This document shows, in pieces, positions 1-59,582 of a stretch of 59,582 nt of DNA. The translations under genes and the position numbers were made by a program. The DNA lies in the NCBI GenBank assembly GCA_013348845.1, contig CP054675.1, positions 810,419 through 870,000 on the forward strand, in the 5' to 3' direction. Every line of letters starts with the position of its first letter. Positions within the stretch are counted from its first letter, which is position 1. Below the pieces are notes generated by a model. The model was not told the DNA's origin. It saw only the letters and a program-made list of their open reading frames with translations, and made no database searches. This stretch comes from Candidatus Tepidiaquacella proteinivora. GTDB taxonomy: Bacteria; Bacteroidota; Ignavibacteria; Tepidaquicellales; Tepidaquicellaceae.

Positions 1-641
1 CAAATGGTGGTGCTAATTTTCAATACTCCAAAGAAAACGCTATTGCAATTACTGGTATCAGAGGCTATTTAAAAACATCAAATATAAGGGTTAATAGTTT
101 TCCCTGGATGGCAGTTGATAAAACTGGCGGACCATATAATGGAAATATTTATGTAACATGGTCGCAAAAGAATCAAGCTCCTGCAGGAACAGATCCTGAT
201 ATATGTTTTGCAAAATCTACAGATGGTGGCTTAAACTGGAGTACACCATTAAGAATTAATGATGACCCACTTAATAATGGCAGAGACCAATGGTTTAGTA
301 ATATTTGCGTTGACCAATATGGTGGAGTAAATATAATTTTCTATGACAGCAGAAACCCATCAACAAACGATTCTGCGGAAGTATATGTTGCACGTTCTGT
401 AGATGGTGGTAACTCCTGGACGAACATTCTTGTCAGCGATCATAGGTTCAAACCAAAACCGATTTCCGGATTAGCCGGAGGATATCAAGGTGATTACATC
501 GGTATTTGTGCTTCAGGCAATACTGTATATCCATTATGGTGTGATGATTATACAGGGGCTTATCAAGTATGGACTGCTCCTATTTCTCTAGGTCCATCAA
601 TAACCCACACTCCACTTACTGATGACAAATACAGGTGGTAA
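1..641 (+). CDS. 5' fragment: sialidase-like BNR/Asp-box repeat region (partial, frameshifted)
   Basis: This is the left fragment of the broken cargo gene. The frame runs from base 3 without a stop, so the apparent ATG at 108 is internal. Two Asp-box motifs of the S-x-D-x-G-x-x-W type are visible (STDGGLNW near residue 40 from that ATG and SVDGGNSW near residue 98), spaced as in successive blades of a sialidase-like beta-propeller. The fold is shared by sialidases and many non-enzymatic adhesins, and no catalytic Arg triad can be assigned from this piece. It ends after ITHTPLTD in an out-of-frame tail (DKYRW, then stop). Confidence 0.7.
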   Translation, partial: NGGANFQYSKENAIAITGIRGYLKTSNIRVNSFPWMAVDKTGGPYNGNIYVTWSQKNQAPAGTDPDICFAKSTDGGLNWSTPLRINDDPLNNGRDQWFSNICVDQYGGVNIIFYDSRNPSTNDSAEVYVARSVDGGNSWTNILVSDHRFKPKPISGLAGGYQGDYIGICASGNTVYPLWCDDYTGAYQVWTAPISLGPSITHTPLTDDKYRW

Positions 642-1806
642 CAACTGGACAGGTAATATAACCTTAACAGGACCTGGTACATACAGATATTATATAAGAA
701 CAGTAGATTCACTTAACAGGGTAGCAACAGCGCCGGCGGGAGCACCGGGGTCATACTATTCATTCATTGCATCACCTGACACCGTAAAGCCAGTAATAAC
801 TCACACTCCGCTACCCAATTGGCCAAAGTTACAATGGCCTGCAACAGTAACGGCAAATGTAACGGACAACATAGGAATAGACTCAGTTTGGGTAAGGTGG
901 TATAAGAACACACCATCGACAGGGATAAAGCATTTCAAGTTATTACCGGTAGGAGGAAACAACTATTCAGCGGCATTTAATTCAACACAGGCAGAAGTTA
1001 ACATAAATGACTCAATATTTTACAGGATATATGCAAGAGATAATTCCTCAGGTCACAATATGGATTCGACAGTGTTATACAATTTCAAGATAATAAATAT
1101 AGTAAATGTATGTATAGGAACAGGGACAACACTTGTCGGATATCCATTCTATACATTTTATATGGATAGTAAGACACATATGCTATATTTAGGCAGTGAA
1201 ATAGGAGTACCTGGCGGTGGTTCAATCACGAAGATAGGATTTAATGTAGGAGCGATAGGTTCACCAGCGATGAACGGATTCCAGATCAGGATGCAGAACA
1301 CAACGATAACGACAATAACGGGATTTGTAACCACAGGTAGCTGGCAGACGGTATATACCTCAAGTTCATACTTACCAGCAGGGACTGGCTGGCAATATAT
1401 AACCTTAACCACTCCATTTTCCTATAATGGCACGAACTTACTTGTAGAAGTATGTTTCAACAATAGCAGTTGGTCATCTAATACGACAGTACAGGCGACA
1501 TCAGTATCACCGCAGCGGACATTCCATCAATATGCAGATTTAAGTACAGGTAACGGATGTATTGACCCATTAAGTTCAACCACAACCAATCCATTACGAC
1601 CGAATGTATGTCTTGAATTAACTCCTGGTACAGGGTTAGAGAATAAGCTAAGTGAGATACCGGATAAATATGAGTTATCTCAGAACTACCCAAATCCATT
1701 TAATCCTGTAACGAAGATAAGTTTCGGAATACCGAAGCAAGGATTAGTGAGGTTAAAAGTATATGATGTATTAGGAAGAGAAGTAGCAGATTTAGAAATG
1801 AAGTAA
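622..1806 (+). CDS. 3' fragment: beta-sandwich modules and truncated T9SS sorting domain
   Basis: This is the continuation of the same gene in another frame; a stop at 601-603 prevents upstream extension in this frame. It holds the second half of the first ITHTPL module, a complete second one (VITHTPLPNW onward), and a module of roughly 170 residues (GTTLVGYPFYTFYMDS ... QRTFHQYADL) found in FCB-group cell-surface proteins. The sorting domain begins at YELSQNYPNPFNPVTKISF, but a probable one-base deletion near 1794 gives a premature stop at 1804-1806. The missing end (MAGRYTVEF ... SLASGVYFYRL ... RMMLIK) is encoded just downstream in another frame, to 1925. As written, the protein would lack the C-terminal secretion signal. 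Confidence 0.7.
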   Translation: MTNTGGNNWTGNITLTGPGTYRYYIRTVDSLNRVATAPAGAPGSYYSFIASPDTVKPVITHTPLPNWPKLQWPATVTANVTDNIGIDSVWVRWYKNTPSTGIKHFKLLPVGGNNYSAAFNSTQAEVNINDSIFYRIYARDNSSGHNMDSTVLYNFKIINIVNVCIGTGTTLVGYPFYTFYMDSKTHMLYLGSEIGVPGGGSITKIGFNVGAIGSPAMNGFQIRMQNTTITTITGFVTTGSWQTVYTSSSYLPAGTGWQYITLTTPFSYNGTNLLVEVCFNNSSWSSNTTVQATSVSPQRTFHQYADLSTGNGCIDPLSSTTTNPLRPNVCLELTPGTGLENKLSEIPDKYELSQNYPNPFNPVTKISFGIPKQGLVRLKVYDVLGREVADLEMK

Positions 1807-1950
1807 AGATGGCAGGCAGATACACGGTAGAATTTGATGGAAGTAGTCTTGCAAGTGGAGTATATTTCTACAGACTTGAATCGAATGGATTTGTTGATGT
1901 GAAAAGAATGATGCTGATTAAGTAAAAAAGAATATTTCAGTATAAAAATA

Positions 1951-1984
1951 AAAAGACTACAAGATAAATTTCTTGTAGTCTTTT
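1951..1984. terminator. Bidirectional intrinsic terminator
   Basis: A perfect 13-base-pair stem (AAAAGACTACAAG at 1951-1963 with its complement at 1972-1984) encloses a short loop and is followed by a T run on the plus strand (to 1989). On the minus strand the stem is followed by TTTTTATTTTTAT, so it can serve both converging transcripts: the T9SS gene (plus) and the decarboxylase operon (minus). It is the strongest hairpin I found in the window. Confidence 0.9.
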
Positions 1985-1999
1985 TTTTTAATAAAAATT

Positions 2000-3415
2000 T
2001 TAATTAATCTGTTTTGAATTTTCTAAGATAATATTATATGCTTCTTCAATATGCTTTTCTGAAACATACGTCTGACCAATTACCATTCTTAATGTGAACT
2101 TACCTTTAAGTTTTGTATGAGATAAATAAATTTTACCTGTGTTATTAATTTTATGTAGAAGCAATTCATTAATTGAATTTAACTTCTCTTCATCTGAAAT
2201 ATTTTTCGGTTTGTATCTAAAACAAATCAGATTTGCAATTACGGGCGCAAGTATTTCAAATCCCTCACTTTGAGAAAGTAACGAAACGAATTTTTTTGCT
2301 AATGATATATGGTATCGGAGTTTTTCTTTTAATCCATTAACACCATAGCTTCTGATAACAAACCATAACTTCAAAGCACGAAATCTCCTTCCTAACTGAA
2401 TTCCCCAATCGCAATAATTATTAGTAATTTTATCTGACTTCGTTTTAAGATATTCAGGAATTATTTCAAAAGTTCTTACAAGTGCAGAAACATCCTTTAC
2501 GAAATATGCAGAACAATCAAAATTGGTGAATAACCATTTGTGTGGATTGAAAACGAAACTGTCAGCATATTCAATTCCTTTTAAAATCCATTTGTATTCT
2601 GGTAAAATTAAAGCCGAGCCAAGAAATGCAGCATCAATGTGTAACCAAAGATTAAATTCTTTTGCTATTTTTCCTATCTCTTCTAATGGATCTATTGCGG
2701 TTGAGCCTGTGGTTCCAAGAGTTGCAATTATACAAAGTGGTATATATCCTTTTGCTAAATCTTCTTCCATTGATTCCTTTAGAAGTGTTGGAATCATTGA
2801 GTATTTGTCATCCACTGGTATTTTTACCAGATTTGATTTTCCTATTCCTGAGATTTTAACTGCTTTTTCAATAGAAGAATGTGTTTCAGTTGAACAATAA
2901 ACTCTAAACTTATTATTCTCAAATCCTGATTCATTTATTCTGTAATTAGTAAAGCTTTCTCTTGCAGATAAAATTGAAACAAGAGTAGAGGTAGATGCAG
3001 TATCCTGAATCACTCCGAGAAAATAATCAGGCAAACCAATCATATCCCTTAACCAGTATAAAACTTTCTCTTCTAATTCAGTCGCTGCAGGAGATGTTTC
3101 CCACTTCATACATTGAGCTGCAATTGCAGATGTTAGCAATTCAGCTAAAATAGATGGAAAACTTGTATTTGCAGGGAAATATGCGAAAAACTTCGGACTC
3201 TGCCAATGTGTAATACCGGGTATTATAATTTGCTGAAAATCACTGAATATCTTTTCAAAGGGTTCTGAATTTTGAGGTGGTGTATCTGGAATTTTATTAA
3301 AGATTTCTCTTGGTTTTACTTTTGACTTTACAGGAAAATTTTCAATATTATTATAATATTCTACAATCCAATCGATTAACTCTTTTGCAAATTTTTCAAA
3401 TTTATTTATATCCAC
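2000..3415 (-). CDS. Group II PLP-dependent amino acid decarboxylase (aromatic/tyrosine decarboxylase-like)
   Basis: The 471-residue protein matches group II pyridoxal-phosphate decarboxylases (DOPA/tyrosine/tryptophan decarboxylase family) along its length. The PLP lysine is Lys293 in FNPHKWLFTNFDCSAYF, the ring-stacking His is His179 (STETHSSIEKA), and the pyridine-binding Asp is Asp261 (HIDAAF). It would convert an amino acid to the amine plus CO2 in the cytoplasm. Substrate cannot be told from sequence; aromatic amino acids are the family default, though some members act as aldehyde synthases. The start is GTG. It is the last gene of an apparent gyrA-threonine aldolase-decarboxylase run (13-base gap) and is followed by the bidirectional terminator. 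Confidence 0.88.
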   Translation of the reverse strand: MDINKFEKFAKELIDWIVEYYNNIENFPVKSKVKPREIFNKIPDTPPQNSEPFEKIFSDFQQIIIPGITHWQSPKFFAYFPANTSFPSILAELLTSAIAAQCMKWETSPAATELEEKVLYWLRDMIGLPDYFLGVIQDTASTSTLVSILSARESFTNYRINESGFENNKFRVYCSTETHSSIEKAVKISGIGKSNLVKIPVDDKYSMIPTLLKESMEEDLAKGYIPLCIIATLGTTGSTAIDPLEEIGKIAKEFNLWLHIDAAFLGSALILPEYKWILKGIEYADSFVFNPHKWLFTNFDCSAYFVKDVSALVRTFEIIPEYLKTKSDKITNNYCDWGIQLGRRFRALKLWFVIRSYGVNGLKEKLRYHISLAKKFVSLLSQSEGFEILAPVIANLICFRYKPKNISDEEKLNSINELLLHKINNTGKIYLSHTKLKGKFTLRMVIGQTYVSEKHIEEAYNIILENSKQIN

Positions 3416-3428
3416 TTAAAAAATAGAT

Positions 3429-4445
3429 TTAAAATAATTCACTGATAAGATGGATTGCTTCCTGCACTTCACACATTTGCACATCAAGATGAAAAACAGC
3501 TCTTAAAAATTCATAACTCCCGGATGAAATAAGTACGCCTTTTTCTTTCAACTTCATAATAAAATCCTGCTTGTTATATTTACTTGTGGAAAAAATTACA
3601 ATATTTGTTTGAACAGTATTTAAATCAACATTAATACCTTTTATCTGGCTGATTTTTTCAGCAAAATATTTTGCTTTAACATGATCTTCTTTTAATCGTT
3701 CTACATTATTATCCAAAGCATATAACGCAGCAGCAGCAATAACTCCAACTTGTCTCATTCCAGCACCGAGTATCTTTCTCCATTTGTGAGCAATTTGTAT
3801 AAAATCAAAATCACCACATAAAATTGAACCAACAGGTGCCCCGAGTCCTTTTGAAAAACAAAAAGAAATAGAATCAAAGTAAGATGCATACTCCTTTACA
3901 GAAATTCCTGTTTCAACAGAAGCATTGAAAATTCTTGCACCATCAAGATGAGTTTTTATATTCATCTCCCTTGCCAAATCTGTAATCTCCTTAATATTGT
4001 CTATAGGTTGAATCACACCACCTGCCCTATTATGAGTATTTTCAATTGATATTAAACTTGTTCTGGGAAAATAATATTCCTTTGGTCTGATATGTTTTTT
4101 TACTTCATTTACATCCATAATCCCCTGTTCCCCTTTTATTGGTAAGAGTTGAACTCTTGAAATTATTGAAGGGGCTGCTGTTTCATAATTCATAATATGT
4201 GAATTGAACTCAACAATAACTTCTTCACCGGGCTTTGTATGTGCTTTAATCGCAAGTTGATTAGCCATACAACCACTTGGTACAAAAAGAGCTGCTTGCT
4301 TACCTGTAAGTTCTGCACATTTTTTTTGAAGGAAATTTACAGTAGGGTCTTCTCCGAATATATCATCTCCAAATTCTGCCCGGGTTATAAACTCAAGCAT
4401 CTGTTTTGATGGTTTAGTAACTGTATCACTTCTTAAATCAATCAT
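3429..4445 (-). CDS. ltaE: Low-specificity L-threonine aldolase
   Basis: This 338-residue fold-type I PLP enzyme cleaves L-threonine/L-allo-threonine to glycine and acetaldehyde. The N-terminus MIDLRSDTVTKPS is the classic start of the family. The Schiff-base lysine is Lys199 (FCFSKGLGAPVGS) and the cofactor contacts Asp168 and Arg171 lie in HLDGARIFNA. Length is normal for the family. It lies 21 bases downstream of gyrA and 13 bases upstream of the decarboxylase on the same strand, so the three are probably co-transcribed. The reason for placing two PLP enzymes behind gyrA is not obvious; it could be simple operon convenience. Confidence 0.93.
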   Translation of the reverse strand: MIDLRSDTVTKPSKQMLEFITRAEFGDDIFGEDPTVNFLQKKCAELTGKQAALFVPSGCMANQLAIKAHTKPGEEVIVEFNSHIMNYETAAPSIISRVQLLPIKGEQGIMDVNEVKKHIRPKEYYFPRTSLISIENTHNRAGGVIQPIDNIKEITDLAREMNIKTHLDGARIFNASVETGISVKEYASYFDSISFCFSKGLGAPVGSILCGDFDFIQIAHKWRKILGAGMRQVGVIAAAALYALDNNVERLKEDHVKAKYFAEKISQIKGINVDLNTVQTNIVIFSTSKYNKQDFIMKLKEKGVLISSGSYEFLRAVFHLDVQMCEVQEAIHLISELF

Positions 4446-4466
4446 AATATAAAAGATTTATTTCTT

Positions 4467-6914
4467 TTAACTATTACCATTTTCCACAATATTTGCAACA
4501 GCAGAAATCTTGTCATTATCAGCAATTCTTATTAATCTGACTCCCTGTGCATTTCTTCCCATAACACGAATATCTTTTACTTTCTGTCGAATTAAAATAC
4601 CTCTTGATGTTATAATCATTAAATCATCAGAATCAGTAACTTCTTTGATGGAAATTAGTTTTCCAACTTTTTCAGATACTTTAACTGTGATAACACCCTT
4701 TCCGCCACGATTAGTGATTCTGTAATCAGCAAGTTCACTTCTTTTACCATATCCCTTTTCCGTAACAACAAGAATTGTGGCGGATGGTCTAACGACAGCA
4801 ATCATTCCTATTACAAAATCACCTTTCCCGAGTTTTATTGCTCTAACTCCGGTAGCTACTCTTCCCATTTCTCTAACCTGAGATTCATTAAATCTTATAG
4901 CAAGACCATTATGAGTACCTATTACAATTTCCTGCTTTCCATTTGTTAATTTCACATCAACAAGTTCATCACCTTCATTCAGGTTAATTGCATTAATTCC
5001 ATTCCTTCGAATATTTGAATACGCATCAAGTCTTGTTTTCTTAATCAAGCCTTGCTGAGTTACCATTGTAACAAATAATTCTTCATTAAAATCTTTAACA
5101 ACAACAAAAGCAGAAATATTTTCTTCTTTTTCCTTTTCAATTAAATTCAAAATTGATTTTCCACGTGATGCTCTTGTACCTTCAGGAATATCATATACTT
5201 TCAACCAGTAACATTTTCCTTTATCTGTAAAGAACATTATATATTGATGAGTAGAACCAACAAACATATGCTCAATGAAATCATCATCAGAATTTCCGGT
5301 TGAAGCAGCAGTAATTCCTTTACCTCCGCGTCCTTGTGACCGATATGATGAGACAGGTATTCTTTTAATGAATCCTTTATTCGATATTGTAATTACAACA
5401 TCTTCTTCCTTGACAAGTTCTTTCATCATTTCCTCATCTGTCATCTTTTTAACATCATAAACTATCTGGGTTCTTCTATCATCACCGAATTTTTCCTTAA
5501 TATCTTTTAATTCTTCAATTATAATTTCTTTTCTTAGCGCCTCACTTGCTAATATTCGTTTAAGTCTCTCAATTGTTTTTAAGACTTCCTTATATTCATC
5601 TTCTACTTTTTTTCTTTCTAATCCGGTAAGTTTTTGCAATCGCATATCAAGTATTGCCTGAGCCTGAATTTCTGATAATTTAAACCTTTTCATCAGGCTT
5701 TCTTTAGCGGTCGGAACATCTTTTGACTTCTTGATTAACTTTATAATTTCATCAATATTATCAAGCGCAATAATATAACCTTCAAGGATATGAGCTCTTT
5801 TCTCTGCTGCATTCAAATCAAACTTTGTTCTTCTGACTATAACCTCCAACCTATGTTTAACAAAATGTTCAATTAAATCTTTCAGATTTAACACTTTGGG
5901 AACTCCATCGACGAGAGCAAGATTTATCACCCCAAAAGTAACCTGCATCTGTGTATGCTTGAACAAATTATTCAGTACAATGTGCGGATTACCATCTCTT
6001 TTAAGTCCGATTACAATTCTCATTCCATCTCTATCACTTTCATCATTTATAGATGAAATATCATCGATTTTCTTCTCGCGCGCAAGCATTGCAATAGATT
6101 CAATAAGACTTGCTTTATTAACCTGATATGGAATTTCAGTTATAACGATATTTTGCTTACCGGTTCTTTCAGTTTCAATAGAAGCTTTTGCCCGTAAAAT
6201 AATTTTTCCTTTGCCTGTTGTATATGCTTCAACTACTGGTTCGTAACCATAAATAATACCGCCAGTCGGAAAATCAGGCGCAGTAATATACTTCATTAAT
6301 TGTTTAATCGTGCAATCGGGATTTTTTATGTAATAAATAATACCATCAACAACTTCTTTTAAATTATGCGGAGGAATATTAGTTGCCATTCCCACTGCAA
6401 TACCATTTGAACCATTAATTAAAAGATTAGGTATTACAGTCGGAAGCACAGAAGGCTCTTTTAAGGTGTCATCAAAATTAGGATTAAAATCTACTGTATC
6501 TTTTTCAAGGTCTGCTAATAAATATTCCGCGATTCTGTGTAAACGAGCTTCAGTATATCTCATCGCTGCCGGCGAATCACCATCAATCGAACCAAAGTTT
6601 CCCTGCCCGTCAACCAAAGGATATCTCAAAGAAAAATCCTGAACCATTCTAACCATAGTATCATAAACAGCTTTATCTCCATGAGGGTGATATTTCCCGA
6701 GAACCTCTCCAACAATACGAGCAGATTTTTTATAAGGTTTGTTATGAGTTAAATTCAATTCATTCATCCCGTATAATACTCTTCTATGTACGGGTTTAAG
6801 CCCATCACGAACATCGGGTAAAGCACGGGATACTATTACCGACATTGAATAATCAATATAAGAGGATTTCATTTCATCCTCAATGTTCACAGGTATTATT
6901 TTCTCATTTGGCAT
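4467..6914 (-). CDS. gyrA: DNA gyrase subunit A
   Basis: This 815-residue catalytic subunit of DNA gyrase partners with GyrB to introduce negative supercoils. The breakage-reunion domain is complete, with the active-site tyrosine at Tyr120 ([10 protein letters not shown]). The C-terminal wrapping domain carries the GyrA box (QGRGGKG) that separates GyrA from ParC. In the quinolone-determining region the sequence is [12 protein letters not shown]: Lys81 sits where E. coli has Ser83, while the acidic partner (Asp85, E. coli Asp87) is kept. The start ATG fits the family N-terminus. It is preceded by tRNA-Ala on the same strand and followed by the threonine aldolase. Confidence 0.97.
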
Positions 6915-7012
6915 AAAAAATAACTTACTTCCTTATTTTAGATTGAAATACAAAATTCATTTATTGAATTGTCTAAAAGCCATTTAAATTTTGCAGTAGC
7001 TATTTTAAATTG

Positions 7013-7085
7013 TGGAGCTAACGGGATTCGAACCCGTCACCCCTTCGTTGCGAACGAAGTGCTCTACCAAATGAGCTATAGCCCC
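7013..7085 (-). tRNA. tRNA-Ala (anticodon CGC)
   Basis: Read on the minus strand, a complete 73-base cloverleaf folds: 7-bp acceptor (GGGGCTA/TAGCTCC), D arm GCTC/GAGC, anticodon arm CTTCG-TTCGCAA-CGAAG, 5-base variable loop, and T arm ACGGG-TTCGAAT-CCCGT. The anticodon CGC reads GCG alanine codons. The G3-U70 wobble pair, the main identity element for alanyl-tRNA synthetase, is present. The 3' CCA is not encoded after the discriminator A. The gene starts 4 bases after the aminotransferase stop and may be processed from that transcript. Confidence 0.96.
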
Positions 7086-7089
7086 TGTA

Positions 7090-8376
7090 TTAACTTAACT
7101 TTGATAAAGAATTCTCTAAGTTATATAATATCTCAGATACTTCTTCGTGAGTACAGGTACCAACAGATAATCTATACCAGGTTGGGTTATTATAAGAGCC
7201 AAAAGCAGAAAATGGAACTAATCCAACTTTTGCATCATCAATTAAATAATTAGTGATATCTTCAGTTGATTGTATAATTTTTCCATCAGGTTTCTTTAAC
7301 CCGATTAAGTCAAACTGTACAGTTAAATATATTGCTGCCTGAGGTTCAATAGCATTTACTTTGTAACCTTTAGATTTTAGTTTTAAGAAACCTTCGTAAA
7401 AACTAAATAGTCTTTTTGATACTTCTTGTTTAAAATTATCAATATAAGAATCGACCCATTCTTTATTTGCTAAAAATCTTGAAGCAGCAATCTGTTCCGG
7501 CTTTGGTGGAAAAGCACCCATATGAGAAAATAAAGCTTTCATTTTGGTAATAACTTCATCATCTGCGAAACCCCATCCAACTCTTAAACCTGTACCAGCA
7601 AAGTATTTCGACATTCCATCAACAAAGAGGGTGTATTTCCTCATTTCCGGATTTATTGAAACAGGATTATAATGTTTATAATTTTTATAAGTTAATAACC
7701 AATAAATCTGGTCATACATCAGATAAACCGGCTTAATGTTTGCTTTCTTTCTCCTTTGATTTTCTTCAAGAATTAAATCACAGAGCAAATTTAAATTTTC
7801 TTTTTGTAAAACAGTTCCGGTTGGATTAAGAGGTGAACACATTGCAATTAAAGAAGCATCTTTTATAAAAGGTTTAATCGAATCTGCAAGAGGCATAAAA
7901 TTATTTTCCGGGCTGGTTTCAATAATTACCATTTTGGATTTAACAATATGGGCATAATAATTATTGTTCCAGGATGGAACCGGAAAAACAACTGTTTCAT
8001 CAGGATTAACGCAAGAAATGAAATATGTAAAAATCAAAGGTCTTCCTCCACCTCCTACAATAAATTCATCAGGAGAATAGTCAAGATGCTCTCTATCAGA
8101 AATAAATTTAGATAAAGTTTTTCTTAATTCAGGTTCACCAACAATAGGTGGATAATTTGTATGTCTTTCTTTATATGCATTAAAAACCTCATTCATATAT
8201 TCATTCGGTACGGGAAAAACTTTCGGGTTAAAATCACCAATCGTCAAATTAAAAATCTTTTCTCCCTGATTAATTTTTTTGTTAATTAATCCTGCAATCT
8301 TTCTTATATCTGAATCTGTAAGAGTATCAACCATATCAGATACAATTCTGAAATTCTCAAAATTATTATTACTCAT
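7090..8376 (-). CDS. PLP-dependent aminotransferase, class I/II
   Basis: This 428-residue protein is an aspartate-aminotransferase-fold enzyme. The PLP lysine is Lys257 (VDGMSKYFAGTGLRVGW), with the NPTG loop at residues 184-187, Asp222 in MYDQIY and the phosphate-binding Arg265 nearby. The family covers aspartate, tyrosine, alanine and valine-type transaminases, and the sequence does not fix the substrate. It is monocistronic apart from the tRNA immediately downstream. A possible FCB-type promoter lies at 8416-8446 on the minus strand. Confidence 0.88.
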   Translation of the reverse strand: MSNNNFENFRIVSDMVDTLTDSDIRKIAGLINKKINQGEKIFNLTIGDFNPKVFPVPNEYMNEVFNAYKERHTNYPPIVGEPELRKTLSKFISDREHLDYSPDEFIVGGGGRPLIFTYFISCVNPDETVVFPVPSWNNNYYAHIVKSKMVIIETSPENNFMPLADSIKPFIKDASLIAMCSPLNPTGTVLQKENLNLLCDLILEENQRRKKANIKPVYLMYDQIYWLLTYKNYKHYNPVSINPEMRKYTLFVDGMSKYFAGTGLRVGWGFADDEVITKMKALFSHMGAFPPKPEQIAASRFLANKEWVDSYIDNFKQEVSKRLFSFYEGFLKLKSKGYKVNAIEPQAAIYLTVQFDLIGLKKPDGKIIQSTEDITNYLIDDAKVGLVPFSAFGSYNNPTWYRLSVGTCTHEEVSEILYNLENSLSKLS

Positions 8377-8415
8377 AATATAAAATTTTAAATTCTAATT
8401 TTATATTTAAACTAT

Positions 8416-8446
8416 TAAAAATACAGTATTTTTTGCTTATTTTCAA
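8416..8446 (-). promoter_or_regulatory. Candidate FCB-type promoter for the aminotransferase gene
   Basis: On the minus strand a TTG (8446-8444) is followed after 20 bases by TATTTTTA (8423-8416), one mismatch from the Bacteroidota -7 consensus TAnnTTTG, with the -33 TTG at about the right spacing. It lies 40 bases upstream of the ATG at 8376. Given the A+T richness this could be chance. Confidence 0.3.
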
Positions 8447-8472
8447 TGTGAAAAAAGGAGCATAAATTTAAG

Positions 8473-9771
8473 TTATCCTCTCTTTTTCGCCAAAAAAGTA
8501 TTATATAAAATTAATCCGATAATTGTAGCAACTCCTATTAAACTAAACATTATCCATAAAGAAGAAGGGCTATTTAATTCATTAACAAAATATACATAAG
8601 CATTTGCTCCCAGTATTCCCCCGATACCACTGCCAATCACACCATATAAAAATGAATAACCTAAATATAGCGCTTTTTTATCTTCCGGAGCAATAACACC
8701 GATATAACTTATAAATTTAGGATGAGCTGTCATTTCACCTAAAGAAAATACTATCATACCAGCAATAAATACCCATGCACTATTCGATATTGCAAGCATA
8801 GCCATTCCGAGAGTGCCAAGTGCTATACCGAAAATAATTGTTGGTAATGCTTTAGTTCTTTTTACTATATTAGAAACAAAAATCTGCAGCAAAATAATAG
8901 TACCAGCATTAATTACAGTAACATGTTCAGCATCAAATTTCCAATTAGAATTAGAATAAAATATACCAATCACTGAATTAATGAATTTATCGACAGGAGA
9001 CATATCCATATGTTCTGTTAAATACCATAATACAGTATCAAACATTTGAAAATAAAGAATCCAAAACCCTGAATAAATTATAATCATAATAACAAATTTG
9101 AAATCTGTTAAGACAAAAATCATTTCTTTCAAAACAACTAAAAGAGATTTAGTGGATTTTGGTCGTTCAGGTTCCTTATACATAAAAATATTTAAGAACA
9201 ATAACCAGCCAGTACCAATTGCAGCCATAAAAAAGATATAAGTCCAAGAAATATTTTTCAGGGCAGGGACTAAAATCAATGGGAAAATGAAAGCCCCCAG
9301 GTTAATAGACCAATAATAAATACCAAAAGCAAGAGTAGAATTTGATTCTTTTGTAGTTCTGGCAATAGTTCCTGAAATTAAAGGTTTAAAAAATCCAGCA
9401 CCTAAGACCATAATAATCAAACTCCCGAAAACAAGAAAATAACTATGTACCAATCCAGTTAATAAATATCCCACACTCATAGTAATAAATGCGAACATTA
9501 AAATCTTTTTATATCCAAATCTATCACCAATAGCACCAGAGATAATTGGTAATAAATAAAGAAGTGGAGTAATCACGCTTTTAATTACTCCTACACTTTC
9601 CTTTGAAAAACCAAGTCCACCTTTCGTAATATCAAGCACAAGATACACAGACAAAACAGACATAACTCCATAGTAAGAGCCACGCTCAAAGAATTCCATT
9701 ATAATAACCACCCAAAAATTCTTGGGAAATTCACGAATAGAACTTTTTCTTTTATTTTCTTCCATAATCAT
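8473..9771 (-). CDS. MFS transporter of the POT/PTR2-like type (proton-coupled oligopeptide transporter family)
   Basis: This 432-residue integral membrane protein has about 12 predicted transmembrane helices. Helix 1 contains FFERGSYYGVMSVLSVYL, which resembles the E-x-x-E-R-F-x-Y-Y-G signature of proton-dependent oligopeptide transporters, and the loop after helix 2 has GDRFGYKK, the MFS motif A. Family members import di/tripeptides driven by the proton gradient, but this member is shorter and more divergent than typical PTR2 proteins, so the substrate is open. Translation could start at Met1 or Met3. It is divergently oriented from the cupin gene. Confidence 0.75.
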   Translation of the reverse strand: MIMEENKRKSSIREFPKNFWVVIIMEFFERGSYYGVMSVLSVYLVLDITKGGLGFSKESVGVIKSVITPLLYLLPIISGAIGDRFGYKKILMFAFITMSVGYLLTGLVHSYFLVFGSLIIMVLGAGFFKPLISGTIARTTKESNSTLAFGIYYWSINLGAFIFPLILVPALKNISWTYIFFMAAIGTGWLLFLNIFMYKEPERPKSTKSLLVVLKEMIFVLTDFKFVIMIIIYSGFWILYFQMFDTVLWYLTEHMDMSPVDKFINSVIGIFYSNSNWKFDAEHVTVINAGTIILLQIFVSNIVKRTKALPTIIFGIALGTLGMAMLAISNSAWVFIAGMIVFSLGEMTAHPKFISYIGVIAPEDKKALYLGYSFLYGVIGSGIGGILGANAYVYFVNELNSPSSLWIMFSLIGVATIIGLILYNTFLAKKRG

Positions 9772-9908
9772 TTAATAATTATGATTGCAAGATAAAACCA
9801 TATAAAACAACTTTCAAGACTGTTAATATAATAAATAATAAATAAGAACGATTTGAATTTAAAATTTAAAATTAAAAACACATAATTGTTTATAATATAT
9901 TGATAAAA

Positions 9909-10415
9909 ATGAACGAAAAAATAAAATATATTATCAAGAAATTTAAACTCAAAAAACATATCGAAGGAGGATATTATTCAGAATTATTTCGTTCTGATGA
10001 AAAAATCAAGAAGGAACATCTTCCGAAAAGGTATAATGGTAACCGAACATTCTTTACGAGTATTTATTTTTTATTGTTAAATAAGGATGTATCTGTTTTC
10101 CATAAATTGAATTCTGATGAGATACTTCATTTCTATGACGGTTCCCCTTTATTAATTTACTTAATTGACCAGACAGGAAACTTGGAAATCAAGAAACTCG
10201 GTAGGAATATTTTAAAAGACGAAGTTTATCAAATATTAGTTAAAGCAAATCAATGGTTGGCAATGAAACCTATAAGAAGAAATTATTATTCATTAATTGG
10301 TTGTACAGTTTCTCCGGGATTCGAATACGAAGATTTAACAATAGGTAAAAAAGATGAGCTTATCAAATTATACCCTCAACATAAAATAATTATTAATAAA
10401 TTATCACATAAGTAG
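9909..10415 (+). CDS. Cupin domain protein (DUF985/cupin_5 family)
   Basis: This 168-residue protein matches the DUF985 cupin family: HIEGGYYSELFRS near the N-terminus, then FHKLNSDEILHFYDGSPL, and near the C-terminus GCTVSPGFEYEDL. The conserved His/Glu residues suggest a metal- or sugar-binding jelly-roll barrel. Biochemical function in the family is poorly defined, so none is claimed. I prefer the ATG at 9909 over an in-frame TTG at 9900 because homologues begin close to the KIKYIIKKFKL helix. It is followed by an AT-rich inverted repeat and metG. Confidence 0.8.
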   Translation: MNEKIKYIIKKFKLKKHIEGGYYSELFRSDEKIKKEHLPKRYNGNRTFFTSIYFLLLNKDVSVFHKLNSDEILHFYDGSPLLIYLIDQTGNLEIKKLGRNILKDEVYQILVKANQWLAMKPIRRNYYSLIGCTVSPGFEYEDLTIGKKDELIKLYPQHKIIINKLSHK

Positions 10416-10420
10416 GTACC

Positions 10421-10428
10421 TAATTTTG
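10421..10428 (+). promoter_or_regulatory. Candidate -7 box (TAATTTTG) for metG
   Basis: TAATTTTG matches the Bacteroidota -7 consensus TAnnTTTG exactly and lies 49 bases upstream of the metG ATG. No clear -33 TTG is seen at the expected distance, so confidence is limited. Confidence 0.35.
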
Positions 10429-10454
10429 TATAAGTTAATTACATTTATACAAAA
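10424..10454. repeat. AT-rich inverted repeat between the cupin gene and metG
   Basis: TTTTGTATAA at 10424-10433 and its exact complement TTATACAAAA at 10445-10454 flank an 11-base spacer. It overlaps the candidate -7 box. It could be a weak terminator for the cupin gene, though no T run follows on the plus strand, or a dimeric-regulator operator. Confidence 0.45.
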
Positions 10455-10477
10455 AAACATTATAATTATATTACTAA

Positions 10478-12454
10478 ATGAATAAAAAAAGATATTTAGT
10501 CACATCTGCATTACCATACGCAAATGGTTATATACATCTGGGACATATTGCAGGAGCATATTTACCTGCAGATATTTACGTAAAATATAAGAGACTTAAG
10601 AAAGAAGATGTAATATTTATATGCGGTTCTGATGAACATGGTACAGCAATAGAAATAAGCGCATTAAAAGAGAAAGTAACTCCAAAGGAAATTATAGATA
10701 GATATCATTTTGCGAATGAAAAAGCATTTCGAGATTTAGGAATAGAATTCGACATATATTCAAGAACTTCGAATGAGATACATCATAAAACATCACAGGA
10801 ATTTTTTCTAAATTTATACAACAAAAAACTGCTAATAAAGAAATCCGAAAAGCAACTATATTCAGAAATAGATAAAAAGTTTCTTGCTGATAGATTTGTT
10901 GAAGGTACCTGTCCGATATGCGGATATGAAGAAGCAAGGGGTGACCAATGTGAAGCTTGCGGTAGTAATTTATCACCTTTGGAATTAATAAATCCTAAAT
11001 CAAAAATCTCCGGCGATACACCAATTATAAAGGAATCATCTAATTTTTACTTTCCATTAGAAAAATTTCAAACCAAATTAGAAGAATGGATTTCAAAAAA
11101 AACTAATTGGAAATCAAATGTTAAAAATTATTGTGAGGGTTGGTTTAAGACAGGATTAAAAGATAGAGCAATAACGAGAGATCTTGACTGGGGTGTCAAA
11201 GTTCCTCTGGAAGGATACGAAGGAAAAGTTATTTATGTATGGTTTGAAGCACCTATTGGTTATATCTCAGCGACAAAAGAACTATTTATTAAAAAAGGTG
11301 ACCCTGAAAAATGGAAGGAGTATTGGTGTGATGACAACACTAAATTAATTCACTTTATAGGAAAAGATAATATAATATTTCACGCAATTGTTTTTCCTGC
11401 AATGCTTATGGCACATTCAGGTTTTATATTACCAGAAAATATACCAGCAAATGAATTTCTAAATTTAGAAGGAGGAAAACTTTCAAAAAGTAAAGGTCAT
11501 GGAATACTTGTAAAAGATATCGTTCAAGAATATAATCCTGATTTAGTAAGATATGTAGTTGCTTCCAACCTGCCAGAGAATAAAGATTCAGATTTAAGTA
11601 TTGAAGATTTTAAGACAAAAAATAATAATGAACTTGCTGGAATCCTGGGAAATTTTATTAATAGAACTGTAGTATTCACCAAAAATAAATTCAACAATAA
11701 AGTACCTGAAAGAAATAGAAACGATTTAGAAATACTAGAAGATATAAAAAAACAAACGGAAGTTATTGAGGAATGTTATGAAAACTTCAGATTTCGTGAT
11801 GCATTAAATGAGACAATGAATTTAGCAAGAATCGCAAATAAGTATTTTAATGATTCCGAACCATGGAATGTAATTAAAACTGACATTGAGAAATGTAAGC
11901 ATATTATAAATAATTGTCTAAATATTTGTTATTCAATAGCAATTGCAATATATCCATTATTGCCGTTTACATCGAAAAAAATTCTAAAGATATTAAATGT
12001 AGAAAATTCTGATTTGTCATGGGATAAAATTGGAAAGATTAACCTTGTAGAAAATGTAGAATTAGGCACAAATGAGATTTTATTTCCTCAAATAGAAAAC
12101 ATAAATAAATCATTAGAGAATAAAATGGAAGAAGAAATCACAATAACAGATTTTCAAAAATTGAATTTAAAAATTGCCAAAGTTATTACCTGTGAAAAGG
12201 TACCAAACAGTAAAAAACTTTTAAAACTAAAAATAAAAATTGGTAAAGACGAAAGACAAATAGTCGCAGGTATTGCTGAACATTATACAGCAGATGAATT
12301 GATAGATAAATCTATAGTCGTTGTTGCGAATATGAAAAAAACAAAAATAATGGGTATTGAATCAGAAGGAATGCTTCTCGCTGCAAAAATCAATAACAAA
12401 TTAGTTTTAATAACAACCGACAAACCAATCGATGACGGAGCTGAGGTAAGTTAA
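10478..12454 (+). CDS. metG: Methionyl-tRNA synthetase
   Basis: This 658-residue class I aminoacyl-tRNA synthetase charges tRNA-Met. The HIGH motif is HLGH at residues 20-23 and the KMSKS motif is KLSKSKGHG near residue 335. The connective peptide has a zinc knuckle (CPICGYEEARGDQCEACG near residues 145-162). An anticodon-binding helical domain follows, and then a C-terminal EMAP-II/Trbp-like tRNA-binding domain from about residue 555 (ITDFQKLNLKIAKVI ... ESEGMLLAA), which commonly mediates dimerisation. It heads a metG-folP-copA run with an 18-base gap to folP. Confidence 0.97.
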   Translation: MNKKRYLVTSALPYANGYIHLGHIAGAYLPADIYVKYKRLKKEDVIFICGSDEHGTAIEISALKEKVTPKEIIDRYHFANEKAFRDLGIEFDIYSRTSNEIHHKTSQEFFLNLYNKKLLIKKSEKQLYSEIDKKFLADRFVEGTCPICGYEEARGDQCEACGSNLSPLELINPKSKISGDTPIIKESSNFYFPLEKFQTKLEEWISKKTNWKSNVKNYCEGWFKTGLKDRAITRDLDWGVKVPLEGYEGKVIYVWFEAPIGYISATKELFIKKGDPEKWKEYWCDDNTKLIHFIGKDNIIFHAIVFPAMLMAHSGFILPENIPANEFLNLEGGKLSKSKGHGILVKDIVQEYNPDLVRYVVASNLPENKDSDLSIEDFKTKNNNELAGILGNFINRTVVFTKNKFNNKVPERNRNDLEILEDIKKQTEVIEECYENFRFRDALNETMNLARIANKYFNDSEPWNVIKTDIEKCKHIINNCLNICYSIAIAIYPLLPFTSKKILKILNVENSDLSWDKIGKINLVENVELGTNEILFPQIENINKSLENKMEEEITITDFQKLNLKIAKVITCEKVPNSKKLLKLKIKIGKDERQIVAGIAEHYTADELIDKSIVVVANMKKTKIMGIESEGMLLAAKINNKLVLITTDKPIDDGAEVS

Positions 12455-12472
12455 TCCCATAAAACAAAAACT

Positions 12473-13321
12473 ATGAAATATAAATTTAGAGATTTAGAAT
12501 ATAATTTCTCTGAACGGTCATTTATAATGGGGATAATAAATATCACCCCTGATTCTTTCTCCGATGGTGGAAAATACTTCAGAGAGAGTAAACCTGATTT
12601 TGAAAATATTATTAATGATGCAATTAAAATGGAGAGAGAAGGTGCTGATTTCATAGATATTGGAGGAGAATCTACAAGACCGGGAGCAGAGAAAATTCCT
12701 ACTAATGAAGAGTTAGAAAGAGTAATCCCTGTAATAGAACAACTATCCCAAAAAATAAAAATTCCAATTTCAATTGACTCCTATAAAAGTGAAGTCGTAG
12801 AGGAAGCTTTCAAAGTAGGCGCAGAAATTGTCAATGATATAAGTGGTTTTACCTTTGATAAAAACCTTCCTGAAATTGTCTCAAAATATAATAAATCATG
12901 TATTCTTATGCACATAAAAGGAACCCCTTCTAACATGCAGATAAATCCACAGTATGAAAATGTTGTAAAAGAAGTCTATAATTTTCTTGAAAACTCAAAG
13001 GAAATAGCAGAAAATACAGGGATTAAACAAATAATTTTAGATGTCGGGATTGGTTTTGGAAAAACGTTAGAACATAATATTAAATTATTAACTGAATTAT
13101 CAGAATTTAAGCGGTTGGGTTATCCACTTCTGATTGGTTTATCAAATAAAAGCTTTATTGATAAAATAATTCCTACCCCTGTAAAAGAAAGATTATATGG
13201 AACGATTGCTGCAAATGTTATTGCAATCTTAAATGGAGGGAACATTATTCGGGTTCATAATGTTTTAGAGAATAAAAGAGCTGCTGTAATTGCTGATTAT
13301 ATAAAAAAATATGGAAAATAA
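12473..13321 (+). CDS. folP: Dihydropteroate synthase
   Basis: This 282-residue TIM-barrel enzyme condenses p-aminobenzoate with dihydropterin pyrophosphate in folate synthesis and is the sulfonamide target. Diagnostic segments are present in order: MGIINITPDSFSDGG, FIDIGGESTRPGA, IVNDISGF, MHIKGTPSNMQ, ILDVGIGFGKT, IGLSNKSFI and IIRVHNV. Length is typical. It overlaps the start of copA by 11 bases, which implies translational coupling, and follows metG by 18 bases. Confidence 0.96.
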   Translation: MKYKFRDLEYNFSERSFIMGIINITPDSFSDGGKYFRESKPDFENIINDAIKMEREGADFIDIGGESTRPGAEKIPTNEELERVIPVIEQLSQKIKIPISIDSYKSEVVEEAFKVGAEIVNDISGFTFDKNLPEIVSKYNKSCILMHIKGTPSNMQINPQYENVVKEVYNFLENSKEIAENTGIKQIILDVGIGFGKTLEHNIKLLTELSEFKRLGYPLLIGLSNKSFIDKIIPTPVKERLYGTIAANVIAILNGGNIIRVHNVLENKRAAVIADYIKKYGK

Positions 13322-15536
13322 AGAATATCAAAAAATAGAACTGGATATAATCGGAATGAGTTGCGTAAATTGCGCTAAAAGTATAGAAACTTTTTTAAGT
13401 AAAATTGACGGGATTAAATCAGTCTTTATAAATTTTAATTCTGAAACCGCAATTATAGAATTTAATCCAAAGAAAATTTCTCTGCAGTTAATTAAAGAAA
13501 ACATAAAGAAACTCGGATATACACCGCTTGAAGAAGAAGGAGAAGAAAGTGAAGAGAAGAAATATAAAGCTTTAAAGTTACAAAGGATAAAGATTTTGTT
13601 TTCTGTGATATTAAGTATTGTTATTATTGCTATCTCAATGAAACATCACTTCAATTTTCTTGATTTTTTAAATAATATAAATCAAAATAATCTTTATTTA
13701 GTTTTAATTGTTTTAAGTACCATTGTAATATTTTGGTGCGGAAATAAATTTTTAGTAGGAGCATACAATGCTTTAAAGAACAGAACTTCCAATATGGATA
13801 CTCTCGTAAGTTTAGGTACTTTATCTTCTTACATATACAGTTTAATAATTTCAATAAATCACATATTTAACCTAAAAATCTCTTTATTTGAAAATAATCA
13901 CGAAGTATATTTCGAAACTTCTTCGATGATTATCACTTTTATTCTAATAGGAAATTATCTGGAAGCTAAACTAAAAATAAGAACTTACACTTCTATAAAT
14001 AAACTTAAAGGGCTCCGTTCTAAATTTGTAAATGTAATAAGGAATGGCGTTGAGGTACAAATACCATATAGAAAAGTAAAAGTGAATGATATAGTAATAG
14101 TTAGGGCAGGAGAGAAAATTCCCGTTGATGGTTTTATAATTGAAGGGCAATGTATTGTTGATGAAAGCACAGTCACCGGAGAAAGTATGAATTACGAAAA
14201 AGTTGAGGGTGATTATCTTATTAGTGGGACTATGTTAATAAATGGTGCTGTTAAAATTTCTGCGGAAAAAGTAGGCGAAGATACAACCTTATCTAAAATT
14301 ATAAATCTTGTAAAAGAAGCATCTCTTTCAAAGCCGAAAATACAAAGACTTGCAGATAAAATATCCGCTATTTTTGTTCCTTTAGTAATTATAATTGCAA
14401 TTTCAACTTTTTTAATCTGGAACTTTATTATTAATGAACCTTTTGATAAATCTTTACTTTATGCTGTTTCTGTATTAATAATCGCCTGTCCTTGTGCTCT
14501 TGGATTAGCTTCACCAATGGCTGTAGTTATCGGACTTGGAAGGGCAGTTGAAAACGGAATACTTTTCAACAATATAGAAGCCATAGAAAAATTAACAAAG
14601 GTTAATACTATTTGTTTTGACAAGACTGGCACACTAACTACTGGTATGATGAATATTAAATCTATTATCCCATTAAATAACTTTGGAACTAATGAATTAC
14701 TAAGATATTCATATAGCCTTGAAAAATACTCTAATCACCCAATTGCTCAATCATTTAATAAATATTGTGAAAATAAAAATATCAAACCATATACCGAAGT
14801 AGAAAATGTTGTTAATCATCACGGTATGGGTATAACAGGAAATGTAAATAAAAAGCACGTTGTTATAGGAAATTCAAGAATGCTTAAAAATTTCAATATT
14901 CCTGTACCGAAAAATACCAATAATAAATCGTTATTTATAGGAATCGACAATAAAGCAGCAGGGATAATTGAATTTACAGATTTACAAAGAACAGACTCTG
15001 ATGAAATAATAGAAAAATTGAGGGAAAGAAATATAGATTTATATTTAATCAGTGGAGATGAAGAATCTGCTACAAAAGAAATCGCAACAAATTTAGGGAT
15101 AAAAAATTACTTTTATAAAGCACTACCGGAGGACAAAGAAAGAATTGTGGCAAACTTACAAAAAAATGGTCAATATGTTGCTATGATTGGTGATGGTATT
15201 AATGATACCCCTTCCCTGGCAAGGGCGAATGTAAGTATTGCAGTAGGTACAAATACAGATATAGTAGTTGACAATTCAGAAATAGTCTTACTAAAAGGAG
15301 AATTAAAAAATTTAATAAAAGCATTAAATATATCAAGACACACCGTAAAAATTATAAAACAAAACATTTTCTGGGCGTTTTTCTATAATATAATATCAAT
15401 TCCAATAGCAGCAGGCATTCTTTCTCCTTATGGAATTATTATCTCCCCGATTATGGCATCTATGTTAATGGCATTTAGTGATGTTATTACAGTGATGGGA
15501 AATTCTTTCAGACTAAAAATTGTAAAAATAGACTGA
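13311..15536 (+). CDS. copA: Copper-translocating P-type ATPase (P1B)
   Basis: This 741-residue P1B ATPase is predicted to export Cu(I). It has one N-terminal heavy-metal-associated domain (GMSCVNCAKSIE), eight predicted membrane helices, the actuator TGES motif (TVTGESM), the transmembrane CPC motif (IACPCALGLASPMA), the phosphorylation site DKTGTLT, the HP motif of the nucleotide domain (SNHPIAQS) and GDGINDTPSLA. The helix after the hinge has the Tyr-Asn pair (FFYNIISIP). In the last helix the usual MxxSS reads MAFSD, with Asp724 where the second Ser is expected. It is the last gene of the metG-folP-copA run, and no CopZ or copper regulator is adjacent. Confidence 0.93.
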   Translation: MENKEYQKIELDIIGMSCVNCAKSIETFLSKIDGIKSVFINFNSETAIIEFNPKKISLQLIKENIKKLGYTPLEEEGEESEEKKYKALKLQRIKILFSVILSIVIIAISMKHHFNFLDFLNNINQNNLYLVLIVLSTIVIFWCGNKFLVGAYNALKNRTSNMDTLVSLGTLSSYIYSLIISINHIFNLKISLFENNHEVYFETSSMIITFILIGNYLEAKLKIRTYTSINKLKGLRSKFVNVIRNGVEVQIPYRKVKVNDIVIVRAGEKIPVDGFIIEGQCIVDESTVTGESMNYEKVEGDYLISGTMLINGAVKISAEKVGEDTTLSKIINLVKEASLSKPKIQRLADKISAIFVPLVIIIAISTFLIWNFIINEPFDKSLLYAVSVLIIACPCALGLASPMAVVIGLGRAVENGILFNNIEAIEKLTKVNTICFDKTGTLTTGMMNIKSIIPLNNFGTNELLRYSYSLEKYSNHPIAQSFNKYCENKNIKPYTEVENVVNHHGMGITGNVNKKHVVIGNSRMLKNFNIPVPKNTNNKSLFIGIDNKAAGIIEFTDLQRTDSDEIIEKLRERNIDLYLISGDEESATKEIATNLGIKNYFYKALPEDKERIVANLQKNGQYVAMIGDGINDTPSLARANVSIAVGTNTDIVVDNSEIVLLKGELKNLIKALNISRHTVKIIKQNIFWAFFYNIISIPIAAGILSPYGIIISPIMASMLMAFSDVITVMGNSFRLKIVKID

Positions 15537-15557
15537 GAACTCTCACAAAATATTTTC

Positions 15558-16310
15558 TTAACAACTCATTGAGGACTTAAATCTTTCCTTATATTTTTTT
15601 ATTTCTTTTTTATACTCTTTCCAATATTTCAACGCTTCAACAATAGTTCTAATAATAACCGAGGGTCTGGCTCCGGTTGAAATACCATCTAAACGAGGAA
15701 GATGTCTTACTCCAACCTCAGTGGAAGTATAGCCAAGTAAATGTGCTTTAATCATAATTTCTGCATCAATAAATGCATCTACCGATTCTATTTTTATTTT
15801 TTCAAAAATCTCCCTTTTAAATAATTTAAAAGCACAATCTATATCCCAATATCTTACTTCAAAAAGAATCTTTAACAAATAGTTATAAAATAATGAAGTT
15901 AATCTCCTATAAAATGAATATTGTTTGGTTTTTCTAAAACCAACTACCATATCACTAAATGGTATTAAAGCGACGAATTTCTTTAGTTCAGTAAGGTCGA
16001 ATTGATTATCACCATCAGTATAAAAGACATAATCCATTTTAGCATTAAGAAAACCATCTCTTAATGTATAACCATATCCCATATTTTTTTCATGGTGTAT
16101 TACTCTAACTTTAGGATATTTTTTTGCTAATTCATCAGCAACCTCACCTGTTTTATCAGGGCTACCATCTTCAATAATAATAATTTCATAATCTTTCAAT
16201 TTGAGTTCTTCAAGCACCTCGATTGCTTTGTTTACAACTTTCCCAATATTTTTTTCATCATAATATGCAGGGAAAAAAACAGACAGAGTAATTTCAGAAT
16301 TATTTATCAT
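15558..16310 (-). CDS. GT2-family glycosyltransferase, polyprenyl-phosphate sugar synthase-like
   Basis: This 250-residue family 2 glycosyltransferase resembles dolichol-phosphate mannose synthases. It opens with SVFFPAYYDEKNIGKVV and has the nucleotide-binding EDGSPD and the DGDNQFD segment with the metal-binding acidic residues (residues 98-104). It lacks the C-terminal membrane helices of GtrB-type enzymes. Family members load a sugar onto a polyprenyl phosphate at the inner membrane face. It overlaps the epimerase gene by 11 bases and is third in a GT-C/epimerase/GT2 set, which suggests it makes the lipid-linked donor for the GT-C enzyme. Confidence 0.85.
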   Translation of the reverse strand: MINNSEITLSVFFPAYYDEKNIGKVVNKAIEVLEELKLKDYEIIIIEDGSPDKTGEVADELAKKYPKVRVIHHEKNMGYGYTLRDGFLNAKMDYVFYTDGDNQFDLTELKKFVALIPFSDMVVGFRKTKQYSFYRRLTSLFYNYLLKILFEVRYWDIDCAFKLFKREIFEKIKIESVDAFIDAEIMIKAHLLGYTSTEVGVRHLPRLDGISTGARPSVIIRTIVEALKYWKEYKKEIKKYKERFKSSMSC

Positions 16311-17256
16311 ATATTTTAAGATTTTTCGAAAAGTATTTATATAAATTATTTATACCTTCTTTAAGTGTTGTTTTTGATTTCCATTTAAAAATTCTTCTTG
16401 CTAAAGAAGAATCCAAAATATTAACAGGTACATCAATTTTTCTTGACGGTAAATAATTTACGTCGGGCTTAATTTTTGTAACTGACTCAATTACTTTTAA
16501 TATTTCATTTATCGAATGCCCAATTCCTGAACCTAAATTAAAAACTTTTTGAGCAGATTTTTTTTCTAATGATTTTACAATACACTCAACGGCATCTTTA
16601 ATGTAAATGAAATCCCTTATAACTGTTCCATCTCCCCATACTTCAATCTTCTCTCTTCTCATTGTTTTATATAGAAAAACCGGAATCACGCCCTGCGATA
16701 CTTTAGGATTTTGTTTAATTCCGTAAGGGTTGGATAATCTAAAAATAAAAAAATCCAGTCCGAATAATTTGTTAAACATAAAAAGATAATCTTCAATCGC
16801 TTTCTTAACAATTCCATAAGAACATATTGGATGTCCACAATAACTTTCACGGATAGGGATTTTTTCAGGAATTCCATACACCGTTCCACCAGAAGATATA
16901 AAAATTAATTTTGAAACATTGTTATTTACACACTCATTAAATAAATTTACTGATGAAACCAAATTCGTTTCAATATCATAAATAGGGTTTTGGTTAGAAT
17001 TTTCAGGAACGGTAGAACTAACAAGATGTATAACGATGTCCTTATCCAATATAGCCTTTCTTACATCGTTCTTATTAAAGAAGTCCCCTTCTATAATCTC
17101 AATATCGTTAATAAAATCTTTTAAATTAAACTTATTAAAATATAATTTATCAAAAACAGTTACAAAATACCCTTTAGTAAGCAAATCTTCAGCAAGGTTT
17201 GACCCGATGAAACCACCGCCACCAAATATTATGCATTTTTTATTTTTTCTTTTCAA
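16300..17256 (-). CDS. NAD-dependent epimerase/dehydratase (UDP-glucose 4-epimerase-like)
   Basis: This 318-residue extended short-chain dehydrogenase acts on nucleotide sugars. It has the Rossmann glycine motif GGGGFIGSN at residues 12-20, the catalytic Ser region FISSGGTVYG and the YxxxK pair in CSYGIVKKAIEDY. The substrate is not certain; UDP-hexose 4-epimerisation is the default for this subgroup. The start is TTG: no in-frame ATG precedes the Rossmann motif, and this TTG lies 2 bases after the upstream stop. It sits between the GT-C-like gene and the GT2 gene, with which it overlaps. Confidence 0.87.
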   Translation of the reverse strand: MKRKNKKCIIFGGGGFIGSNLAEDLLTKGYFVTVFDKLYFNKFNLKDFINDIEIIEGDFFNKNDVRKAILDKDIVIHLVSSTVPENSNQNPIYDIETNLVSSVNLFNECVNNNVSKLIFISSGGTVYGIPEKIPIRESYCGHPICSYGIVKKAIEDYLFMFNKLFGLDFFIFRLSNPYGIKQNPKVSQGVIPVFLYKTMRREKIEVWGDGTVIRDFIYIKDAVECIVKSLEKKSAQKVFNLGSGIGHSINEILKVIESVTKIKPDVNYLPSRKIDVPVNILDSSLARRIFKWKSKTTLKEGINNLYKYFSKNLKIYDK

Positions 17257-17258
17257 TT

Positions 17259-18899
17259 TTATTTTTTTTGGAAAATATATGTATAAAACGATTTTTTATC
17301 CGGAGAAATTATCTGTTGTAATAGTTGAAATCTTACTGTATCAGTTAGAATAACTTTTTCTTCTATACCAACTGTATCTTTATTATAAATTCTAAAACTA
17401 TAATGAGGTTCCCAAACCACTATTGAGCCAGGTGGTGCATTTTCAATGTAATATAAAGTTGTATCTTTATTTAAATATCTGTTTGAGTAAATAGGATAAA
17501 ATTTTAAAGGATTAACTCTGTAATTTTTATAGAAAAATCTAACGAGAAAATGATTTGTAAAAATTTTTGAATCTTCAGGTATATTAATTCCAGAAATAAA
17601 CTCAGCAGACTTCTGCATTGTGAGATTTTCCTGTGAAAGTTGTTTTGGTTTAAAATCAACAATCAAATATAATACAGAAACAAGAAAAAGCAAAATAGAA
17701 ACTTTACCTAAATAATTTACATCCTTTTTATAGGAAAATATTGAGATAATTATAAAATATAATAATATGAATACAGCTTTTGTAAAATCCTGTTGTGGGG
17801 GTTCCTTGAAAACATAGCCGTCAGAAACTTTTGAAAGGAATAAAAGCGTTAAAAAAAGCAGAATAGCAGGAACAACATAACTATATATACGATATTTGCT
17901 ATCCGCAATATTATTTAAACCTATAACGGCAAAATAAATACATATAGGTGAAAGATGTAAAAGATATCTCCAGTTTCCGGGATTTGGTCCGCTTCCAAGC
18001 GTGGTCAATATCTGGGAAATAAAAACGATTAAAAAAACTGCATAAAACCAAAAATTATCAAGCAAAAAGGTTTTATATCTTCGCCCCATTACAGTAAAAC
18101 TGAAGAATCCATTCAGGAATAAAGTTAGAGAAATAGGTCCGATTATAAAAATATAAAACTTAAAATAATGTAATGGTCCCTGAGTTCTATATTCAAGACC
18201 TGCAACTTTAAACATCTCTGAAATTACATAAATGGGGTCGCCTGTTTTCAAAAAACCGAGAATGTTGTATATTAATGGAGCGATAGCAAGTCCTATAATT
18301 GCTATATATTTCTTTTTATATAAAAAGTAAAAGAACAAAATTACAAGAAGTATAGCAATTTCTTGTCTAACAGTATAAATATAGCCTGCAATTAATGCAC
18401 ATAAAAAATACTTCTCTTTTTTTATAGCAATAAAGAAAAATGCAAAAGTCAAAGCAGTAAAGATTTCGGGATATGACCTAAAAGACAAATCAAAATACAA
18501 TGGCTGAACCGCAAGTAGTAAAGCTCCAATGAAAGCATTTTTCAACTGATATACCCTAAGCATTTTATAAGTCATAAAAACAGTTAATGAAGCAATGAAA
18601 GAGTTAAAAATTAACACGAAATCATAACTAACAAGTGCAGGTAAAACCATAAATATTTTCCAGCCTGGTTTTGGAGCATTACCTAAAATCACTGATGGAT
18701 TAACCCAAAAGTCAATCATATTAATATATTGGCTAATTTCATCATCCTGATAAAAACCTACAGAAAATCTACTAGAAATAAAATAAACAGCGGTAAGAAT
18801 TGGAATAATTAGCCAAAAATACTTCCCAAGTGTGTCATCAATAAAATTATTAATAACTACTTGTTTTGTTTTGCCCTGTTTTTGTTTGTTTTTAGACAA
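17259..18899 (-). CDS. Multi-pass membrane glycosyltransferase (GT-C fold, PMT/ArnT-like)
   Basis: This 546-residue hydrophobic protein has about eleven to thirteen membrane helices. After helix 1 comes GFYQDDEISQYINM, an acidic cluster in the first external loop as in GT-C glycosyltransferases that use polyprenyl-phosphate sugars. The last roughly 110 residues form a soluble domain (IPEDSKIFTNHFLVRFFYKN ...), as in many GT-C enzymes. The acceptor could be a protein, lipid A or another glycan. The start codon is TTG. It heads the three-gene set, and a TAATTTTG box lies just upstream. Confidence 0.7.
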   Translation of the reverse strand: MSKNKQKQGKTKQVVINNFIDDTLGKYFWLIIPILTAVYFISSRFSVGFYQDDEISQYINMIDFWVNPSVILGNAPKPGWKIFMVLPALVSYDFVLIFNSFIASLTVFMTYKMLRVYQLKNAFIGALLLAVQPLYFDLSFRSYPEIFTALTFAFFFIAIKKEKYFLCALIAGYIYTVRQEIAILLVILFFYFLYKKKYIAIIGLAIAPLIYNILGFLKTGDPIYVISEMFKVAGLEYRTQGPLHYFKFYIFIIGPISLTLFLNGFFSFTVMGRRYKTFLLDNFWFYAVFLIVFISQILTTLGSGPNPGNWRYLLHLSPICIYFAVIGLNNIADSKYRIYSYVVPAILLFLTLLFLSKVSDGYVFKEPPQQDFTKAVFILLYFIIISIFSYKKDVNYLGKVSILLFLVSVLYLIVDFKPKQLSQENLTMQKSAEFISGINIPEDSKIFTNHFLVRFFYKNYRVNPLKFYPIYSNRYLNKDTTLYYIENAPPGSIVVWEPHYSFRIYNKDTVGIEEKVILTDTVRFQLLQQIISPDKKSFYTYIFQKK

Positions 18900-18922
18900 T
18901 TTTTTATAGTTAATAAATAATT

Positions 18923-18930
18923 CAAAATTA
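18923..18930 (-). promoter_or_regulatory. Candidate -7 box (TAATTTTG) for the GT-C/epimerase/GT2 operon
   Basis: Read on the minus strand, TAATTTTG matches the TAnnTTTG consensus and ends 23 bases before the TTG start at 18899. No TTG -33 element is found at 19-21 bases. Confidence 0.35.
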
Positions 18931-19069
18931 ACTAATTAATTCATACATAAAAAGGGAAAGAATTACTTATAATTATTTATAATTAAATATGCTTTAATAA
19001 AATTTAACAGCAGAAAAATATGTTAAAAACCTATTTTCAATTTATCTTTAATTCAGAAATTAATAATGT

Positions 19070-19077
19070 TATATTTG
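19070..19077 (+). promoter_or_regulatory. Candidate -7 box (TATATTTG) for the sigma-54 regulator gene
   Basis: TATATTTG matches the Bacteroidota TAnnTTTG -7 consensus and ends 13 bases before the ATG at 19091, giving a very short leader. The -33 position is only a T-rich stretch. The rest of the 191-base divergent gap (18900-19090) is AT-rich with nothing else recognisable. Confidence 0.4.
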
Positions 19078-19090
19078 TAAATATTTAAAA

Positions 19091-20203
19091 ATGAGTAATT
19101 TATTATTAGGAAATTCTGTTCAGATTAAGGAATTAAATGAGACAATAAAACAAGTTGCCCCTTCAAATATTAGTATATTAATTACAGGAGAAAGCGGGAC
19201 AGGGAAAGAGATAGTAGCAAATGCAATTCACTACTATAGTAAGAGAAAAAATAAACCATTAATAAAAGTAAATTGTGGAGCAATACCAGAAGGGATAATA
19301 GAAAGTGAACTATTTGGACATCAAAAAGGAGCCTTTACAGGGGCAATAGAAACAAGAAAAGGATACTTTGAACTTGCTGATAAAGGTACAATTTTTCTTG
19401 ATGAAATTGGCGAAATGCCACTTTCAACTCAGGTAAAAATTTTAAGAGTCCTGGAAACAGGTGAATTTATGAGGGTTGGTGGATATGAGAATATTAAAGT
19501 AGATGTAAGAGTTCTGGCTGCAACGAACAGAGATTTAAGTAAGGAAGTATTCAATGGCAATTTCAGGGAAGATTTATATTATAGACTAAAATCGGTTAAT
19601 CTTCATATACCTCCCTTAAGGGAAAGAAAAGGAGATATAAAAATTCTATTCGATTATTTTGTTGATTCCTTTTGTAGAGAAAATAATATTAAATTTTCCG
19701 GAATTGAAGAAGACGCGATGGAATATTTAATAAACTATGTCTGGTATGGCAATGCAAGAGAATTGAAAAATTTTGTAGAGAGTATTATTGTATTAAATCC
19801 GGATAAAAAAATTAATATTGAAGATGTTAAGAAACATTTAAAACAGGAAACAATAGAAAACAGACGATTACCTGCGATAAAAATTCAACAAATAGATAGC
19901 ATCACAGATAAAGATTTAATTTTAAGAGCTTTAATAGAATTAAAAGCGGATATAATTGATATTAAAAATTTAATAAATGAAATAAAATTTAATACAACAC
20001 CCCAGACATACGATATTAACAATGATTTTTATATTCAAAAAGATAAAATGAATCAAATGACAATGGAAGAAATAGAGAAAGAAGTACTTACATATTTGTT
20101 GAAGAACAATAATTTTAATGTAGCAAAAGTATCAAAGATATTGAATCAAACACCTCGAAATATTTACAGAAAGATAAAAAATTATGGTATTAAGAAGCAG
20201 TAA
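19091..20203 (+). CDS. Sigma-54-dependent transcriptional activator lacking a receiver domain
   Basis: This 370-residue bacterial enhancer-binding protein consists almost only of the AAA+ domain, starting at about residue 4, and a C-terminal Fis-type helix-turn-helix (VAKVSKILNQTPRNIYRKI). Visible motifs are Walker A GESGTGKE, the sigma-54 contact loop GAFTGA, Walker B FLDEIGEM and the arginine-finger region REDLYYRL. It has no N-terminal receiver or PAS domain, so it must be controlled by level or by partner proteins, like PspF. It overlaps lptE by 20 bases; the same pairing occurs in other Bacteroidota. No -24/-12 promoter was identified in the window. Confidence 0.92.
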   Translation: MSNLLLGNSVQIKELNETIKQVAPSNISILITGESGTGKEIVANAIHYYSKRKNKPLIKVNCGAIPEGIIESELFGHQKGAFTGAIETRKGYFELADKGTIFLDEIGEMPLSTQVKILRVLETGEFMRVGGYENIKVDVRVLAATNRDLSKEVFNGNFREDLYYRLKSVNLHIPPLRERKGDIKILFDYFVDSFCRENNIKFSGIEEDAMEYLINYVWYGNARELKNFVESIIVLNPDKKINIEDVKKHLKQETIENRRLPAIKIQQIDSITDKDLILRALIELKADIIDIKNLINEIKFNTTPQTYDINNDFYIQKDKMNQMTMEEIEKEVLTYLLKNNNFNVAKVSKILNQTPRNIYRKIKNYGIKKQ

Positions 20204-20693
20204 ATTATTGATTATACTAATTACTTTACTAATTAATGGTTGTGGAATATATACTTTCAGAGGTAGGACTCCACCGGAAGGAATTAAATCCATTGCTATT
20301 CCTATGTTCAACGATGAAAGCGGTTTTTCAGAAGCCGGATTAAAAGAAAATTTTACTGAATCTCTAAAAAAGAAAGTTATTGATGATAATACTTACATCC
20401 TTGCTGATAGAAATGTCGCTGATGGGATTATTTTAGGAACTATTCTTTCTGTTAGAGACGAACCCCTTGTTATATCTGGTAATGAAAATGTTACAAAGAG
20501 GAAAATTGTAATTAATGTGAAAATCAGATTTGAGAACTTAAAGAATCAAAGGTTAATATCTGAAACAAATTATGAGAACTGGGGAGAATATGATTCTTCC
20601 GGTAGTGGTTTTTCAAACAGACAAAACGGAATTTTAATTGCAATGGAAAAAATATGTGAAGATATTATTATAAATATAACTTCTAATTGGTAA
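20184..20693 (+). CDS. lptE: LptE-like LPS-assembly lipoprotein
   Basis: This 169-residue predicted lipoprotein has a lipobox (LLINGCGIYTF) with Cys near residue 20. The mature start CGIYTFRG and the following GIKSIAIPMFNDES match the LptE family of FCB bacteria (domain of the TolB/LptE N-terminal type). LptE plugs the LptD barrel that inserts lipopolysaccharide in the outer membrane. It overlaps the sigma-54 regulator and is followed 14 bases later by the GT2 gene. No lptD is in the window. The call rests on the lipobox, size and neighbour, since LptE sequences diverge quickly. Confidence 0.8.
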   Translation: MVLRSSKLLIILITLLINGCGIYTFRGRTPPEGIKSIAIPMFNDESGFSEAGLKENFTESLKKKVIDDNTYILADRNVADGIILGTILSVRDEPLVISGNENVTKRKIVINVKIRFENLKNQRLISETNYENWGEYDSSGSGFSNRQNGILIAMEKICEDIIINITSNW

Positions 20694-20707
20694 CAAATCT
20701 ATAAAGA

Positions 20708-22210
20708 ATGGAAAAAGTATTTTTAATTTCATATATAGTATCTTTATCAATATTATTCATATTTGCTTCTCATGGATTTATAATGATTTATTATTATTTT
20801 AAAACATATCATATACGAAAGAAGGATTTATGTGAATCTGAACTTGAATTAAAAGAATATCCATTGGTCACCATACAATTACCTTTATATAATGAAAAAT
20901 ATGTTATAACGAGACTGATTGATGCTGTGGTAAGGATAGATTATCCAAAAGATAAACTTGAAATTCAAATTTTAGACGATTCAACCGATGAAACAACAGA
21001 AATTATCAGAAATCATATAAAACAATATATTGATAAAGGATATGATATAAAACATATACATCGCACTCACAGAGAAGGATATAAAGCTGGTGCTTTAAGA
21101 GAAGGACTTAAAACTGCAAAAGGAGAGTTCGTCGCAATCTTTGATGCTGACTTTATTCCAAGAAAAAAATTCCTTAAGAGGACATTACCTTACTTTTATA
21201 AAGACCCTAAAATTGCACTTGTTCAAACAAGATGGGAACATATAAACAGAGACTATTCGATGATAACAAAAACAGAAGCGATTGCTTTAGATGGTCATTT
21301 TGTAATCGAACAAGCTGTCAGAAACAGAGCGGGATTTTTTATTAATTTCAATGGAACTGGTGGTATCTGGAGAAAGGAAGCAATCTTTGATGCTGGTAAC
21401 TGGCAGTCAGATACCCTAACAGAAGATCTTGATTTATCTTACAGAGCTCAAATGAAGGGATGGAAATTAAAATATCTAATGAATTTTACTTCACCAGCAG
21501 AATTGCCATCTGAAATCAATTCGCTAAAATCTCAGCAATTCAGATGGACAAAAGGAGCAATAGAAACTGCAAAGAAGATTTTTCCACAAGTTTTAAAATC
21601 TGACCTACCACTTAAGATGAAATTTCAATCCTTTATTCATTTATGCAGTAATTTTGCTTATCCTTTTATATTACTTGCTGCTATCCTGAATCTTCCTGTT
21701 TTATTGATAAAAATAAATAATCAATATGAAGAAGTATTCAAATTAATGTCATTTTTTACTTTTGCATTTATAAGTTCTTTTATGTTTTACTTATATTCAC
21801 AGAAAGATGTTTATTTCGATTGGCAAGAAAGAATTTTTTATTTCCCACTTTTCCTTGCAGGTAGTATGGGTCTGTCATTAAATAATACGAAAGCAGTAAT
21901 AGAAGGTTTAATTAATAAAAAAAGCGAATTTGTCAGAACACCAAAGTATAGAATCGTTAGCAAAAATGATACTATCATTAACAAGAAATATTTACCTAAG
22001 AAAATTTCATTTCTAACTTTTATCGAATTAATTCTTTCCATATATTGTTTTGTTGGTGTAATTATCGCTATTATACATGCTCAAGTTGCTATAATACCTT
22101 TTCAGTTAATGTTTTCAGTGGGTTTTGGATTGGTTTCATTTCTATCAATAAAACAAGTCGTGCTATACAATAGAAATCTAAAGAAGAACAACATTAAATA
22201 TGACGATTAA
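20708..22210 (+). CDS. Processive GT2 membrane glycosyltransferase (cellulose/mannan synthase-like)
   Basis: This 500-residue protein has an N-terminal membrane helix, a cytoplasmic GT-A domain and four to five C-terminal helices. The catalytic signature of processive GT2 enzymes is complete: DDSTD (first Asp), DADFIP (DxD), TEDLD (TED) and QQFRW (QxxRW). Related proteins make beta-glucans or mannans, or act as ceramide-type glucosyltransferases. There is no PilZ domain and no BcsB partner nearby, so cellulose is not indicated. It overlaps the TPR gene by 11 bases. Confidence 0.85.
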   Translation: MEKVFLISYIVSLSILFIFASHGFIMIYYYFKTYHIRKKDLCESELELKEYPLVTIQLPLYNEKYVITRLIDAVVRIDYPKDKLEIQILDDSTDETTEIIRNHIKQYIDKGYDIKHIHRTHREGYKAGALREGLKTAKGEFVAIFDADFIPRKKFLKRTLPYFYKDPKIALVQTRWEHINRDYSMITKTEAIALDGHFVIEQAVRNRAGFFINFNGTGGIWRKEAIFDAGNWQSDTLTEDLDLSYRAQMKGWKLKYLMNFTSPAELPSEINSLKSQQFRWTKGAIETAKKIFPQVLKSDLPLKMKFQSFIHLCSNFAYPFILLAAILNLPVLLIKINNQYEEVFKLMSFFTFAFISSFMFYLYSQKDVYFDWQERIFYFPLFLAGSMGLSLNNTKAVIEGLINKKSEFVRTPKYRIVSKNDTIINKKYLPKKISFLTFIELILSIYCFVGVIIAIIHAQVAIIPFQLMFSVGFGLVSFLSIKQVVLYNRNLKKNNIKYDD

Positions 22211-22970
22211 CTTAAACTCATACATAGAAAGTGTAAAAGAAAAAGTTAATAAGAATTATTTTTCACCATTATTTTTAAAATTGGCAAATTTGTATTATCA
22301 CGATGGTCAATATGAAGAATGCATTAATATTTGCAATATAGGATTAAAAATTTATCCTGAATTTTATACTGCTAAACTCATACTGCTAAAAGCACTTCTA
22401 AAACTTGAATATACAAGTGAAGCAGAACCGATACTAACGGAATTAGAAGAAAGATTCCCGGAGAATGAAGTTTTAAAAAATTTAAGGAATAAAATTAATG
22501 AATTAAAAAAGTACAACAAACAAGAAAAAATATATTATTCAAATAAAATTAATACTGCCCCTGAATACAGACAATATTCTAATAAATTTATGAGTTTATC
22601 ATCAGAAAAAGAGATAAAAAAAGATATTCAAGAAATTATCGAAGCTATGATTACAAGGAATTTAGACAATATTATAGATAAAAATAAATTTGAATCGTTT
22701 AAAAAAAATTTTAAAGAATTTAATTTTAATATATCTAAACCTATAAAGCCCAAGGGAGGGATATCCGATGGTGACATCAAGAAACAGACAGAAGGATATT
22801 CTTCATTTTTATCAAAAATAAAAATTGTTACCGAAACATTAGCAGACTTGTTATCAAAACAAGGATTCTTCAAAGAAGCATTTGAAGCATACAATATATT
22901 ACTCCAGAATGAGAATGTGAACAAGAAAAGAATTCAGGATAAATTGAATGAGATGGAAAGAAATTTTTAG
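22200..22970 (+). CDS. TPR-containing protein of unknown function
   Basis: This 256-residue protein has tetratricopeptide-like helical pairs in residues 15-95 (FLKLANLYYHDGQYEECINI ...) and a further repeat at the C-terminus (LADLLSKQGFFKEAFEAYNILL), joined by a lysine-rich low-complexity middle. There is no signal peptide. It overlaps the end of the GT2 gene, so it is probably translated with it and might be an assembly or length-control partner; that is inference from context only. Its stop overlaps the convergent RqcH stop. Confidence 0.75.
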   Translation: MTINLNSYIESVKEKVNKNYFSPLFLKLANLYYHDGQYEECINICNIGLKIYPEFYTAKLILLKALLKLEYTSEAEPILTELEERFPENEVLKNLRNKINELKKYNKQEKIYYSNKINTAPEYRQYSNKFMSLSSEKEIKKDIQEIIEAMITRNLDNIIDKNKFESFKKNFKEFNFNISKPIKPKGGISDGDIKKQTEGYSSFLSKIKIVTETLADLLSKQGFFKEAFEAYNILLQNENVNKKRIQDKLNEMERNF

Positions 22971-24550
22971 ACTTCCTCAGGAATTTCGGGTCTAACATAA
23001 ATTACTTTTTCCTTTTGCATTATTACAGTTCCTTCTTTCAAACCTTTTCTCTTTTTAATATATTTTCTTTCACAATATGCAACTGCGACATTACCCGCAT
23101 TTTTTGCTTTGCTATAATAAGCAGCAATAGAAGCAGCTCTGGAAATATAACTTTTAGGGAAGTCCAATTTTTTATTTTTTTTCTTTAATACAGTATGAGA
23201 CCCCGGATAATCTCTTATATGAAACCATAAATCGTTTTGTGAGGAATATTTTGTCGTTAATAAATCATTGGCTAATGAATTTTTACCAACCCATACTTCG
23301 AAATTTTCATCAAATTTAAATATCCTGAACAACTTTAAATCCGGGTTTTCCTTATCTTTAACAATCCCAGTATTCATTTCCTTGATGATCTTATAATCTG
23401 TGATATTTAAAATTTTATCTTTTTGATTCAACAGTTCATTAAACATTTTTTCTAATTTGATAAGTTTATTTTTTAAATCATCTATATTTTTCTTTGCTTT
23501 CTTATATTTATCAAAATACTTATTAGCATTTTGAACCGCGTTAAGTTTCTTATCCAAAGGAATTTTATAATTATTATAAACGAATAATTGTTGCCCTTTA
23601 TCAATAAATTCTTTGTTACTAATTATAATTTTACCATACTCTAAAAAGTGTTCGAAATCCTGATTATTTTCAATTTGTTTTTTGATACTTTGAATCTTAC
23701 TAATTAATAATCTTTCTTTTTTTTCAATTGATTTCAAAACATCTTTTTTTATTGCTTCCGTTTTTTTATTCCTGATATAGTGGCTTATGTATTCAACTAA
23801 CATAGAATTAATATTACTATATTCTATATATTCATATTCATTCAAACTATTTAGTTTAATTAATGATGGTATATATTCAGATTTAACTTTATACAATATA
23901 TACCTTGGGACCTTTATAAAATGCAGTATATTATTGAATTCCTTATCAATTTTAGATTTAACATCCAATGTTAAAATTTCATTTCTATTAAGGTTAAAGT
24001 TATATAATACTTCTTCTAAAATCATAGTACCGTATTGATAATAATGACTTTTTATATAATCCTGAATAGTAACAAGTTCCTTTTCATTTATCTGCTTTGC
24101 CTTTCTCTCTAAAAGGAAATCTAAAGTTTTACTTTTTAAATCATCAGATAGTTTAAAACTGTCATGAATGATTTCACCTCTGTCAATAATTAGATTCTGT
24201 TTGCCAGTGATAAAGAAAAAATTTAAGTTATATTTATTATTGAGCTTTATTGAAATAATCCTGTCATCTTTATAAAGCATAACTGAATCAATAGAAGAAC
24301 CATAAAGATATTCAAACAATTGAGCATAATTTCTTTTTGCTTTATAAAATATTTCTCGAAGAACCAAATATGTTGAATCTTTTTCGGAACTAAATTCAAG
24401 AAATTTTATATCATCGGTTGAATTATTTTTTTTCAGAGATATAACTAACTTATTTTTTTCCTGGGAGAAAATATCAATAATTATTCTATTCTTAATTTCA
24501 TTATTTAAGAAGTCAGCAAGATATTTTAGAATAAAATAATTATTAAACAA
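22967..24550 (-). CDS. rqcH: NFACT-family ribosome quality control protein (RqcH/Rqc2-like)
   Basis: About 527 residues with the NFACT layout: N-terminal NFACT-N domain, long coiled coil in the middle, and the C-terminal NFACT-R (DUF814) domain (LWFHIRDYPGSHTVL ... ISRAASIAAYYSKAK). RqcH binds stalled 50S subunits and adds C-terminal alanine tails. The Asp-Arg pair needed for tRNA engagement is present (KDDRIISIKL). I place the start at TTG 24550, giving FNNYFILKYL as in homologues and putting the Asp-Arg at residues 96-97, close to B. subtilis D97/R98. An ATG at 24595 would add 15 residues overlapping atpG. The TTG lies 4 bases past the atpG stop. Confidence 0.85.
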   Translation of the reverse strand: MFNNYFILKYLADFLNNEIKNRIIIDIFSQEKNKLVISLKKNNSTDDIKFLEFSSEKDSTYLVLREIFYKAKRNYAQLFEYLYGSSIDSVMLYKDDRIISIKLNNKYNLNFFFITGKQNLIIDRGEIIHDSFKLSDDLKSKTLDFLLERKAKQINEKELVTIQDYIKSHYYQYGTMILEEVLYNFNLNRNEILTLDVKSKIDKEFNNILHFIKVPRYILYKVKSEYIPSLIKLNSLNEYEYIEYSNINSMLVEYISHYIRNKKTEAIKKDVLKSIEKKERLLISKIQSIKKQIENNQDFEHFLEYGKIIISNKEFIDKGQQLFVYNNYKIPLDKKLNAVQNANKYFDKYKKAKKNIDDLKNKLIKLEKMFNELLNQKDKILNITDYKIIKEMNTGIVKDKENPDLKLFRIFKFDENFEVWVGKNSLANDLLTTKYSSQNDLWFHIRDYPGSHTVLKKKNKKLDFPKSYISRAASIAAYYSKAKNAGNVAVAYCERKYIKKRKGLKEGTVIMQKEKVIYVRPEIPEEV

Positions 24551-24554
24551 TTTT

Positions 24555-25424
24555 TTAACCTTTTTGTAATGCTTCAGCCCCACTAACAACTTCAAGTAAT
24601 TCCTTGGTAATGGAATCCTGTCTTGCCCTATTATACATCAAATTTAAAATTCTAATTAAATCACCTGCATTTTTTGTTGCCATTTCCATAGCAGTCATTC
24701 GAGCACCTTCTTCAGCAGCATTAGCTTCAAAAAGTGCTTTCAAAAATTGTATGTGTAATTGTTTAGGAATGGTATAATATAAAATCTTCTCTGCATCAGG
24801 TTCATAAATATATTCGCTTTTGTACTGATATTCTGCTTTGTTCTCTGATTTAATGAACTTGAAAGGTAATATTACTTCCATTACAACATTTTGCTTAAGA
24901 ACAGATTTGAATTCATTATATATAATGCTAACTTTATCCAATTCATTATTTAAAAATCTTTCGGTTATATAATTAATGATTTCTTCAACTGCAATTTGTA
25001 ATTTATCATTATAGATATTAATATATTGCTTTATAACGGGATATTGTCTTTTAATAAAAAACTCATAACCTTTTTTACCAATCAATAATAAATCATAATT
25101 TGTTTTTAAATTGTCTAAATAGTTCTTAGAAAATTTTAAAATGTTAGTATTGAAGGCTCCACAAAGCCCTCTGTCTGAAGTAACAACAATAACAAGTTCT
25201 TTTTTGACTTCTCTCTCTATCATCAGAGGATGTGTAACATTCTCTACAGCATTAATTACATGAGAAAATAATTCATCTAATTTATTAGCATAGGGTCTTA
25301 AAGATAAAATTCTATCCTGGGCTTTTCTTAATTTAGCGACAGCAACCATTTTCATTGCTTTAGTAATCTTCTGGATGCTTTTAATAGCAGATATTCGGGT
25401 CCTTATTTCTTTTAAAGTAGCCAA
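24555..25424 (-). CDS. atpG: ATP synthase F1 gamma subunit
   Basis: This 289-residue central-stalk subunit couples rotation to catalysis. The N-terminus ATLKEIRTRISAIKSIQKITKAMKM and the C-terminal helix (ASRAA-equivalent EEGARMTAMEMATKNA, then YNRARQDSITKELLEVVSGAEAL) are unmistakable. The start is TTG, and the conserved N-terminus begins exactly there, so this TTG is well supported. It is separated from atpA by the 90-residue unknown gene and followed by rqcH. Confidence 0.97.
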   Translation of the reverse strand: MATLKEIRTRISAIKSIQKITKAMKMVAVAKLRKAQDRILSLRPYANKLDELFSHVINAVENVTHPLMIEREVKKELVIVVTSDRGLCGAFNTNILKFSKNYLDNLKTNYDLLLIGKKGYEFFIKRQYPVIKQYINIYNDKLQIAVEEIINYITERFLNNELDKVSIIYNEFKSVLKQNVVMEVILPFKFIKSENKAEYQYKSEYIYEPDAEKILYYTIPKQLHIQFLKALFEANAAEEGARMTAMEMATKNAGDLIRILNLMYNRARQDSITKELLEVVSGAEALQKG

Positions 25425-25427
25425 TTA

Positions 25428-25700
25428 TTATTTCATAATATTTTTTTCTTCAAACTTTTTTCTTATAATTTCTTCCAATTCATCATAATCAACTTTACAA
25501 TGTAATGGTTTGAAAAGTTCTATCGCTTCCCTCAGTGTACTAATTTTATTTTCAAAATACAAATTAAGATAATATACAAACCTAATCCTTTCATTTTTCA
25601 CTGGTAAAACATCTATTAATTCATCAATTGCTAAATATAACTTTTTAAGTATTGTATCTTCACTTAAATAATTTATTTCTGATGATGGTTTTGTAGTCAT
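25428..25700 (-). CDS. Small unknown protein inside the ATP synthase operon
   Basis: I do not recognise this 90-residue protein. It begins at an ATG 8 bases after atpA and ends 3 bases before the atpG start, so it is tightly embedded and very likely translated. It is soluble, predicted all-helical and charged (INYLSEDTILKKLYLAIDEL ... DYDELEEIIRKKFEEKN), with a single Cys and no signal or membrane segment. Standard operons have nothing between atpA and atpG. Its place suggests an assembly or regulatory role for F1, or a chance insertion; no function is assigned. Confidence 0.75.
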   Translation of the reverse strand: MTTKPSSEINYLSEDTILKKLYLAIDELIDVLPVKNERIRFVYYLNLYFENKISTLREAIELFKPLHCKVDYDELEEIIRKKFEEKNIMK

Positions 25701-25708
25701 AATATATA

Positions 25709-27232
25709 TTATTTAATTATTTTTGATTTAAATCGCTCTGTAAATTCTTTTAAAAACTTATCAAGTCGAGAAATTAAGTCATCATCTAAATCTTTTTTTA
25801 GAGCAATGTCTTTCAAAATATCACTGTGCATACTTTCCGCTTCTGAAAGTAATTCAATTTCATATGTCTTAATACTATCAACAGGTAATGAATCAAGATA
25901 TCCTTTTGTAGCGGCATAAATAACAAGGACTTGTTTCTCCACTTCCATTGGAGAATATTGTTTCTGTTTCAGAATTTCAACTAATCTCTCCCCACGCCTA
26001 AGCTGTTGTAATGTTGCTTTATCTAAATCTGAACCAAATTTAGCAAATGCTTCTAACTCTCTGTATTGAGCTAAATCAAGACGCAAGGAACTTGCTATTT
26101 TTTTCATTGCTTTTATCTGTGCATTACCGCCAACCCTCGAAACAGAAATACCGACATTTATTGCAGGTCGTACGCCGGCATTGAATAAGTTAGATTCCAA
26201 ATATATCTGTCCATCAGTGATAGAAATAACATTTGTAGGTATATATGCAGATACATCTCCTTCTTTAGTCTCAATTACAGGCAATGCAGTTAATGAACCT
26301 CCACCAAGTTCATCCGATAATTTCGATGCTCTCTCGAGAAGTCTTGAATGTAAATAAAATACATCACCCGGATATGCTTCTCTTCCCGGTGGTCTTCTGA
26401 GCAATAGCGAAATTTCTCTATAAGCTGCAGCATGTTTTGTCAAATCATCATAAATAACAAGTGCGTGTTTACCATTATCTCTATAATATTCACCCATAGT
26501 AGCTCCAGAATATGGAGCAATGAAAAGTAGAGGGGCAGGGTCTGAAGCCGTAGCTGAAATTACTGTTGTATATTCCATTGCATTAGCATCCTGCAGGTTC
26601 TTAACAACCTGAGCTACGGTTGAGCCTTTTTGTCCAATAGCAACATAAATACAATAAACATCTTTTCCCTTTTGATTTATAATTGTATCTATCGCAATTG
26701 CAGTTTTCCCTGTTTGTCTGTCACCAATAATCAATTCACGTTGCCCTCTTCCGATAGGAATCATTGAATCAATAGCTTTCAGACCAGTTTGTAAAGGTTC
26801 TTTAACAGGTTGTCTCTGAATCACACCAAGTGCTTTTCTTTCAATGGGTAGAAATTTATCCGTTTTTATATTTCCCTTTCCATCTAAAGGTAAACCAAGC
26901 GGATTTACAACTCTACCTAAAAGACTTTCTCCAACAGGTATTGATGCAATTCTCCCTGTTCTTCTAACCTGATCACCTTCCTTAACAAGATAAGATTCCC
27001 CGAATAAAATACAACCAACATTATCTTCTTCAAGGTTCATAGCAATTCCAAAAACTCCATGAGGAAATTCAATCAGCTCACTCGCCTTGCATTTTTCAAC
27101 CCCAAAAATTCTTGCAACATCATCACCTACACTTAAAACTGTTCCTACTTCATATAAATCAACTTTTTTCTCGAAACCTGTAAGTTGTTTTAATAGTACA
27201 GCTGTAACTTCACCGGATTTTAATTCAGCCAT
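25709..27232 (-). CDS. atpA: ATP synthase F1 alpha subunit
   Basis: This 507-residue non-catalytic nucleotide-binding subunit of F1 has its Walker A motif GDRQTGKTA near residue 170, the preceding [18 protein letters not shown], and the alpha signature [14 protein letters not shown]. Length and start ATG match the family. It lies 3 bases after atpH and before the unknown small gene. Confidence 0.98.
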
Positions 27233-27235
27233 AAT

Positions 27236-27799
27236 TTACTCCTGATACTTAACATTAATTAAAGTATTTTCATTTAATTTAAGGGTCATCAATTCAAGTT
27301 GCCTCTTAACACTTCCATCAAGGACGCGGTCCTTCATCATAACTACTATTCCACCTATTAAATCATTATCTACATAAAAATCTGCAAATATTTTCTTATT
27401 GGTATACTTCTCGATTTCCCTGATTATGTAATTCTTTTCCTTTGTTTTCAATTCTATTGCAGAATAAATTTTAATTCTTAATATATTGTCTTTAATATCT
27501 TTAAGATTGAAAAATTCTAATATAATCCCTTTCAATAAATTTTCTCTGTTGTTCAGAATTAATATAGTTAAGAAATTGTATAAAACGCTGTTCAACCTCT
27601 TTTCAAATAATTCCTTAAAAACTTTAAGTTTTTTTTCTTTGGTAATAATAGGGCTTTTCAGAAACTGATTAAATTGATTATTTTCAATAATCAATTTCAA
27701 AAGATATTCCATTTGAGTTGATATACCTTGAAAGTCTTTTAGATTTTCAACAGCTCTAAAAAAAGAAACGGCATACCTTTTTGCAACTTTATCAACCAT
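27236..27799 (-). CDS. atpH: ATP synthase F1 delta subunit
   Basis: This 187-residue peripheral-stalk subunit (OSCP family) opens with KVAKRYAVSFFRAVENL and ends with the conserved IGGIVVMMKDRVLDGSVKRQLELM. It connects the b subunits to the top of F1. Its position between atpF and atpA confirms the assignment. Confidence 0.95.
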   Translation of the reverse strand: MVDKVAKRYAVSFFRAVENLKDFQGISTQMEYLLKLIIENNQFNQFLKSPIITKEKKLKVFKELFEKRLNSVLYNFLTILILNNRENLLKGIILEFFNLKDIKDNILRIKIYSAIELKTKEKNYIIREIEKYTNKKIFADFYVDNDLIGGIVVMMKDRVLDGSVKRQLELMTLKLNENTLINVKYQE

Positions 27800-27807
27800 T
27801 AGAAATA

Positions 27808-28362
27808 TTAATTTTTCGGTAATTTAGAAATAAACTCCTCAATAAGTTTTGAATGCTTTTTTTCATTCAAATTATTTTCAATAATTTTCTCTGCTGCTTT
27901 GACAGCAATAAAGATTATATCCTGTTTCAACTCCTCAATCATAGTTTCCCGTTGTAGTTCAATTTCCTCTTTAGCTTTCATAATAATTTTCTGAGATTCA
28001 AGATTAGCTTTACTGATAATTTCCTGTTTTACTCTCTCAGCAGCTTCTTTACTTTGTGAAATAATCTTCTTCGCCTGAATCTTAGCCTCCTCAATTATCT
28101 TATCATTTTCCTCTTTTATTTTTTCTGTTTCAGCTTTCAATTTTTCTGCATACTCAAGCGAATTTTTAATAGTAAGTTCCCTGTTATTCAATGCAGTAAT
28201 TAAAGGTTTCCATGCTATTTTTCTCAAGAGGAATAACAATAATATAAAAATTATTATAGTCCATATAATCAGACCCGGATTTACGGAGAGTAAAGAAGGA
28301 TTTTCATGTCCACCATCGGGACTAAAAAGAATAATCAACGAACTGATTATAAAAGATATCAT
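27808..28362 (-). CDS. atpF: ATP synthase F0 b subunit
   Basis: About 184 residues with one N-terminal membrane helix (PGLIIWTIIIFILLLFLLRKIAWKPL) and a long amphipathic helix that forms the peripheral stalk dimer. I start at the ATG at 28362; a TTG at 28368 would add two residues. The gene follows atpE with a short gap. Confidence 0.94.
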   Translation of the reverse strand: MISFIISSLIILFSPDGGHENPSLLSVNPGLIIWTIIIFILLLFLLRKIAWKPLITALNNRELTIKNSLEYAEKLKAETEKIKEENDKIIEEAKIQAKKIISQSKEAAERVKQEIISKANLESQKIIMKAKEEIELQRETMIEELKQDIIFIAVKAAEKIIENNLNEKKHSKLIEEFISKLPKN

Positions 28363-28384
28363 AACCAATATTTAAAAGATTAAC

Positions 28385-28606
28385 TTAACTTTTAACAGCT
28401 AATAAAATACAAACAACAAGTCCAAAAAGAGCCACACCTTCAATTAAAGCTGCTGCAATAATCATTGACATCCTAATGTCGCCTAAAACCTCGGGATTTC
28501 TACCGCTTGCTTCCATAGCAGCGGTAGCAATTTTTCCAATACCATAACCGGCACCAATAACAACCAATCCGGCGCCGATTCCTGCTGCAAAATAAGCTAA
28601 TTCCAT
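28385..28606 (-). CDS. atpE: ATP synthase F0 c subunit
   Basis: This 73-residue two-helix ring subunit has the cytoplasmic loop GRNPEV at residues 35-40 and the ion-carrying Glu56 in AALIEGVALF. Helix 1 lacks the Gln that marks sodium-binding rings, and Glu56 is followed by Gly rather than Ser/Thr, so a proton-driven ring is expected. Confidence 0.97.
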   Translation of the reverse strand: MELAYFAAGIGAGLVVIGAGYGIGKIATAAMEASGRNPEVLGDIRMSMIIAAALIEGVALFGLVVCILLAVKS

Positions 28607-28648
28607 AATTAATTTTTCTCCTTTATTTTTTTTTATAAATAATGTTTG

Positions 28649-29557
28649 TTAATGTTCAGGATGAATTGCAATACTAATAAAGATACAAGATAACATCGTG
28701 AATATATATGCCTGTAGTATAGCAACAAGAATTTCTAATAAATTAATAAATAATGAAAAAGGAACTGCAATAATAATACCAGCAACATTCATAATAAAAA
28801 TTAGCCCTATAAGTGATAAAACAATAATAGAACCTGCTGTAATATTCGCAAATAACCTCATTAACAATGCAAATGGCTTTGTGAAAAGTCCAATAAATTC
28901 AACAACAATCATAATCGGAATAATAAAAACAGGAATTCCTTTTGGGACTAAACTTCTGAAATAACCCAAAAATCCATTTTTCTTAATACCAGAAATCTGA
29001 ACTGTAAAAAATGTTATGATGGCTAACCCGGAAGTAACATTAATATTTTTTGTTGGCTGAGCCATAAAAGGAATTAGTCCGAACAAGTTTGCAAATAATA
29101 TAAAGAAAAATAATGTAAGGAAAAATGGTAGCATCTTCAAACCTTCATCACCCATATTAGGCCTAACGACTTCATCTCTAATAAAAATAATTATGGACTC
29201 AACAAAATTTCCTATTCCGTGAGGTACTTTATTGTGTGTATTAATATAGGCAGCCCTTCGCAATACAATTACAAGAATAATCGAAACTAAAACCATCATA
29301 AATAAACTCTTAGTTGGAGAAAAGTCTATACTTATGTTTCCAATCTTTACTGGCGGAAATTGGGGTAAATATAATTTCCCGAAGAAATAAAAATCCACAT
29401 AATTATGGTCAACAACTTTTTCAATTATGTTAAAATCCTGATTTTCACCACTTTTAATATTTTTTTCAGTTCCTGCGGCAAGAAGATTAACTTTTGCTAA
29501 ACTGAATGAAAGAATTAACAAAAAAATGTACCAAATATATTTATGTCTTATTTTCAA
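28649..29557 (-). CDS. atpB: ATP synthase F0 a subunit
   Basis: This 302-residue stator protein forms the proton half-channels. The essential Arg is in LLMRLFANITAGSI. The N-terminal extension begins with a hydrophobic segment and a loop of about 50 residues before the first conserved helix, a layout common in Bacteroidota AtpB, perhaps with a cleaved signal. The start is TTG, overlapping the upstream membrane protein gene by 17 bases; there is no nearer ATG before the N-terminal helix. Confidence 0.95.
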   Translation of the reverse strand: MKIRHKYIWYIFLLILSFSLAKVNLLAAGTEKNIKSGENQDFNIIEKVVDHNYVDFYFFGKLYLPQFPPVKIGNISIDFSPTKSLFMMVLVSIILVIVLRRAAYINTHNKVPHGIGNFVESIIIFIRDEVVRPNMGDEGLKMLPFFLTLFFFILFANLFGLIPFMAQPTKNINVTSGLAIITFFTVQISGIKKNGFLGYFRSLVPKGIPVFIIPIMIVVEFIGLFTKPFALLMRLFANITAGSIIVLSLIGLIFIMNVAGIIIAVPFSLFINLLEILVAILQAYIFTMLSCIFISIAIHPEH

Positions 29558-29948
29558 TGATGAAATTTGTTTTAATGAATTTAGACAAATAACTTAATTC
29601 AAAAACTAAAGCGAATAAATAATAACCAAAAAATGAAAATATAAATGGAGCCAAAGGAAGTTTAAAAATTGCTAAAGATGAAAAAACAAAAATCAAAAGA
29701 AAAATTACCCTAATCACCATAGAGCCAAAAAATTCCAATAGAAACCGCTTGTTTTCTTTTCTTAATGTTTTTCTGATTATGAATATTCCAAAGAGCAAAT
29801 TGAAAAAAATAATTATGAAATTTACACCTGAAGCAATTACATCATTAAAATTATTAACAACATTTAAAAGTATTAATAATAAAAATGTAGATACTATCCC
29901 TCCTAAAAAAATAATTGATAAAATTATATTAAAATTTCTATTACTCAA
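29541..29948 (-). CDS. Small four-helix membrane protein, AtpI-like
   Basis: This 135-residue protein has four predicted membrane helices (residues 8-30, 37-56, 70-92 and 98-119). Sequence similarity to AtpI is weak, but size, topology and the position between atpZ and atpB fit the AtpI-like gene seen there in Bacteroidota and Chlorobi operons. AtpI assists c-ring assembly. The start is TTG, overlapping the atpZ stop as TTGA, a typical coupling arrangement. Confidence 0.65.
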   Translation of the reverse strand: MSNRNFNIILSIIFLGGIVSTFLLLILLNVVNNFNDVIASGVNFIIIFFNLLFGIFIIRKTLRKENKRFLLEFFGSMVIRVIFLLIFVFSSLAIFKLPLAPFIFSFFGYYLFALVFELSYLSKFIKTNFIIENKT

Positions 29949-30226
29949 AAATTATTCTGTTTATCTTTACGGTTCTTTCTCTCTTCTGAAATTCTCTTAA
30001 CGGTTAAATAAAAGTTATAAAATCCACCAACAAATCCTAATATTGTCAAGATTAAAGTGAATATAAATTTTGTGTTAAATTTATCATCTAACCAGAGTCC
30101 TAAAAATAAGAAAACCAAAATAATAACTACAAGTTCAATGCCAATACCAGAATATTTAAGCCAATCAGCATCATTTCTTAATAACGGGTTCTTAAAAAAA
30201 TCTCTGTAATGATAACTTTTTTTCAT
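29945..30226 (-). CDS. atpZ: AtpZ/AtpI family protein
   Basis: This 93-residue protein with two membrane helices (IGIELVVIILVFLFLGLWLDD and FIFTLILTILGFVGGFYNFY) matches the AtpZ family encoded at the head of many atp operons and linked to F0 assembly or Mg2+/Ca2+ transport. I choose the ATG at 30226; an in-frame TTG at 30247 would add seven residues. The upstream 75 bases to murA hold an 8-bp AT inverted repeat (30270-30277 with 30285-30292) but no clear terminator. Confidence 0.85.
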   Translation of the reverse strand: MKKSYHYRDFFKNPLLRNDADWLKYSGIGIELVVIILVFLFLGLWLDDKFNTKFIFTLILTILGFVGGFYNFYLTVKRISEERKNRKDKQNNF

Positions 30227-30321
30227 TATATTAATAAAGTTAATCAATCAAAAATTTTTATTCAATTTACTAATTTAAAATAAATAAATTAGCCTTTTTG
30301 TAGTAGATTTTTTAAATGTTC

Positions 30322-31641
30322 TTAATGGATTCTTCTAATATCTGCCCCCAAATTTCGGAATTTTATATCAATATCTTCATATCCTCTATCTATATATACT
30401 GCACCATTAATTACTGATTCCCCTTCTGCTATGATACCGGCAATTAAATAAGAAAATCCCGCTCTCAAATCCGGAATATTAATTTCTGCTCCTTTTAATT
30501 TAGAAGGTCCTTTTATTACGGCACTATGATAATATTGCGAAGAAGCAAACCTGCAGGGTAAACCCCCAAGACAATTATTATATAGCTCAATTTCAGCTCC
30601 CATCTTTTTCAATTCTTCAACATATCCGAATCTTTTTTCATAAACAGTTTCATGAATTATACTTATACCGTTTGCCTGTGTCATAAGAATAGCAAACGGT
30701 TGTTGCCAATCTGTCATAAAACCGGGATGAACATTTGTCTCAATAGCTATGGGTTTTAATTTACATTTGTAATAAAATCTAATACCATTTTCAACAACCT
30801 GATATTCTGCTCCAACTCGTCGTATAGTATTTAAAAAAGTGATTAAATCATCCTGTACAGCATCTTCTATAATTATATCTCCTTTAGATGCTATAGCAGC
30901 ACAAGCAAAAGAAGCGGCTTCATTTCTATCAGGTATTACCCTATGTGTAGCCCCATAAAGTTTTTTAACACCTTCAATAATAATTTTTCTGTCCGTGCTT
31001 ATCTCGATAATCGCTCCCATTTTTTGTAAAAACTTAATCAAATCTATTATCTCAGGCTCAACAGCAGCATTCGAGATAATTGTCCTACCCTTTGCAAATA
31101 TACTTGCTATGAGTATGTTTTCTGTTGCTCCAACACTTGGGAAATCAAGTTTTATATCAGCGCCTTTTAAACCATCTGCTTCAAATACATAATGAGTATC
31201 ATTCATAGAAACATTGCAGCCCAGTTTTTTTAATCCTTCAATATGCAAATTCACTGGTCTGGAACCAATTCTACAACCACCCGGTATTGGAATTTCTGCT
31301 TTACCTAAACGATGTACTAAAGGACCTGCTAATAATATTGCAATCCTTGTTGAATTACCGAGTTCCTGATCTATAATACCATTTGAAATTTCTTTCGTTT
31401 GAATTTCAAGAGTCCCATTACCAATTTTTATCTTACTCCCTAAAAGAGAACAAATTTGAGTGGTTACCTGTAAATCCTTTATTTTATTTGGAGAATTATG
31501 AAAGATACATTTATCTTTGGTTAATAAAGAGGCAACAATTAACTTTGTAGCAGAATTCTTTGCTCCTGCAACTTTTATTACTCCTCTAAGTGGATTGCCT
31601 CCATTAATTATAAATTTTGTATTATTTGCAGTAGGTTCCAT
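30322..31641 (-). CDS. murA: UDP-N-acetylglucosamine 1-carboxyvinyltransferase
   Basis: This 439-residue enzyme adds enolpyruvate to UDP-GlcNAc, the first committed step of peptidoglycan synthesis. The active-site loop reads PGGCRIGSRPVNLH with the catalytic Cys intact, so fosfomycin sensitivity is expected (inference). The N-terminal INGGNPLRGVIKVAGAKNSA and the C-terminal DLRAGFSYLIAGIIAEG match the family. It is 8 bases from accA on the same strand. Confidence 0.97.
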   Translation of the reverse strand: MEPTANNTKFIINGGNPLRGVIKVAGAKNSATKLIVASLLTKDKCIFHNSPNKIKDLQVTTQICSLLGSKIKIGNGTLEIQTKEISNGIIDQELGNSTRIAILLAGPLVHRLGKAEIPIPGGCRIGSRPVNLHIEGLKKLGCNVSMNDTHYVFEADGLKGADIKLDFPSVGATENILIASIFAKGRTIISNAAVEPEIIDLIKFLQKMGAIIEISTDRKIIIEGVKKLYGATHRVIPDRNEAASFACAAIASKGDIIIEDAVQDDLITFLNTIRRVGAEYQVVENGIRFYYKCKLKPIAIETNVHPGFMTDWQQPFAILMTQANGISIIHETVYEKRFGYVEELKKMGAEIELYNNCLGGLPCRFASSQYYHSAVIKGPSKLKGAEINIPDLRAGFSYLIAGIIAEGESVINGAVYIDRGYEDIDIKFRNLGADIRRIH

Positions 31642-31649
31642 TAGCAGAT

Positions 31650-32591
31650 TTATTCTTTAAATGCACCCATTGCACCAAATTTCTTTATTCTTAAATCAAG
31701 TAGTTTTTCCTTATCTAATTTACAAACATTGTCAAGTTCTTCTATTAAAACTGATTTTAAAATTTTTGCTGCTTCATCATGATTACGATGGGCACCTCCA
31801 ACTGGTTCATCAATAATTCTATCTATAATTCCCAACTTTAAAAGGTCAGGAGCAGTTAACTTCAAAGCTTCTGCTGCCTGTTCTTTGTAATCCCAACTTC
31901 GCCAAAGGATTGACGAACAGGATTCCGGAGAAATAACAGAATACCAACAATAACGCATCATCAAAATTCTATCACCAATTCCAATACCTAAAGCACCACC
32001 AGAGGCTCCTTCTCCAATGATAGCAACAATAATAGGGGTTTTTAATTTAGACATTTCAAATAAATTTCTTGCAATCGCTTCTGCCTGTCCTCTTTCCTCA
32101 GCTTCAATTCCAGGAAATGCTCCTGGGGTATCGAGTAGAGTAATTACTGGTTTACCAAATTTTTCCGCTACTTTCATTAATCTCAATGCTTTCCTATAAC
32201 CTTCCGGATTCATCATACCAAAATTGCGATATAGATTTGATTTGGTATCTCTTCCTTTTTGTTGCCCTATAATCATAACTGTCCTATCCCCAAGTCTTGC
32301 AAAACCACCAACAACAGCTTTATCATCAGCAAAACATCTATCCCCGTGAAGTTCAATAAAATTTTCGGTCATCCGATTTATATAATCAAGACTAAGTGGT
32401 CTTTGAGGGTGTCTTGCTAACTGAACAACTTGCCAAGGGGTAAGATTCTCAAATATATTTTTCCTCAATTCATTTACTTTGTTTTCAAGTTTAGCAATTT
32501 CTTCCGAAATGTCAAGGCTGTCTGACATTTTTTTCATCTCTTCAATTTTCTGCTCAAGTTCTAATAAAGGTTTTTCAAATTCTAATTGCAT
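31650..32591 (-). CDS. accA: Acetyl-CoA carboxylase carboxyltransferase subunit alpha
   Basis: This 313-residue subunit forms the carboxyltransferase with AccD and makes malonyl-CoA. Characteristic segments are [27 protein letters not shown]-type [48 protein letters not shown] and [12 protein letters not shown]. accD, accB and accC are not in the window. It lies between the GT2 fusion gene and murA. Confidence 0.97.
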
Positions 32592-32592
32592 A

Positions 32593-34539
32593 CTATTTAT
32601 TTTTATTTCTTATAAATGAAAATATGGTTTTTAATATAATTTCAAAATCTAAAAGTAAACTTTGATTTTTGGCATAATATATAACATATTTATCAACTTC
32701 TTCCTGCGTTAAATTTTCATCTGCTTTTAATTGAATAATTCCTGTCAAACCTTTTTTCCCTAAATACTGATTATCACTCTTCTCATACCATAAAGGCATT
32801 CCAACAAAACTGTATTTACCCCAAAAAACATAAGGTAAAAGTAAAAATTTCGAAGTATATTTTGACCGTTTATTTTTAAAAACCTTTGAATATAAGTATA
32901 TAAATGGATACACAAAAATCAAAAGTAAAAATGATAAAACAATATCGAATAATCTCTTTAAGAATATATTTAATTTATTATTAATATTATATTCAATTTC
33001 AATAAGATTCAAATCGTCTATCTTTGAACTAATTTTTGAAATCATCAAATCCATATCTGTTGGTACAAATTTAAATTGAACATTTTTTCCGCGGAACTTA
33101 TTCATTAATCTCAATATATCTTTATTGGAAAAGAAATGACCAGAAAAAACAACAATATGTATATCGTATAAATTAATAATTTCTTCTAAATCGGAAATTG
33201 ATTTATTCCTGCTTAAATTTGTAAAATATAAAATATCATAACGCCCTGCCAATTTTTCTTCCATATTCTGACTTAACTGCTTATCACCTACTACCAGTAA
33301 ATTAATTTTCTTTAATAAAATATTTTTTTGTTTAATAAAATTATTAATTAACACAATTGCTCTCCAAGAGAGTAAAGTAAATATTGAAATTACTGTAGAA
33401 ATAAGAATAACTATTCTTGAAAAAGCATATTCCTTGAAAAAATAAGTAATTGAAGAATTAATAAAGAAACCCGCTACTAATGCACTGAAAGTGTTCCGTA
33501 ATGAATGTTTATATTTCTTTGCGTAAACACCAAACATTGCCAGTAAAAAAATCCATATCAGTACATATACAGTAATAATGAATAAATACTGGTCGGTCGG
33601 GAAAATGGAGAACCTTGCATAAACGGCAAAAACAAGTGAAGCAAAGATTAAAATTATATCTAAGAGTATAAACCCCATATACTTGATAATTCTTCTTAGA
33701 TATGACATCAAAGACCTGACAAAAATTCCAAAACGTAAAATTAAATATGTTATTATATTTAAACCTTTTAAATTCTTTTTAACAAATATAGCCATAGCAC
33801 CATAAAAATTATTAACATAAGAAAGTTTAGTTTTTCTGGTGCTTTCCCCTTTCAGATGAATAGTCGTAATCTCCGGATAATAATAAATCTTTTTACCTGT
33901 TTTCTTAATCCTATAACATAAATCAATATCTTCACCATACATAAAATAATCTTCATCAAAATAACCTACCTTATCAATTACATTTTTGGGAATAAACATA
34001 AATGCCCCACAAACAGAATCAACTTCATAAGTTACATTTTCATCCAAATAAGTCAGGTTATACTTACTTAAAATTTTACTTTTAGGAAACAGTTTAGATA
34101 ATCCAAGAATTCTTGGAATAGCAACACTGAGAGTTGGGAAACTCCTTCTACATGCATGGTCGAGTTCACCATCTGCTTTTATTAATTTTGATGTAACAAT
34201 ACCAGTGTCTGGATGATTTTCAACAAAATCAATTAACTTTTGAAATGTGCCCTCTTCAAGAACCGTGTCCGGATTTAATATCAGAACATATTTGCTATTT
34301 ATCTGTTTTAAAGCAATATTATTCGCCTTCGAGAAACCAATATTTTCTTTATTGACAATTAGTTTTACTTCGGGATATTTTTCCCTCACAAGATTCTGAC
34401 TTCCATCTATTGAATTATTATCTACAACAATAATCTCAATATTTAAATTTGTGCTGTTAGATTTATAAATTGATGCTAAACAATTATCGAGTGCATCTTT
34501 TACATTGTAATTTACAATAATTATCGAAATATCGAACAT
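32593..34539 (-). CDS. GT2 glycosyltransferase fused to a degenerate phosphoglycosyltransferase (WbaP/WcaJ-like) module
   Basis: This 648-residue protein has an unusual domain order. Residues 1-250 are a rhamnosyltransferase-type GT2 ([50 protein letters not shown]-like). Residues 285-400 hold about four membrane helices, and 405-505 a Rossmann-like domain, as in WcaJ-type initiating transferases. The C-terminus has [18 protein letters not shown] and [12 protein letters not shown] ... [11 protein letters not shown]. The catalytic RxDEFPQ segment is absent ([16 protein letters not shown] instead), as is the FKIIKFRTM region, so the transferase part is probably inactive and may act as a scaffold. 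The GT2 part looks active. Confidence 0.85.
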
Positions 34540-34555
34540 ATATAACTTCTTAAAA

Positions 34556-35278
34556 TTAAAGAGTTTTAAACATTGACCTGAATTTTAATTTCCACACCAT
34601 AATCATAGCTTCAAAGACAACTTTTTTAGACATCTTAGAAACACCAGCTCTTCTTTCAATAAAAAGTATAGGAATCTCTATAATTTTAAATCCTTTTTTA
34701 AAAAATTTGAATTTCATCTCTATTTGAAATGAATAGCCATTTGATTTTACATTATCAAGTTCAATTTGCTTTAATTTATCAACTCTATAACACATAAAAC
34801 CAGCAGTTGTATCGTGAACCTTTAAACCAGTTACAATTCTTGTATATATATTAGCAAAATAACTTAACAATAATCTTCTTATTGGCCAATTTATTACGGA
34901 TATACCATTAACATATCTTGAGCCCACAACTAAATCATATCCCTTTTCTATATTTTCTAAAAATTCAGGTAAATACTTAGGATCGTGAGAAAAATCAGCA
35001 TCCATTTCAAATACAAAATCATAACCTTTGTTTATTGCAAATTTAAATCCTTCGACATAAGCGGTACCTAATCCAGATTTTTTTTCCCTTTTAATTAAAT
35101 ATACATTTTCATTTTTCATCTCCTCGACTATTGCAGAAGTCCCATCTGGTGAATTATCATCAACAACTAAAACATTAAACAAATAATTTGCATTTGTATT
35201 TTTTAAAATTTCATTTATAATTTTCTTAATATTTTCTGCTTCATTATATGTCGGTATTATAACTAAAACACTTTTCAT
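34556..35278 (-). CDS. Polyprenol-phosphate mannose synthase-like GT2
   Basis: This 240-residue enzyme is DPM1-like: VIIPTYNEAENIKKII at the N-terminus, VVDDNSPDGTS, and the metal-binding MDADFSHDPKYLPEF. It ends with the IEIPILFIERRAGVSKMS segment typical of the soluble DPM1/Ppm1 class. It is expected to transfer mannose or a similar sugar from an NDP donor to a polyprenyl phosphate. It is wedged between the two initiating-transferase homologues (1 and 16 bases from them). Confidence 0.9.
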   Translation of the reverse strand: MKSVLVIIPTYNEAENIKKIINEILKNTNANYLFNVLVVDDNSPDGTSAIVEEMKNENVYLIKREKKSGLGTAYVEGFKFAINKGYDFVFEMDADFSHDPKYLPEFLENIEKGYDLVVGSRYVNGISVINWPIRRLLLSYFANIYTRIVTGLKVHDTTAGFMCYRVDKLKQIELDNVKSNGYSFQIEMKFKFFKKGFKIIEIPILFIERRAGVSKMSKKVVFEAMIMVWKLKFRSMFKTL

Positions 35279-35279
35279 T

Positions 35280-36659
35280 TTATTGCCCTTTCATCAAAAG
35301 AATAACAATAATTGTATTTAGCATAATTTTTAGATCCAGCGAAATACTCATATTTTCAATATAATAAAAATCATATTGCAATTTAATTCTCACATCATCT
35401 AAAGTAGAATCATATTTATGTTTAATTTGAGCCCAACCAGTTATACCAGGTTTGACACATAACCTTCTCTTATAATATGGTATTTCCTTATTAAGGTTCT
35501 CAACAAAAAAAGGTCTTTCTGGTCGGGGCCCTACAATACTCATATCATTTTTTAGAACATTTATAAATTGTGGAAATTCATCAAATCTTACTCTTCTTAA
35601 AATTCTACCTATTTTAGTAATTCTTGTATCATCTTTATCAGCCCAGCGAGGTCCCGTAGATTCAGAGCCAACATACATAGTCCTGAACTTAATAATTTTA
35701 AACATTTTACCATTTCTTCCAACTCGAATTTGAGTGTAAAAAACTGGACCTTTTGATGTTAATTTTATCATTACTGCTGTAAGAATAAATAATGGAATAG
35801 ATAAAATCAAAATTGTTACAGACATTACTATATCTATTATCCTTTTAATTAATCTTATTCTAAAGGTCATTATCTCCGGCATAACATCAATCAAAGGTAA
35901 ACCCCTTACTTGTTGTGATTTTGCCATACCACTAATGATGTCATATATATCAGGTATTATTTTCAGCCCTATATTCAAACCTGTTGTTCTATTTATTATT
36001 TCAAACATAACCTCACTTTTTGCAGGAGCGGATGAAACAATAATTTCCTGTATATTATTTTCTTGAATGATATTTTTTAATTCTGATAGTGAACCAAGTA
36101 CAGGCTCATCGGTAGTTTCATCATCCATTGAAACAAATCCAATAAATTTGAATCCCTGTTCGGGATGTTTCATTATTAACTTTTTAAGACTGATAGACTT
36201 TTCATTAATTCCAATAATAATAGTATTCCTTAGACCAATACCCTTTCTTAAAAGATTTCTTTGCATTCCACGGATAAGCAATCTGCCAGATGAGATTAGG
36301 AAGATTAGTAATCCCCAATAAATGAATATTAAGAAACGAGATACTGCTCTGTCATCCCGAATTATATCATCAAGAAAAATTATAAAAAAAAGGATAAAGG
36401 TTCCAATAGTAATAGACTTGAATACAGAATATAATTCATCAAATCTTGATCTAAGAAACCAATATTGATACAAACCCGATATACTAAATATAATAAGCCA
36501 ATAAAAATAAATTACAATTAAGGGTGGAAGAAAAGATGGTGATTTAATTAACATAAACCACCCTGACTCTATTCTTATATAAAAATAAATTAAATAGGTT
36601 AGTATTATTGCAATACTATCTGAAATCAGAAGTAATAATATTTGCTTTCTTTTGGACAA
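35280..36659 (-). CDS. Undecaprenyl-phosphate sugar phosphotransferase (WbaP/WcaJ family)
   Basis: This 459-residue initiating phosphoglycosyltransferase puts the first sugar-1-phosphate on undecaprenyl phosphate for surface polysaccharide. It has four N-terminal helices, a CoA-binding-like Rossmann domain (residues 140-250), then the re-entrant helix and the catalytic domain: GPVFYTQIRVGRNGKMF, IIKFRTM, VRFDEFPQFINVLKNDMSIVGPRP (with the Asp-Glu dyad) and KPGITGWAQI. All active-site segments are present, unlike the neighbouring fusion. The start is TTG. It follows the transaldolase gene by 8 bases. Confidence 0.94.
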   Translation of the reverse strand: MSKRKQILLLLISDSIAIILTYLIYFYIRIESGWFMLIKSPSFLPPLIVIYFYWLIIFSISGLYQYWFLRSRFDELYSVFKSITIGTFILFFIIFLDDIIRDDRAVSRFLIFIYWGLLIFLISSGRLLIRGMQRNLLRKGIGLRNTIIIGINEKSISLKKLIMKHPEQGFKFIGFVSMDDETTDEPVLGSLSELKNIIQENNIQEIIVSSAPAKSEVMFEIINRTTGLNIGLKIIPDIYDIISGMAKSQQVRGLPLIDVMPEIMTFRIRLIKRIIDIVMSVTILILSIPLFILTAVMIKLTSKGPVFYTQIRVGRNGKMFKIIKFRTMYVGSESTGPRWADKDDTRITKIGRILRRVRFDEFPQFINVLKNDMSIVGPRPERPFFVENLNKEIPYYKRRLCVKPGITGWAQIKHKYDSTLDDVRIKLQYDFYYIENMSISLDLKIMLNTIIVILLMKGQ

Positions 36660-36667
36660 AATTTTTA

Positions 36668-37399
36668 TTACATAATTTTATATCCTAAAGACTTTGCATC
36701 ATTATAAAACATTTTTACAGTATCAAGTGATAATTCATTTAAATCTTTATTTAACAAAGGAAGTTTCTTTAATATATCATTAGTTATTGTTATTATATCG
36801 CAGCCACAATTTACCGCTTGAATTAAGTTTAATAACTCTCTTGAACTCGCCCAGAGTAATTCTGCATTTGAATTTTCTTTGATAATTTTTCTTGCCTCTA
36901 TCATATATGGGACAGGGTCTCTTCCTGTATCTGCAATTCTACCAGCAAAAATTGAAATTATGGTTTTTGCTTTTTCATTTAATGCTGGCAGTATTTTCCT
37001 AACTTGTTCAACAGTAAGAACTGCAGTTATATTTAAAGATATTCCGTCTTCAGATAATCTCTTAATTAATTCAAATGATAATTCTCCACTTGTATTCGTG
37101 ATCGGTATCTTGACAAAAACATTTTTTCCCCAAGAATTTAAAATCCTTGCTTCCTTTTCCATAGTATCAAAATCATCTGAAAAGACTTCAAACGAAATTG
37201 GTAAATCAGTTATACACTTCAATAACTCTTTAGCAAAATTAACATAATCAGAAACTCCATCCTTTTTCATAAGGGTGGGGTTTGTGGTAAAGCCTTTAAT
37301 AAATCCCTCTTTATACAATCGCAACATCTCATTAATATTTGCACCATCAGCAAATATTTTAATATTAAGTTTTTCTAAAAATTCTTTATAGTTATTCAT
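36668..37399 (-). CDS. Transaldolase-family protein in a heptose biosynthesis cluster
   Basis: This 243-residue TIM-barrel protein is of the short transaldolase/fructose-6-phosphate aldolase family. It has IFADGANINEM, TTNPTLMKK, the Schiff-base lysine in VFVKIPITNTSG, and SLNITAVLTVEQV. It overlaps gmhB by 4 bases and lies directly downstream of gmhA, hddA and hddC. Transaldolase makes sedoheptulose 7-phosphate, the precursor used by GmhA, so a dedicated supply role is likely. Alternatives are a true F6P aldolase or a housekeeping transaldolase. Confidence 0.88.
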   Translation of the reverse strand: MNNYKEFLEKLNIKIFADGANINEMLRLYKEGFIKGFTTNPTLMKKDGVSDYVNFAKELLKCITDLPISFEVFSDDFDTMEKEARILNSWGKNVFVKIPITNTSGELSFELIKRLSEDGISLNITAVLTVEQVRKILPALNEKAKTIISIFAGRIADTGRDPVPYMIEARKIIKENSNAELLWASSRELLNLIQAVNCGCDIITITNDILKKLPLLNKDLNELSLDTVKMFYNDAKSLGYKIM

Positions 37400-37968
37400 A
37401 AATAATTTAGAATTATTTTTATTGCTTCATTAATATTAACTGCAAAGAAGTCTGGATCATTTCCTTTCTCTAAATTAAATAATCCTGATTTGATAAAAAT
37501 AGTTTTAAGTTTTGCATTTTTACCACATTTAATATCAGTATCTCTATCACCGATAAACCAGGATTCATTTTTATTTATATTATATTTCTTTACAGCATCT
37601 TCAACAAATAATGTGCCTGGTTTTCTACATTCACAGTTGATATTATATCCATCAACAATACCCTGAGGATGATGTAAGCAGTAATAGTATTCATTAATAT
37701 TAACTCCATTGCTTTCCATAATTTCTCTAAATTTTTCACAAACAGAATTTAATTTTTCATAAGATATTTTGCCTTTTGCAAAATCAGGTTGATTTGAAAT
37801 TACAAACAATAAAAAACCATTCTTTAATAATTCTTTTAGACTTTCATATACTCCATTTATAATTTCTATTTCTTCAATAGAATGAGGGGGTGTATATTCT
37901 TTAAATTCATTCCTGTAAATTAATTTATTTAAAACACCATCTCTATCTAAAAATACTGCTTTATTCAT
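37396..37968 (-). CDS. gmhB: D-glycero-D-manno-heptose 1,7-bisphosphate 7-phosphatase
   Basis: This 190-residue HAD phosphatase removes the 7-phosphate from heptose bisphosphate. The HAD nucleophile motif is FLDRDGVLNKL at residues 6-16, motif II is VISNQ, and the zinc-binding segment specific to GmhB is CLHHPQGIVDGYNINCECRKPG-like (near residues 98-119). The metal-binding WFIGDRDTDIKCG follows. It sits between gmhA and the transaldolase in the heptose operon. Confidence 0.93.
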   Translation of the reverse strand: MNKAVFLDRDGVLNKLIYRNEFKEYTPPHSIEEIEIINGVYESLKELLKNGFLLFVISNQPDFAKGKISYEKLNSVCEKFREIMESNGVNINEYYYCLHHPQGIVDGYNINCECRKPGTLFVEDAVKKYNINKNESWFIGDRDTDIKCGKNAKLKTIFIKSGLFNLEKGNDPDFFAVNINEAIKIILNYL

Positions 37969-37980
37969 CTTAAAAAATAA

Positions 37981-38580
37981 TTATTTTACTGATTCCCATT
38001 TCATATCATATTGTTGAATATCAGGATGTGATACTATTAAATGCCAAACAATAGCTTGGAATGCTTCTGTATGAGGTGTAATAGATTTCTCATTAACAGT
38101 AGGAATAATAACGCATGCATCTGCTTCACTATTTGTGAAACCACCATCTCTGCCTACAATTCCTATTACTTTTGCTTTAATTGTTTTAGCATATTTTATA
38201 GCTTCGACCAGATTTACACTAACTTTTTTTTCTAAATTTCCTCCCCCAACAGAAAGAATAAATAAACAATCTTTTTCATTAAAATTGCTAATTTTTAACC
38301 AGTCTACAAACACCGATTCCCATCCATTATCATTTATTCTGGCGGTTAACTCAGATACATTATCAACAGGTGTATATGATTCGATACCAGCGATTTTTCT
38401 AAAATCATTAACAGCATGAGATGCATTAGCAGCACTACCACCAACTCCAAGAATAAATAACCTCCCTTTCAAATTCTTCAGATCTTTAACTATCTTAATT
38501 ACCTTTTCAATACTAGCTTTGTCTATTTTTTCAATAACTTTCTTAGCCTCATCAAAATATTTTTCTATAAAATTATTCAT
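37981..38580 (-). CDS. gmhA: Phosphoheptose isomerase
   Basis: This 199-residue SIS-domain protein is predicted to convert sedoheptulose 7-phosphate to D-glycero-D-manno-heptose 7-phosphate. It has LFILGVGGSAANASHAVNDF, FILSVGGGNLEKKVS and the late TPHTEAFQAIVWHLI helix that supplies catalytic residues in GmhA. The pathway context (hddA, hddC and gmhB adjacent) makes GmhA far more likely than another SIS isomerase. It is 1 base from hddC. Confidence 0.9.
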   Translation of the reverse strand: MNNFIEKYFDEAKKVIEKIDKASIEKVIKIVKDLKNLKGRLFILGVGGSAANASHAVNDFRKIAGIESYTPVDNVSELTARINDNGWESVFVDWLKISNFNEKDCLFILSVGGGNLEKKVSVNLVEAIKYAKTIKAKVIGIVGRDGGFTNSEADACVIIPTVNEKSITPHTEAFQAIVWHLIVSHPDIQQYDMKWESVK

Positions 38581-38581
38581 A

Positions 38582-39295
38582 TTATGTGTGAATTTTATTT
38601 TTAAAAAGATTTAACATTTCCTCTAAACCTTTTTTAGAACCTATCTCATAAAACCTGCTATTCACCTCATAAGCTAATAATTCATCTTCCTTTAATAAAT
38701 ATTTATAAACTTCTTCTAAATCAAAATTCTTTTGATTTATAAAAGGATTAAAAGCATCTTTACTTAAAATACCTAAGCCATAATCAATATAATTCATTTC
38801 AGGTTTGTTTACAGATTTGTTATATTCAATTATTTTACCATTTCTGTATATTACATTACTTCTATCATACAAGTTATCATTTTTGAAAATAGTCATCAAT
38901 CCTAATTTATTTTGCTTTTCATAAAAGGACGATATTTCTTTGAAATTAATATCAAGATATGAATCGCCATATATAACAAAAAAATTCTGATCCAGGTATT
39001 TTAATGCATTTAATATACATCCTCCGGTTCCTAAGGGAACAGGAAAATCATAAGAATAAAAGATTTCAAAATTTCTAAAAAATGAATTTTCACCTTTTAT
39101 ATATTCTTCAATCTTTTCTCCAAGAACACCTAAACAAAGCACTACTTTGTTAATTCCATTTTTTTTAAATATTTCAAATTGCCGATAAATAAATGGTTTT
39201 CCTGATATATCAATCAATGATTTAGGAATAGTATGAGTTATGGGGTATAACCTTGTTGCTTTTCCACCAGCAATAACACAAATCTGCTTGATCAT
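38582..39295 (-). CDS. hddC: Nucleotidyltransferase, probable D-glycero-D-manno-heptose 1-phosphate guanylyltransferase
   Basis: This 237-residue nucleotidyltransferase has the sugar-NTP signature VIAGGKATRLYPITHTIPKSL at the N-terminus, with IYGDSYLD as the metal-binding Asp segment. Next to hddA and gmhA it fits HddC, which makes GDP-heptose from heptose 1-phosphate and GTP. GTP specificity cannot be proved from sequence; ADP-type enzymes (HldE) are fused to a kinase, which is not the case here. It begins 2 bases downstream of hddA. Confidence 0.87.
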   Translation of the reverse strand: MIKQICVIAGGKATRLYPITHTIPKSLIDISGKPFIYRQFEIFKKNGINKVVLCLGVLGEKIEEYIKGENSFFRNFEIFYSYDFPVPLGTGGCILNALKYLDQNFFVIYGDSYLDINFKEISSFYEKQNKLGLMTIFKNDNLYDRSNVIYRNGKIIEYNKSVNKPEMNYIDYGLGILSKDAFNPFINQKNFDLEEVYKYLLKEDELLAYEVNSRFYEIGSKKGLEEMLNLFKNKIHT

Positions 39296-39297
39296 AA

Positions 39298-40281
39298 TTA
39301 ATCACTAAAAATTTTTTTTGCACCTTCCTTCTCAAAGGTAAACCAAGTTGGTTTTAAATTTAATTTTTCCATAGCTTCAAGAAATCTGATTTTATTTTGC
39401 GGGCAATAAAACAATAAAAAACCACCCCCACCAGCACCTACGACTTTACCTCCAATAGCGCCATTTTTCAAAGCTACATCATAAATTTCATCTATTGAAT
39501 CATCTGATATTTTATTAGATAAACCCTTCTTTACCTTCCAATGTTCATTCAGTAATTCTCCGAACTCATCAAGTTTTCCATTTTCAAATATTTTCTTAGT
39601 GTAAAAACCTATTTCCTTAATTCTGTGTAATCTCTCAATAATCTGTGCATCATTCTCCTTAACCTTTTCATTCTGTTCCTTTAATACATTACTTGCAAAT
39701 CTGTTTTTATTAAGATAAAATAAAAAAAGATTATTTTGTAATTCCATCAAAGCACCATCACTTATATTAACAGGTTCTATATTTACTGTCCCATCCTTAT
39801 TAAAATAGTATCCATTAAAACCTCCATAAGCAGCAACATATTGATCTTGTTTCCCTATTGGTTCTTTTAATATATCAATTTCAATATAACATGCTGTTTC
39901 TGCAAGTTTGCTTAATGATACATAATCTCTTTTATATGCAAATAATGCATTTAATAATGCAACCGTAAAAGTAGAAGATGTTCCTAATCCGCAATTTGAT
40001 GGAACATCAGCCATTGAAACAAGTTCTATATGCTTGTTGATTGAAAAATACTTTAAAGCTTCTCTGAAAATATTATGCTCAATAGCCTCAATACTATCAA
40101 CAATTTCGGTTTTTGAATATGAGAGTCTGATCGATGACTCAAACCTTTTATTAAGAAGAATATAAACGAATTTATTGATTGCAGTAGCCATAAGAAAACC
40201 ACCAAATCGTGAATAATATGAAGCAAGATCCGTTCCTCCTCCTCCCAACGAAATTCTAACCGGTGCTCTCGATATAATCAT
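39298..40281 (-). CDS. hddA: GHMP kinase, D-glycero-D-manno-heptose 7-phosphate kinase
   Basis: This 327-residue GHMP-superfamily kinase starts IISRAPVRISLGGGGTDLASYY, the HddA hallmark, has the ATP-binding loop VPSNCGLGTSSTFTVALLN and ends with the C-terminal GGKVVGAGGGGFLLFYC. It phosphorylates heptose 7-phosphate at C1 in the GDP-heptose pathway. A Shine-Dalgarno-like GGAG lies 8 bases before the ATG. The start overlaps the upstream epimerase stop by 4 bases. Confidence 0.93.
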   Translation of the reverse strand: MIISRAPVRISLGGGGTDLASYYSRFGGFLMATAINKFVYILLNKRFESSIRLSYSKTEIVDSIEAIEHNIFREALKYFSINKHIELVSMADVPSNCGLGTSSTFTVALLNALFAYKRDYVSLSKLAETACYIEIDILKEPIGKQDQYVAAYGGFNGYYFNKDGTVNIEPVNISDGALMELQNNLFLFYLNKNRFASNVLKEQNEKVKENDAQIIERLHRIKEIGFYTKKIFENGKLDEFGELLNEHWKVKKGLSNKISDDSIDEIYDVALKNGAIGGKVVGAGGGGFLLFYCPQNKIRFLEAMEKLNLKPTWFTFEKEGAKKIFSD

Positions 40282-41255
40282 TTTGTTTCTCCTTCGAAAA
40301 AAGATTTATTTCTTAATGCTTCTTGATAGATAGAATTTATTGAAATTTCTATAGCTTTTTTTGAGTCATATTTATTTTTCCAACCAAGATTGCGAATTTT
40401 TTTTGAATTCAACCTCACTATTGGCACATCTCCTTTCCATCCTCTATCACCACCAGTGAATATATATTCAACATTAATTAAATTTGTAATATTCACTGCT
40501 ATATCGGCTATTTCTTTGACGGTAATATAATCTTCAGTTGCAACGTTGAAATAATTATAGCCTTTCAGATAATTTAATTCTATTAATCTCATAGCAGAAA
40601 TTACATCATCTACATATATGTAAGATTTACTTTGTGAACCATTACCTAAAATTTCAAGTTTTGTGTTATCTCTTAATAATTTTTTAACGAAATCATAACC
40701 TACACCATGTGTTTGATTAGGCCCAACAACATTAGCAAATCTAAAAACTGATGCATTAAAATCAAACATATGACAGTATGAACAAATCAAAGATTCACAT
40801 GCAAGTTTGCTTGCGCCATACGTCGATATTGGTAACATTGGGGAATAATCTTCATCAGTTTCCTTATAACCTGTATCACCATAAACACCACTTCCAGAAG
40901 CGTAAAGAATATTCCTGATTGAATTAATTCTCATTGCTTCAACAACATTATTAGTTAAATATGTTCCTTCCCAAAAATCAATGTCCGGTTGTTGCATTGC
41001 TTTTGCAATATCAGGATTAGAAGCAAAATGATAAATAACATCAAAACCTTTCATAGCTTCAGATAATTTTTCAAAATCTTTAACATCTGCTCTGACAATA
41101 TCAAGATTTTTATTATTTTCAACCTCCCTTAAATGGAACATTTTACCTGATGAAAAATTATCATAAATTCTGACAAGATTATCATTTTTTAATAACTCCT
41201 TAACCAAATGACTACCTATAAAACCAGCCCCACCTACAATAAAGTATTTCTTCAT
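40278..41255 (-). CDS. NAD-dependent nucleotide-sugar epimerase/dehydratase
   Basis: This 325-residue extended SDR has the Rossmann motif YFIVGGAGFIGSHL, a Ser in YASGSGVYGD and the catalytic pair in STYGASKLACE. I choose ATG 41255: the Rossmann strand begins at once, and AAGGAG lies 10 bases upstream; an in-frame TTG at 41279 would add eight residues that overlap the GT2 gene. Directly upstream of hddA, it may modify GDP-heptose (for example C4 or C6 chemistry as in 6-deoxyheptose pathways) or act on UDP-hexose; sequence alone does not tell. Confidence 0.85.
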   Translation of the reverse strand: MKKYFIVGGAGFIGSHLVKELLKNDNLVRIYDNFSSGKMFHLREVENNKNLDIVRADVKDFEKLSEAMKGFDVIYHFASNPDIAKAMQQPDIDFWEGTYLTNNVVEAMRINSIRNILYASGSGVYGDTGYKETDEDYSPMLPISTYGASKLACESLICSYCHMFDFNASVFRFANVVGPNQTHGVGYDFVKKLLRDNTKLEILGNGSQSKSYIYVDDVISAMRLIELNYLKGYNYFNVATEDYITVKEIADIAVNITNLINVEYIFTGGDRGWKGDVPIVRLNSKKIRNLGWKNKYDSKKAIEISINSIYQEALRNKSFFEGETK

Positions 41256-41256
41256 A

Positions 41257-42084
41257 TTAAAAAATTCTCCTTTTAGCAAAATACATAAAAGTTTGAAGCC
41301 TTTTCCTTAAAAAGAATGGAGCAAATGAATAAATGTATTGTAAAGTATTAACAAACCGAGCTTTACGATAATTCGGGTAACAATCTTTATATTCCCTTAT
41401 TAATTTAATAATAGCTTTCGATTGTGCCCTTTGATATATAAATGATTTATTTTGGCCTGCGGACATATAACATGTAAAATATTCCTGAAAATTATATAAT
41501 TTACCAATCAACCCAATTCGCAAGAAAAAATCCCAATCTTCAGCAAAATGACAATCTTTATACAAACCAATTTTTACAGCTGACTCTTTTCTAAACATAA
41601 CAGTAGGATGTGTAAAAGGGCATGCAAAAAGTATATTTGCTCTAATTTCTTCATCACTTTCTTTCCTTAAAAATTTAAAAACTGCTTCACCTTTTGAATT
41701 TACCAAAATTATTCCCCCTCCACAAATCACATAATCCTTTTTGGTATCAAGAAACTCAACTTGATATTTTAACTTATCCTCAAAAATCCAGTAATCATCA
41801 TCATCAAGTCTTGCTATATATTTACCTTTTGAAACATTTATGCCAAAATTCAGATATTTACTAATACCAGGTCTATCATCTACCGGAATCCTATAGTAAT
41901 GAATTCTTGAATCCATTTTTTCATAATTTCTCATTAACTCTTCAGTAGAATCCACGGAAACATCATCCACAACAATCAACTCCCAATCTTTAAATGATTG
42001 ATTTAGTACACTTTTAACAGCTCTATCCAACATCTGAGCTCTATTGCAAGTAGGTAAAACTATACTAACTGTTGGGTCAATCAT
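41257..42084 (-). CDS. GT2-family glycosyltransferase
   Basis: This 275-residue inverting glycosyltransferase of GT-A fold has SIVLPTCNRAQMLDRAVKSV at the N-terminus, VVDDVSVDST, and the metal-binding run RLDDDDYW (residues 93-100). There are no membrane helices. It is the first gene of the minus-strand glycan operon, ending 1 base before the epimerase ATG. Donor and acceptor are unknown; heptose is a candidate donor from context. Confidence 0.87.
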   Translation of the reverse strand: MIDPTVSIVLPTCNRAQMLDRAVKSVLNQSFKDWELIVVDDVSVDSTEELMRNYEKMDSRIHYYRIPVDDRPGISKYLNFGINVSKGKYIARLDDDDYWIFEDKLKYQVEFLDTKKDYVICGGGIILVNSKGEAVFKFLRKESDEEIRANILFACPFTHPTVMFRKESAVKIGLYKDCHFAEDWDFFLRIGLIGKLYNFQEYFTCYMSAGQNKSFIYQRAQSKAIIKLIREYKDCYPNYRKARFVNTLQYIYSFAPFFLRKRLQTFMYFAKRRIF

Positions 42085-42342
42085 AAATATATTTAAAGTA
42101 AAAAATAATAAACATTAATATATTAATAATCAAAAAAAATTACAATTTACTAAATTAAAACATTAAAATCTTATAGAATGACTTTACATAATAGTTTTTT
42201 CTCCTGAAAACCCATTAATTTACTTCCTGAAATATCAAACTATATAATATCAAATAGTATTTAATAAAATGATAATGTTTATAAATTTAATGAATTGTTT
42301 AAGATAAACATATTTTATAAATTGCATATTTTAATAGATTAT
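42085..42342. other. Divergent intergenic region (258 bases)
   Basis: This is the longest gap in the window, lying between the glycan operon (minus) and proS (plus), and it must hold both promoters. It is about 80 % A+T. I find no perfect TAnnTTTG box on either strand, no tRNA or riboswitch-like fold, and no open frame worth calling; an in-frame TTG at 42295 would extend ProS by 16 non-conserved residues. Confidence 0.5.
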
Positions 42343-44058
42343 ATGCGACTATCAAAGTTCTTCATCCCGACTCTAAAAGAAAATCCTTCCGATGCTTTTT
42401 TCCCATCTCACATTTTGATGATTAGAGCTGGAATGATAAAGCAATTAACGGCAGGGGTTTATTCTTATTTACCGCTTGGGTTAATTGTTTTCAGAAAAAT
42501 AGAAAAAATAATACGCGAGGAGATGAATGCCATTGGTTGTAATGAATTCTTATTACCTGCTCTGTCTCCTAATGAATTATGGGAACAAACCGGAAGGTTA
42601 GATGCGTTCGGGGATATAATATTCAGAATTAAAAATAGAGATTTAATTCTTGCTCCTACACATGAAGAGGTTTTTGCAACAATTGCGAAGCCAAATTTAG
42701 TTTCTTACAAGGATTTACCTCAAATGTGGTATCAAATACAAACCAAATTTAGAAATGAGGCAAGACCAAAATCCGGGGTTTTAAGAGCAAGACAATTTAC
42801 AATGAAAGATGCATATTCATTTGACTTAGACTACAACGGTTTAGATGTTTCATATAAATTGCAGGAACAAGCATATAGAAAAATTTTTACAAGGTGTGGT
42901 TTAAAATTTTTCTCAGTAGAAGCCGCAAGTGGAACTATGGGTGGAAATGAATCAATGGAATTTATGGTAGAATCTGATGCTGGGGAAGACATTGTAGCGA
43001 TAAGTGAAGATGGGACTTATGCATCAAATATAGAAGTCGCAACTGCATATCCTGAAATAGTTGAGCGAAAGAATACTAATTTACCTTATGAAAAATTTCA
43101 TACTCCTAATGTTAAATCTATTGCAGAATTAGCAGACTTTTTAAAAATAAAGGATAAAAGCCGGCTGGCAAAATCAAGGGTATTTGTTATAGATAAGCAG
43201 AAAGAAAATCAGGAAAATGAGTATATATTAACTCTTGTATGCGGTGATGATGAAGTCAATGAATCAAAATTGGAGGCTATTTTAGGGACAAAAATAAGGC
43301 AAGGACATCCGGACGAACTCATAGAAATAACCGGTGCAGATGCTGGTTCCATTGGACCGATAGGTTTAAAAAGTAAAAATATAAAGATTATTGCCGATTT
43401 AAAACTAAAAGATTCCGACGAACTAATAAGTGGAGCAAATATTAATGATTATCACATTAAAAATATTGATTTAAAGAGAGATGTAAAAGATATAATTTAC
43501 AAAGATATAAGAGTAGTAAAAGAAAATGATTTAACTCTAAAAACAAAATCCAGAATTCGTATATCTAAAGCAATTGAAGTTGGTCATATATTTAAATTAG
43601 GTACAAAATATTCAGAATCATTAGGGGTAAAATACTTAGATAAAGACGGAAAAGAACAACTAATTGTAATGGGTAGTTATGGTATAGGGCTTGAAAGAAT
43701 TGCAGCTGCATTTATTGAACAAAATAATGATGATAAAGGAATTATCTGGGAAGGAGAAATAGCCCCATTCAAAGTACATCTCATCAGCCTGGAACAGGGA
43801 ATAATTTCAGAGACAAGCGACTTAATATATAATAATTTGAAAGAAAAAAATATTGATGTATTATACGATGATAGAAAAGATGTTAGAGCAGGTTTTAAAT
43901 TTAATGATGCTGATTTAATAGGAATTCCTTTACAAATTATAGTTGGGGAAAAATTCCTCAAAGATAAAAAAATCGAGATAAAAATAAGAAGAACGAATGA
44001 AAGGATTCTCGTTAATTATGATGATTTGATAAACAAGATTGTTGAATTAATAAGATGA
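42343..44058 (+). CDS. proS: Prolyl-tRNA synthetase (bacterial type with editing domain)
   Basis: About 571 residues. It is a class II synthetase of the bacterial type: motif 1 region AGMIKQLTAGVYSYLPLGL, motif 2 FRNEARPKSGVLRARQFTMKD-like, the inserted YbaK-type editing domain (about residues 220-390) and motif 3 GSYGIGLERIAAA. Homologues start MRLSKFFIPTLKE, which fits the ATG at 42343 rather than a TTG at 42295. It overlaps maf by 4 bases and heads a plus-strand operon. Confidence 0.96.
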   Translation: MRLSKFFIPTLKENPSDAFFPSHILMIRAGMIKQLTAGVYSYLPLGLIVFRKIEKIIREEMNAIGCNEFLLPALSPNELWEQTGRLDAFGDIIFRIKNRDLILAPTHEEVFATIAKPNLVSYKDLPQMWYQIQTKFRNEARPKSGVLRARQFTMKDAYSFDLDYNGLDVSYKLQEQAYRKIFTRCGLKFFSVEAASGTMGGNESMEFMVESDAGEDIVAISEDGTYASNIEVATAYPEIVERKNTNLPYEKFHTPNVKSIAELADFLKIKDKSRLAKSRVFVIDKQKENQENEYILTLVCGDDEVNESKLEAILGTKIRQGHPDELIEITGADAGSIGPIGLKSKNIKIIADLKLKDSDELISGANINDYHIKNIDLKRDVKDIIYKDIRVVKENDLTLKTKSRIRISKAIEVGHIFKLGTKYSESLGVKYLDKDGKEQLIVMGSYGIGLERIAAAFIEQNNDDKGIIWEGEIAPFKVHLISLEQGIISETSDLIYNNLKEKNIDVLYDDRKDVRAGFKFNDADLIGIPLQIIVGEKFLKDKKIEIKIRRTNERILVNYDDLINKIVELIR

Positions 44059-44666
44059 AACCAGGTTTTAGTTTAGATAAAATTGGCAGGAAATTTATTC
44101 TTGCTTCAATTTCTGAAAGAAGAATCAAATTATTATCTCAACTTCCTTTTAAATTTATCTCAGTAAACAGTAAAGTAAAAGAAGAAGAACCCAAATATCA
44201 CAATCCGATTAAAATTGTCAAATTTAATGCTGCATTGAAGTGTAATTCTGTTGCAAAGAAATTCAAAAATGCTATTGTTATAGGCGCAGACACAATAGTT
44301 TATATTAATAATGAGATTTTGCATAAACCAAATTCTCACAAAGAAGCATATACATTCTTAAAAAAACTTAGCGGGAAAAAACATATAGTATATACAGGAA
44401 TTCACCTCATTGACACAAAAACCGGGAAAGAAATTTCTGATTATGAAAAAACCTCCGTTTATTTCAGAGAATTAAAAGATTATGAAATAAAGTTTTACAT
44501 TTCGAAATATAACCCTTTTGATAAAGCGGGTGGATATGGTATTCAAGATGATTTCGGATGCATATTTATTAAAAAAATACATGGAGATTTTTATAATGTC
44601 GTAGGTTTACCACTTGCAAAATTATATATGAACATATTGAAATTATGCGAACTAAATAATGTTTAA
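44055..44666 (+). CDS. maf: Maf/YceF family nucleoside triphosphate pyrophosphatase
   Basis: This 203-residue house-cleaning enzyme hydrolyses non-canonical or modified NTPs. The N-terminal substrate loop is ILASISERRIKLL (family: ASxSPRR), followed by VIGADTIVYIN with the catalytic Asp, and the C-terminal KAGGYGIQDDFG ... VVGLPLAKLY. The usual Pro in the loop is replaced by Glu. The ATG overlaps the proS stop, and its end overlaps the next gene by 8 bases. Confidence 0.93.
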   Translation: MKPGFSLDKIGRKFILASISERRIKLLSQLPFKFISVNSKVKEEEPKYHNPIKIVKFNAALKCNSVAKKFKNAIVIGADTIVYINNEILHKPNSHKEAYTFLKKLSGKKHIVYTGIHLIDTKTGKEISDYEKTSVYFRELKDYEIKFYISKYNPFDKAGGYGIQDDFGCIFIKKIHGDFYNVVGLPLAKLYMNILKLCELNNV

Positions 44667-45648
44667 GAAATATAAAAGGAAGATATTAATTTCTGTAGCT
44701 TTCGGTGGAATTGTTTTTCTTTTGATAAGCATATATGCAGATTTTAGCAAATTAACTGAAGCCTTTAAGAATTTTAATTGGTGGTATTTCCCGCTAATCT
44801 TATTATTATCTCTTGCGAATTATTTTGTAAGATTTTTTAAATGGCAAATTTACTTAAAATCTCTTAACATTAAATTAGCAGTTAAACGAAGTTTAATTAT
44901 CTTCTTTGCCTCTTTTGTTATGAGTGTTACCCCAGGGAAAATGGGTGAAATCATAAAATCATATTTATTAAAAGAAGAAATTGGAACACCAGTTTCAGTA
45001 TCTTTACCTATCGTATTAGCAGAAAGACTTACAGACTTTATTTCAATTGTTTTACTGTCGATAATAGGTGCATATGTCTTCAATTATGGTCATAATATAA
45101 TTCTTACTGTAGGAATATTTTTTATTCTTCTAACAATCCTTATAAGTTTTAGAAAACCATCAATTGGAATAATTAATTTTTCCAGAAAAGTTCCATTAAT
45201 TAAAAAACATACTGAAAAATTGTTAGCATCTTATGAAAGCATCAACAGGTTAGTAAAACCTAAATTAATGATAATTTCTGTTTTCTTAAGCGGAGTTGCA
45301 TGGTTTTCAGAATGCTTAGGATTATACATTGTATTGAAATTATTCTTGATTAATTCTGATATTCAAGTGAACATTTTAATCGCTACTTTTATTTACGGAT
45401 TCTCTACACTCATTGGAGCTCTTGCAATGCTACCGGGAGGATTAGGAGCAACAGAAGCAATGATTACCGGATTATTAATTTCTTTAAAAATACCCAAAAA
45501 CATCTCTGCAGCGTCAACTATAATAATCAGAGTTGCCACATTATGGTTCGCTGTTCTTTTAGGAATTGTTGCTGTGTTAATTTTTGAAAAAACTTCAAGT
45601 ATAAAAAGCATAGAAAACCTTGATGAGAAATTAAGTAATATAACTTGA
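44659..45648 (+). CDS. Lysylphosphatidylglycerol synthase TM-region/flippase-like membrane protein (UPF0104)
   Basis: This 329-residue protein has about seven or eight membrane helices and matches the LPG_synthase_TM/UPF0104 family: FFASFVMSVTPGKMGEIIKSYLL near residues 76-98, AERLTDFISIVLL, and late LPGGLGATEAMITGLL. Family members include the flippase half of MprF and AglD-like glycan-lipid proteins. There is no cytosolic aminoacyl-transferase domain, so a lipid transport or glycolipid role is likelier than lysinylation. It overlaps maf by 8 bases. Confidence 0.85.
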   Translation: MFKKYKRKILISVAFGGIVFLLISIYADFSKLTEAFKNFNWWYFPLILLLSLANYFVRFFKWQIYLKSLNIKLAVKRSLIIFFASFVMSVTPGKMGEIIKSYLLKEEIGTPVSVSLPIVLAERLTDFISIVLLSIIGAYVFNYGHNIILTVGIFFILLTILISFRKPSIGIINFSRKVPLIKKHTEKLLASYESINRLVKPKLMIISVFLSGVAWFSECLGLYIVLKLFLINSDIQVNILIATFIYGFSTLIGALAMLPGGLGATEAMITGLLISLKIPKNISAASTIIIRVATLWFAVLLGIVAVLIFEKTSSIKSIENLDEKLSNIT

Positions 45649-45727
45649 AGAAATAAATAATATCTTTTATTTTATTCTATGTTCTTTAGTGACCTATTTT
45701 AAAAAAGAAGTTCAAAAAAATACAATT

Positions 45728-47140
45728 ATGTCCAAAATTGAAGTTATCAAATTCGGTACCGATGGCTGGAGAGCAATTATCGGAGAAAATTATACTTTCG
45801 AAAATGTTAAGAGGCTCTCATTAGCAACAGCCCGACACTTTAGAAACCACCCGAAAATCAATAATGGAATAGTTATTGGCTACGATACAAGATTTCTTTC
45901 AAAAGAATTCGCACATTGTTCTGCAGAAGTATTTGCTAATGAAGGAATAAAAGTATTCTTAACAGATAGTTTTGTAACTACACCAACAATATCTTTAATG
46001 ACCCGCGACTTAAACCTTGCTTTTGGAGTAGTAATTACAGCATCTCATAACCCATATAAGTATAACGGTTATAAATTAAAAGATGAATTCGGGGGATCAA
46101 TGGGTAACGAAGAACTAAAGAAAATTGAAGAGCAATTAAAAGATATTAACGAGGTTACACTCAACAGAAATATAGATGAACTATTAAAACTCGGTATTAT
46201 AAATTATATCAATGGGAGAGAATTCTACATTAACAATTTAAAGAAAAAAATAGATTTTAAATTAATATCAGATTTAAATAAAAAAGTTATTTATGATCCC
46301 ATGTTTGGTGCTGGTCAGGGAATATTAAAAGAATTGGTAAACGCAGAAGAGATACATTCTGAAATAAATCCATATTTCTCTGGAGGTGGACCAGAACCTG
46401 TGGAAAGAAATCTATCTGAAATTCTAAATAAAGTCAGAGAACAAAATTTTGATATTGGTATTATTACCGATGGCGATGCTGATAGAATAGCAATAATTGA
46501 TGAAAAGGGACAATTTCTAAATGCACAAAAAACTTTTGCTTTATTGTTACTATATTTGCACAGATATAAAAAATACGATGGAAAAGTTGTTAGAGGTTAT
46601 TCAACAAGTGAAATAATTGAAAAATATTGCGATAAATATAATCTGAAATTAGAAACAGTCCCTATCGGTTTCAAATACATTTCAAAAATTATGATAACAG
46701 AAGATGTATTAATTGGAGCAGAAGAAAGCGGAGGGATAGGAATAAAGGGTCATCTACCTGAAAGAGACGGAATTTATAACGGATTACTGTTTTTAGAGAT
46801 GATTTCCAAGACTAATAAAACAATTTCTGAACTAATTAATGAACTTGAAGTTGAATTTGGGAAGTATTATTATAATCGTAAAGATGTTCACACTACTGAA
46901 GATAAGAAATTGAAAACTTTACAAATTTGTAGTAACTTAACAATTGGAAAAAGTATAGGTGGAAAACAAATTTTAAAAATTGATAATCTTGACGGATTTA
47001 AATTTACTTTTTCAAATGGATGGATTATTATAAGACCATCTGGGACTGAACCACTTTTAAGATTCTATTGTGAAACTAAAGAGAAAGATGAAACCCTTGA
47101 AGTTTTAAATCAAACAATAAAACAACTTAATTTATTATAA
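45728..47140 (+). CDS. Phosphohexomutase (phosphoglucomutase/phosphomannomutase family)
   Basis: About 470 residues of the alpha-D-phosphohexomutase superfamily. It has IKFGTDGWRAIIGENYTF at the N-terminus, the phosphoserine loop ITASHNPYKYNGYK, the magnesium loop TDGDADRIAI, the sugar loop GAEESGGIGI and the C-terminal phosphate loop IRPSGTEPLLRFY. It interconverts hexose 6- and 1-phosphates to feed NDP-sugar synthesis; glucose versus mannose cannot be settled. I use the ATG at 45728; a GTG at 45689 would add 13 non-conserved residues. The SLBB export gene follows 4 bases later, supporting a role in polysaccharide. Confidence 0.93.
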   Translation: MSKIEVIKFGTDGWRAIIGENYTFENVKRLSLATARHFRNHPKINNGIVIGYDTRFLSKEFAHCSAEVFANEGIKVFLTDSFVTTPTISLMTRDLNLAFGVVITASHNPYKYNGYKLKDEFGGSMGNEELKKIEEQLKDINEVTLNRNIDELLKLGIINYINGREFYINNLKKKIDFKLISDLNKKVIYDPMFGAGQGILKELVNAEEIHSEINPYFSGGGPEPVERNLSEILNKVREQNFDIGIITDGDADRIAIIDEKGQFLNAQKTFALLLLYLHRYKKYDGKVVRGYSTSEIIEKYCDKYNLKLETVPIGFKYISKIMITEDVLIGAEESGGIGIKGHLPERDGIYNGLLFLEMISKTNKTISELINELEVEFGKYYYNRKDVHTTEDKKLKTLQICSNLTIGKSIGGKQILKIDNLDGFKFTFSNGWIIIRPSGTEPLLRFYCETKEKDETLEVLNQTIKQLNLL

Positions 47141-47144
47141 GTTT

Positions 47145-48866
47145 ATGAGAAACATAAAATTTAAAATAGTACTTTATTTTATCATATTTTTATTATTCAA
47201 CACATCTTATTCGCAAATCATAGATGAAAGCAAGTTAGATTACAGTACTTATCAGAAGAAAAAAACAGAAACATCACAATTCAGAATAAATGCTGATTTA
47301 CCCGAAATTTTCCAGCAAATTGTGGGAACTCCATATGAAAATCCAAATATTCCTATAGAAGATGCCATTGATATTGAAAAATATATTGTTGGACCAGGAG
47401 ATTTATTTCTGTTAGGAATATATGGATATACAAATCAGCAAATACAACTTTATGTAAATCCTGAAGGTTCCATAATTATACCGTATGTAGGTGAAGTATA
47501 TTTATATGGATTATCTTTAAAGAAAGCAAAAGAAATTGTGATTGAAAAAGTTAAGAAGAGGTATTATTCAAGTGAAGTGAGTTTAAATTTATTAACCCCA
47601 AGAACATTTCTGGTAAGTCTGACAGGTTTAGTACAAGGAAAATTCCGAGCTACTCCATTAACAAGAGTTTCAGAAATAATCAGGTATATTGTATTTGATA
47701 CTTTAAATGTTGCAAAGACATACTATGAAAATATGATGAAACAATCCAAAGAACCGAATCTCCTCAGGACAACAATGTCAATGAGGAATATAACCCTCCA
47801 TAGAAAAGATAGTACAGTCTTAAAAGTAGATTTATATAAGTATTTTATGACTAATGATGATAAATATAATCCATATCTGTTAGAAGGAGATTTAATTAGA
47901 GTGCCATATACTTTACTTGAAAAAAATTATGTTTCAGTAACAGGAGCGGTACAGTTAGGTGGCGCTTATGAATATAATGAAGATGATGATCTGGAAACCG
48001 TCATTGGTTTGGGAAGAGGTCTTGATGTATATGCGAATCCCGATAGTATTATTTTATATCGACCTTATAAATATAAACCCGGCTTTGAACTAATCAATCT
48101 CTCTTACGAAAGGGATAGACATTATCCAATAAAAGTTAATGACAGAGTATTTGTTAAGTTTAAACCTGAATATTACAAGATGGCTACAGTACTTATTTTA
48201 GGAGAAATTAAAATGCCCGGATATTATCCGATATCTTATAAAAACTCCCGTTTATTAGATGTTATTGAAATGGCAGGTGGTTTAACGGAAAATGCATATC
48301 TCCCTTTAAGTATTGTATTTAGATATTGGGATGCAGAATATTTACAGAAAGACACAATGGAAATAGTGATAAATCAAAGAGCAAATGATGTTATTATTTC
48401 AGAAAATGATAGGAAAAATTTTGAAATAGATGTTCTATCCAGACGAAATAGAGTAGTAGTTGACTTTCAAAGATTAATTGAAGAGGGTGATCAATCTCAA
48501 AATATTCTTCTTGAAGACAAGGATATCATCTATATAAATGATAATAAAAATATTGTATATGTTTACGGACAAGTTAATAGTGAAGGATATGTTCCTTATG
48601 TTGAAGGAAAATCTTATGAATATTACATAGAAAAAGCCGGAGGTTATGGACTTGCCGCTGACGAATCAAATACAAGAATTATTAGATTTAATACAAGAGG
48701 TTGGTACAAAGCAAAGGACACGGAGGTCAAAAACGGAGATTTTATTTATGTACCGAAAATTGAAAAGAAAGAATTTAAAGAAATTGTTACTGTAATTTCC
48801 CAAATAGCTGGTGTCATTATTGGTATCATAACAACATATATTCTAATTAGAAATACAACAAAGTAA
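47145..48866 (+). CDS. Polysaccharide export protein (Wza-like, SLBB domains)
   Basis: This 573-residue envelope protein has an N-terminal signal peptide (VLYFIIFLLFNTSYSQ, cut near residue 24), the polysaccharide export domain (YIVGPGDLFLLGIYGYTNQQ ... EGSIIIPYVGEVYLYGLSL) and three SLBB segments (VSVTGAVQLGGAYEY, VLILGEIKMPGYYPI, VYVYGQVNSEGYVPY). A C-terminal membrane helix (IVTVISQIAGVIIGIITTYILI) may take the place of the Wza outer-membrane helix. There is no lipobox Cys. It would form the periplasmic/outer-membrane channel for capsule or EPS. No Wzc-like kinase is adjacent. Confidence 0.9.
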   Translation: MRNIKFKIVLYFIIFLLFNTSYSQIIDESKLDYSTYQKKKTETSQFRINADLPEIFQQIVGTPYENPNIPIEDAIDIEKYIVGPGDLFLLGIYGYTNQQIQLYVNPEGSIIIPYVGEVYLYGLSLKKAKEIVIEKVKKRYYSSEVSLNLLTPRTFLVSLTGLVQGKFRATPLTRVSEIIRYIVFDTLNVAKTYYENMMKQSKEPNLLRTTMSMRNITLHRKDSTVLKVDLYKYFMTNDDKYNPYLLEGDLIRVPYTLLEKNYVSVTGAVQLGGAYEYNEDDDLETVIGLGRGLDVYANPDSIILYRPYKYKPGFELINLSYERDRHYPIKVNDRVFVKFKPEYYKMATVLILGEIKMPGYYPISYKNSRLLDVIEMAGGLTENAYLPLSIVFRYWDAEYLQKDTMEIVINQRANDVIISENDRKNFEIDVLSRRNRVVVDFQRLIEEGDQSQNILLEDKDIIYINDNKNIVYVYGQVNSEGYVPYVEGKSYEYYIEKAGGYGLAADESNTRIIRFNTRGWYKAKDTEVKNGDFIYVPKIEKKEFKEIVTVISQIAGVIIGIITTYILIRNTTK

Positions 48867-48958
48867 ATTAAAGATTTAGTTATAAAAATAGGTTCTTCAA
48901 ACTAATATTATTTAAATAACTACCCGCACTACTAAGTATAAATAATAAAATTAAAGAT

Positions 48959-49588
48959 ATGTGTTCCAGATTTGAAAATAAAGAAACAGGGTTATCAATC
49001 TTCGAAAAATTAAATAAAAATCATACAGGTAAATTCATTTTAGATGAATCTCTTCCCGAACTAAAATCTATCAACATTGCCCCCACTGATAATATATTAA
49101 TCCTTAAAAAAAACGAAGAAAAAATAAAAATTACTTCCGCTGTCTGGGGAATTAAGTTTCAAAGCAAGAAAAATAAGCCACTGATATTTAATTCAAGAAT
49201 TGAAACTGTAAAAGAAAAAGAACATTGGCAAGTACTTTTTAAAAATAACAGATGTTTAATACCCGCTACTGGCTTTTATGAATGGATATTTAATATAAAT
49301 AAAAAATCACCATACAAGATAAGATTGACTAAAAAGAATTTATTCTTTATTGCAGGGCTTGGCATTGAATTAAATAATATTTTCTGCGTATCACTGATAA
49401 CTACTGAAGCAAATTCATTTATGGTAAATATACACCATAGAATGCCATCAGTTTTATTTGCTAATGATGTAGTCAATTTTCTTGATTCAGATTATGAAAA
49501 TGCAATAAATATGATTTCCCCACTAAACGATAATGTAGAGATGGAAATATCCCCTGCTTTTGACTTAATGAAAAAGAAAAAAGATTAA
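48959..49588 (+). CDS. SOS response-associated peptidase (SRAP, YedK/HMCES family)
   Basis: This 209-residue protein shields abasic sites in single-stranded DNA by covalent linkage. It starts MCSRFENKE: Cys2, exposed after Met removal, forms the thiazolidine crosslink. The other active-site positions are present: Asn in FNSRIETVKEKEHW, Glu in IPATGFYEW, and His in IHHRMPSVL. No LexA-type operator was recognised upstream. It stands alone between the export gene and the PorV-like gene. Confidence 0.94.
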   Translation: MCSRFENKETGLSIFEKLNKNHTGKFILDESLPELKSINIAPTDNILILKKNEEKIKITSAVWGIKFQSKKNKPLIFNSRIETVKEKEHWQVLFKNNRCLIPATGFYEWIFNINKKSPYKIRLTKKNLFFIAGLGIELNNIFCVSLITTEANSFMVNIHHRMPSVLFANDVVNFLDSDYENAINMISPLNDNVEMEISPAFDLMKKKKD

Positions 49589-49597
49589 TTCTTTTTT
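49577..49597 (+). terminator. Weak A/T hairpin at the end of the SRAP gene
   Basis: AAAAAAGA (49577-49584) can pair with TCTTTTTT (49590-49597) across a 5-base loop and ends in a T run. The stem has a single G-C pair and overlaps the stop codon, so termination here is doubtful. Confidence 0.25.
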
Positions 49598-49653
49598 GGT
49601 ATTGCATAATTCAATATATTTATTGATAATTGTATATAAGTAAAACACAGAAT

Positions 49654-50679
49654 ATGAATATTGGAAAAGTAATAATAATATCAATTTCAATTTTCTTAAT
49701 AATATCTACAAATCTTTACCCCCAGGGAAGTGGTAATAAATATGCCGGTGAATTTCTTGCTATTGGAGTAGGAGGAAGACCTTTAGGTATGGGAGGTGCT
49801 TATGTTGCTATTGTAAACGATGTTACCGCAGGGTACTGGAATCCAGCATCTTTGTCAAAGATAAATTATCCACAATTTTCTTTAATGCATGACGAAAGAT
49901 ATGGAAATCTTGTAAATTATGATTATGGAGCATTCGGAATTCCATTCGGGAAAGATGCTTCTTTGGGATTTAGTATAATAAGAATGGGAATTGACGATAT
50001 AGCAGATACAAGAAATGCTCTTATAGATTTAAATGGAAATGGAATACTTGATCCTGGTGAAAGACTTGACCCGGATAAAATAACAAAATTCAGCACGACC
50101 GATTATGCGTTCTTCTTATCTTACTCGAAAAGACATAATGAAAAATTTTCCTATGGAGCCAATCTGAAGGTATTAAGAAGAAATATTGCGGAAGAATCTG
50201 CATGGGGAATTGGTTTTGATGTAGGCGTTTCCTATGAAATTACTAAAAGATTTTTAGTCGGAGCAAATGTGATGGATATTACTTCTACTTACCTTTCTTG
50301 GTCAACTGGTAAAAAAGAAGTTATTACCCCCACTGCAAAAATTGGAACTGCATATATGCTTGATTTCTTCAATGGAATAATTACACCTGCTGTTGATTTT
50401 GATATTAGATTTGAAAACAGGAAATCCGCCTCTAATTTTAATTTGGGTCCTGTTTCTTTTGATCTTCACGCCGGATTAGAATATACATTTAAAGATTTAT
50501 TTAGTGTCAGAGCTGGTTATAATGAGATTGGAAATTTAACTTTAGGTGCCGGGATTAAATTACCTAAAATTAACATTGATTATTCTTTCCAAAAATTTAA
50601 TGGCGACGAGGATTTAGGTAATACCCATCGTATTTCCCTCATTTTTACTCTGGATGATGAGAAATTTGTAAGGAAGTAG
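49654..50679 (+). CDS. PorV/PorQ-like outer-membrane beta-barrel protein (UPF0164)
   Basis: About 341 residues: signal peptide (VIIISISIFLIISTNLYPQ), then the family signature FLAIGVGGRPLGMGGAYVAI and GYWNPASLSK, then alternating strands predicted to form an outer-membrane barrel of the FadL/PorV type. PorV is the shuttle of type IX secretion, but FCB genomes hold many paralogues, so a secretion role is only possible. Near residues 125-136 sits DLNGNGILDPGE, a perfect 12-residue EF-hand-like calcium loop in a probable surface loop. The ATG at 49654 is preferred over TTG 49630 because the signal peptide begins there. Confidence 0.85.
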   Translation: MNIGKVIIISISIFLIISTNLYPQGSGNKYAGEFLAIGVGGRPLGMGGAYVAIVNDVTAGYWNPASLSKINYPQFSLMHDERYGNLVNYDYGAFGIPFGKDASLGFSIIRMGIDDIADTRNALIDLNGNGILDPGERLDPDKITKFSTTDYAFFLSYSKRHNEKFSYGANLKVLRRNIAEESAWGIGFDVGVSYEITKRFLVGANVMDITSTYLSWSTGKKEVITPTAKIGTAYMLDFFNGIITPAVDFDIRFENRKSASNFNLGPVSFDLHAGLEYTFKDLFSVRAGYNEIGNLTLGAGIKLPKINIDYSFQKFNGDEDLGNTHRISLIFTLDDEKFVRK

Positions 50680-50688
50680 GATTTAAGA

Positions 50689-51552
50689 TTAAATAAAATC
50701 TCCAAATTTAGTTGGCTCTAATTCTGAAAGAGCGAGTTTACCTTGTTCTTCATTTGGTGGTACACCATGCCATTTATAATCATTCTCCATAAATGAAACT
50801 CCTTTTCCCATTTTAGTTTTAGCAATAATTACAGTTGGTTTATCATTTACAGATTTACAATAATCTATAGCATTAATTATCTCACCAATATTATTGCCAT
50901 TTATTGTAATCGGTTGCCATCCAAAAGAAATAAACTTATCTTCAAGAGGCTCGATATTCATAACATTATTTACATAATTATCAATCTGACAATTATTATA
51001 GTCAACAATCATAGTCAAATTAGAAACCTTATGATGAGATGCAGTCATTATTGCTTCCCAAATTTGCCCTTCTTGTAGCTCCCCATCTCCATTTATACAA
51101 TACACTCTGTTATTCTTTTTATCAAGCCGTAACCCGAGCGCAGTTCCAACTGCAATAGATAAACCCTGACCTAAAGAGCCTGAAGCAATTTCTACCCCGG
51201 GAACTCCATGAGTCTTAAATGGAGCAGGATGTCCCTGAAGCCTACCATTAATCTTTCGTAATGTTTTCAATTCTTCTAAAGGGAAATACCCTCTCCTTGC
51301 TAAAGTTGCATACCATACCGGTGCAATATGCCCTATTGAAACAAAAATATAATCTCTATCTTCGGAATATGGATTTTCATTATCAATATTAGCTTTATTA
51401 AAATATAAGGTTGTAAATATATCAGCCATTCCTAAAGGACCACCAGAATGTCCTGATTTTGATATTAATAACATATTAATTATATCACGACGAATTTGAC
51501 GAGACATTTCTTCTAATTCATCAATATTATTAATTAAAGGATTTTTAGCCAT
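50689..51552 (-). CDS. Transketolase, N-terminal subunit
   Basis: This 287-residue protein is the thiamine-diphosphate-binding half of a split transketolase: SGHSGGPLGMADIFTTLYF, the His-containing SIGHIAPVWYA, GSLGQGLSIAVGTALG, and the diphosphate motif NGDGELQEGQ...VDYNN. Split transketolases need a C-terminal subunit, usually encoded next to it, but none lies here: plsY is upstream, and downstream is the convergent PorV-like gene. It would supply pentose/heptose phosphates in the pentose phosphate pathway. Confidence 0.93.
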   Translation of the reverse strand: MAKNPLINNIDELEEMSRQIRRDIINMLLISKSGHSGGPLGMADIFTTLYFNKANIDNENPYSEDRDYIFVSIGHIAPVWYATLARRGYFPLEELKTLRKINGRLQGHPAPFKTHGVPGVEIASGSLGQGLSIAVGTALGLRLDKKNNRVYCINGDGELQEGQIWEAIMTASHHKVSNLTMIVDYNNCQIDNYVNNVMNIEPLEDKFISFGWQPITINGNNIGEIINAIDYCKSVNDKPTVIIAKTKMGKGVSFMENDYKWHGVPPNEEQGKLALSELEPTKFGDFI

Positions 51553-51558
51553 AATTCT

Positions 51559-52194
51559 TTATTTTGTTTTCTTGAAATAAATAATCAATGGTTCAATATG
51601 TTTTGTAAGAATCACCAATGATATTAAACAAGAAAACATAATAAAGAATTCCATATACCCACTATTTAGCGTATAATTATAATTTAAAACAACTAATTCA
51701 TCTCGAAATATAATTGGAAACACTGGTAATAAAACAGTAGCAATCGTGCTCCCAATATGAACATTCCTTTTAATAAGATATGAGATAAAATAAATAATTA
51801 ACCAAATGAAAACGAATAAAATATTAAAAGCTGAATAAATTCCGGCCGATGTTGATAAACCTCTACCCCCTTTAAATTTCAACCATATAGAAAAATTATG
51901 ACCCAACACTAAAAAAATCAAAGGTGCAATATTAATCATCATTGAAAATTTTAATCCATAAAGCAGCAATAAAGATGGTAATAGCCCTTTCAAAAAATCA
52001 AGTAAAAAAACTAAAAATCCGGTTAACTTTGATTTAGTCACATCATAAGCATTCATAGCTCCTGAATTTCCTGAACCTGCTTCTACTATATTGATATTAT
52101 ACTTCTTTTTAATAACAATATAAGCAAATGGAATAGAACCAATCAAATAAAAAATAACACATATTAGAAAATAATTTATCCAGAATAAAAACAT
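51559..52194 (-). CDS. plsY: Glycerol-3-phosphate acyltransferase PlsY
   Basis: This 211-residue membrane enzyme acylates glycerol 3-phosphate from acyl-phosphate. The three conserved cytosolic motifs are visible: GSIPFAYIV and GSGNSGAMNAYDVT, FSIWLKFKGGRGLSTSAG, and the C-terminal TKHIEPL. It has five to six helices. PlsX is not in the window. It lies 6 bases upstream of the transketolase gene and 1 base after the DUF1460 gene. Confidence 0.94.
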   Translation of the reverse strand: MFLFWINYFLICVIFYLIGSIPFAYIVIKKKYNINIVEAGSGNSGAMNAYDVTKSKLTGFLVFLLDFLKGLLPSLLLLYGLKFSMMINIAPLIFLVLGHNFSIWLKFKGGRGLSTSAGIYSAFNILFVFIWLIIYFISYLIKRNVHIGSTIATVLLPVFPIIFRDELVVLNYNYTLNSGYMEFFIMFSCLISLVILTKHIEPLIIYFKKTK

Positions 52195-52195
52195 A

Positions 52196-53083
52196 TTATA
52201 TTATTGGTCTTGCTACCATTAATCCAGAACAATTCTTAATTGAGAGCATATAATCCTTAATTCCCCTTGTAGAAATTACTACCTTTTTAAATTTCTGTGA
52301 TGCATGAATAATTTTTACATCTTCATCAATTAATATAAATCCTGTATGAGAAACATCCAAACCTTCAATATTAGTTGTTAACGCGAATATATCCCCATTA
52401 GCAAGTTTATCAAAATATTTTTCAATTTCATTAAGTTTTATATAAAACTTTTCTCTTTGCGTAATTTTCTCTTCAACATCTTTCATTTCATACAGCAATT
52501 TTTTGTTCTTATTTAGTTGTTTATAATAGGATGGATGTTCTGTCATAAAATTTATTACTTTATCATAATTACTACCCCCTAATTCTTTTACCAAATCTAT
52601 TACTACCCCTTTTTGAGAATTATCATAAATCCAATCAGAAAAATAATGTAATCTTGATGTAAATCCATTTATAATTCCACTTCTGTACCTTATCAATTTA
52701 AGTTCTTCCAGAAAATTCTCTATGGTTAGTTTATTATTTTTAATTAATCTTCCGAATGTTAAAACATTTTCAACAAATGTAACACAATCAAAACCACTTA
52801 TTTTGAGGATAAGTTCTTCTCTATCATCAAATATATCTAATGTACCAGATTCATACTTTGTACCGAGAAATGTTTTTGCCACCTCAATTAGCAGATCCCC
52901 TAAGCTTTCAGGAAACTGCATATTATTGAATTCTTCTATTTTATTTTTAATCAATTCTAACTCATCTTCAAAAATATAAAGAGAAGAATAATTTTTCCTT
53001 TTATATCCCCCGGGTAAATACTTATCAAAAAAAATCACATAAGAAAATAATAATCCAAACTTTAGAAATTCTCTTCTATCCAT
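52196..53083 (-). CDS. DUF1460 family amidase-like exported protein with Tat-type signal
   Basis: This 295-residue protein matches DUF1460, a family related to NlpC/P60 cysteine amidases that act on peptidoglycan fragments. It has the probable nucleophile in SGFDCVTFVENVL, then YRSGIINGFTSRLHYFSDW, and a possible catalytic His in DVSHTGFILI. The N-terminus MDRREFLKFGLLFSYVIFF resembles a twin-arginine signal (RREFLK), so export folded is suggested. It follows dnaB by 2 bases. Confidence 0.8.
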   Translation of the reverse strand: MDRREFLKFGLLFSYVIFFDKYLPGGYKRKNYSSLYIFEDELELIKNKIEEFNNMQFPESLGDLLIEVAKTFLGTKYESGTLDIFDDREELILKISGFDCVTFVENVLTFGRLIKNNKLTIENFLEELKLIRYRSGIINGFTSRLHYFSDWIYDNSQKGVVIDLVKELGGSNYDKVINFMTEHPSYYKQLNKNKKLLYEMKDVEEKITQREKFYIKLNEIEKYFDKLANGDIFALTTNIEGLDVSHTGFILIDEDVKIIHASQKFKKVVISTRGIKDYMLSIKNCSGLMVARPII

Positions 53084-53085
53084 AA

Positions 53086-54540
53086 TTAAAAACCAGGTTC
53101 TTGAACTTCCGGAACTTCTATAATAGGTTGCGGAATTGCATTAGTAAAACAGGTATGTTCAGCGATATATTCAAGTTCAAAGCTTGTTGTTGGTCCATTC
53201 CTTTGTTTACCAATTATAATTAATGCCTTTCTTTTCTCCTTTTCATATTCAGGATCATCCTCATCAGTCTTTCTCAATAAAAATGGTCTATGTACAAAAA
53301 TTACCACATCAGCATCCTGTTCTATTGCCCCTGATTCTCTTAAATCAGCAAGTTGAGGACCTTTATCTTTGCTACCCCTTGTTTCAACACCTCTATTTAA
53401 CTGCGCACATGCAACAACCGGGATATCTAAATCTTTAGCAAGTGCTTTCAAATTTCGCGATACATAAGCAACTTCTAAATCTCTTCTTTCGGGATTTTCC
53501 TGTCCTTTAACTAATTGTAAATAATCAACCATGATCATATCAACATTATAATCATATTTTAATCTTCTTGCCTTTGCTCTTAGTTCCAGAATAGATAAAT
53601 CACTTGAATCATCAATTAGAATATTTGTTCTCAAATTTGGGAAATATTTTGCAACTCTAGTCCATTCTTCATCAGTTAACTTTCCAATTTTCAAATTCCT
53701 TGCATCTACTCTTGCCTCAGCAGCAATTAACCTAATCATAAGTTCCTTATATGTCATTTCAAGTGAAAATATTGCTACAGTTTTATTATGTTGAACAGCA
53801 GCATGTCTTGCAATATTCAGAATCAAAGCAGTCTTACCATGTGATGGTCTTCCTGCAATAACAATAAATTCTGATTTCTGAAATCCTGATGTATGTTCAT
53901 CTAACAAAGTAAAGCCAGTCGGAACTCCTGTAATAATATTCTTATCTTTTCTTCTCTTAAATAACTCCTCATAAAAAGTCTCAATTTCTTCTTTAACATT
54001 AATAACTTTCTTTTTGGAAAGTGATTCTGAAATATTGAGTAAATTCTGTTCTGCAGTATTTAATAAATTAAAAGTATTAACAGATGGATCAAGAGACTTT
54101 TCTATAATTTCAGATGATACATGAATCAATCCCCTCAGAATATATTTTTCCAGAATTATGCGCGCATGTTGCATATAATTAGCAGAAGTAGTAACATAGG
54201 AAGCTAATTCTCCAATATAATCAACGGAACCAACCTCTTCAAGTTTTCCCATTTTTTTAAGCTCTTCCGCTAAAGTGTGAATATCAATAGGTTCACCACG
54301 GCTATTCAGATTTAAAATAGCACGAAATATTTCACTATGAGCCTTTTTATAGAAATGTTTATAATCAATAATTTGAATTATATCATTCAATATTAAATTA
54401 TCAATCAGTACTGAGCCGATTAATTCCTTTTCAATATCAACACAATTAGGCGGTAGTGCTTTGTCATATAATTTTAAATCTGATTCTTCATTCAATATCA
54501 GCTCATCAATTTTTTGCCTTTTGTTTCTTAGCTTTCCCAT
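53086..54540 (-). CDS. dnaB: Replicative DNA helicase
   Basis: This 484-residue hexameric helicase unwinds DNA at the replication fork. The N-terminal domain (LPPNCVDIEKELIGSVLID) and RecA-like C-domain are complete: Walker A GRPSHGKTALILNIA, FSLEMTYKELMIRL, Walker B-like MIMVDYLQLV and the SRNLKALAKDLDIPVVACAQL segment. There is no intein. The Walker A has His where Met or Gly is common. It is 3 bases downstream of the UDG gene. Confidence 0.97.
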   Translation of the reverse strand: MGKLRNKRQKIDELILNEESDLKLYDKALPPNCVDIEKELIGSVLIDNLILNDIIQIIDYKHFYKKAHSEIFRAILNLNSRGEPIDIHTLAEELKKMGKLEEVGSVDYIGELASYVTTSANYMQHARIILEKYILRGLIHVSSEIIEKSLDPSVNTFNLLNTAEQNLLNISESLSKKKVINVKEEIETFYEELFKRRKDKNIITGVPTGFTLLDEHTSGFQKSEFIVIAGRPSHGKTALILNIARHAAVQHNKTVAIFSLEMTYKELMIRLIAAEARVDARNLKIGKLTDEEWTRVAKYFPNLRTNILIDDSSDLSILELRAKARRLKYDYNVDMIMVDYLQLVKGQENPERRDLEVAYVSRNLKALAKDLDIPVVACAQLNRGVETRGSKDKGPQLADLRESGAIEQDADVVIFVHRPFLLRKTDEDDPEYEKEKRKALIIIGKQRNGPTTSFELEYIAEHTCFTNAIPQPIIEVPEVQEPGF

Positions 54541-54543
54541 AGG

Positions 54544-55329
54544 TTAATTTTTATTTCGTTTATATTCGTCATATAATGCCTTAAACATTTTTAAATCTTC
54601 CCAGGTTGGTTTCTTCCAATGAGGATTTCTTAACAATGCTGCTGGGTGAAATGTTACAATCATTCTTATTACCTTACCAGAAATATTATAATTGAAAATC
54701 CGTTCTCTAAGTTTACCTAAAGGTTCTTTAGTTTTTAAAATTGTTTGAGCAGCAAAGGAACCTAATGCAAGGATAAATTCCGGATTAATTAGTTTTAACT
54801 GCTTCATAAGATATGGTTCACACATTTTAATCTCTTCCGGAAGTGGGTTTCTGTTACCAGGTGGTCTGCATTTTAATATATTACAAATAAAAACATCTTC
54901 TCTATTCAAGTTTATCGAATTTAACATCTTAGTCAATAACATACCAGCCCTACCAACAAAAGGCTGTCCCTGTAAATCTTCTTCCGAACCTGGTGCTTCT
55001 CCGATTATAACAATATCTGATTTATGATTTCCTGAACCAAAGACAAAATTTGTTCTTGTTTTATGCAGATTACATTTAGTACAATACTTTATACTTTCAT
55101 TTAAGTCTATCAACGTTCCGGATTTTTCCCATTCTTCTGCAAATAAATTCTCTTCTTCTATTATATTAATTGTTTTATAACTTTCTTCTTTATCTTTAGT
55201 AATAATATTTCCCTTATCCTCTTCATTGATAAAATACTGTTTACTTTTTTCTAACTCTAAAGGCAATTTTATTCTATCCTTATAAAATTTTAGATAATTT
55301 ATACTCTTTTCTAATATATCTGTTATCAT
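54544..55329 (-). CDS. Uracil-DNA glycosylase, family 4 (iron-sulfur)
   Basis: This 261-residue protein excises uracil from DNA. The family 4 domain spans about residues 75-255: 4Fe-4S cysteines in YCTKCNLHKTR, ICNILKCRPPGNR and MCEPYL, motif A VIIGEAPGSEEDLQGQPF, and the C-terminal TFHPAALLRNP. The first roughly 70 residues are a charged extension without similarity that I recognise, as in proteins once labelled phage polymerase-related. It lies between coaBC and dnaB. Confidence 0.92.
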   Translation of the reverse strand: MITDILEKSINYLKFYKDRIKLPLELEKSKQYFINEEDKGNIITKDKEESYKTINIIEEENLFAEEWEKSGTLIDLNESIKYCTKCNLHKTRTNFVFGSGNHKSDIVIIGEAPGSEEDLQGQPFVGRAGMLLTKMLNSINLNREDVFICNILKCRPPGNRNPLPEEIKMCEPYLMKQLKLINPEFILALGSFAAQTILKTKEPLGKLRERIFNYNISGKVIRMIVTFHPAALLRNPHWKKPTWEDLKMFKALYDEYKRNKN

Positions 55330-55343
55330 TGAAAATGTATTTA

Positions 55344-56555
55344 TTAATCATTTTCAAGATAATAATCCAATATGATATTCCCAACTTCATACTTTGTCAT
55401 CTTAGAAAGTCTTCTAACCTTATTGTTATCAATGAGAGTAACAACATTAGTTTCAGATTCAAAACCTGCACCTTCTTCTAATGGATTATTTAAAATTATT
55501 AAGTCCAAATTTTTTTCTTTTAACTTTTTCTTTGCATTTTCAATCCCATTTTCTGTTTCAAGAGCGAATCCATAAAGTTTATAATCTTTTTTCTTTTCTC
55601 CCAAAAATTTCAATATATCTATATTCTTTATCAGTTCTAACTTTAAATGATCAAGTTTTTCTTTCTTTAATTTACCTTTATAAACACTTTTAGGTTTAAA
55701 ATCACTAACAGCAGCTGCCATTATTATCAAATCAAAATTATTGTAAATCTTTTTTACTTCTTTAAACATATCCTCTGTTGTCTCAATATCAATCCTTTTG
55801 ACATTACCTGTTTCCTTTAATGTTACTGGTCCAGTAATTAAGGTTACATCCGCTCCTCTATCATATGCTGCCCTTGCAAGTTCAAATCCCATTTTACCTG
55901 AGGAATAATTTGTGATGTATCTTACCTTATCAATAGGCTCTCTTGTAGGTCCAGCAGTAATCAAAATTTTTTTCCCTTTTAAATCAATTCTTCTATTAAT
56001 AAATGAATTTACATAGGAAAATATTTCTTCTGGTTCAGGCATTTTCCCAATACCATATATTCCACTTGCAAGTTCTCCATAAATCGGGTAAATGATTTTA
56101 TACCCAGCAGATTCGAGATTCTTTATATTTCTCTGAACTATTGTATTCCTGTACATATCCTCATCCATTGAAGGTACTAAAATAACGGGACATCTCGAAG
56201 CGAAAATTGTACATAATAAAAAGTTATCAGCAATTCCGCTAATTATTTTCCCTAATGTATTAGCAGTAGCAGGTGCAACAATAAAAACATCAGCCCACAT
56301 TGCCAGATCGATATGCCAGGTTGACTGTTCAAGTTTTTCAACCTTATCAAAATTATCAATTTCAGGAAAAGTATTAATTATAACATCATTTCTTGAAAGC
56401 ACAGACAATGTTAAAGGTGAAACAAATTTGGTAGCTGAAGGAGTCATAATAACTTTTACCTCGGCACCTGCTTTAACAAACTGCCTCACAAGAAAGCATA
56501 TCTTATAAGCTGCTATTCCACCAGTAATTCCAATAAGGATTTTCTTATTCTTCAT
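55344..56555 (-). CDS. coaBC: Bifunctional phosphopantothenoylcysteine decarboxylase/phosphopantothenate-cysteine ligase
   Basis: About 403 residues carry out two steps of coenzyme A synthesis. The CoaC flavoprotein half begins KILIGITGGIAAYK, with the His of STWHIDLAMWAD and the substrate clamp region PSMDEDMYRN (family PxMNxxM, here with Asp-Glu). The CoaB half begins KILITAGPTREPIDKVRYIT and has NYSSGKMGFELA and AAAVSDFKP. A GTG at 56558 would add one residue. The start overlaps the rpoZ end by 11 bases. Confidence 0.96.
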   Translation of the reverse strand: MKNKKILIGITGGIAAYKICFLVRQFVKAGAEVKVIMTPSATKFVSPLTLSVLSRNDVIINTFPEIDNFDKVEKLEQSTWHIDLAMWADVFIVAPATANTLGKIISGIADNFLLCTIFASRCPVILVPSMDEDMYRNTIVQRNIKNLESAGYKIIYPIYGELASGIYGIGKMPEPEEIFSYVNSFINRRIDLKGKKILITAGPTREPIDKVRYITNYSSGKMGFELARAAYDRGADVTLITGPVTLKETGNVKRIDIETTEDMFKEVKKIYNNFDLIIMAAAVSDFKPKSVYKGKLKKEKLDHLKLELIKNIDILKFLGEKKKDYKLYGFALETENGIENAKKKLKEKNLDLIILNNPLEEGAGFESETNVVTLIDNNKVRRLSKMTKYEVGNIILDYYLEND

Positions 56556-56835
56556 CACGATACTTATAAGTAATATCGTTATTAATCATTTCTTTTATTG
56601 CCTGATTGGTTGGTTTTTCTCTTTTCTCAAATTCGACAGAAATATTGAACTTATCCTGATTCATAATTGTATCGTCTTCAGTTTCCTTAGCAATAACTGG
56701 CTCAAGTCGTTGTGCTAATTCAAGCTTCATTTCATCATTAATTTGTCTTGCTCTTTTTGCAGCTACCATTACTGCTTCATACAAACTATCAGCACTACTT
56801 TCAAATTTTGAAATATCAATTGTTTGTAGTGGCAT
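56545..56835 (-). CDS. rpoZ: RNA polymerase omega subunit
   Basis: This 96-residue protein helps assemble RNA polymerase. The helix SLYEAVMVAAKRARQIND near residues 17-34 is the omega signature, and the acidic tail ends YRDEE. The order yicC-gmk-rpoZ-coaBC is conserved in many bacteria and supports the call. It overlaps gmk by 20 bases and coaBC by 11. Confidence 0.92.
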   Translation of the reverse strand: MPLQTIDISKFESSADSLYEAVMVAAKRARQINDEMKLELAQRLEPVIAKETEDDTIMNQDKFNISVEFEKREKPTNQAIKEMINNDITYKYRDEE

Positions 56836-57400
56836 TTTTGTAATCTCCTTTTTTAATTTTTAAAATTAAACTTACTAATTCTTTTACAGCTTTTTCAAGA
56901 TTATCATTTATTATAATATAATCAAAAAATTTTATTTTTGCCATTTCAATTTCAAATCTTCTTAAGCGATTCTTAATTTGTTCTACATTTTCAGTTCCCC
57001 TTGCAATTAACCTTCTCATAACTTCCTCTTTATCAGGTGGTTTTAAAAATATTAAAATCGCTAAATTTTTATAATATTTCTTGAGTGATAAAGCACCTTT
57101 AACATCTATATCAAAAACAATATCTCTACCTTCTTCAATTTTTTTATCAACAAAACTTTTCAAAGTGCCATAATAATTACCGTCAAATATTTCTTCGTAT
57201 TCTACGAATTCCCCATTCTTAATCTTATTTTCGAACTCCTCTTTTGTGATAAAGTAATAATCTTTTCCATCTACTTCATAATCCCGTTTTTTTCTTGTTG
57301 TTGCTGAAATAGAAAAAACAAGATCCGGAATTTCATCTAATAATTTTCTTACAACCGTTGTTTTTCCTGTACCTGATGGTGCTGATATTATGAAAAGCAT
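56816..57400 (-). CDS. gmk: Guanylate kinase
   Basis: This 194-residue enzyme phosphorylates GMP to GDP. It has the P-loop ISAPSGTGKTTVV at residues 4-16, the GMP-binding SATTRKKRDYEVDGKDYYF, the VEYEEIFDGNYYGT segment and DIDVKGALSL. Length is typical. It is 6 bases downstream of yicC and overlaps rpoZ. Confidence 0.97.
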   Translation of the reverse strand: MLFIISAPSGTGKTTVVRKLLDEIPDLVFSISATTRKKRDYEVDGKDYYFITKEEFENKIKNGEFVEYEEIFDGNYYGTLKSFVDKKIEEGRDIVFDIDVKGALSLKKYYKNLAILIFLKPPDKEEVMRRLIARGTENVEQIKNRLRRFEIEMAKIKFFDYIIINDNLEKAVKELVSLILKIKKGDYKNATTNN

Positions 57401-57406
57401 ATTTAA

Positions 57407-58288
57407 TTATTCAATGTTTTGTATTTGTTCTCTGATTTTTTCAAGTTCTTCTTTAATAACAATCGCAATCTGTGAAATAGTAGCATTCATAGATTTTGAT
57501 GATATTGTATTTATTTCTCTGTTCATTTCTTGTAATAAGAAATTCAATCTTCTTCCAGAATATTCCTTTGAATTCACATAATCAAGAAAATATTTTATGT
57601 GACTTTTAAATCGAATTATCTCTTCTGTTATATCAAGTTTTTCTGCCAATAAAGCTACTTCAAGTTCAATTCTGTTTTCGTTGATTAATCTCTGGTCATT
57701 CAGAATATTTCTAATATTCTGATTTATTTTTTCTTTTTCTTTTTGTATTCTTCCTTTACTATAAAATGAAATCTTCTCTAATTCTTTTGCGATAATTTTA
57801 ATCCTCTTTTGAATATCATTTTTCAGAAACTGCCCCTCTTTTTCTTTCATTAAGACTAAATCTTTTATTGCTTTACCAATCAGAGATTTCACGAAATCAA
57901 ACTCTTTTTTATTAATCTTTATTAATTCATCCTTCAAAATACTTTCATGCAATTTTAAAATGTGGTCAATTGTAATTTTTTCTTCAGAGCGAATCGATTT
58001 TTTAATACTATTTAAAAATTTTAAATATGATTTTAGAATTTTGGAATTTATTTCCTGTAAGTATAAATTATCAATTTCATCTTCAAGGGTAATATTAATA
58101 TATATTTTACCCCTTGAAATTTTTTCCCGTATAATTTCACGAATATCAAGTTCTTTTTCCAATAAAAACTTAGGAGCTTTTAAAAATATTTCAATAAATT
58201 TACTATTCAGAGATTTAATTTCTACAATATACTTCCTATTCTTGAAGTATCCTTCCGCTTTACCGTAACCGGTCATACTTATAATCAT
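57407..58288 (-). CDS. yicC: YicC family endoribonuclease
   Basis: This 293-residue protein begins SMTGYGKAEGYF and ends with the conserved GRRLNFLLQEMNREINTISSKSMNATISQIAI, both hallmarks of the YicC/DUF1732 family, whose members cleave RNA. The long middle is coiled-coil. Translation may begin at Met1 or Met5. It is followed by gmk, the classic arrangement, and preceded by the LOG gene by 1 base. Confidence 0.94.
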   Translation of the reverse strand: MIISMTGYGKAEGYFKNRKYIVEIKSLNSKFIEIFLKAPKFLLEKELDIREIIREKISRGKIYINITLEDEIDNLYLQEINSKILKSYLKFLNSIKKSIRSEEKITIDHILKLHESILKDELIKINKKEFDFVKSLIGKAIKDLVLMKEKEGQFLKNDIQKRIKIIAKELEKISFYSKGRIQKEKEKINQNIRNILNDQRLINENRIELEVALLAEKLDITEEIIRFKSHIKYFLDYVNSKEYSGRRLNFLLQEMNREINTISSKSMNATISQIAIVIKEELEKIREQIQNIE

Positions 58289-58289
58289 A

Positions 58290-59126
58290 CTAATTGATAT
58301 AATTTTTAGTTAAACATTTTTTTAAATAATTAAAAGCATCTTCAGGTGTATCAAAAAACTTAATTAAATTTAAATCTCTTTTTGATATCATCTGGTTTTT
58401 ATATAACGCGTTAAAATCAATAATTTGATCCCAAAACTTCTTATCATACAATACAATTGTAATTTTTTTTCTTAATTTATTTGTTTGAACAAGAGTTAAA
58501 ATTTCCATCAATTCATCAAGTGTACCAAATCCGCCTGGCATTATAACAAGCGCCTTTGCCATATAAGCAAACCAAAATTTTCTCATAAAAAAATAATGAA
58601 ACTCAAAGTTTAATTCAGGTGTAATAAATCTGTTTGATTGTTGTTCAAAAGGTAAAGAAATGTTAAAACCCATAGATAGCCCTTTTGCTTTTCTTGCTCC
58701 TTTATTTGCTGCTTCCATAATCCCAGGACCACCACCAGAACATACAACAAAACTATTTTTATTTTTCAATGATTTTGACCATTTAGTCAGAAGATAAGCA
58801 AGCTTTTCAGTATCGGAATAATATTTAGAGTTTTTTAAATTTTGTTTTGCTATCTCAAGTTGTTCAAGTAATTTCTTTTTTCTTTTAAAATCAGAAGGTT
58901 TTAAATTTTTTAATTTATCTTTTATTATTTTCATATTTTTTCTCGCTTCGCCTGGTGGTAAAATCCTTGCAGAGCCAAAGAAAACAATCGTATTTATTAT
59001 ATTATATTTTTTAAGTCGTCTCAGAGGTTCTAAATATTCTGCTAAAAGTCTGATTACTCTTGCTTCTCGGGACCCAAGGAACTCCAGGTTATAATACGCT
59101 TTGCAAACTTTATTCTGATTATTCAT
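58290..59126 (-). CDS. LOG family protein (TIGR00730-like)
   Basis: This 278-residue Rossmann-like protein carries the LOG signature: VVCSGGGPGIMEAANKGARKAKG and VIMPGGFGTLDELMEILTLVQ (the PGGxGTxxE motif). Characterised members cut nucleoside 5'-monophosphates to base and ribose 5-phosphate, and older annotations as lysine decarboxylase are wrong. This member has about 80 extra N-terminal residues, mostly helical. It is 18 bases downstream of the SDR gene. Confidence 0.9.
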   Translation of the reverse strand: MNNQNKVCKAYYNLEFLGSREARVIRLLAEYLEPLRRLKKYNIINTIVFFGSARILPPGEARKNMKIIKDKLKNLKPSDFKRKKKLLEQLEIAKQNLKNSKYYSDTEKLAYLLTKWSKSLKNKNSFVVCSGGGPGIMEAANKGARKAKGLSMGFNISLPFEQQSNRFITPELNFEFHYFFMRKFWFAYMAKALVIMPGGFGTLDELMEILTLVQTNKLRKKITIVLYDKKFWDQIIDFNALYKNQMISKRDLNLIKFFDTPEDAFNYLKKCLTKNYIN

Positions 59127-59144
59127 AATAAATATAATTTAACA

Positions 59145-59582
59145 TTATAATGTCTTTCCCCCATCAACAATAAAATTATGCCCGGTAATATACTTATTTT
59201 CTAAAACCAAAAACTTTATTAAGCTTTTAATGTCATCTACTTTACTATATCTTTTCATAGGATAAGTGGAAATATCATCTAATTCTAATTTTTCGTCTTT
59301 CATATCAATTGTTGCAGGTGATATGCAATTAACCAATATATCAGGGGCTAACCTTTTTGCTGATAAAAATGTAAATTTAATTACTCCGGCTTTAGATAAT
59401 GAATATGGGATAAAGTTAGTCCAGTTTTGAATCCCACCAATTGAAGCAATATTAATAATCTTACAGGGTTTTTCATCGTTTTTTAACATAATTTTAGCAG
59501 CTTCAATCGTAGAAATAACAATACTTTTTAGATTAGTATTATAAAACTCATCAATAATTGAACTATTAATATCAAAAAAATC
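59145..59582 (-). CDS. Short-chain dehydrogenase/reductase, C-terminal part (runs off the right edge)
   Basis: The frame stays open to the end of the window, so an internal ATG at 59489 is not the start. What is visible (about 145 residues) is the second half of a classical SDR: NIASIGG with the catalytic Ser, then YSLSKAGVIKF with the YxxxK pair (Tyr replaced correctly, Lys present), VNCISPATI and the C-terminal ITGHNFIVDGGKTL. The NAD(P)-binding glycine motif lies beyond the edge. Substrate unknown; 3-oxoacyl-ACP reductase-like and sugar dehydrogenases share this pattern. Confidence 0.88.
   Translation of the reverse strand, partial: DFFDINSSIIDEFYNTNLKSIVISTIEAAKIMLKNDEKPCKIINIASIGGIQNWTNFIPYSLSKAGVIKFTFLSAKRLAPDILVNCISPATIDMKDEKLELDDISTYPMKRYSKVDDIKSLIKFLVLENKYITGHNFIVDGGKTL

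Follow-up and report, generated by a model that had tools for sequence, protein, structure and literature searches.

A recurring transaldolase-isomerase gene cassette in glycan operons and its likely role in making an activated octose

Introduction

Why should a bacterial glycan operon whose genes resemble those for GDP-D-glycero-D-manno-heptose synthesis also encode a transaldolase, and which sugar would such a set of enzymes make? The question is raised by a locus of Candidatus Tepidiaquacella proteinivora, analysed here within a stretch of 59,582 nucleotides of contig CP054675.1 (the window). A preliminary description had read its genes as a GDP-heptose pathway with a transaldolase of its own. 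Our analysis indicates that six genes probably constitute a recurring cassette built around transaldolase and isomerase. Its product would be an activated sugar of higher carbon number destined for a surface glycan, most likely an octose rather than a heptose.

Results

Genes for a transaldolase (TAL), for GmhB-, GmhA-, HddC- and HddA-like proteins and for an SDR protein lie head to tail on the minus strand inside a glycan operon (Table 1). The adjacency of gmhA, hddA, gmhB and hddC and the overlap of the transaldolase gene with gmhB, both described previously, were recovered for all five genes. The TAL start codon lies in an ATGA that overlaps the gmhB stop codon by 4 bp, TAL and GmhB being separate proteins here. 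The SDR gene, absent from that description, is a member of the same gene run, and a GT2 gene ahead of it is also found in six related loci (L034, L035, L036, L039, L044 and L051). The putative polyprenyl-phosphate glycosylphosphotransferase would act as the glycan starter. Judged by profile matches, the gene names are right at the superfamily level, exact function going beyond the model scores. A second sugar cluster near a transketolase-N gene (50689-51552) was considered and rejected; the scanned neighbours are not sugar-nucleotide genes.

Table 1. Genes of the glycan operon in the window, with their positions and best-supported assignments
Feature	Position	Strand	Evidence
GT2 glycosyltransferase at the start of the operon	41257..42084	-	PF00535
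SDR nucleotide-sugar epimerase, GalE-like	40278..41258	-	PF01370; PDB 3ehe GalE-1
GHMP sugar kinase, HddA-like	39298..40281	-	HddA model 181.6 bits, below cut-off 600
Sugar-1-phosphate nucleotidyltransferase, HddC-like	38582..39295	-	HddC model 88.7 bits, below cut-off 300
SIS-domain ketose-phosphate isomerase, GmhA fold (predicted), altered zinc site	37981..38580	-	GmhA model 52.1 bits; AF2 predicted fold
HAD-IIIA sugar-bisphosphate phosphatase, GmhB-like	37396..37968	-	PRK08942/GmhB 115.6 bits, below cut-off 178
Transaldolase TAL (TIGR02134 family)	36668..37399	-	TIGR02134 352.6 bits, above cut-off 281.95
Polyprenyl-phosphate glycosylphosphotransferase	35280..36659	-	TIGR03025 426.4 bits, above cut-off
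GT2 glycosyltransferase of the operon	34556..35278	-	PF00535
GT2 with a fused, degenerate glycosylphosphotransferase-like region	32593..34539	-	PF00535 at N end; CoA_binding_3 and partial Bac_transf at C end

The cassette occurs in many bacterial and archaeal groups. A TAL relative is encoded by at least 523 of 589 stretches found by pattern matching, and the best 80 were kept for study. An operon with its own transaldolase had been thought unusual; the relatives proved widespread, and 71 of the best 80 have an isomerase relative within 10 kb, a GmhA-like neighbour rather than a pentose-phosphate setting. The six enzymes occur together in 37 of these 80 loci, and all except the SDR in 45. Among the 53 loci of at least 15 kb, the isomerase is present in 49/53 and all five genes in 38/53. 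Two cassette enzymes are fused in 14 of the best 80 loci (GmhB-TAL in 2, GmhB-HddC in 10, isomerase-GmhB and isomerase-HddC in 1 each). Across 395 genomes of the phylum the isomerase was found in 11, with TAL adjoining in each (one cut by a contig end), and the two genes co-occur strongly (Fisher p = 1.5e-20, with TAL scored as present in 12 genomes, including two that have partial copies). The same pairing holds in the Methanospirillum order, where 7 of 100 genomes carry the isomerase and TAL adjoins it in 7/7, again with one cut by a contig end. Co-divergence with TAL is clear for the isomerase (rho 0.50) and GmhB (rho 0.45; 0/2000 permutations for these), and weak for HddC, HddA and the SDR (0.23, 0.13 and 0.12; 5, 100 and 127 of 2000 permutations, respectively).

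Linkage of the full set is not universal. Some TAL-isomerase pairs (L198, L199, L204 and L205) have no recognisable HddA- or HddC-like gene within ~8 kb, and in two archaeal genomes a divergent TAL pairs with the isomerase with no kinase or nucleotidyltransferase nearby. Nor is TIGR02134 specific to octoses: no isomerase was seen in 9 of the best 80 loci, some of which are short contigs, and on plasmids the gene lies near a lactone oxidase in L116, near PTS genes in L119 and near genes of an ABC transporter in L120. Such catabolic-looking contexts would suit a transaldolase that merely balances pentose-phosphate flux and takes no part in the operon's pathway. We regard this as highly improbable, given that TAL is fused to the phosphatase in 2 loci, pairs with the isomerase in 11/11 and 7/7 genomes and is present in genomes with no transketolase match. 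When the isomerase was used to search plasmids, none of the feature names listed pointed to a lincosamide-type cluster; a phage search gave one weak match.

TAL itself is a full member of the TIGR02134 ('transald_staph') family, and scores 103.9 bits with the TIGR00875 (TalC/FSA) model, below its cut-off of 245.95. Glu71, Lys97 and Phe151, which are transaldolase-type residues, are present in 73/73 aligned rows (including the window, drawn from the best 80 loci, with incomplete or odd-length ORFs left out), and Glu71 and Phe151 line up with Glu and Phe residues of transaldolases whose structures are solved. The active site of fructose-6-phosphate aldolase (FSA) has Gln59 and Tyr131. We thus rejected the idea that TAL is a fructose-6-phosphate (F6P) aldolase only, as every row has Glu71 and Phe151 rather than the FSA pattern. 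The catalytic residues of TAL are also those of the housekeeping TalC, and they do not distinguish erythrose-4-phosphate (E4P) from ribose-5-phosphate (R5P) as acceptor. Because of the conserved adjacency, the two GmhB-TAL fusions and the transaldolase-type residues, TAL plausibly supplies the ketose phosphate for the isomerase.

The isomerase is predicted to have the GmhA fold: the best PDB folds matched by its AF2 model (pLDDT 89.8) are GmhA, and its nearest solved structures are heptose enzymes. Against the GmhA equivalog TIGR00441 it falls below the cut-off of 209.45, as does the other GmhA of the genome. The zinc ligands of GmhA, H64, E68, Q175 and H183 in Burkholderia pseudomallei numbering, are reported to be completely conserved among orthologues (PMC5705639), and our classical GmhA rows have H-E-Q-H in 14/14. 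In the cassette isomerase two of the four ligands are changed, giving H-D-E-H: H55, D59, E172 and H180 are found in 66/66 aligned rows (including the window, from 71 loci, with incomplete or odd-length ORFs left out). H55 and D59 were mapped through PDB profile alignments and hhalign, and E172 and H180, which follow a 4-residue insertion, through hhalign alone.

The HddA-like kinase has as its best PDB match 3k85, a heptose kinase by title (2.5e-46); the cut-off of the HddA equivalog NF049969, below which it falls, is reached by 0/395 phylum genomes. In the GmhB-like phosphatase D8, D10, C97, H99, C112 and C114 are at least 95% conserved (49 aligned rows). The best PDB match of the SDR is 3ehe, GalE-1 (2.4e-79), and its motif ASGSGVYG is without the Asp-Glu that 4,6-dehydratases have at that place. 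The best PDB matches of the HddC-like protein, 6jq8 and 5xhw, are titled 'putative 6-deoxy-D-mannoheptose pathway protein', and its score with the HddC model is nearly equalled by that with the MurU model (88.0 bits, cut-off 250). These near-equal scores, the acceptor left unfixed by the TAL active site and the two archaeal pairs described above are consistent with a TAL that uses another aldehyde acceptor, such as arabinose-5-phosphate or a modified aldose phosphate; the product would then be a different higher sugar, neither an S7P-derived heptose nor a lincosamide-type octose. To our knowledge, lincomycin's is the one characterised pathway with this enzyme set. It is reported to use R5P (PMC5854111, PMC4351081), which argues against another acceptor, and we consider such a substrate rather unlikely.

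Precursor supply was considered across genomes. The source genome does contain another transaldolase, a point raised earlier as a check: TalC, of the TIGR00875 type (C1:1199603-1200244, 319.1 bits), rules out TAL as its sole transaldolase. Outside the cassette the genome also has transketolase-N genes and a classical GmhA, which scores 179.4 bits against 52.1 for the cassette isomerase. Within the Methanospirillum order the 7 isomerase-bearing genomes have no transketolase match (8/100 genomes have one), and sedoheptulose-7-phosphate (S7P) therefore has no obvious source in them. Methanospirillum hungatei, without a transketolase, is nevertheless reported to make R5P (PMC5241800). In M. stamsii (G411) the cassette TAL is the only TAL_FSA match, and there is no phosphoketolase. 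For carriers among the best 80, TAL_FSA was counted in 41 genomes and phosphoketolase in 10. The transketolase search covered 79 of the 80 carrier genomes (41 and 38, plus G000, with L057 left out) and gave transketolase-N matches above the cut-off, some weak, in 35/41 and 38/39. Six of the 41 are transketolase-less, one of them (G416) without an isomerase in its locus. S7P should thus be available to most bacterial carriers.

Classical GDP-heptose loci are organised differently. In ~8 kb to each side of 19 classical HddA loci (two cut by contig ends), TAL or TalC was found in 0/19 and classical GmhA in 15/19; TAL beside the gene in 11/11 cassette isomerases compared with 0/19 gives p = 1.8e-8. 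Presence of TIGR02134 anywhere in classical-HddA genomes (0/19) did not differ significantly from that in all other genomes (Fisher p = 1.0).

These results bear on the claim of a GDP-heptose pathway with its own transaldolase. The tie of TAL to the isomerase and its partners, seen in adjacency and fusions, holds, as does its transaldolase character. A heptose route would have TAL make S7P from F6P and E4P, and the divergent isomerase convert it to heptose-7-phosphate, perhaps of non-manno stereochemistry; the heptose enzymes nearest to isomerase and kinase among solved structures favour it, and most bacterial carriers probably have E4P at their disposal. GDP-D-glycero-D-manno-heptose made from S7P is nevertheless doubtful as the product, because the isomerase deviates from GmhA at two zinc ligands, a classical GmhA lies elsewhere in the genome, the 19 classical HddA loci show no transaldolase within ~8 kb and isomerase-bearing methanogens have no transketolase. 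We therefore regard a heptose route as unlikely, if the strongest of the alternatives.

Discussion

Taken together, the results suggest that the cassette is best read as an NDP-octose pathway of the lincosamide type that supplies surface glycans, a route through octulose-8-phosphate fitting better than a heptose route through S7P. Gene content, conservation, linkage, catalytic-residue patterns and the absence of transketolase from some carriers are observed; for every cassette step we infer substrates and products. TAL would transfer a dihydroxyacetone unit from F6P to R5P and form D-glycero-D-altro-octulose 8-phosphate, as gene content and missing E4P sources suggest. The SIS isomerase would convert this to octose 8-phosphate, the GHMP kinase would place a phosphate on C1, the HAD phosphatase would remove the 8-phosphate and the nucleotidyltransferase would yield an NDP-octose, probably with GDP. 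The SDR would then epimerise the NDP-octose, and the glycosyltransferases of the operon would pass the sugar to a polyprenyl-linked glycan. This order is that shown or proposed for the octose of lincomycin (LmbR, N, P, K, O, M).

If this is true, many glycan-cluster genes named 'phosphoheptose isomerase', 'heptose kinase' or 'transaldolase' are misnamed, and octose, whose biochemistry is known from the lincosamide antibiotics, is widely used to build glycans. The reading would also provide a search rule, a TIGR02134-type transaldolase beside a SIS gene with an H-D-E-H site, and a role for a transaldolase in archaea that lack the pentose phosphate pathway. More tentatively, we suggest that the NDP-octose pathway is common and has spread horizontally for the surface glycans of bacteria and archaea, that the genes for the lincomycin octose were captured from it as one offshoot and that, in a transketolase-less methanogen such as M. 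stamsii, making octose is the sole use of its one transaldolase. Titles and abstract openings listed by a literature search contained no description of the TAL cassette in glycan clusters. Branched octoses arise through an added two-carbon branch, a chemistry differing from that of the cassette. Their occurrence in Gram-negative polysaccharides is reported (PMC4753412).

The cassette can be compared with three known systems. With TalC/FSA (TIGR00875) its TAL has a fold family in common, the other transaldolase of the genome being of this type and ~30% identical to TAL. In the GDP-D-glycero-D-manno-heptose pathway (GmhA, HddA, GmhB, HddC), the source of the nearest solved structures for isomerase and kinase, the isomerase, kinase, phosphatase and nucleotidyltransferase are homologous to those of the cassette, but the cassette adds TAL and has changed zinc ligands in its isomerase, and its kinases score 148-182 bits where classical HddA of the phylum sample scores 240-465.

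The lincomycin/celesticetin octose pathway has six activities in common with the cassette, matched by enzyme family and role: TAL parallels the transaldolase LmbR, the SIS isomerase LmbN, the GHMP kinase LmbP, the HAD phosphatase LmbK, the nucleotidyltransferase LmbO and the SDR epimerase LmbM, and this lincosamide-type set is complete in the window. LmbR is reported to make octulose-8-phosphate from F6P (or S7P) and R5P (PMC5854111), and LmbN, P, K and O to lead onward to GDP-octose; a 2015 table gives LmbR, N, K and O as confirmed and LmbP and M as predicted, LmbM having been assigned in 2020 (PMC4351081, PMC5854111, PMC12945683). LmbN is described as having a carrier-protein domain (PMC4351081), whereas the cassette isomerase stands alone. 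The lincosamide genes belong to a Streptomyces antibiotic cluster, while the cassette is part of a glycan operon, together with genes for GT2 enzymes and a polyprenyl glycosylphosphotransferase.

Operon layout and gene identities

The host genome (2.40 Mb, a single contig, 98.66% complete) carries the cassette within an operon-like run of genes. Gene calls on the window bore out the positions assigned to gmhA, hddA, gmhB, hddC and the transaldolase gene (TAL) in the preliminary description, and the overlap of TAL with gmhB is real, comprising four bases (ATGA). Two of the ten scanned proteins score above a curated family cut-off: TAL, with 352.6 bits against 281.95, and the glycosylphosphotransferase, with 426.4 against 295.55 (TIGR03025). 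The exact names GmhA, HddA, HddC and GmhB are less certain, as these proteins fell below the equivalog cut-offs (52.1 against 209.45, 181.6 against 600, 88.7 against 300 and 115.6 against 178 bits, respectively). The phosphatase passed broad HAD-domain models only, and the predicted nucleotidyltransferase is matched equally well by the HddC and MurU models; these matches therefore do not fix the nucleotide. The C-terminal part of the last operon protein looks like a degenerate glycosylphosphotransferase; this GT2 fusion is retained in related operons.

Positions of features in the window and in related loci (L)
Feature	Position	Strand	Description
Operon-like run	window 42084 to 32593	minus	Ten genes in order: GT2, SDR, HddA-like kinase, HddC-like nucleotidyltransferase, GmhA-like SIS isomerase, GmhB-like phosphatase, TAL, polyprenyl glycosylphosphotransferase, GT2, GT2 fusion protein
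Five cassette genes	window 36668-40281	minus	gmhA, hddA, gmhB, hddC, TAL
GT2 fusion	window 32593-34539		GT2 joined to CoA_binding_3 and to a sugar transferase domain of which no more than the tail is present
Transketolase N-half	window 50689-51552		Stand-alone, 287 aa, flanked by unrelated genes; no C-half found
GmhB-TAL single ORF	L071:9443-10705
GmhB-TAL single ORF	L087:9461-10735
TAL relative	L116:16676-19427		Streptomyces sp. 3211 plasmid; 46% identical, between D-arabinono-1,4-lactone oxidase and hexitol phosphatase
TAL relative	L098:9998-10702		Leptolyngbyaceae; outside any sugar-nucleotide cluster

Distribution and linkage of the cassette

Scanning genome contigs with ten TAL sequences yielded at least 523 relatives among 589 candidate stretches, of which the best 80 loci were analysed. 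A relative of the window isomerase lies within 10 kb of TAL in 71 of these 80; 70 of the 71 share the strand of TAL and 64 lie no more than 1.5 kb from it. The cassette is common, which speaks against the suggestion in the preliminary description that such a precursor step is unusual. GmhB-like (67), HddC-like (59), SDR (55) and HddA-like (53) genes also occur within 10 kb of TAL in the best 80 loci; five core genes are all present in 45 and all six in 37. All eleven operon query proteins, AccA included, were matched in L034, L035, L036, L039 and L051, and ten in L044, where GmhB was missing.

The nearest named relatives of the window TAL, among the matches listed, belong to Ignavibacteria/Bacteroidetes. 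Going by record titles, bacterial hosts in the best 80 further include Acidobacteria, Cyanobacteria, Melainabacteria, Omnitrophota, Elusimicrobia, Spirochaetia, Lachnospiraceae, several proteobacterial groups, Oscillochloris, Verrucomicrobia and Parcubacteria-type bacteria, among others; archaeal hosts include Methanoperedens, Methanomicrobiales, Thermoplasmata and Micrarchaeota. Among the titles and abstract openings listed by literature searches, with most subscription journals outside their coverage, none described the cassette in glycan clusters.

TAL distances correlate with those of the isomerase (Mantel rho 0.50) and GmhB (0.45), with 0 of 2000 permutations as high in either case, and weakly with those of HddC, HddA and SDR (0.23, 0.13 and 0.12). 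GmhB and TAL form a single ORF in two of the best 80 loci, and the isomerase is fused to GmhB in one and to HddC in one. HddC-GmhB fusions were found in ten loci (L033, L059, L062, L067, L086, L088, L089, L090, L103 and L107), nine of them from Lachnospiraceae by record title.

Because the isomerase was not found in nine of the best 80 loci, and TAL copies on plasmids have PTS genes, ABC transporter genes or a lactone oxidase gene in their neighbourhood, the TAL family model TIGR02134 is not octose-specific. The Streptomyces plasmid relative belongs to a different small pathway, and the Leptolyngbyaceae copy neighbours what we take to be LeuC-like and GalE-like genes. On a Lawsonia intracellularis plasmid (L118) the isomerase, phosphatase and TAL are consecutive, with a kinase and nucleotidyltransferase ~5 kb further (annotated SIS, HAD-IIIA, transaldolase, galactokinase and nucleotidyltransferase).

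Among 395 genomes (G) of the window's phylum, TIGR02134 exceeded its cut-off in ten, and two further genomes have incomplete copies: that of G047 lies on a small contig, and that of G256 runs off a contig end. Eleven genomes carry the cassette isomerase, adjoined by TAL in every case (co-occurrence with 12 TAL genomes counted, Fisher p 1.5e-20). Classical HddA kinases (at least 240 bits) were present in 19 genomes, where neither TIGR02134 over cut-off nor the cassette isomerase was detected. Classical GmhA lay within ~8 kb of these kinases in 15 of 19, and neither TAL nor TalC did so in any (linked TAL 11/11 versus 0/19, p 1.8e-8). Therefore, the classical clusters of this sample manage without a linked transaldolase, whereas the cassette does not. 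At genome level, TIGR02134 presence in classical HddA genomes (0/19) did not differ significantly from the rest (p = 1.0), because TAL is rare.

The cassette core is TAL and the isomerase. Four such pairs (L198, L199, L204 and L205) had no HddA- or HddC-like gene within ~8 kb; the L198 stretch (G078) extends only ~5 kb on one side, and L199 (G169) also lacks a phosphatase relative. Two genomes of the window's order (G306, L152; G271, L155) have cassette-type HddA-like kinases beside SDR, without TIGR02134 over cut-off or the cassette isomerase.

The isomerase zinc site

The predicted fold of the isomerase (pLDDT 89.8) best matches GmhA (2x3y and others, TM ~0.72). In GmhA, the zinc ligands H64, E68, Q175 and H183 are described as completely conserved in orthologues and mutation-sensitive (PMC5705639). 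All 14 classical GmhA sequences collected have H-E-Q-H, and 66 of 66 cassette isomerases have H55, D59, E172 and H180 at these places. H55 and D59 were placed by PDB profile alignments and hhalign, and E172 and H180 by hhalign alone (probability 99.6), with a four-residue insertion ahead of the pair; the last helix starts at 164 and 169 in the two models. Judged by these residues, the cassette isomerase is not a standard GmhA. Moreover, the genome encodes a classical GmhA elsewhere (179.4 bits), downstream of what we take to be a WaaA-like KDO transferase gene. Taken together, the altered residues and separate GmhA indicate that the cassette isomerase is a second, different enzyme.

Precursor supply in carrier genomes

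Homology to heptose enzymes would fit a heptose derived from sedoheptulose-7-phosphate (S7P), as the preliminary description proposed, and most bacterial carriers have transketolase: in the two sets searched, transketolase-N exceeded its cut-off in 35 of 41 genomes and in 38 of 39, although some of these genomes gave weak matches alone. The usual origin of S7P is the pentose phosphate pathway, and the characterised heptose pathways known to us start from S7P without a dedicated TAL, with which the 19 classical loci agree.

Of 41 TAL-bearing genomes searched, 38 with the isomerase in the locus, six had no transketolase-N match: Methanoperedens G399, Methanomicrobiales G404, Methanoregula G407, Methanospirillum stamsii G411, Parcubacteria G416 (isomerase not found in the TAL locus) and G421. 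The cassette-type TAL is the sole TAL_FSA match in each. As several are fragmentary MAGs, 100 genomes of the M. stamsii order were sampled. Transketolase-N was found in eight, TIGR02134 at E 1e-20 or better in nine (five over cut-off) and the cassette isomerase in seven, none of which had a transketolase match. TAL adjoins the isomerase in all seven (one cut by a contig end), although two have a divergent TAL (117 and 103 bits) without a nearby kinase. G520 has a TAL slightly over cut-off and transketolase, without the isomerase.

In G484 (L167/L204) and G568 (L168/L205) of this order, TAL is 32-34% identical to that of the window and the adjoining isomerase 58-59%, with no kinase or nucleotidyltransferase relative within ~8 kb, as though the isomerase had acquired a different transaldolase as its partner.

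Phosphoketolase is another possible source of erythrose-4-phosphate (E4P) besides transketolase. It was absent from all ten genomes tested, which included the six without transketolase-N and, of the seven, only G411. In agreement, M. hungatei is described as lacking transketolase and the non-oxidative pentose phosphate pathway and as making ribulose-5-phosphate, hence ribose-5-phosphate (R5P), by another route (PMC5241800). With fructose-6-phosphate (F6P) and R5P present and E4P absent, a transaldolase could make octulose-8-phosphate and not S7P.

A probable octose pathway

The TAL active-site residues do not discriminate between an octose and a heptose. Nevertheless, the gene set, TAL-isomerase pairing, altered isomerase site, within-genome redundancy and methanogens without transketolase lead us to suggest that the cassette probably makes an octose; an S7P-derived heptose is less likely.

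Lincomycin biosynthesis provides a precedent: the transaldolase LmbR is reported to produce D-glycero-D-altro-octulose from donor F6P or S7P and acceptor R5P (PMC5854111), LmbN is the octulose-8-phosphate isomerase, LmbK the phosphatase, LmbO the guanylyltransferase and LmbP the predicted kinase (PMC4351081), and GDP-octose is converted onward by LmbM and others (PMC12945683). Each of the six Lmb functions has a single candidate in the window; the resemblance is one of gene set and proposed chemistry.
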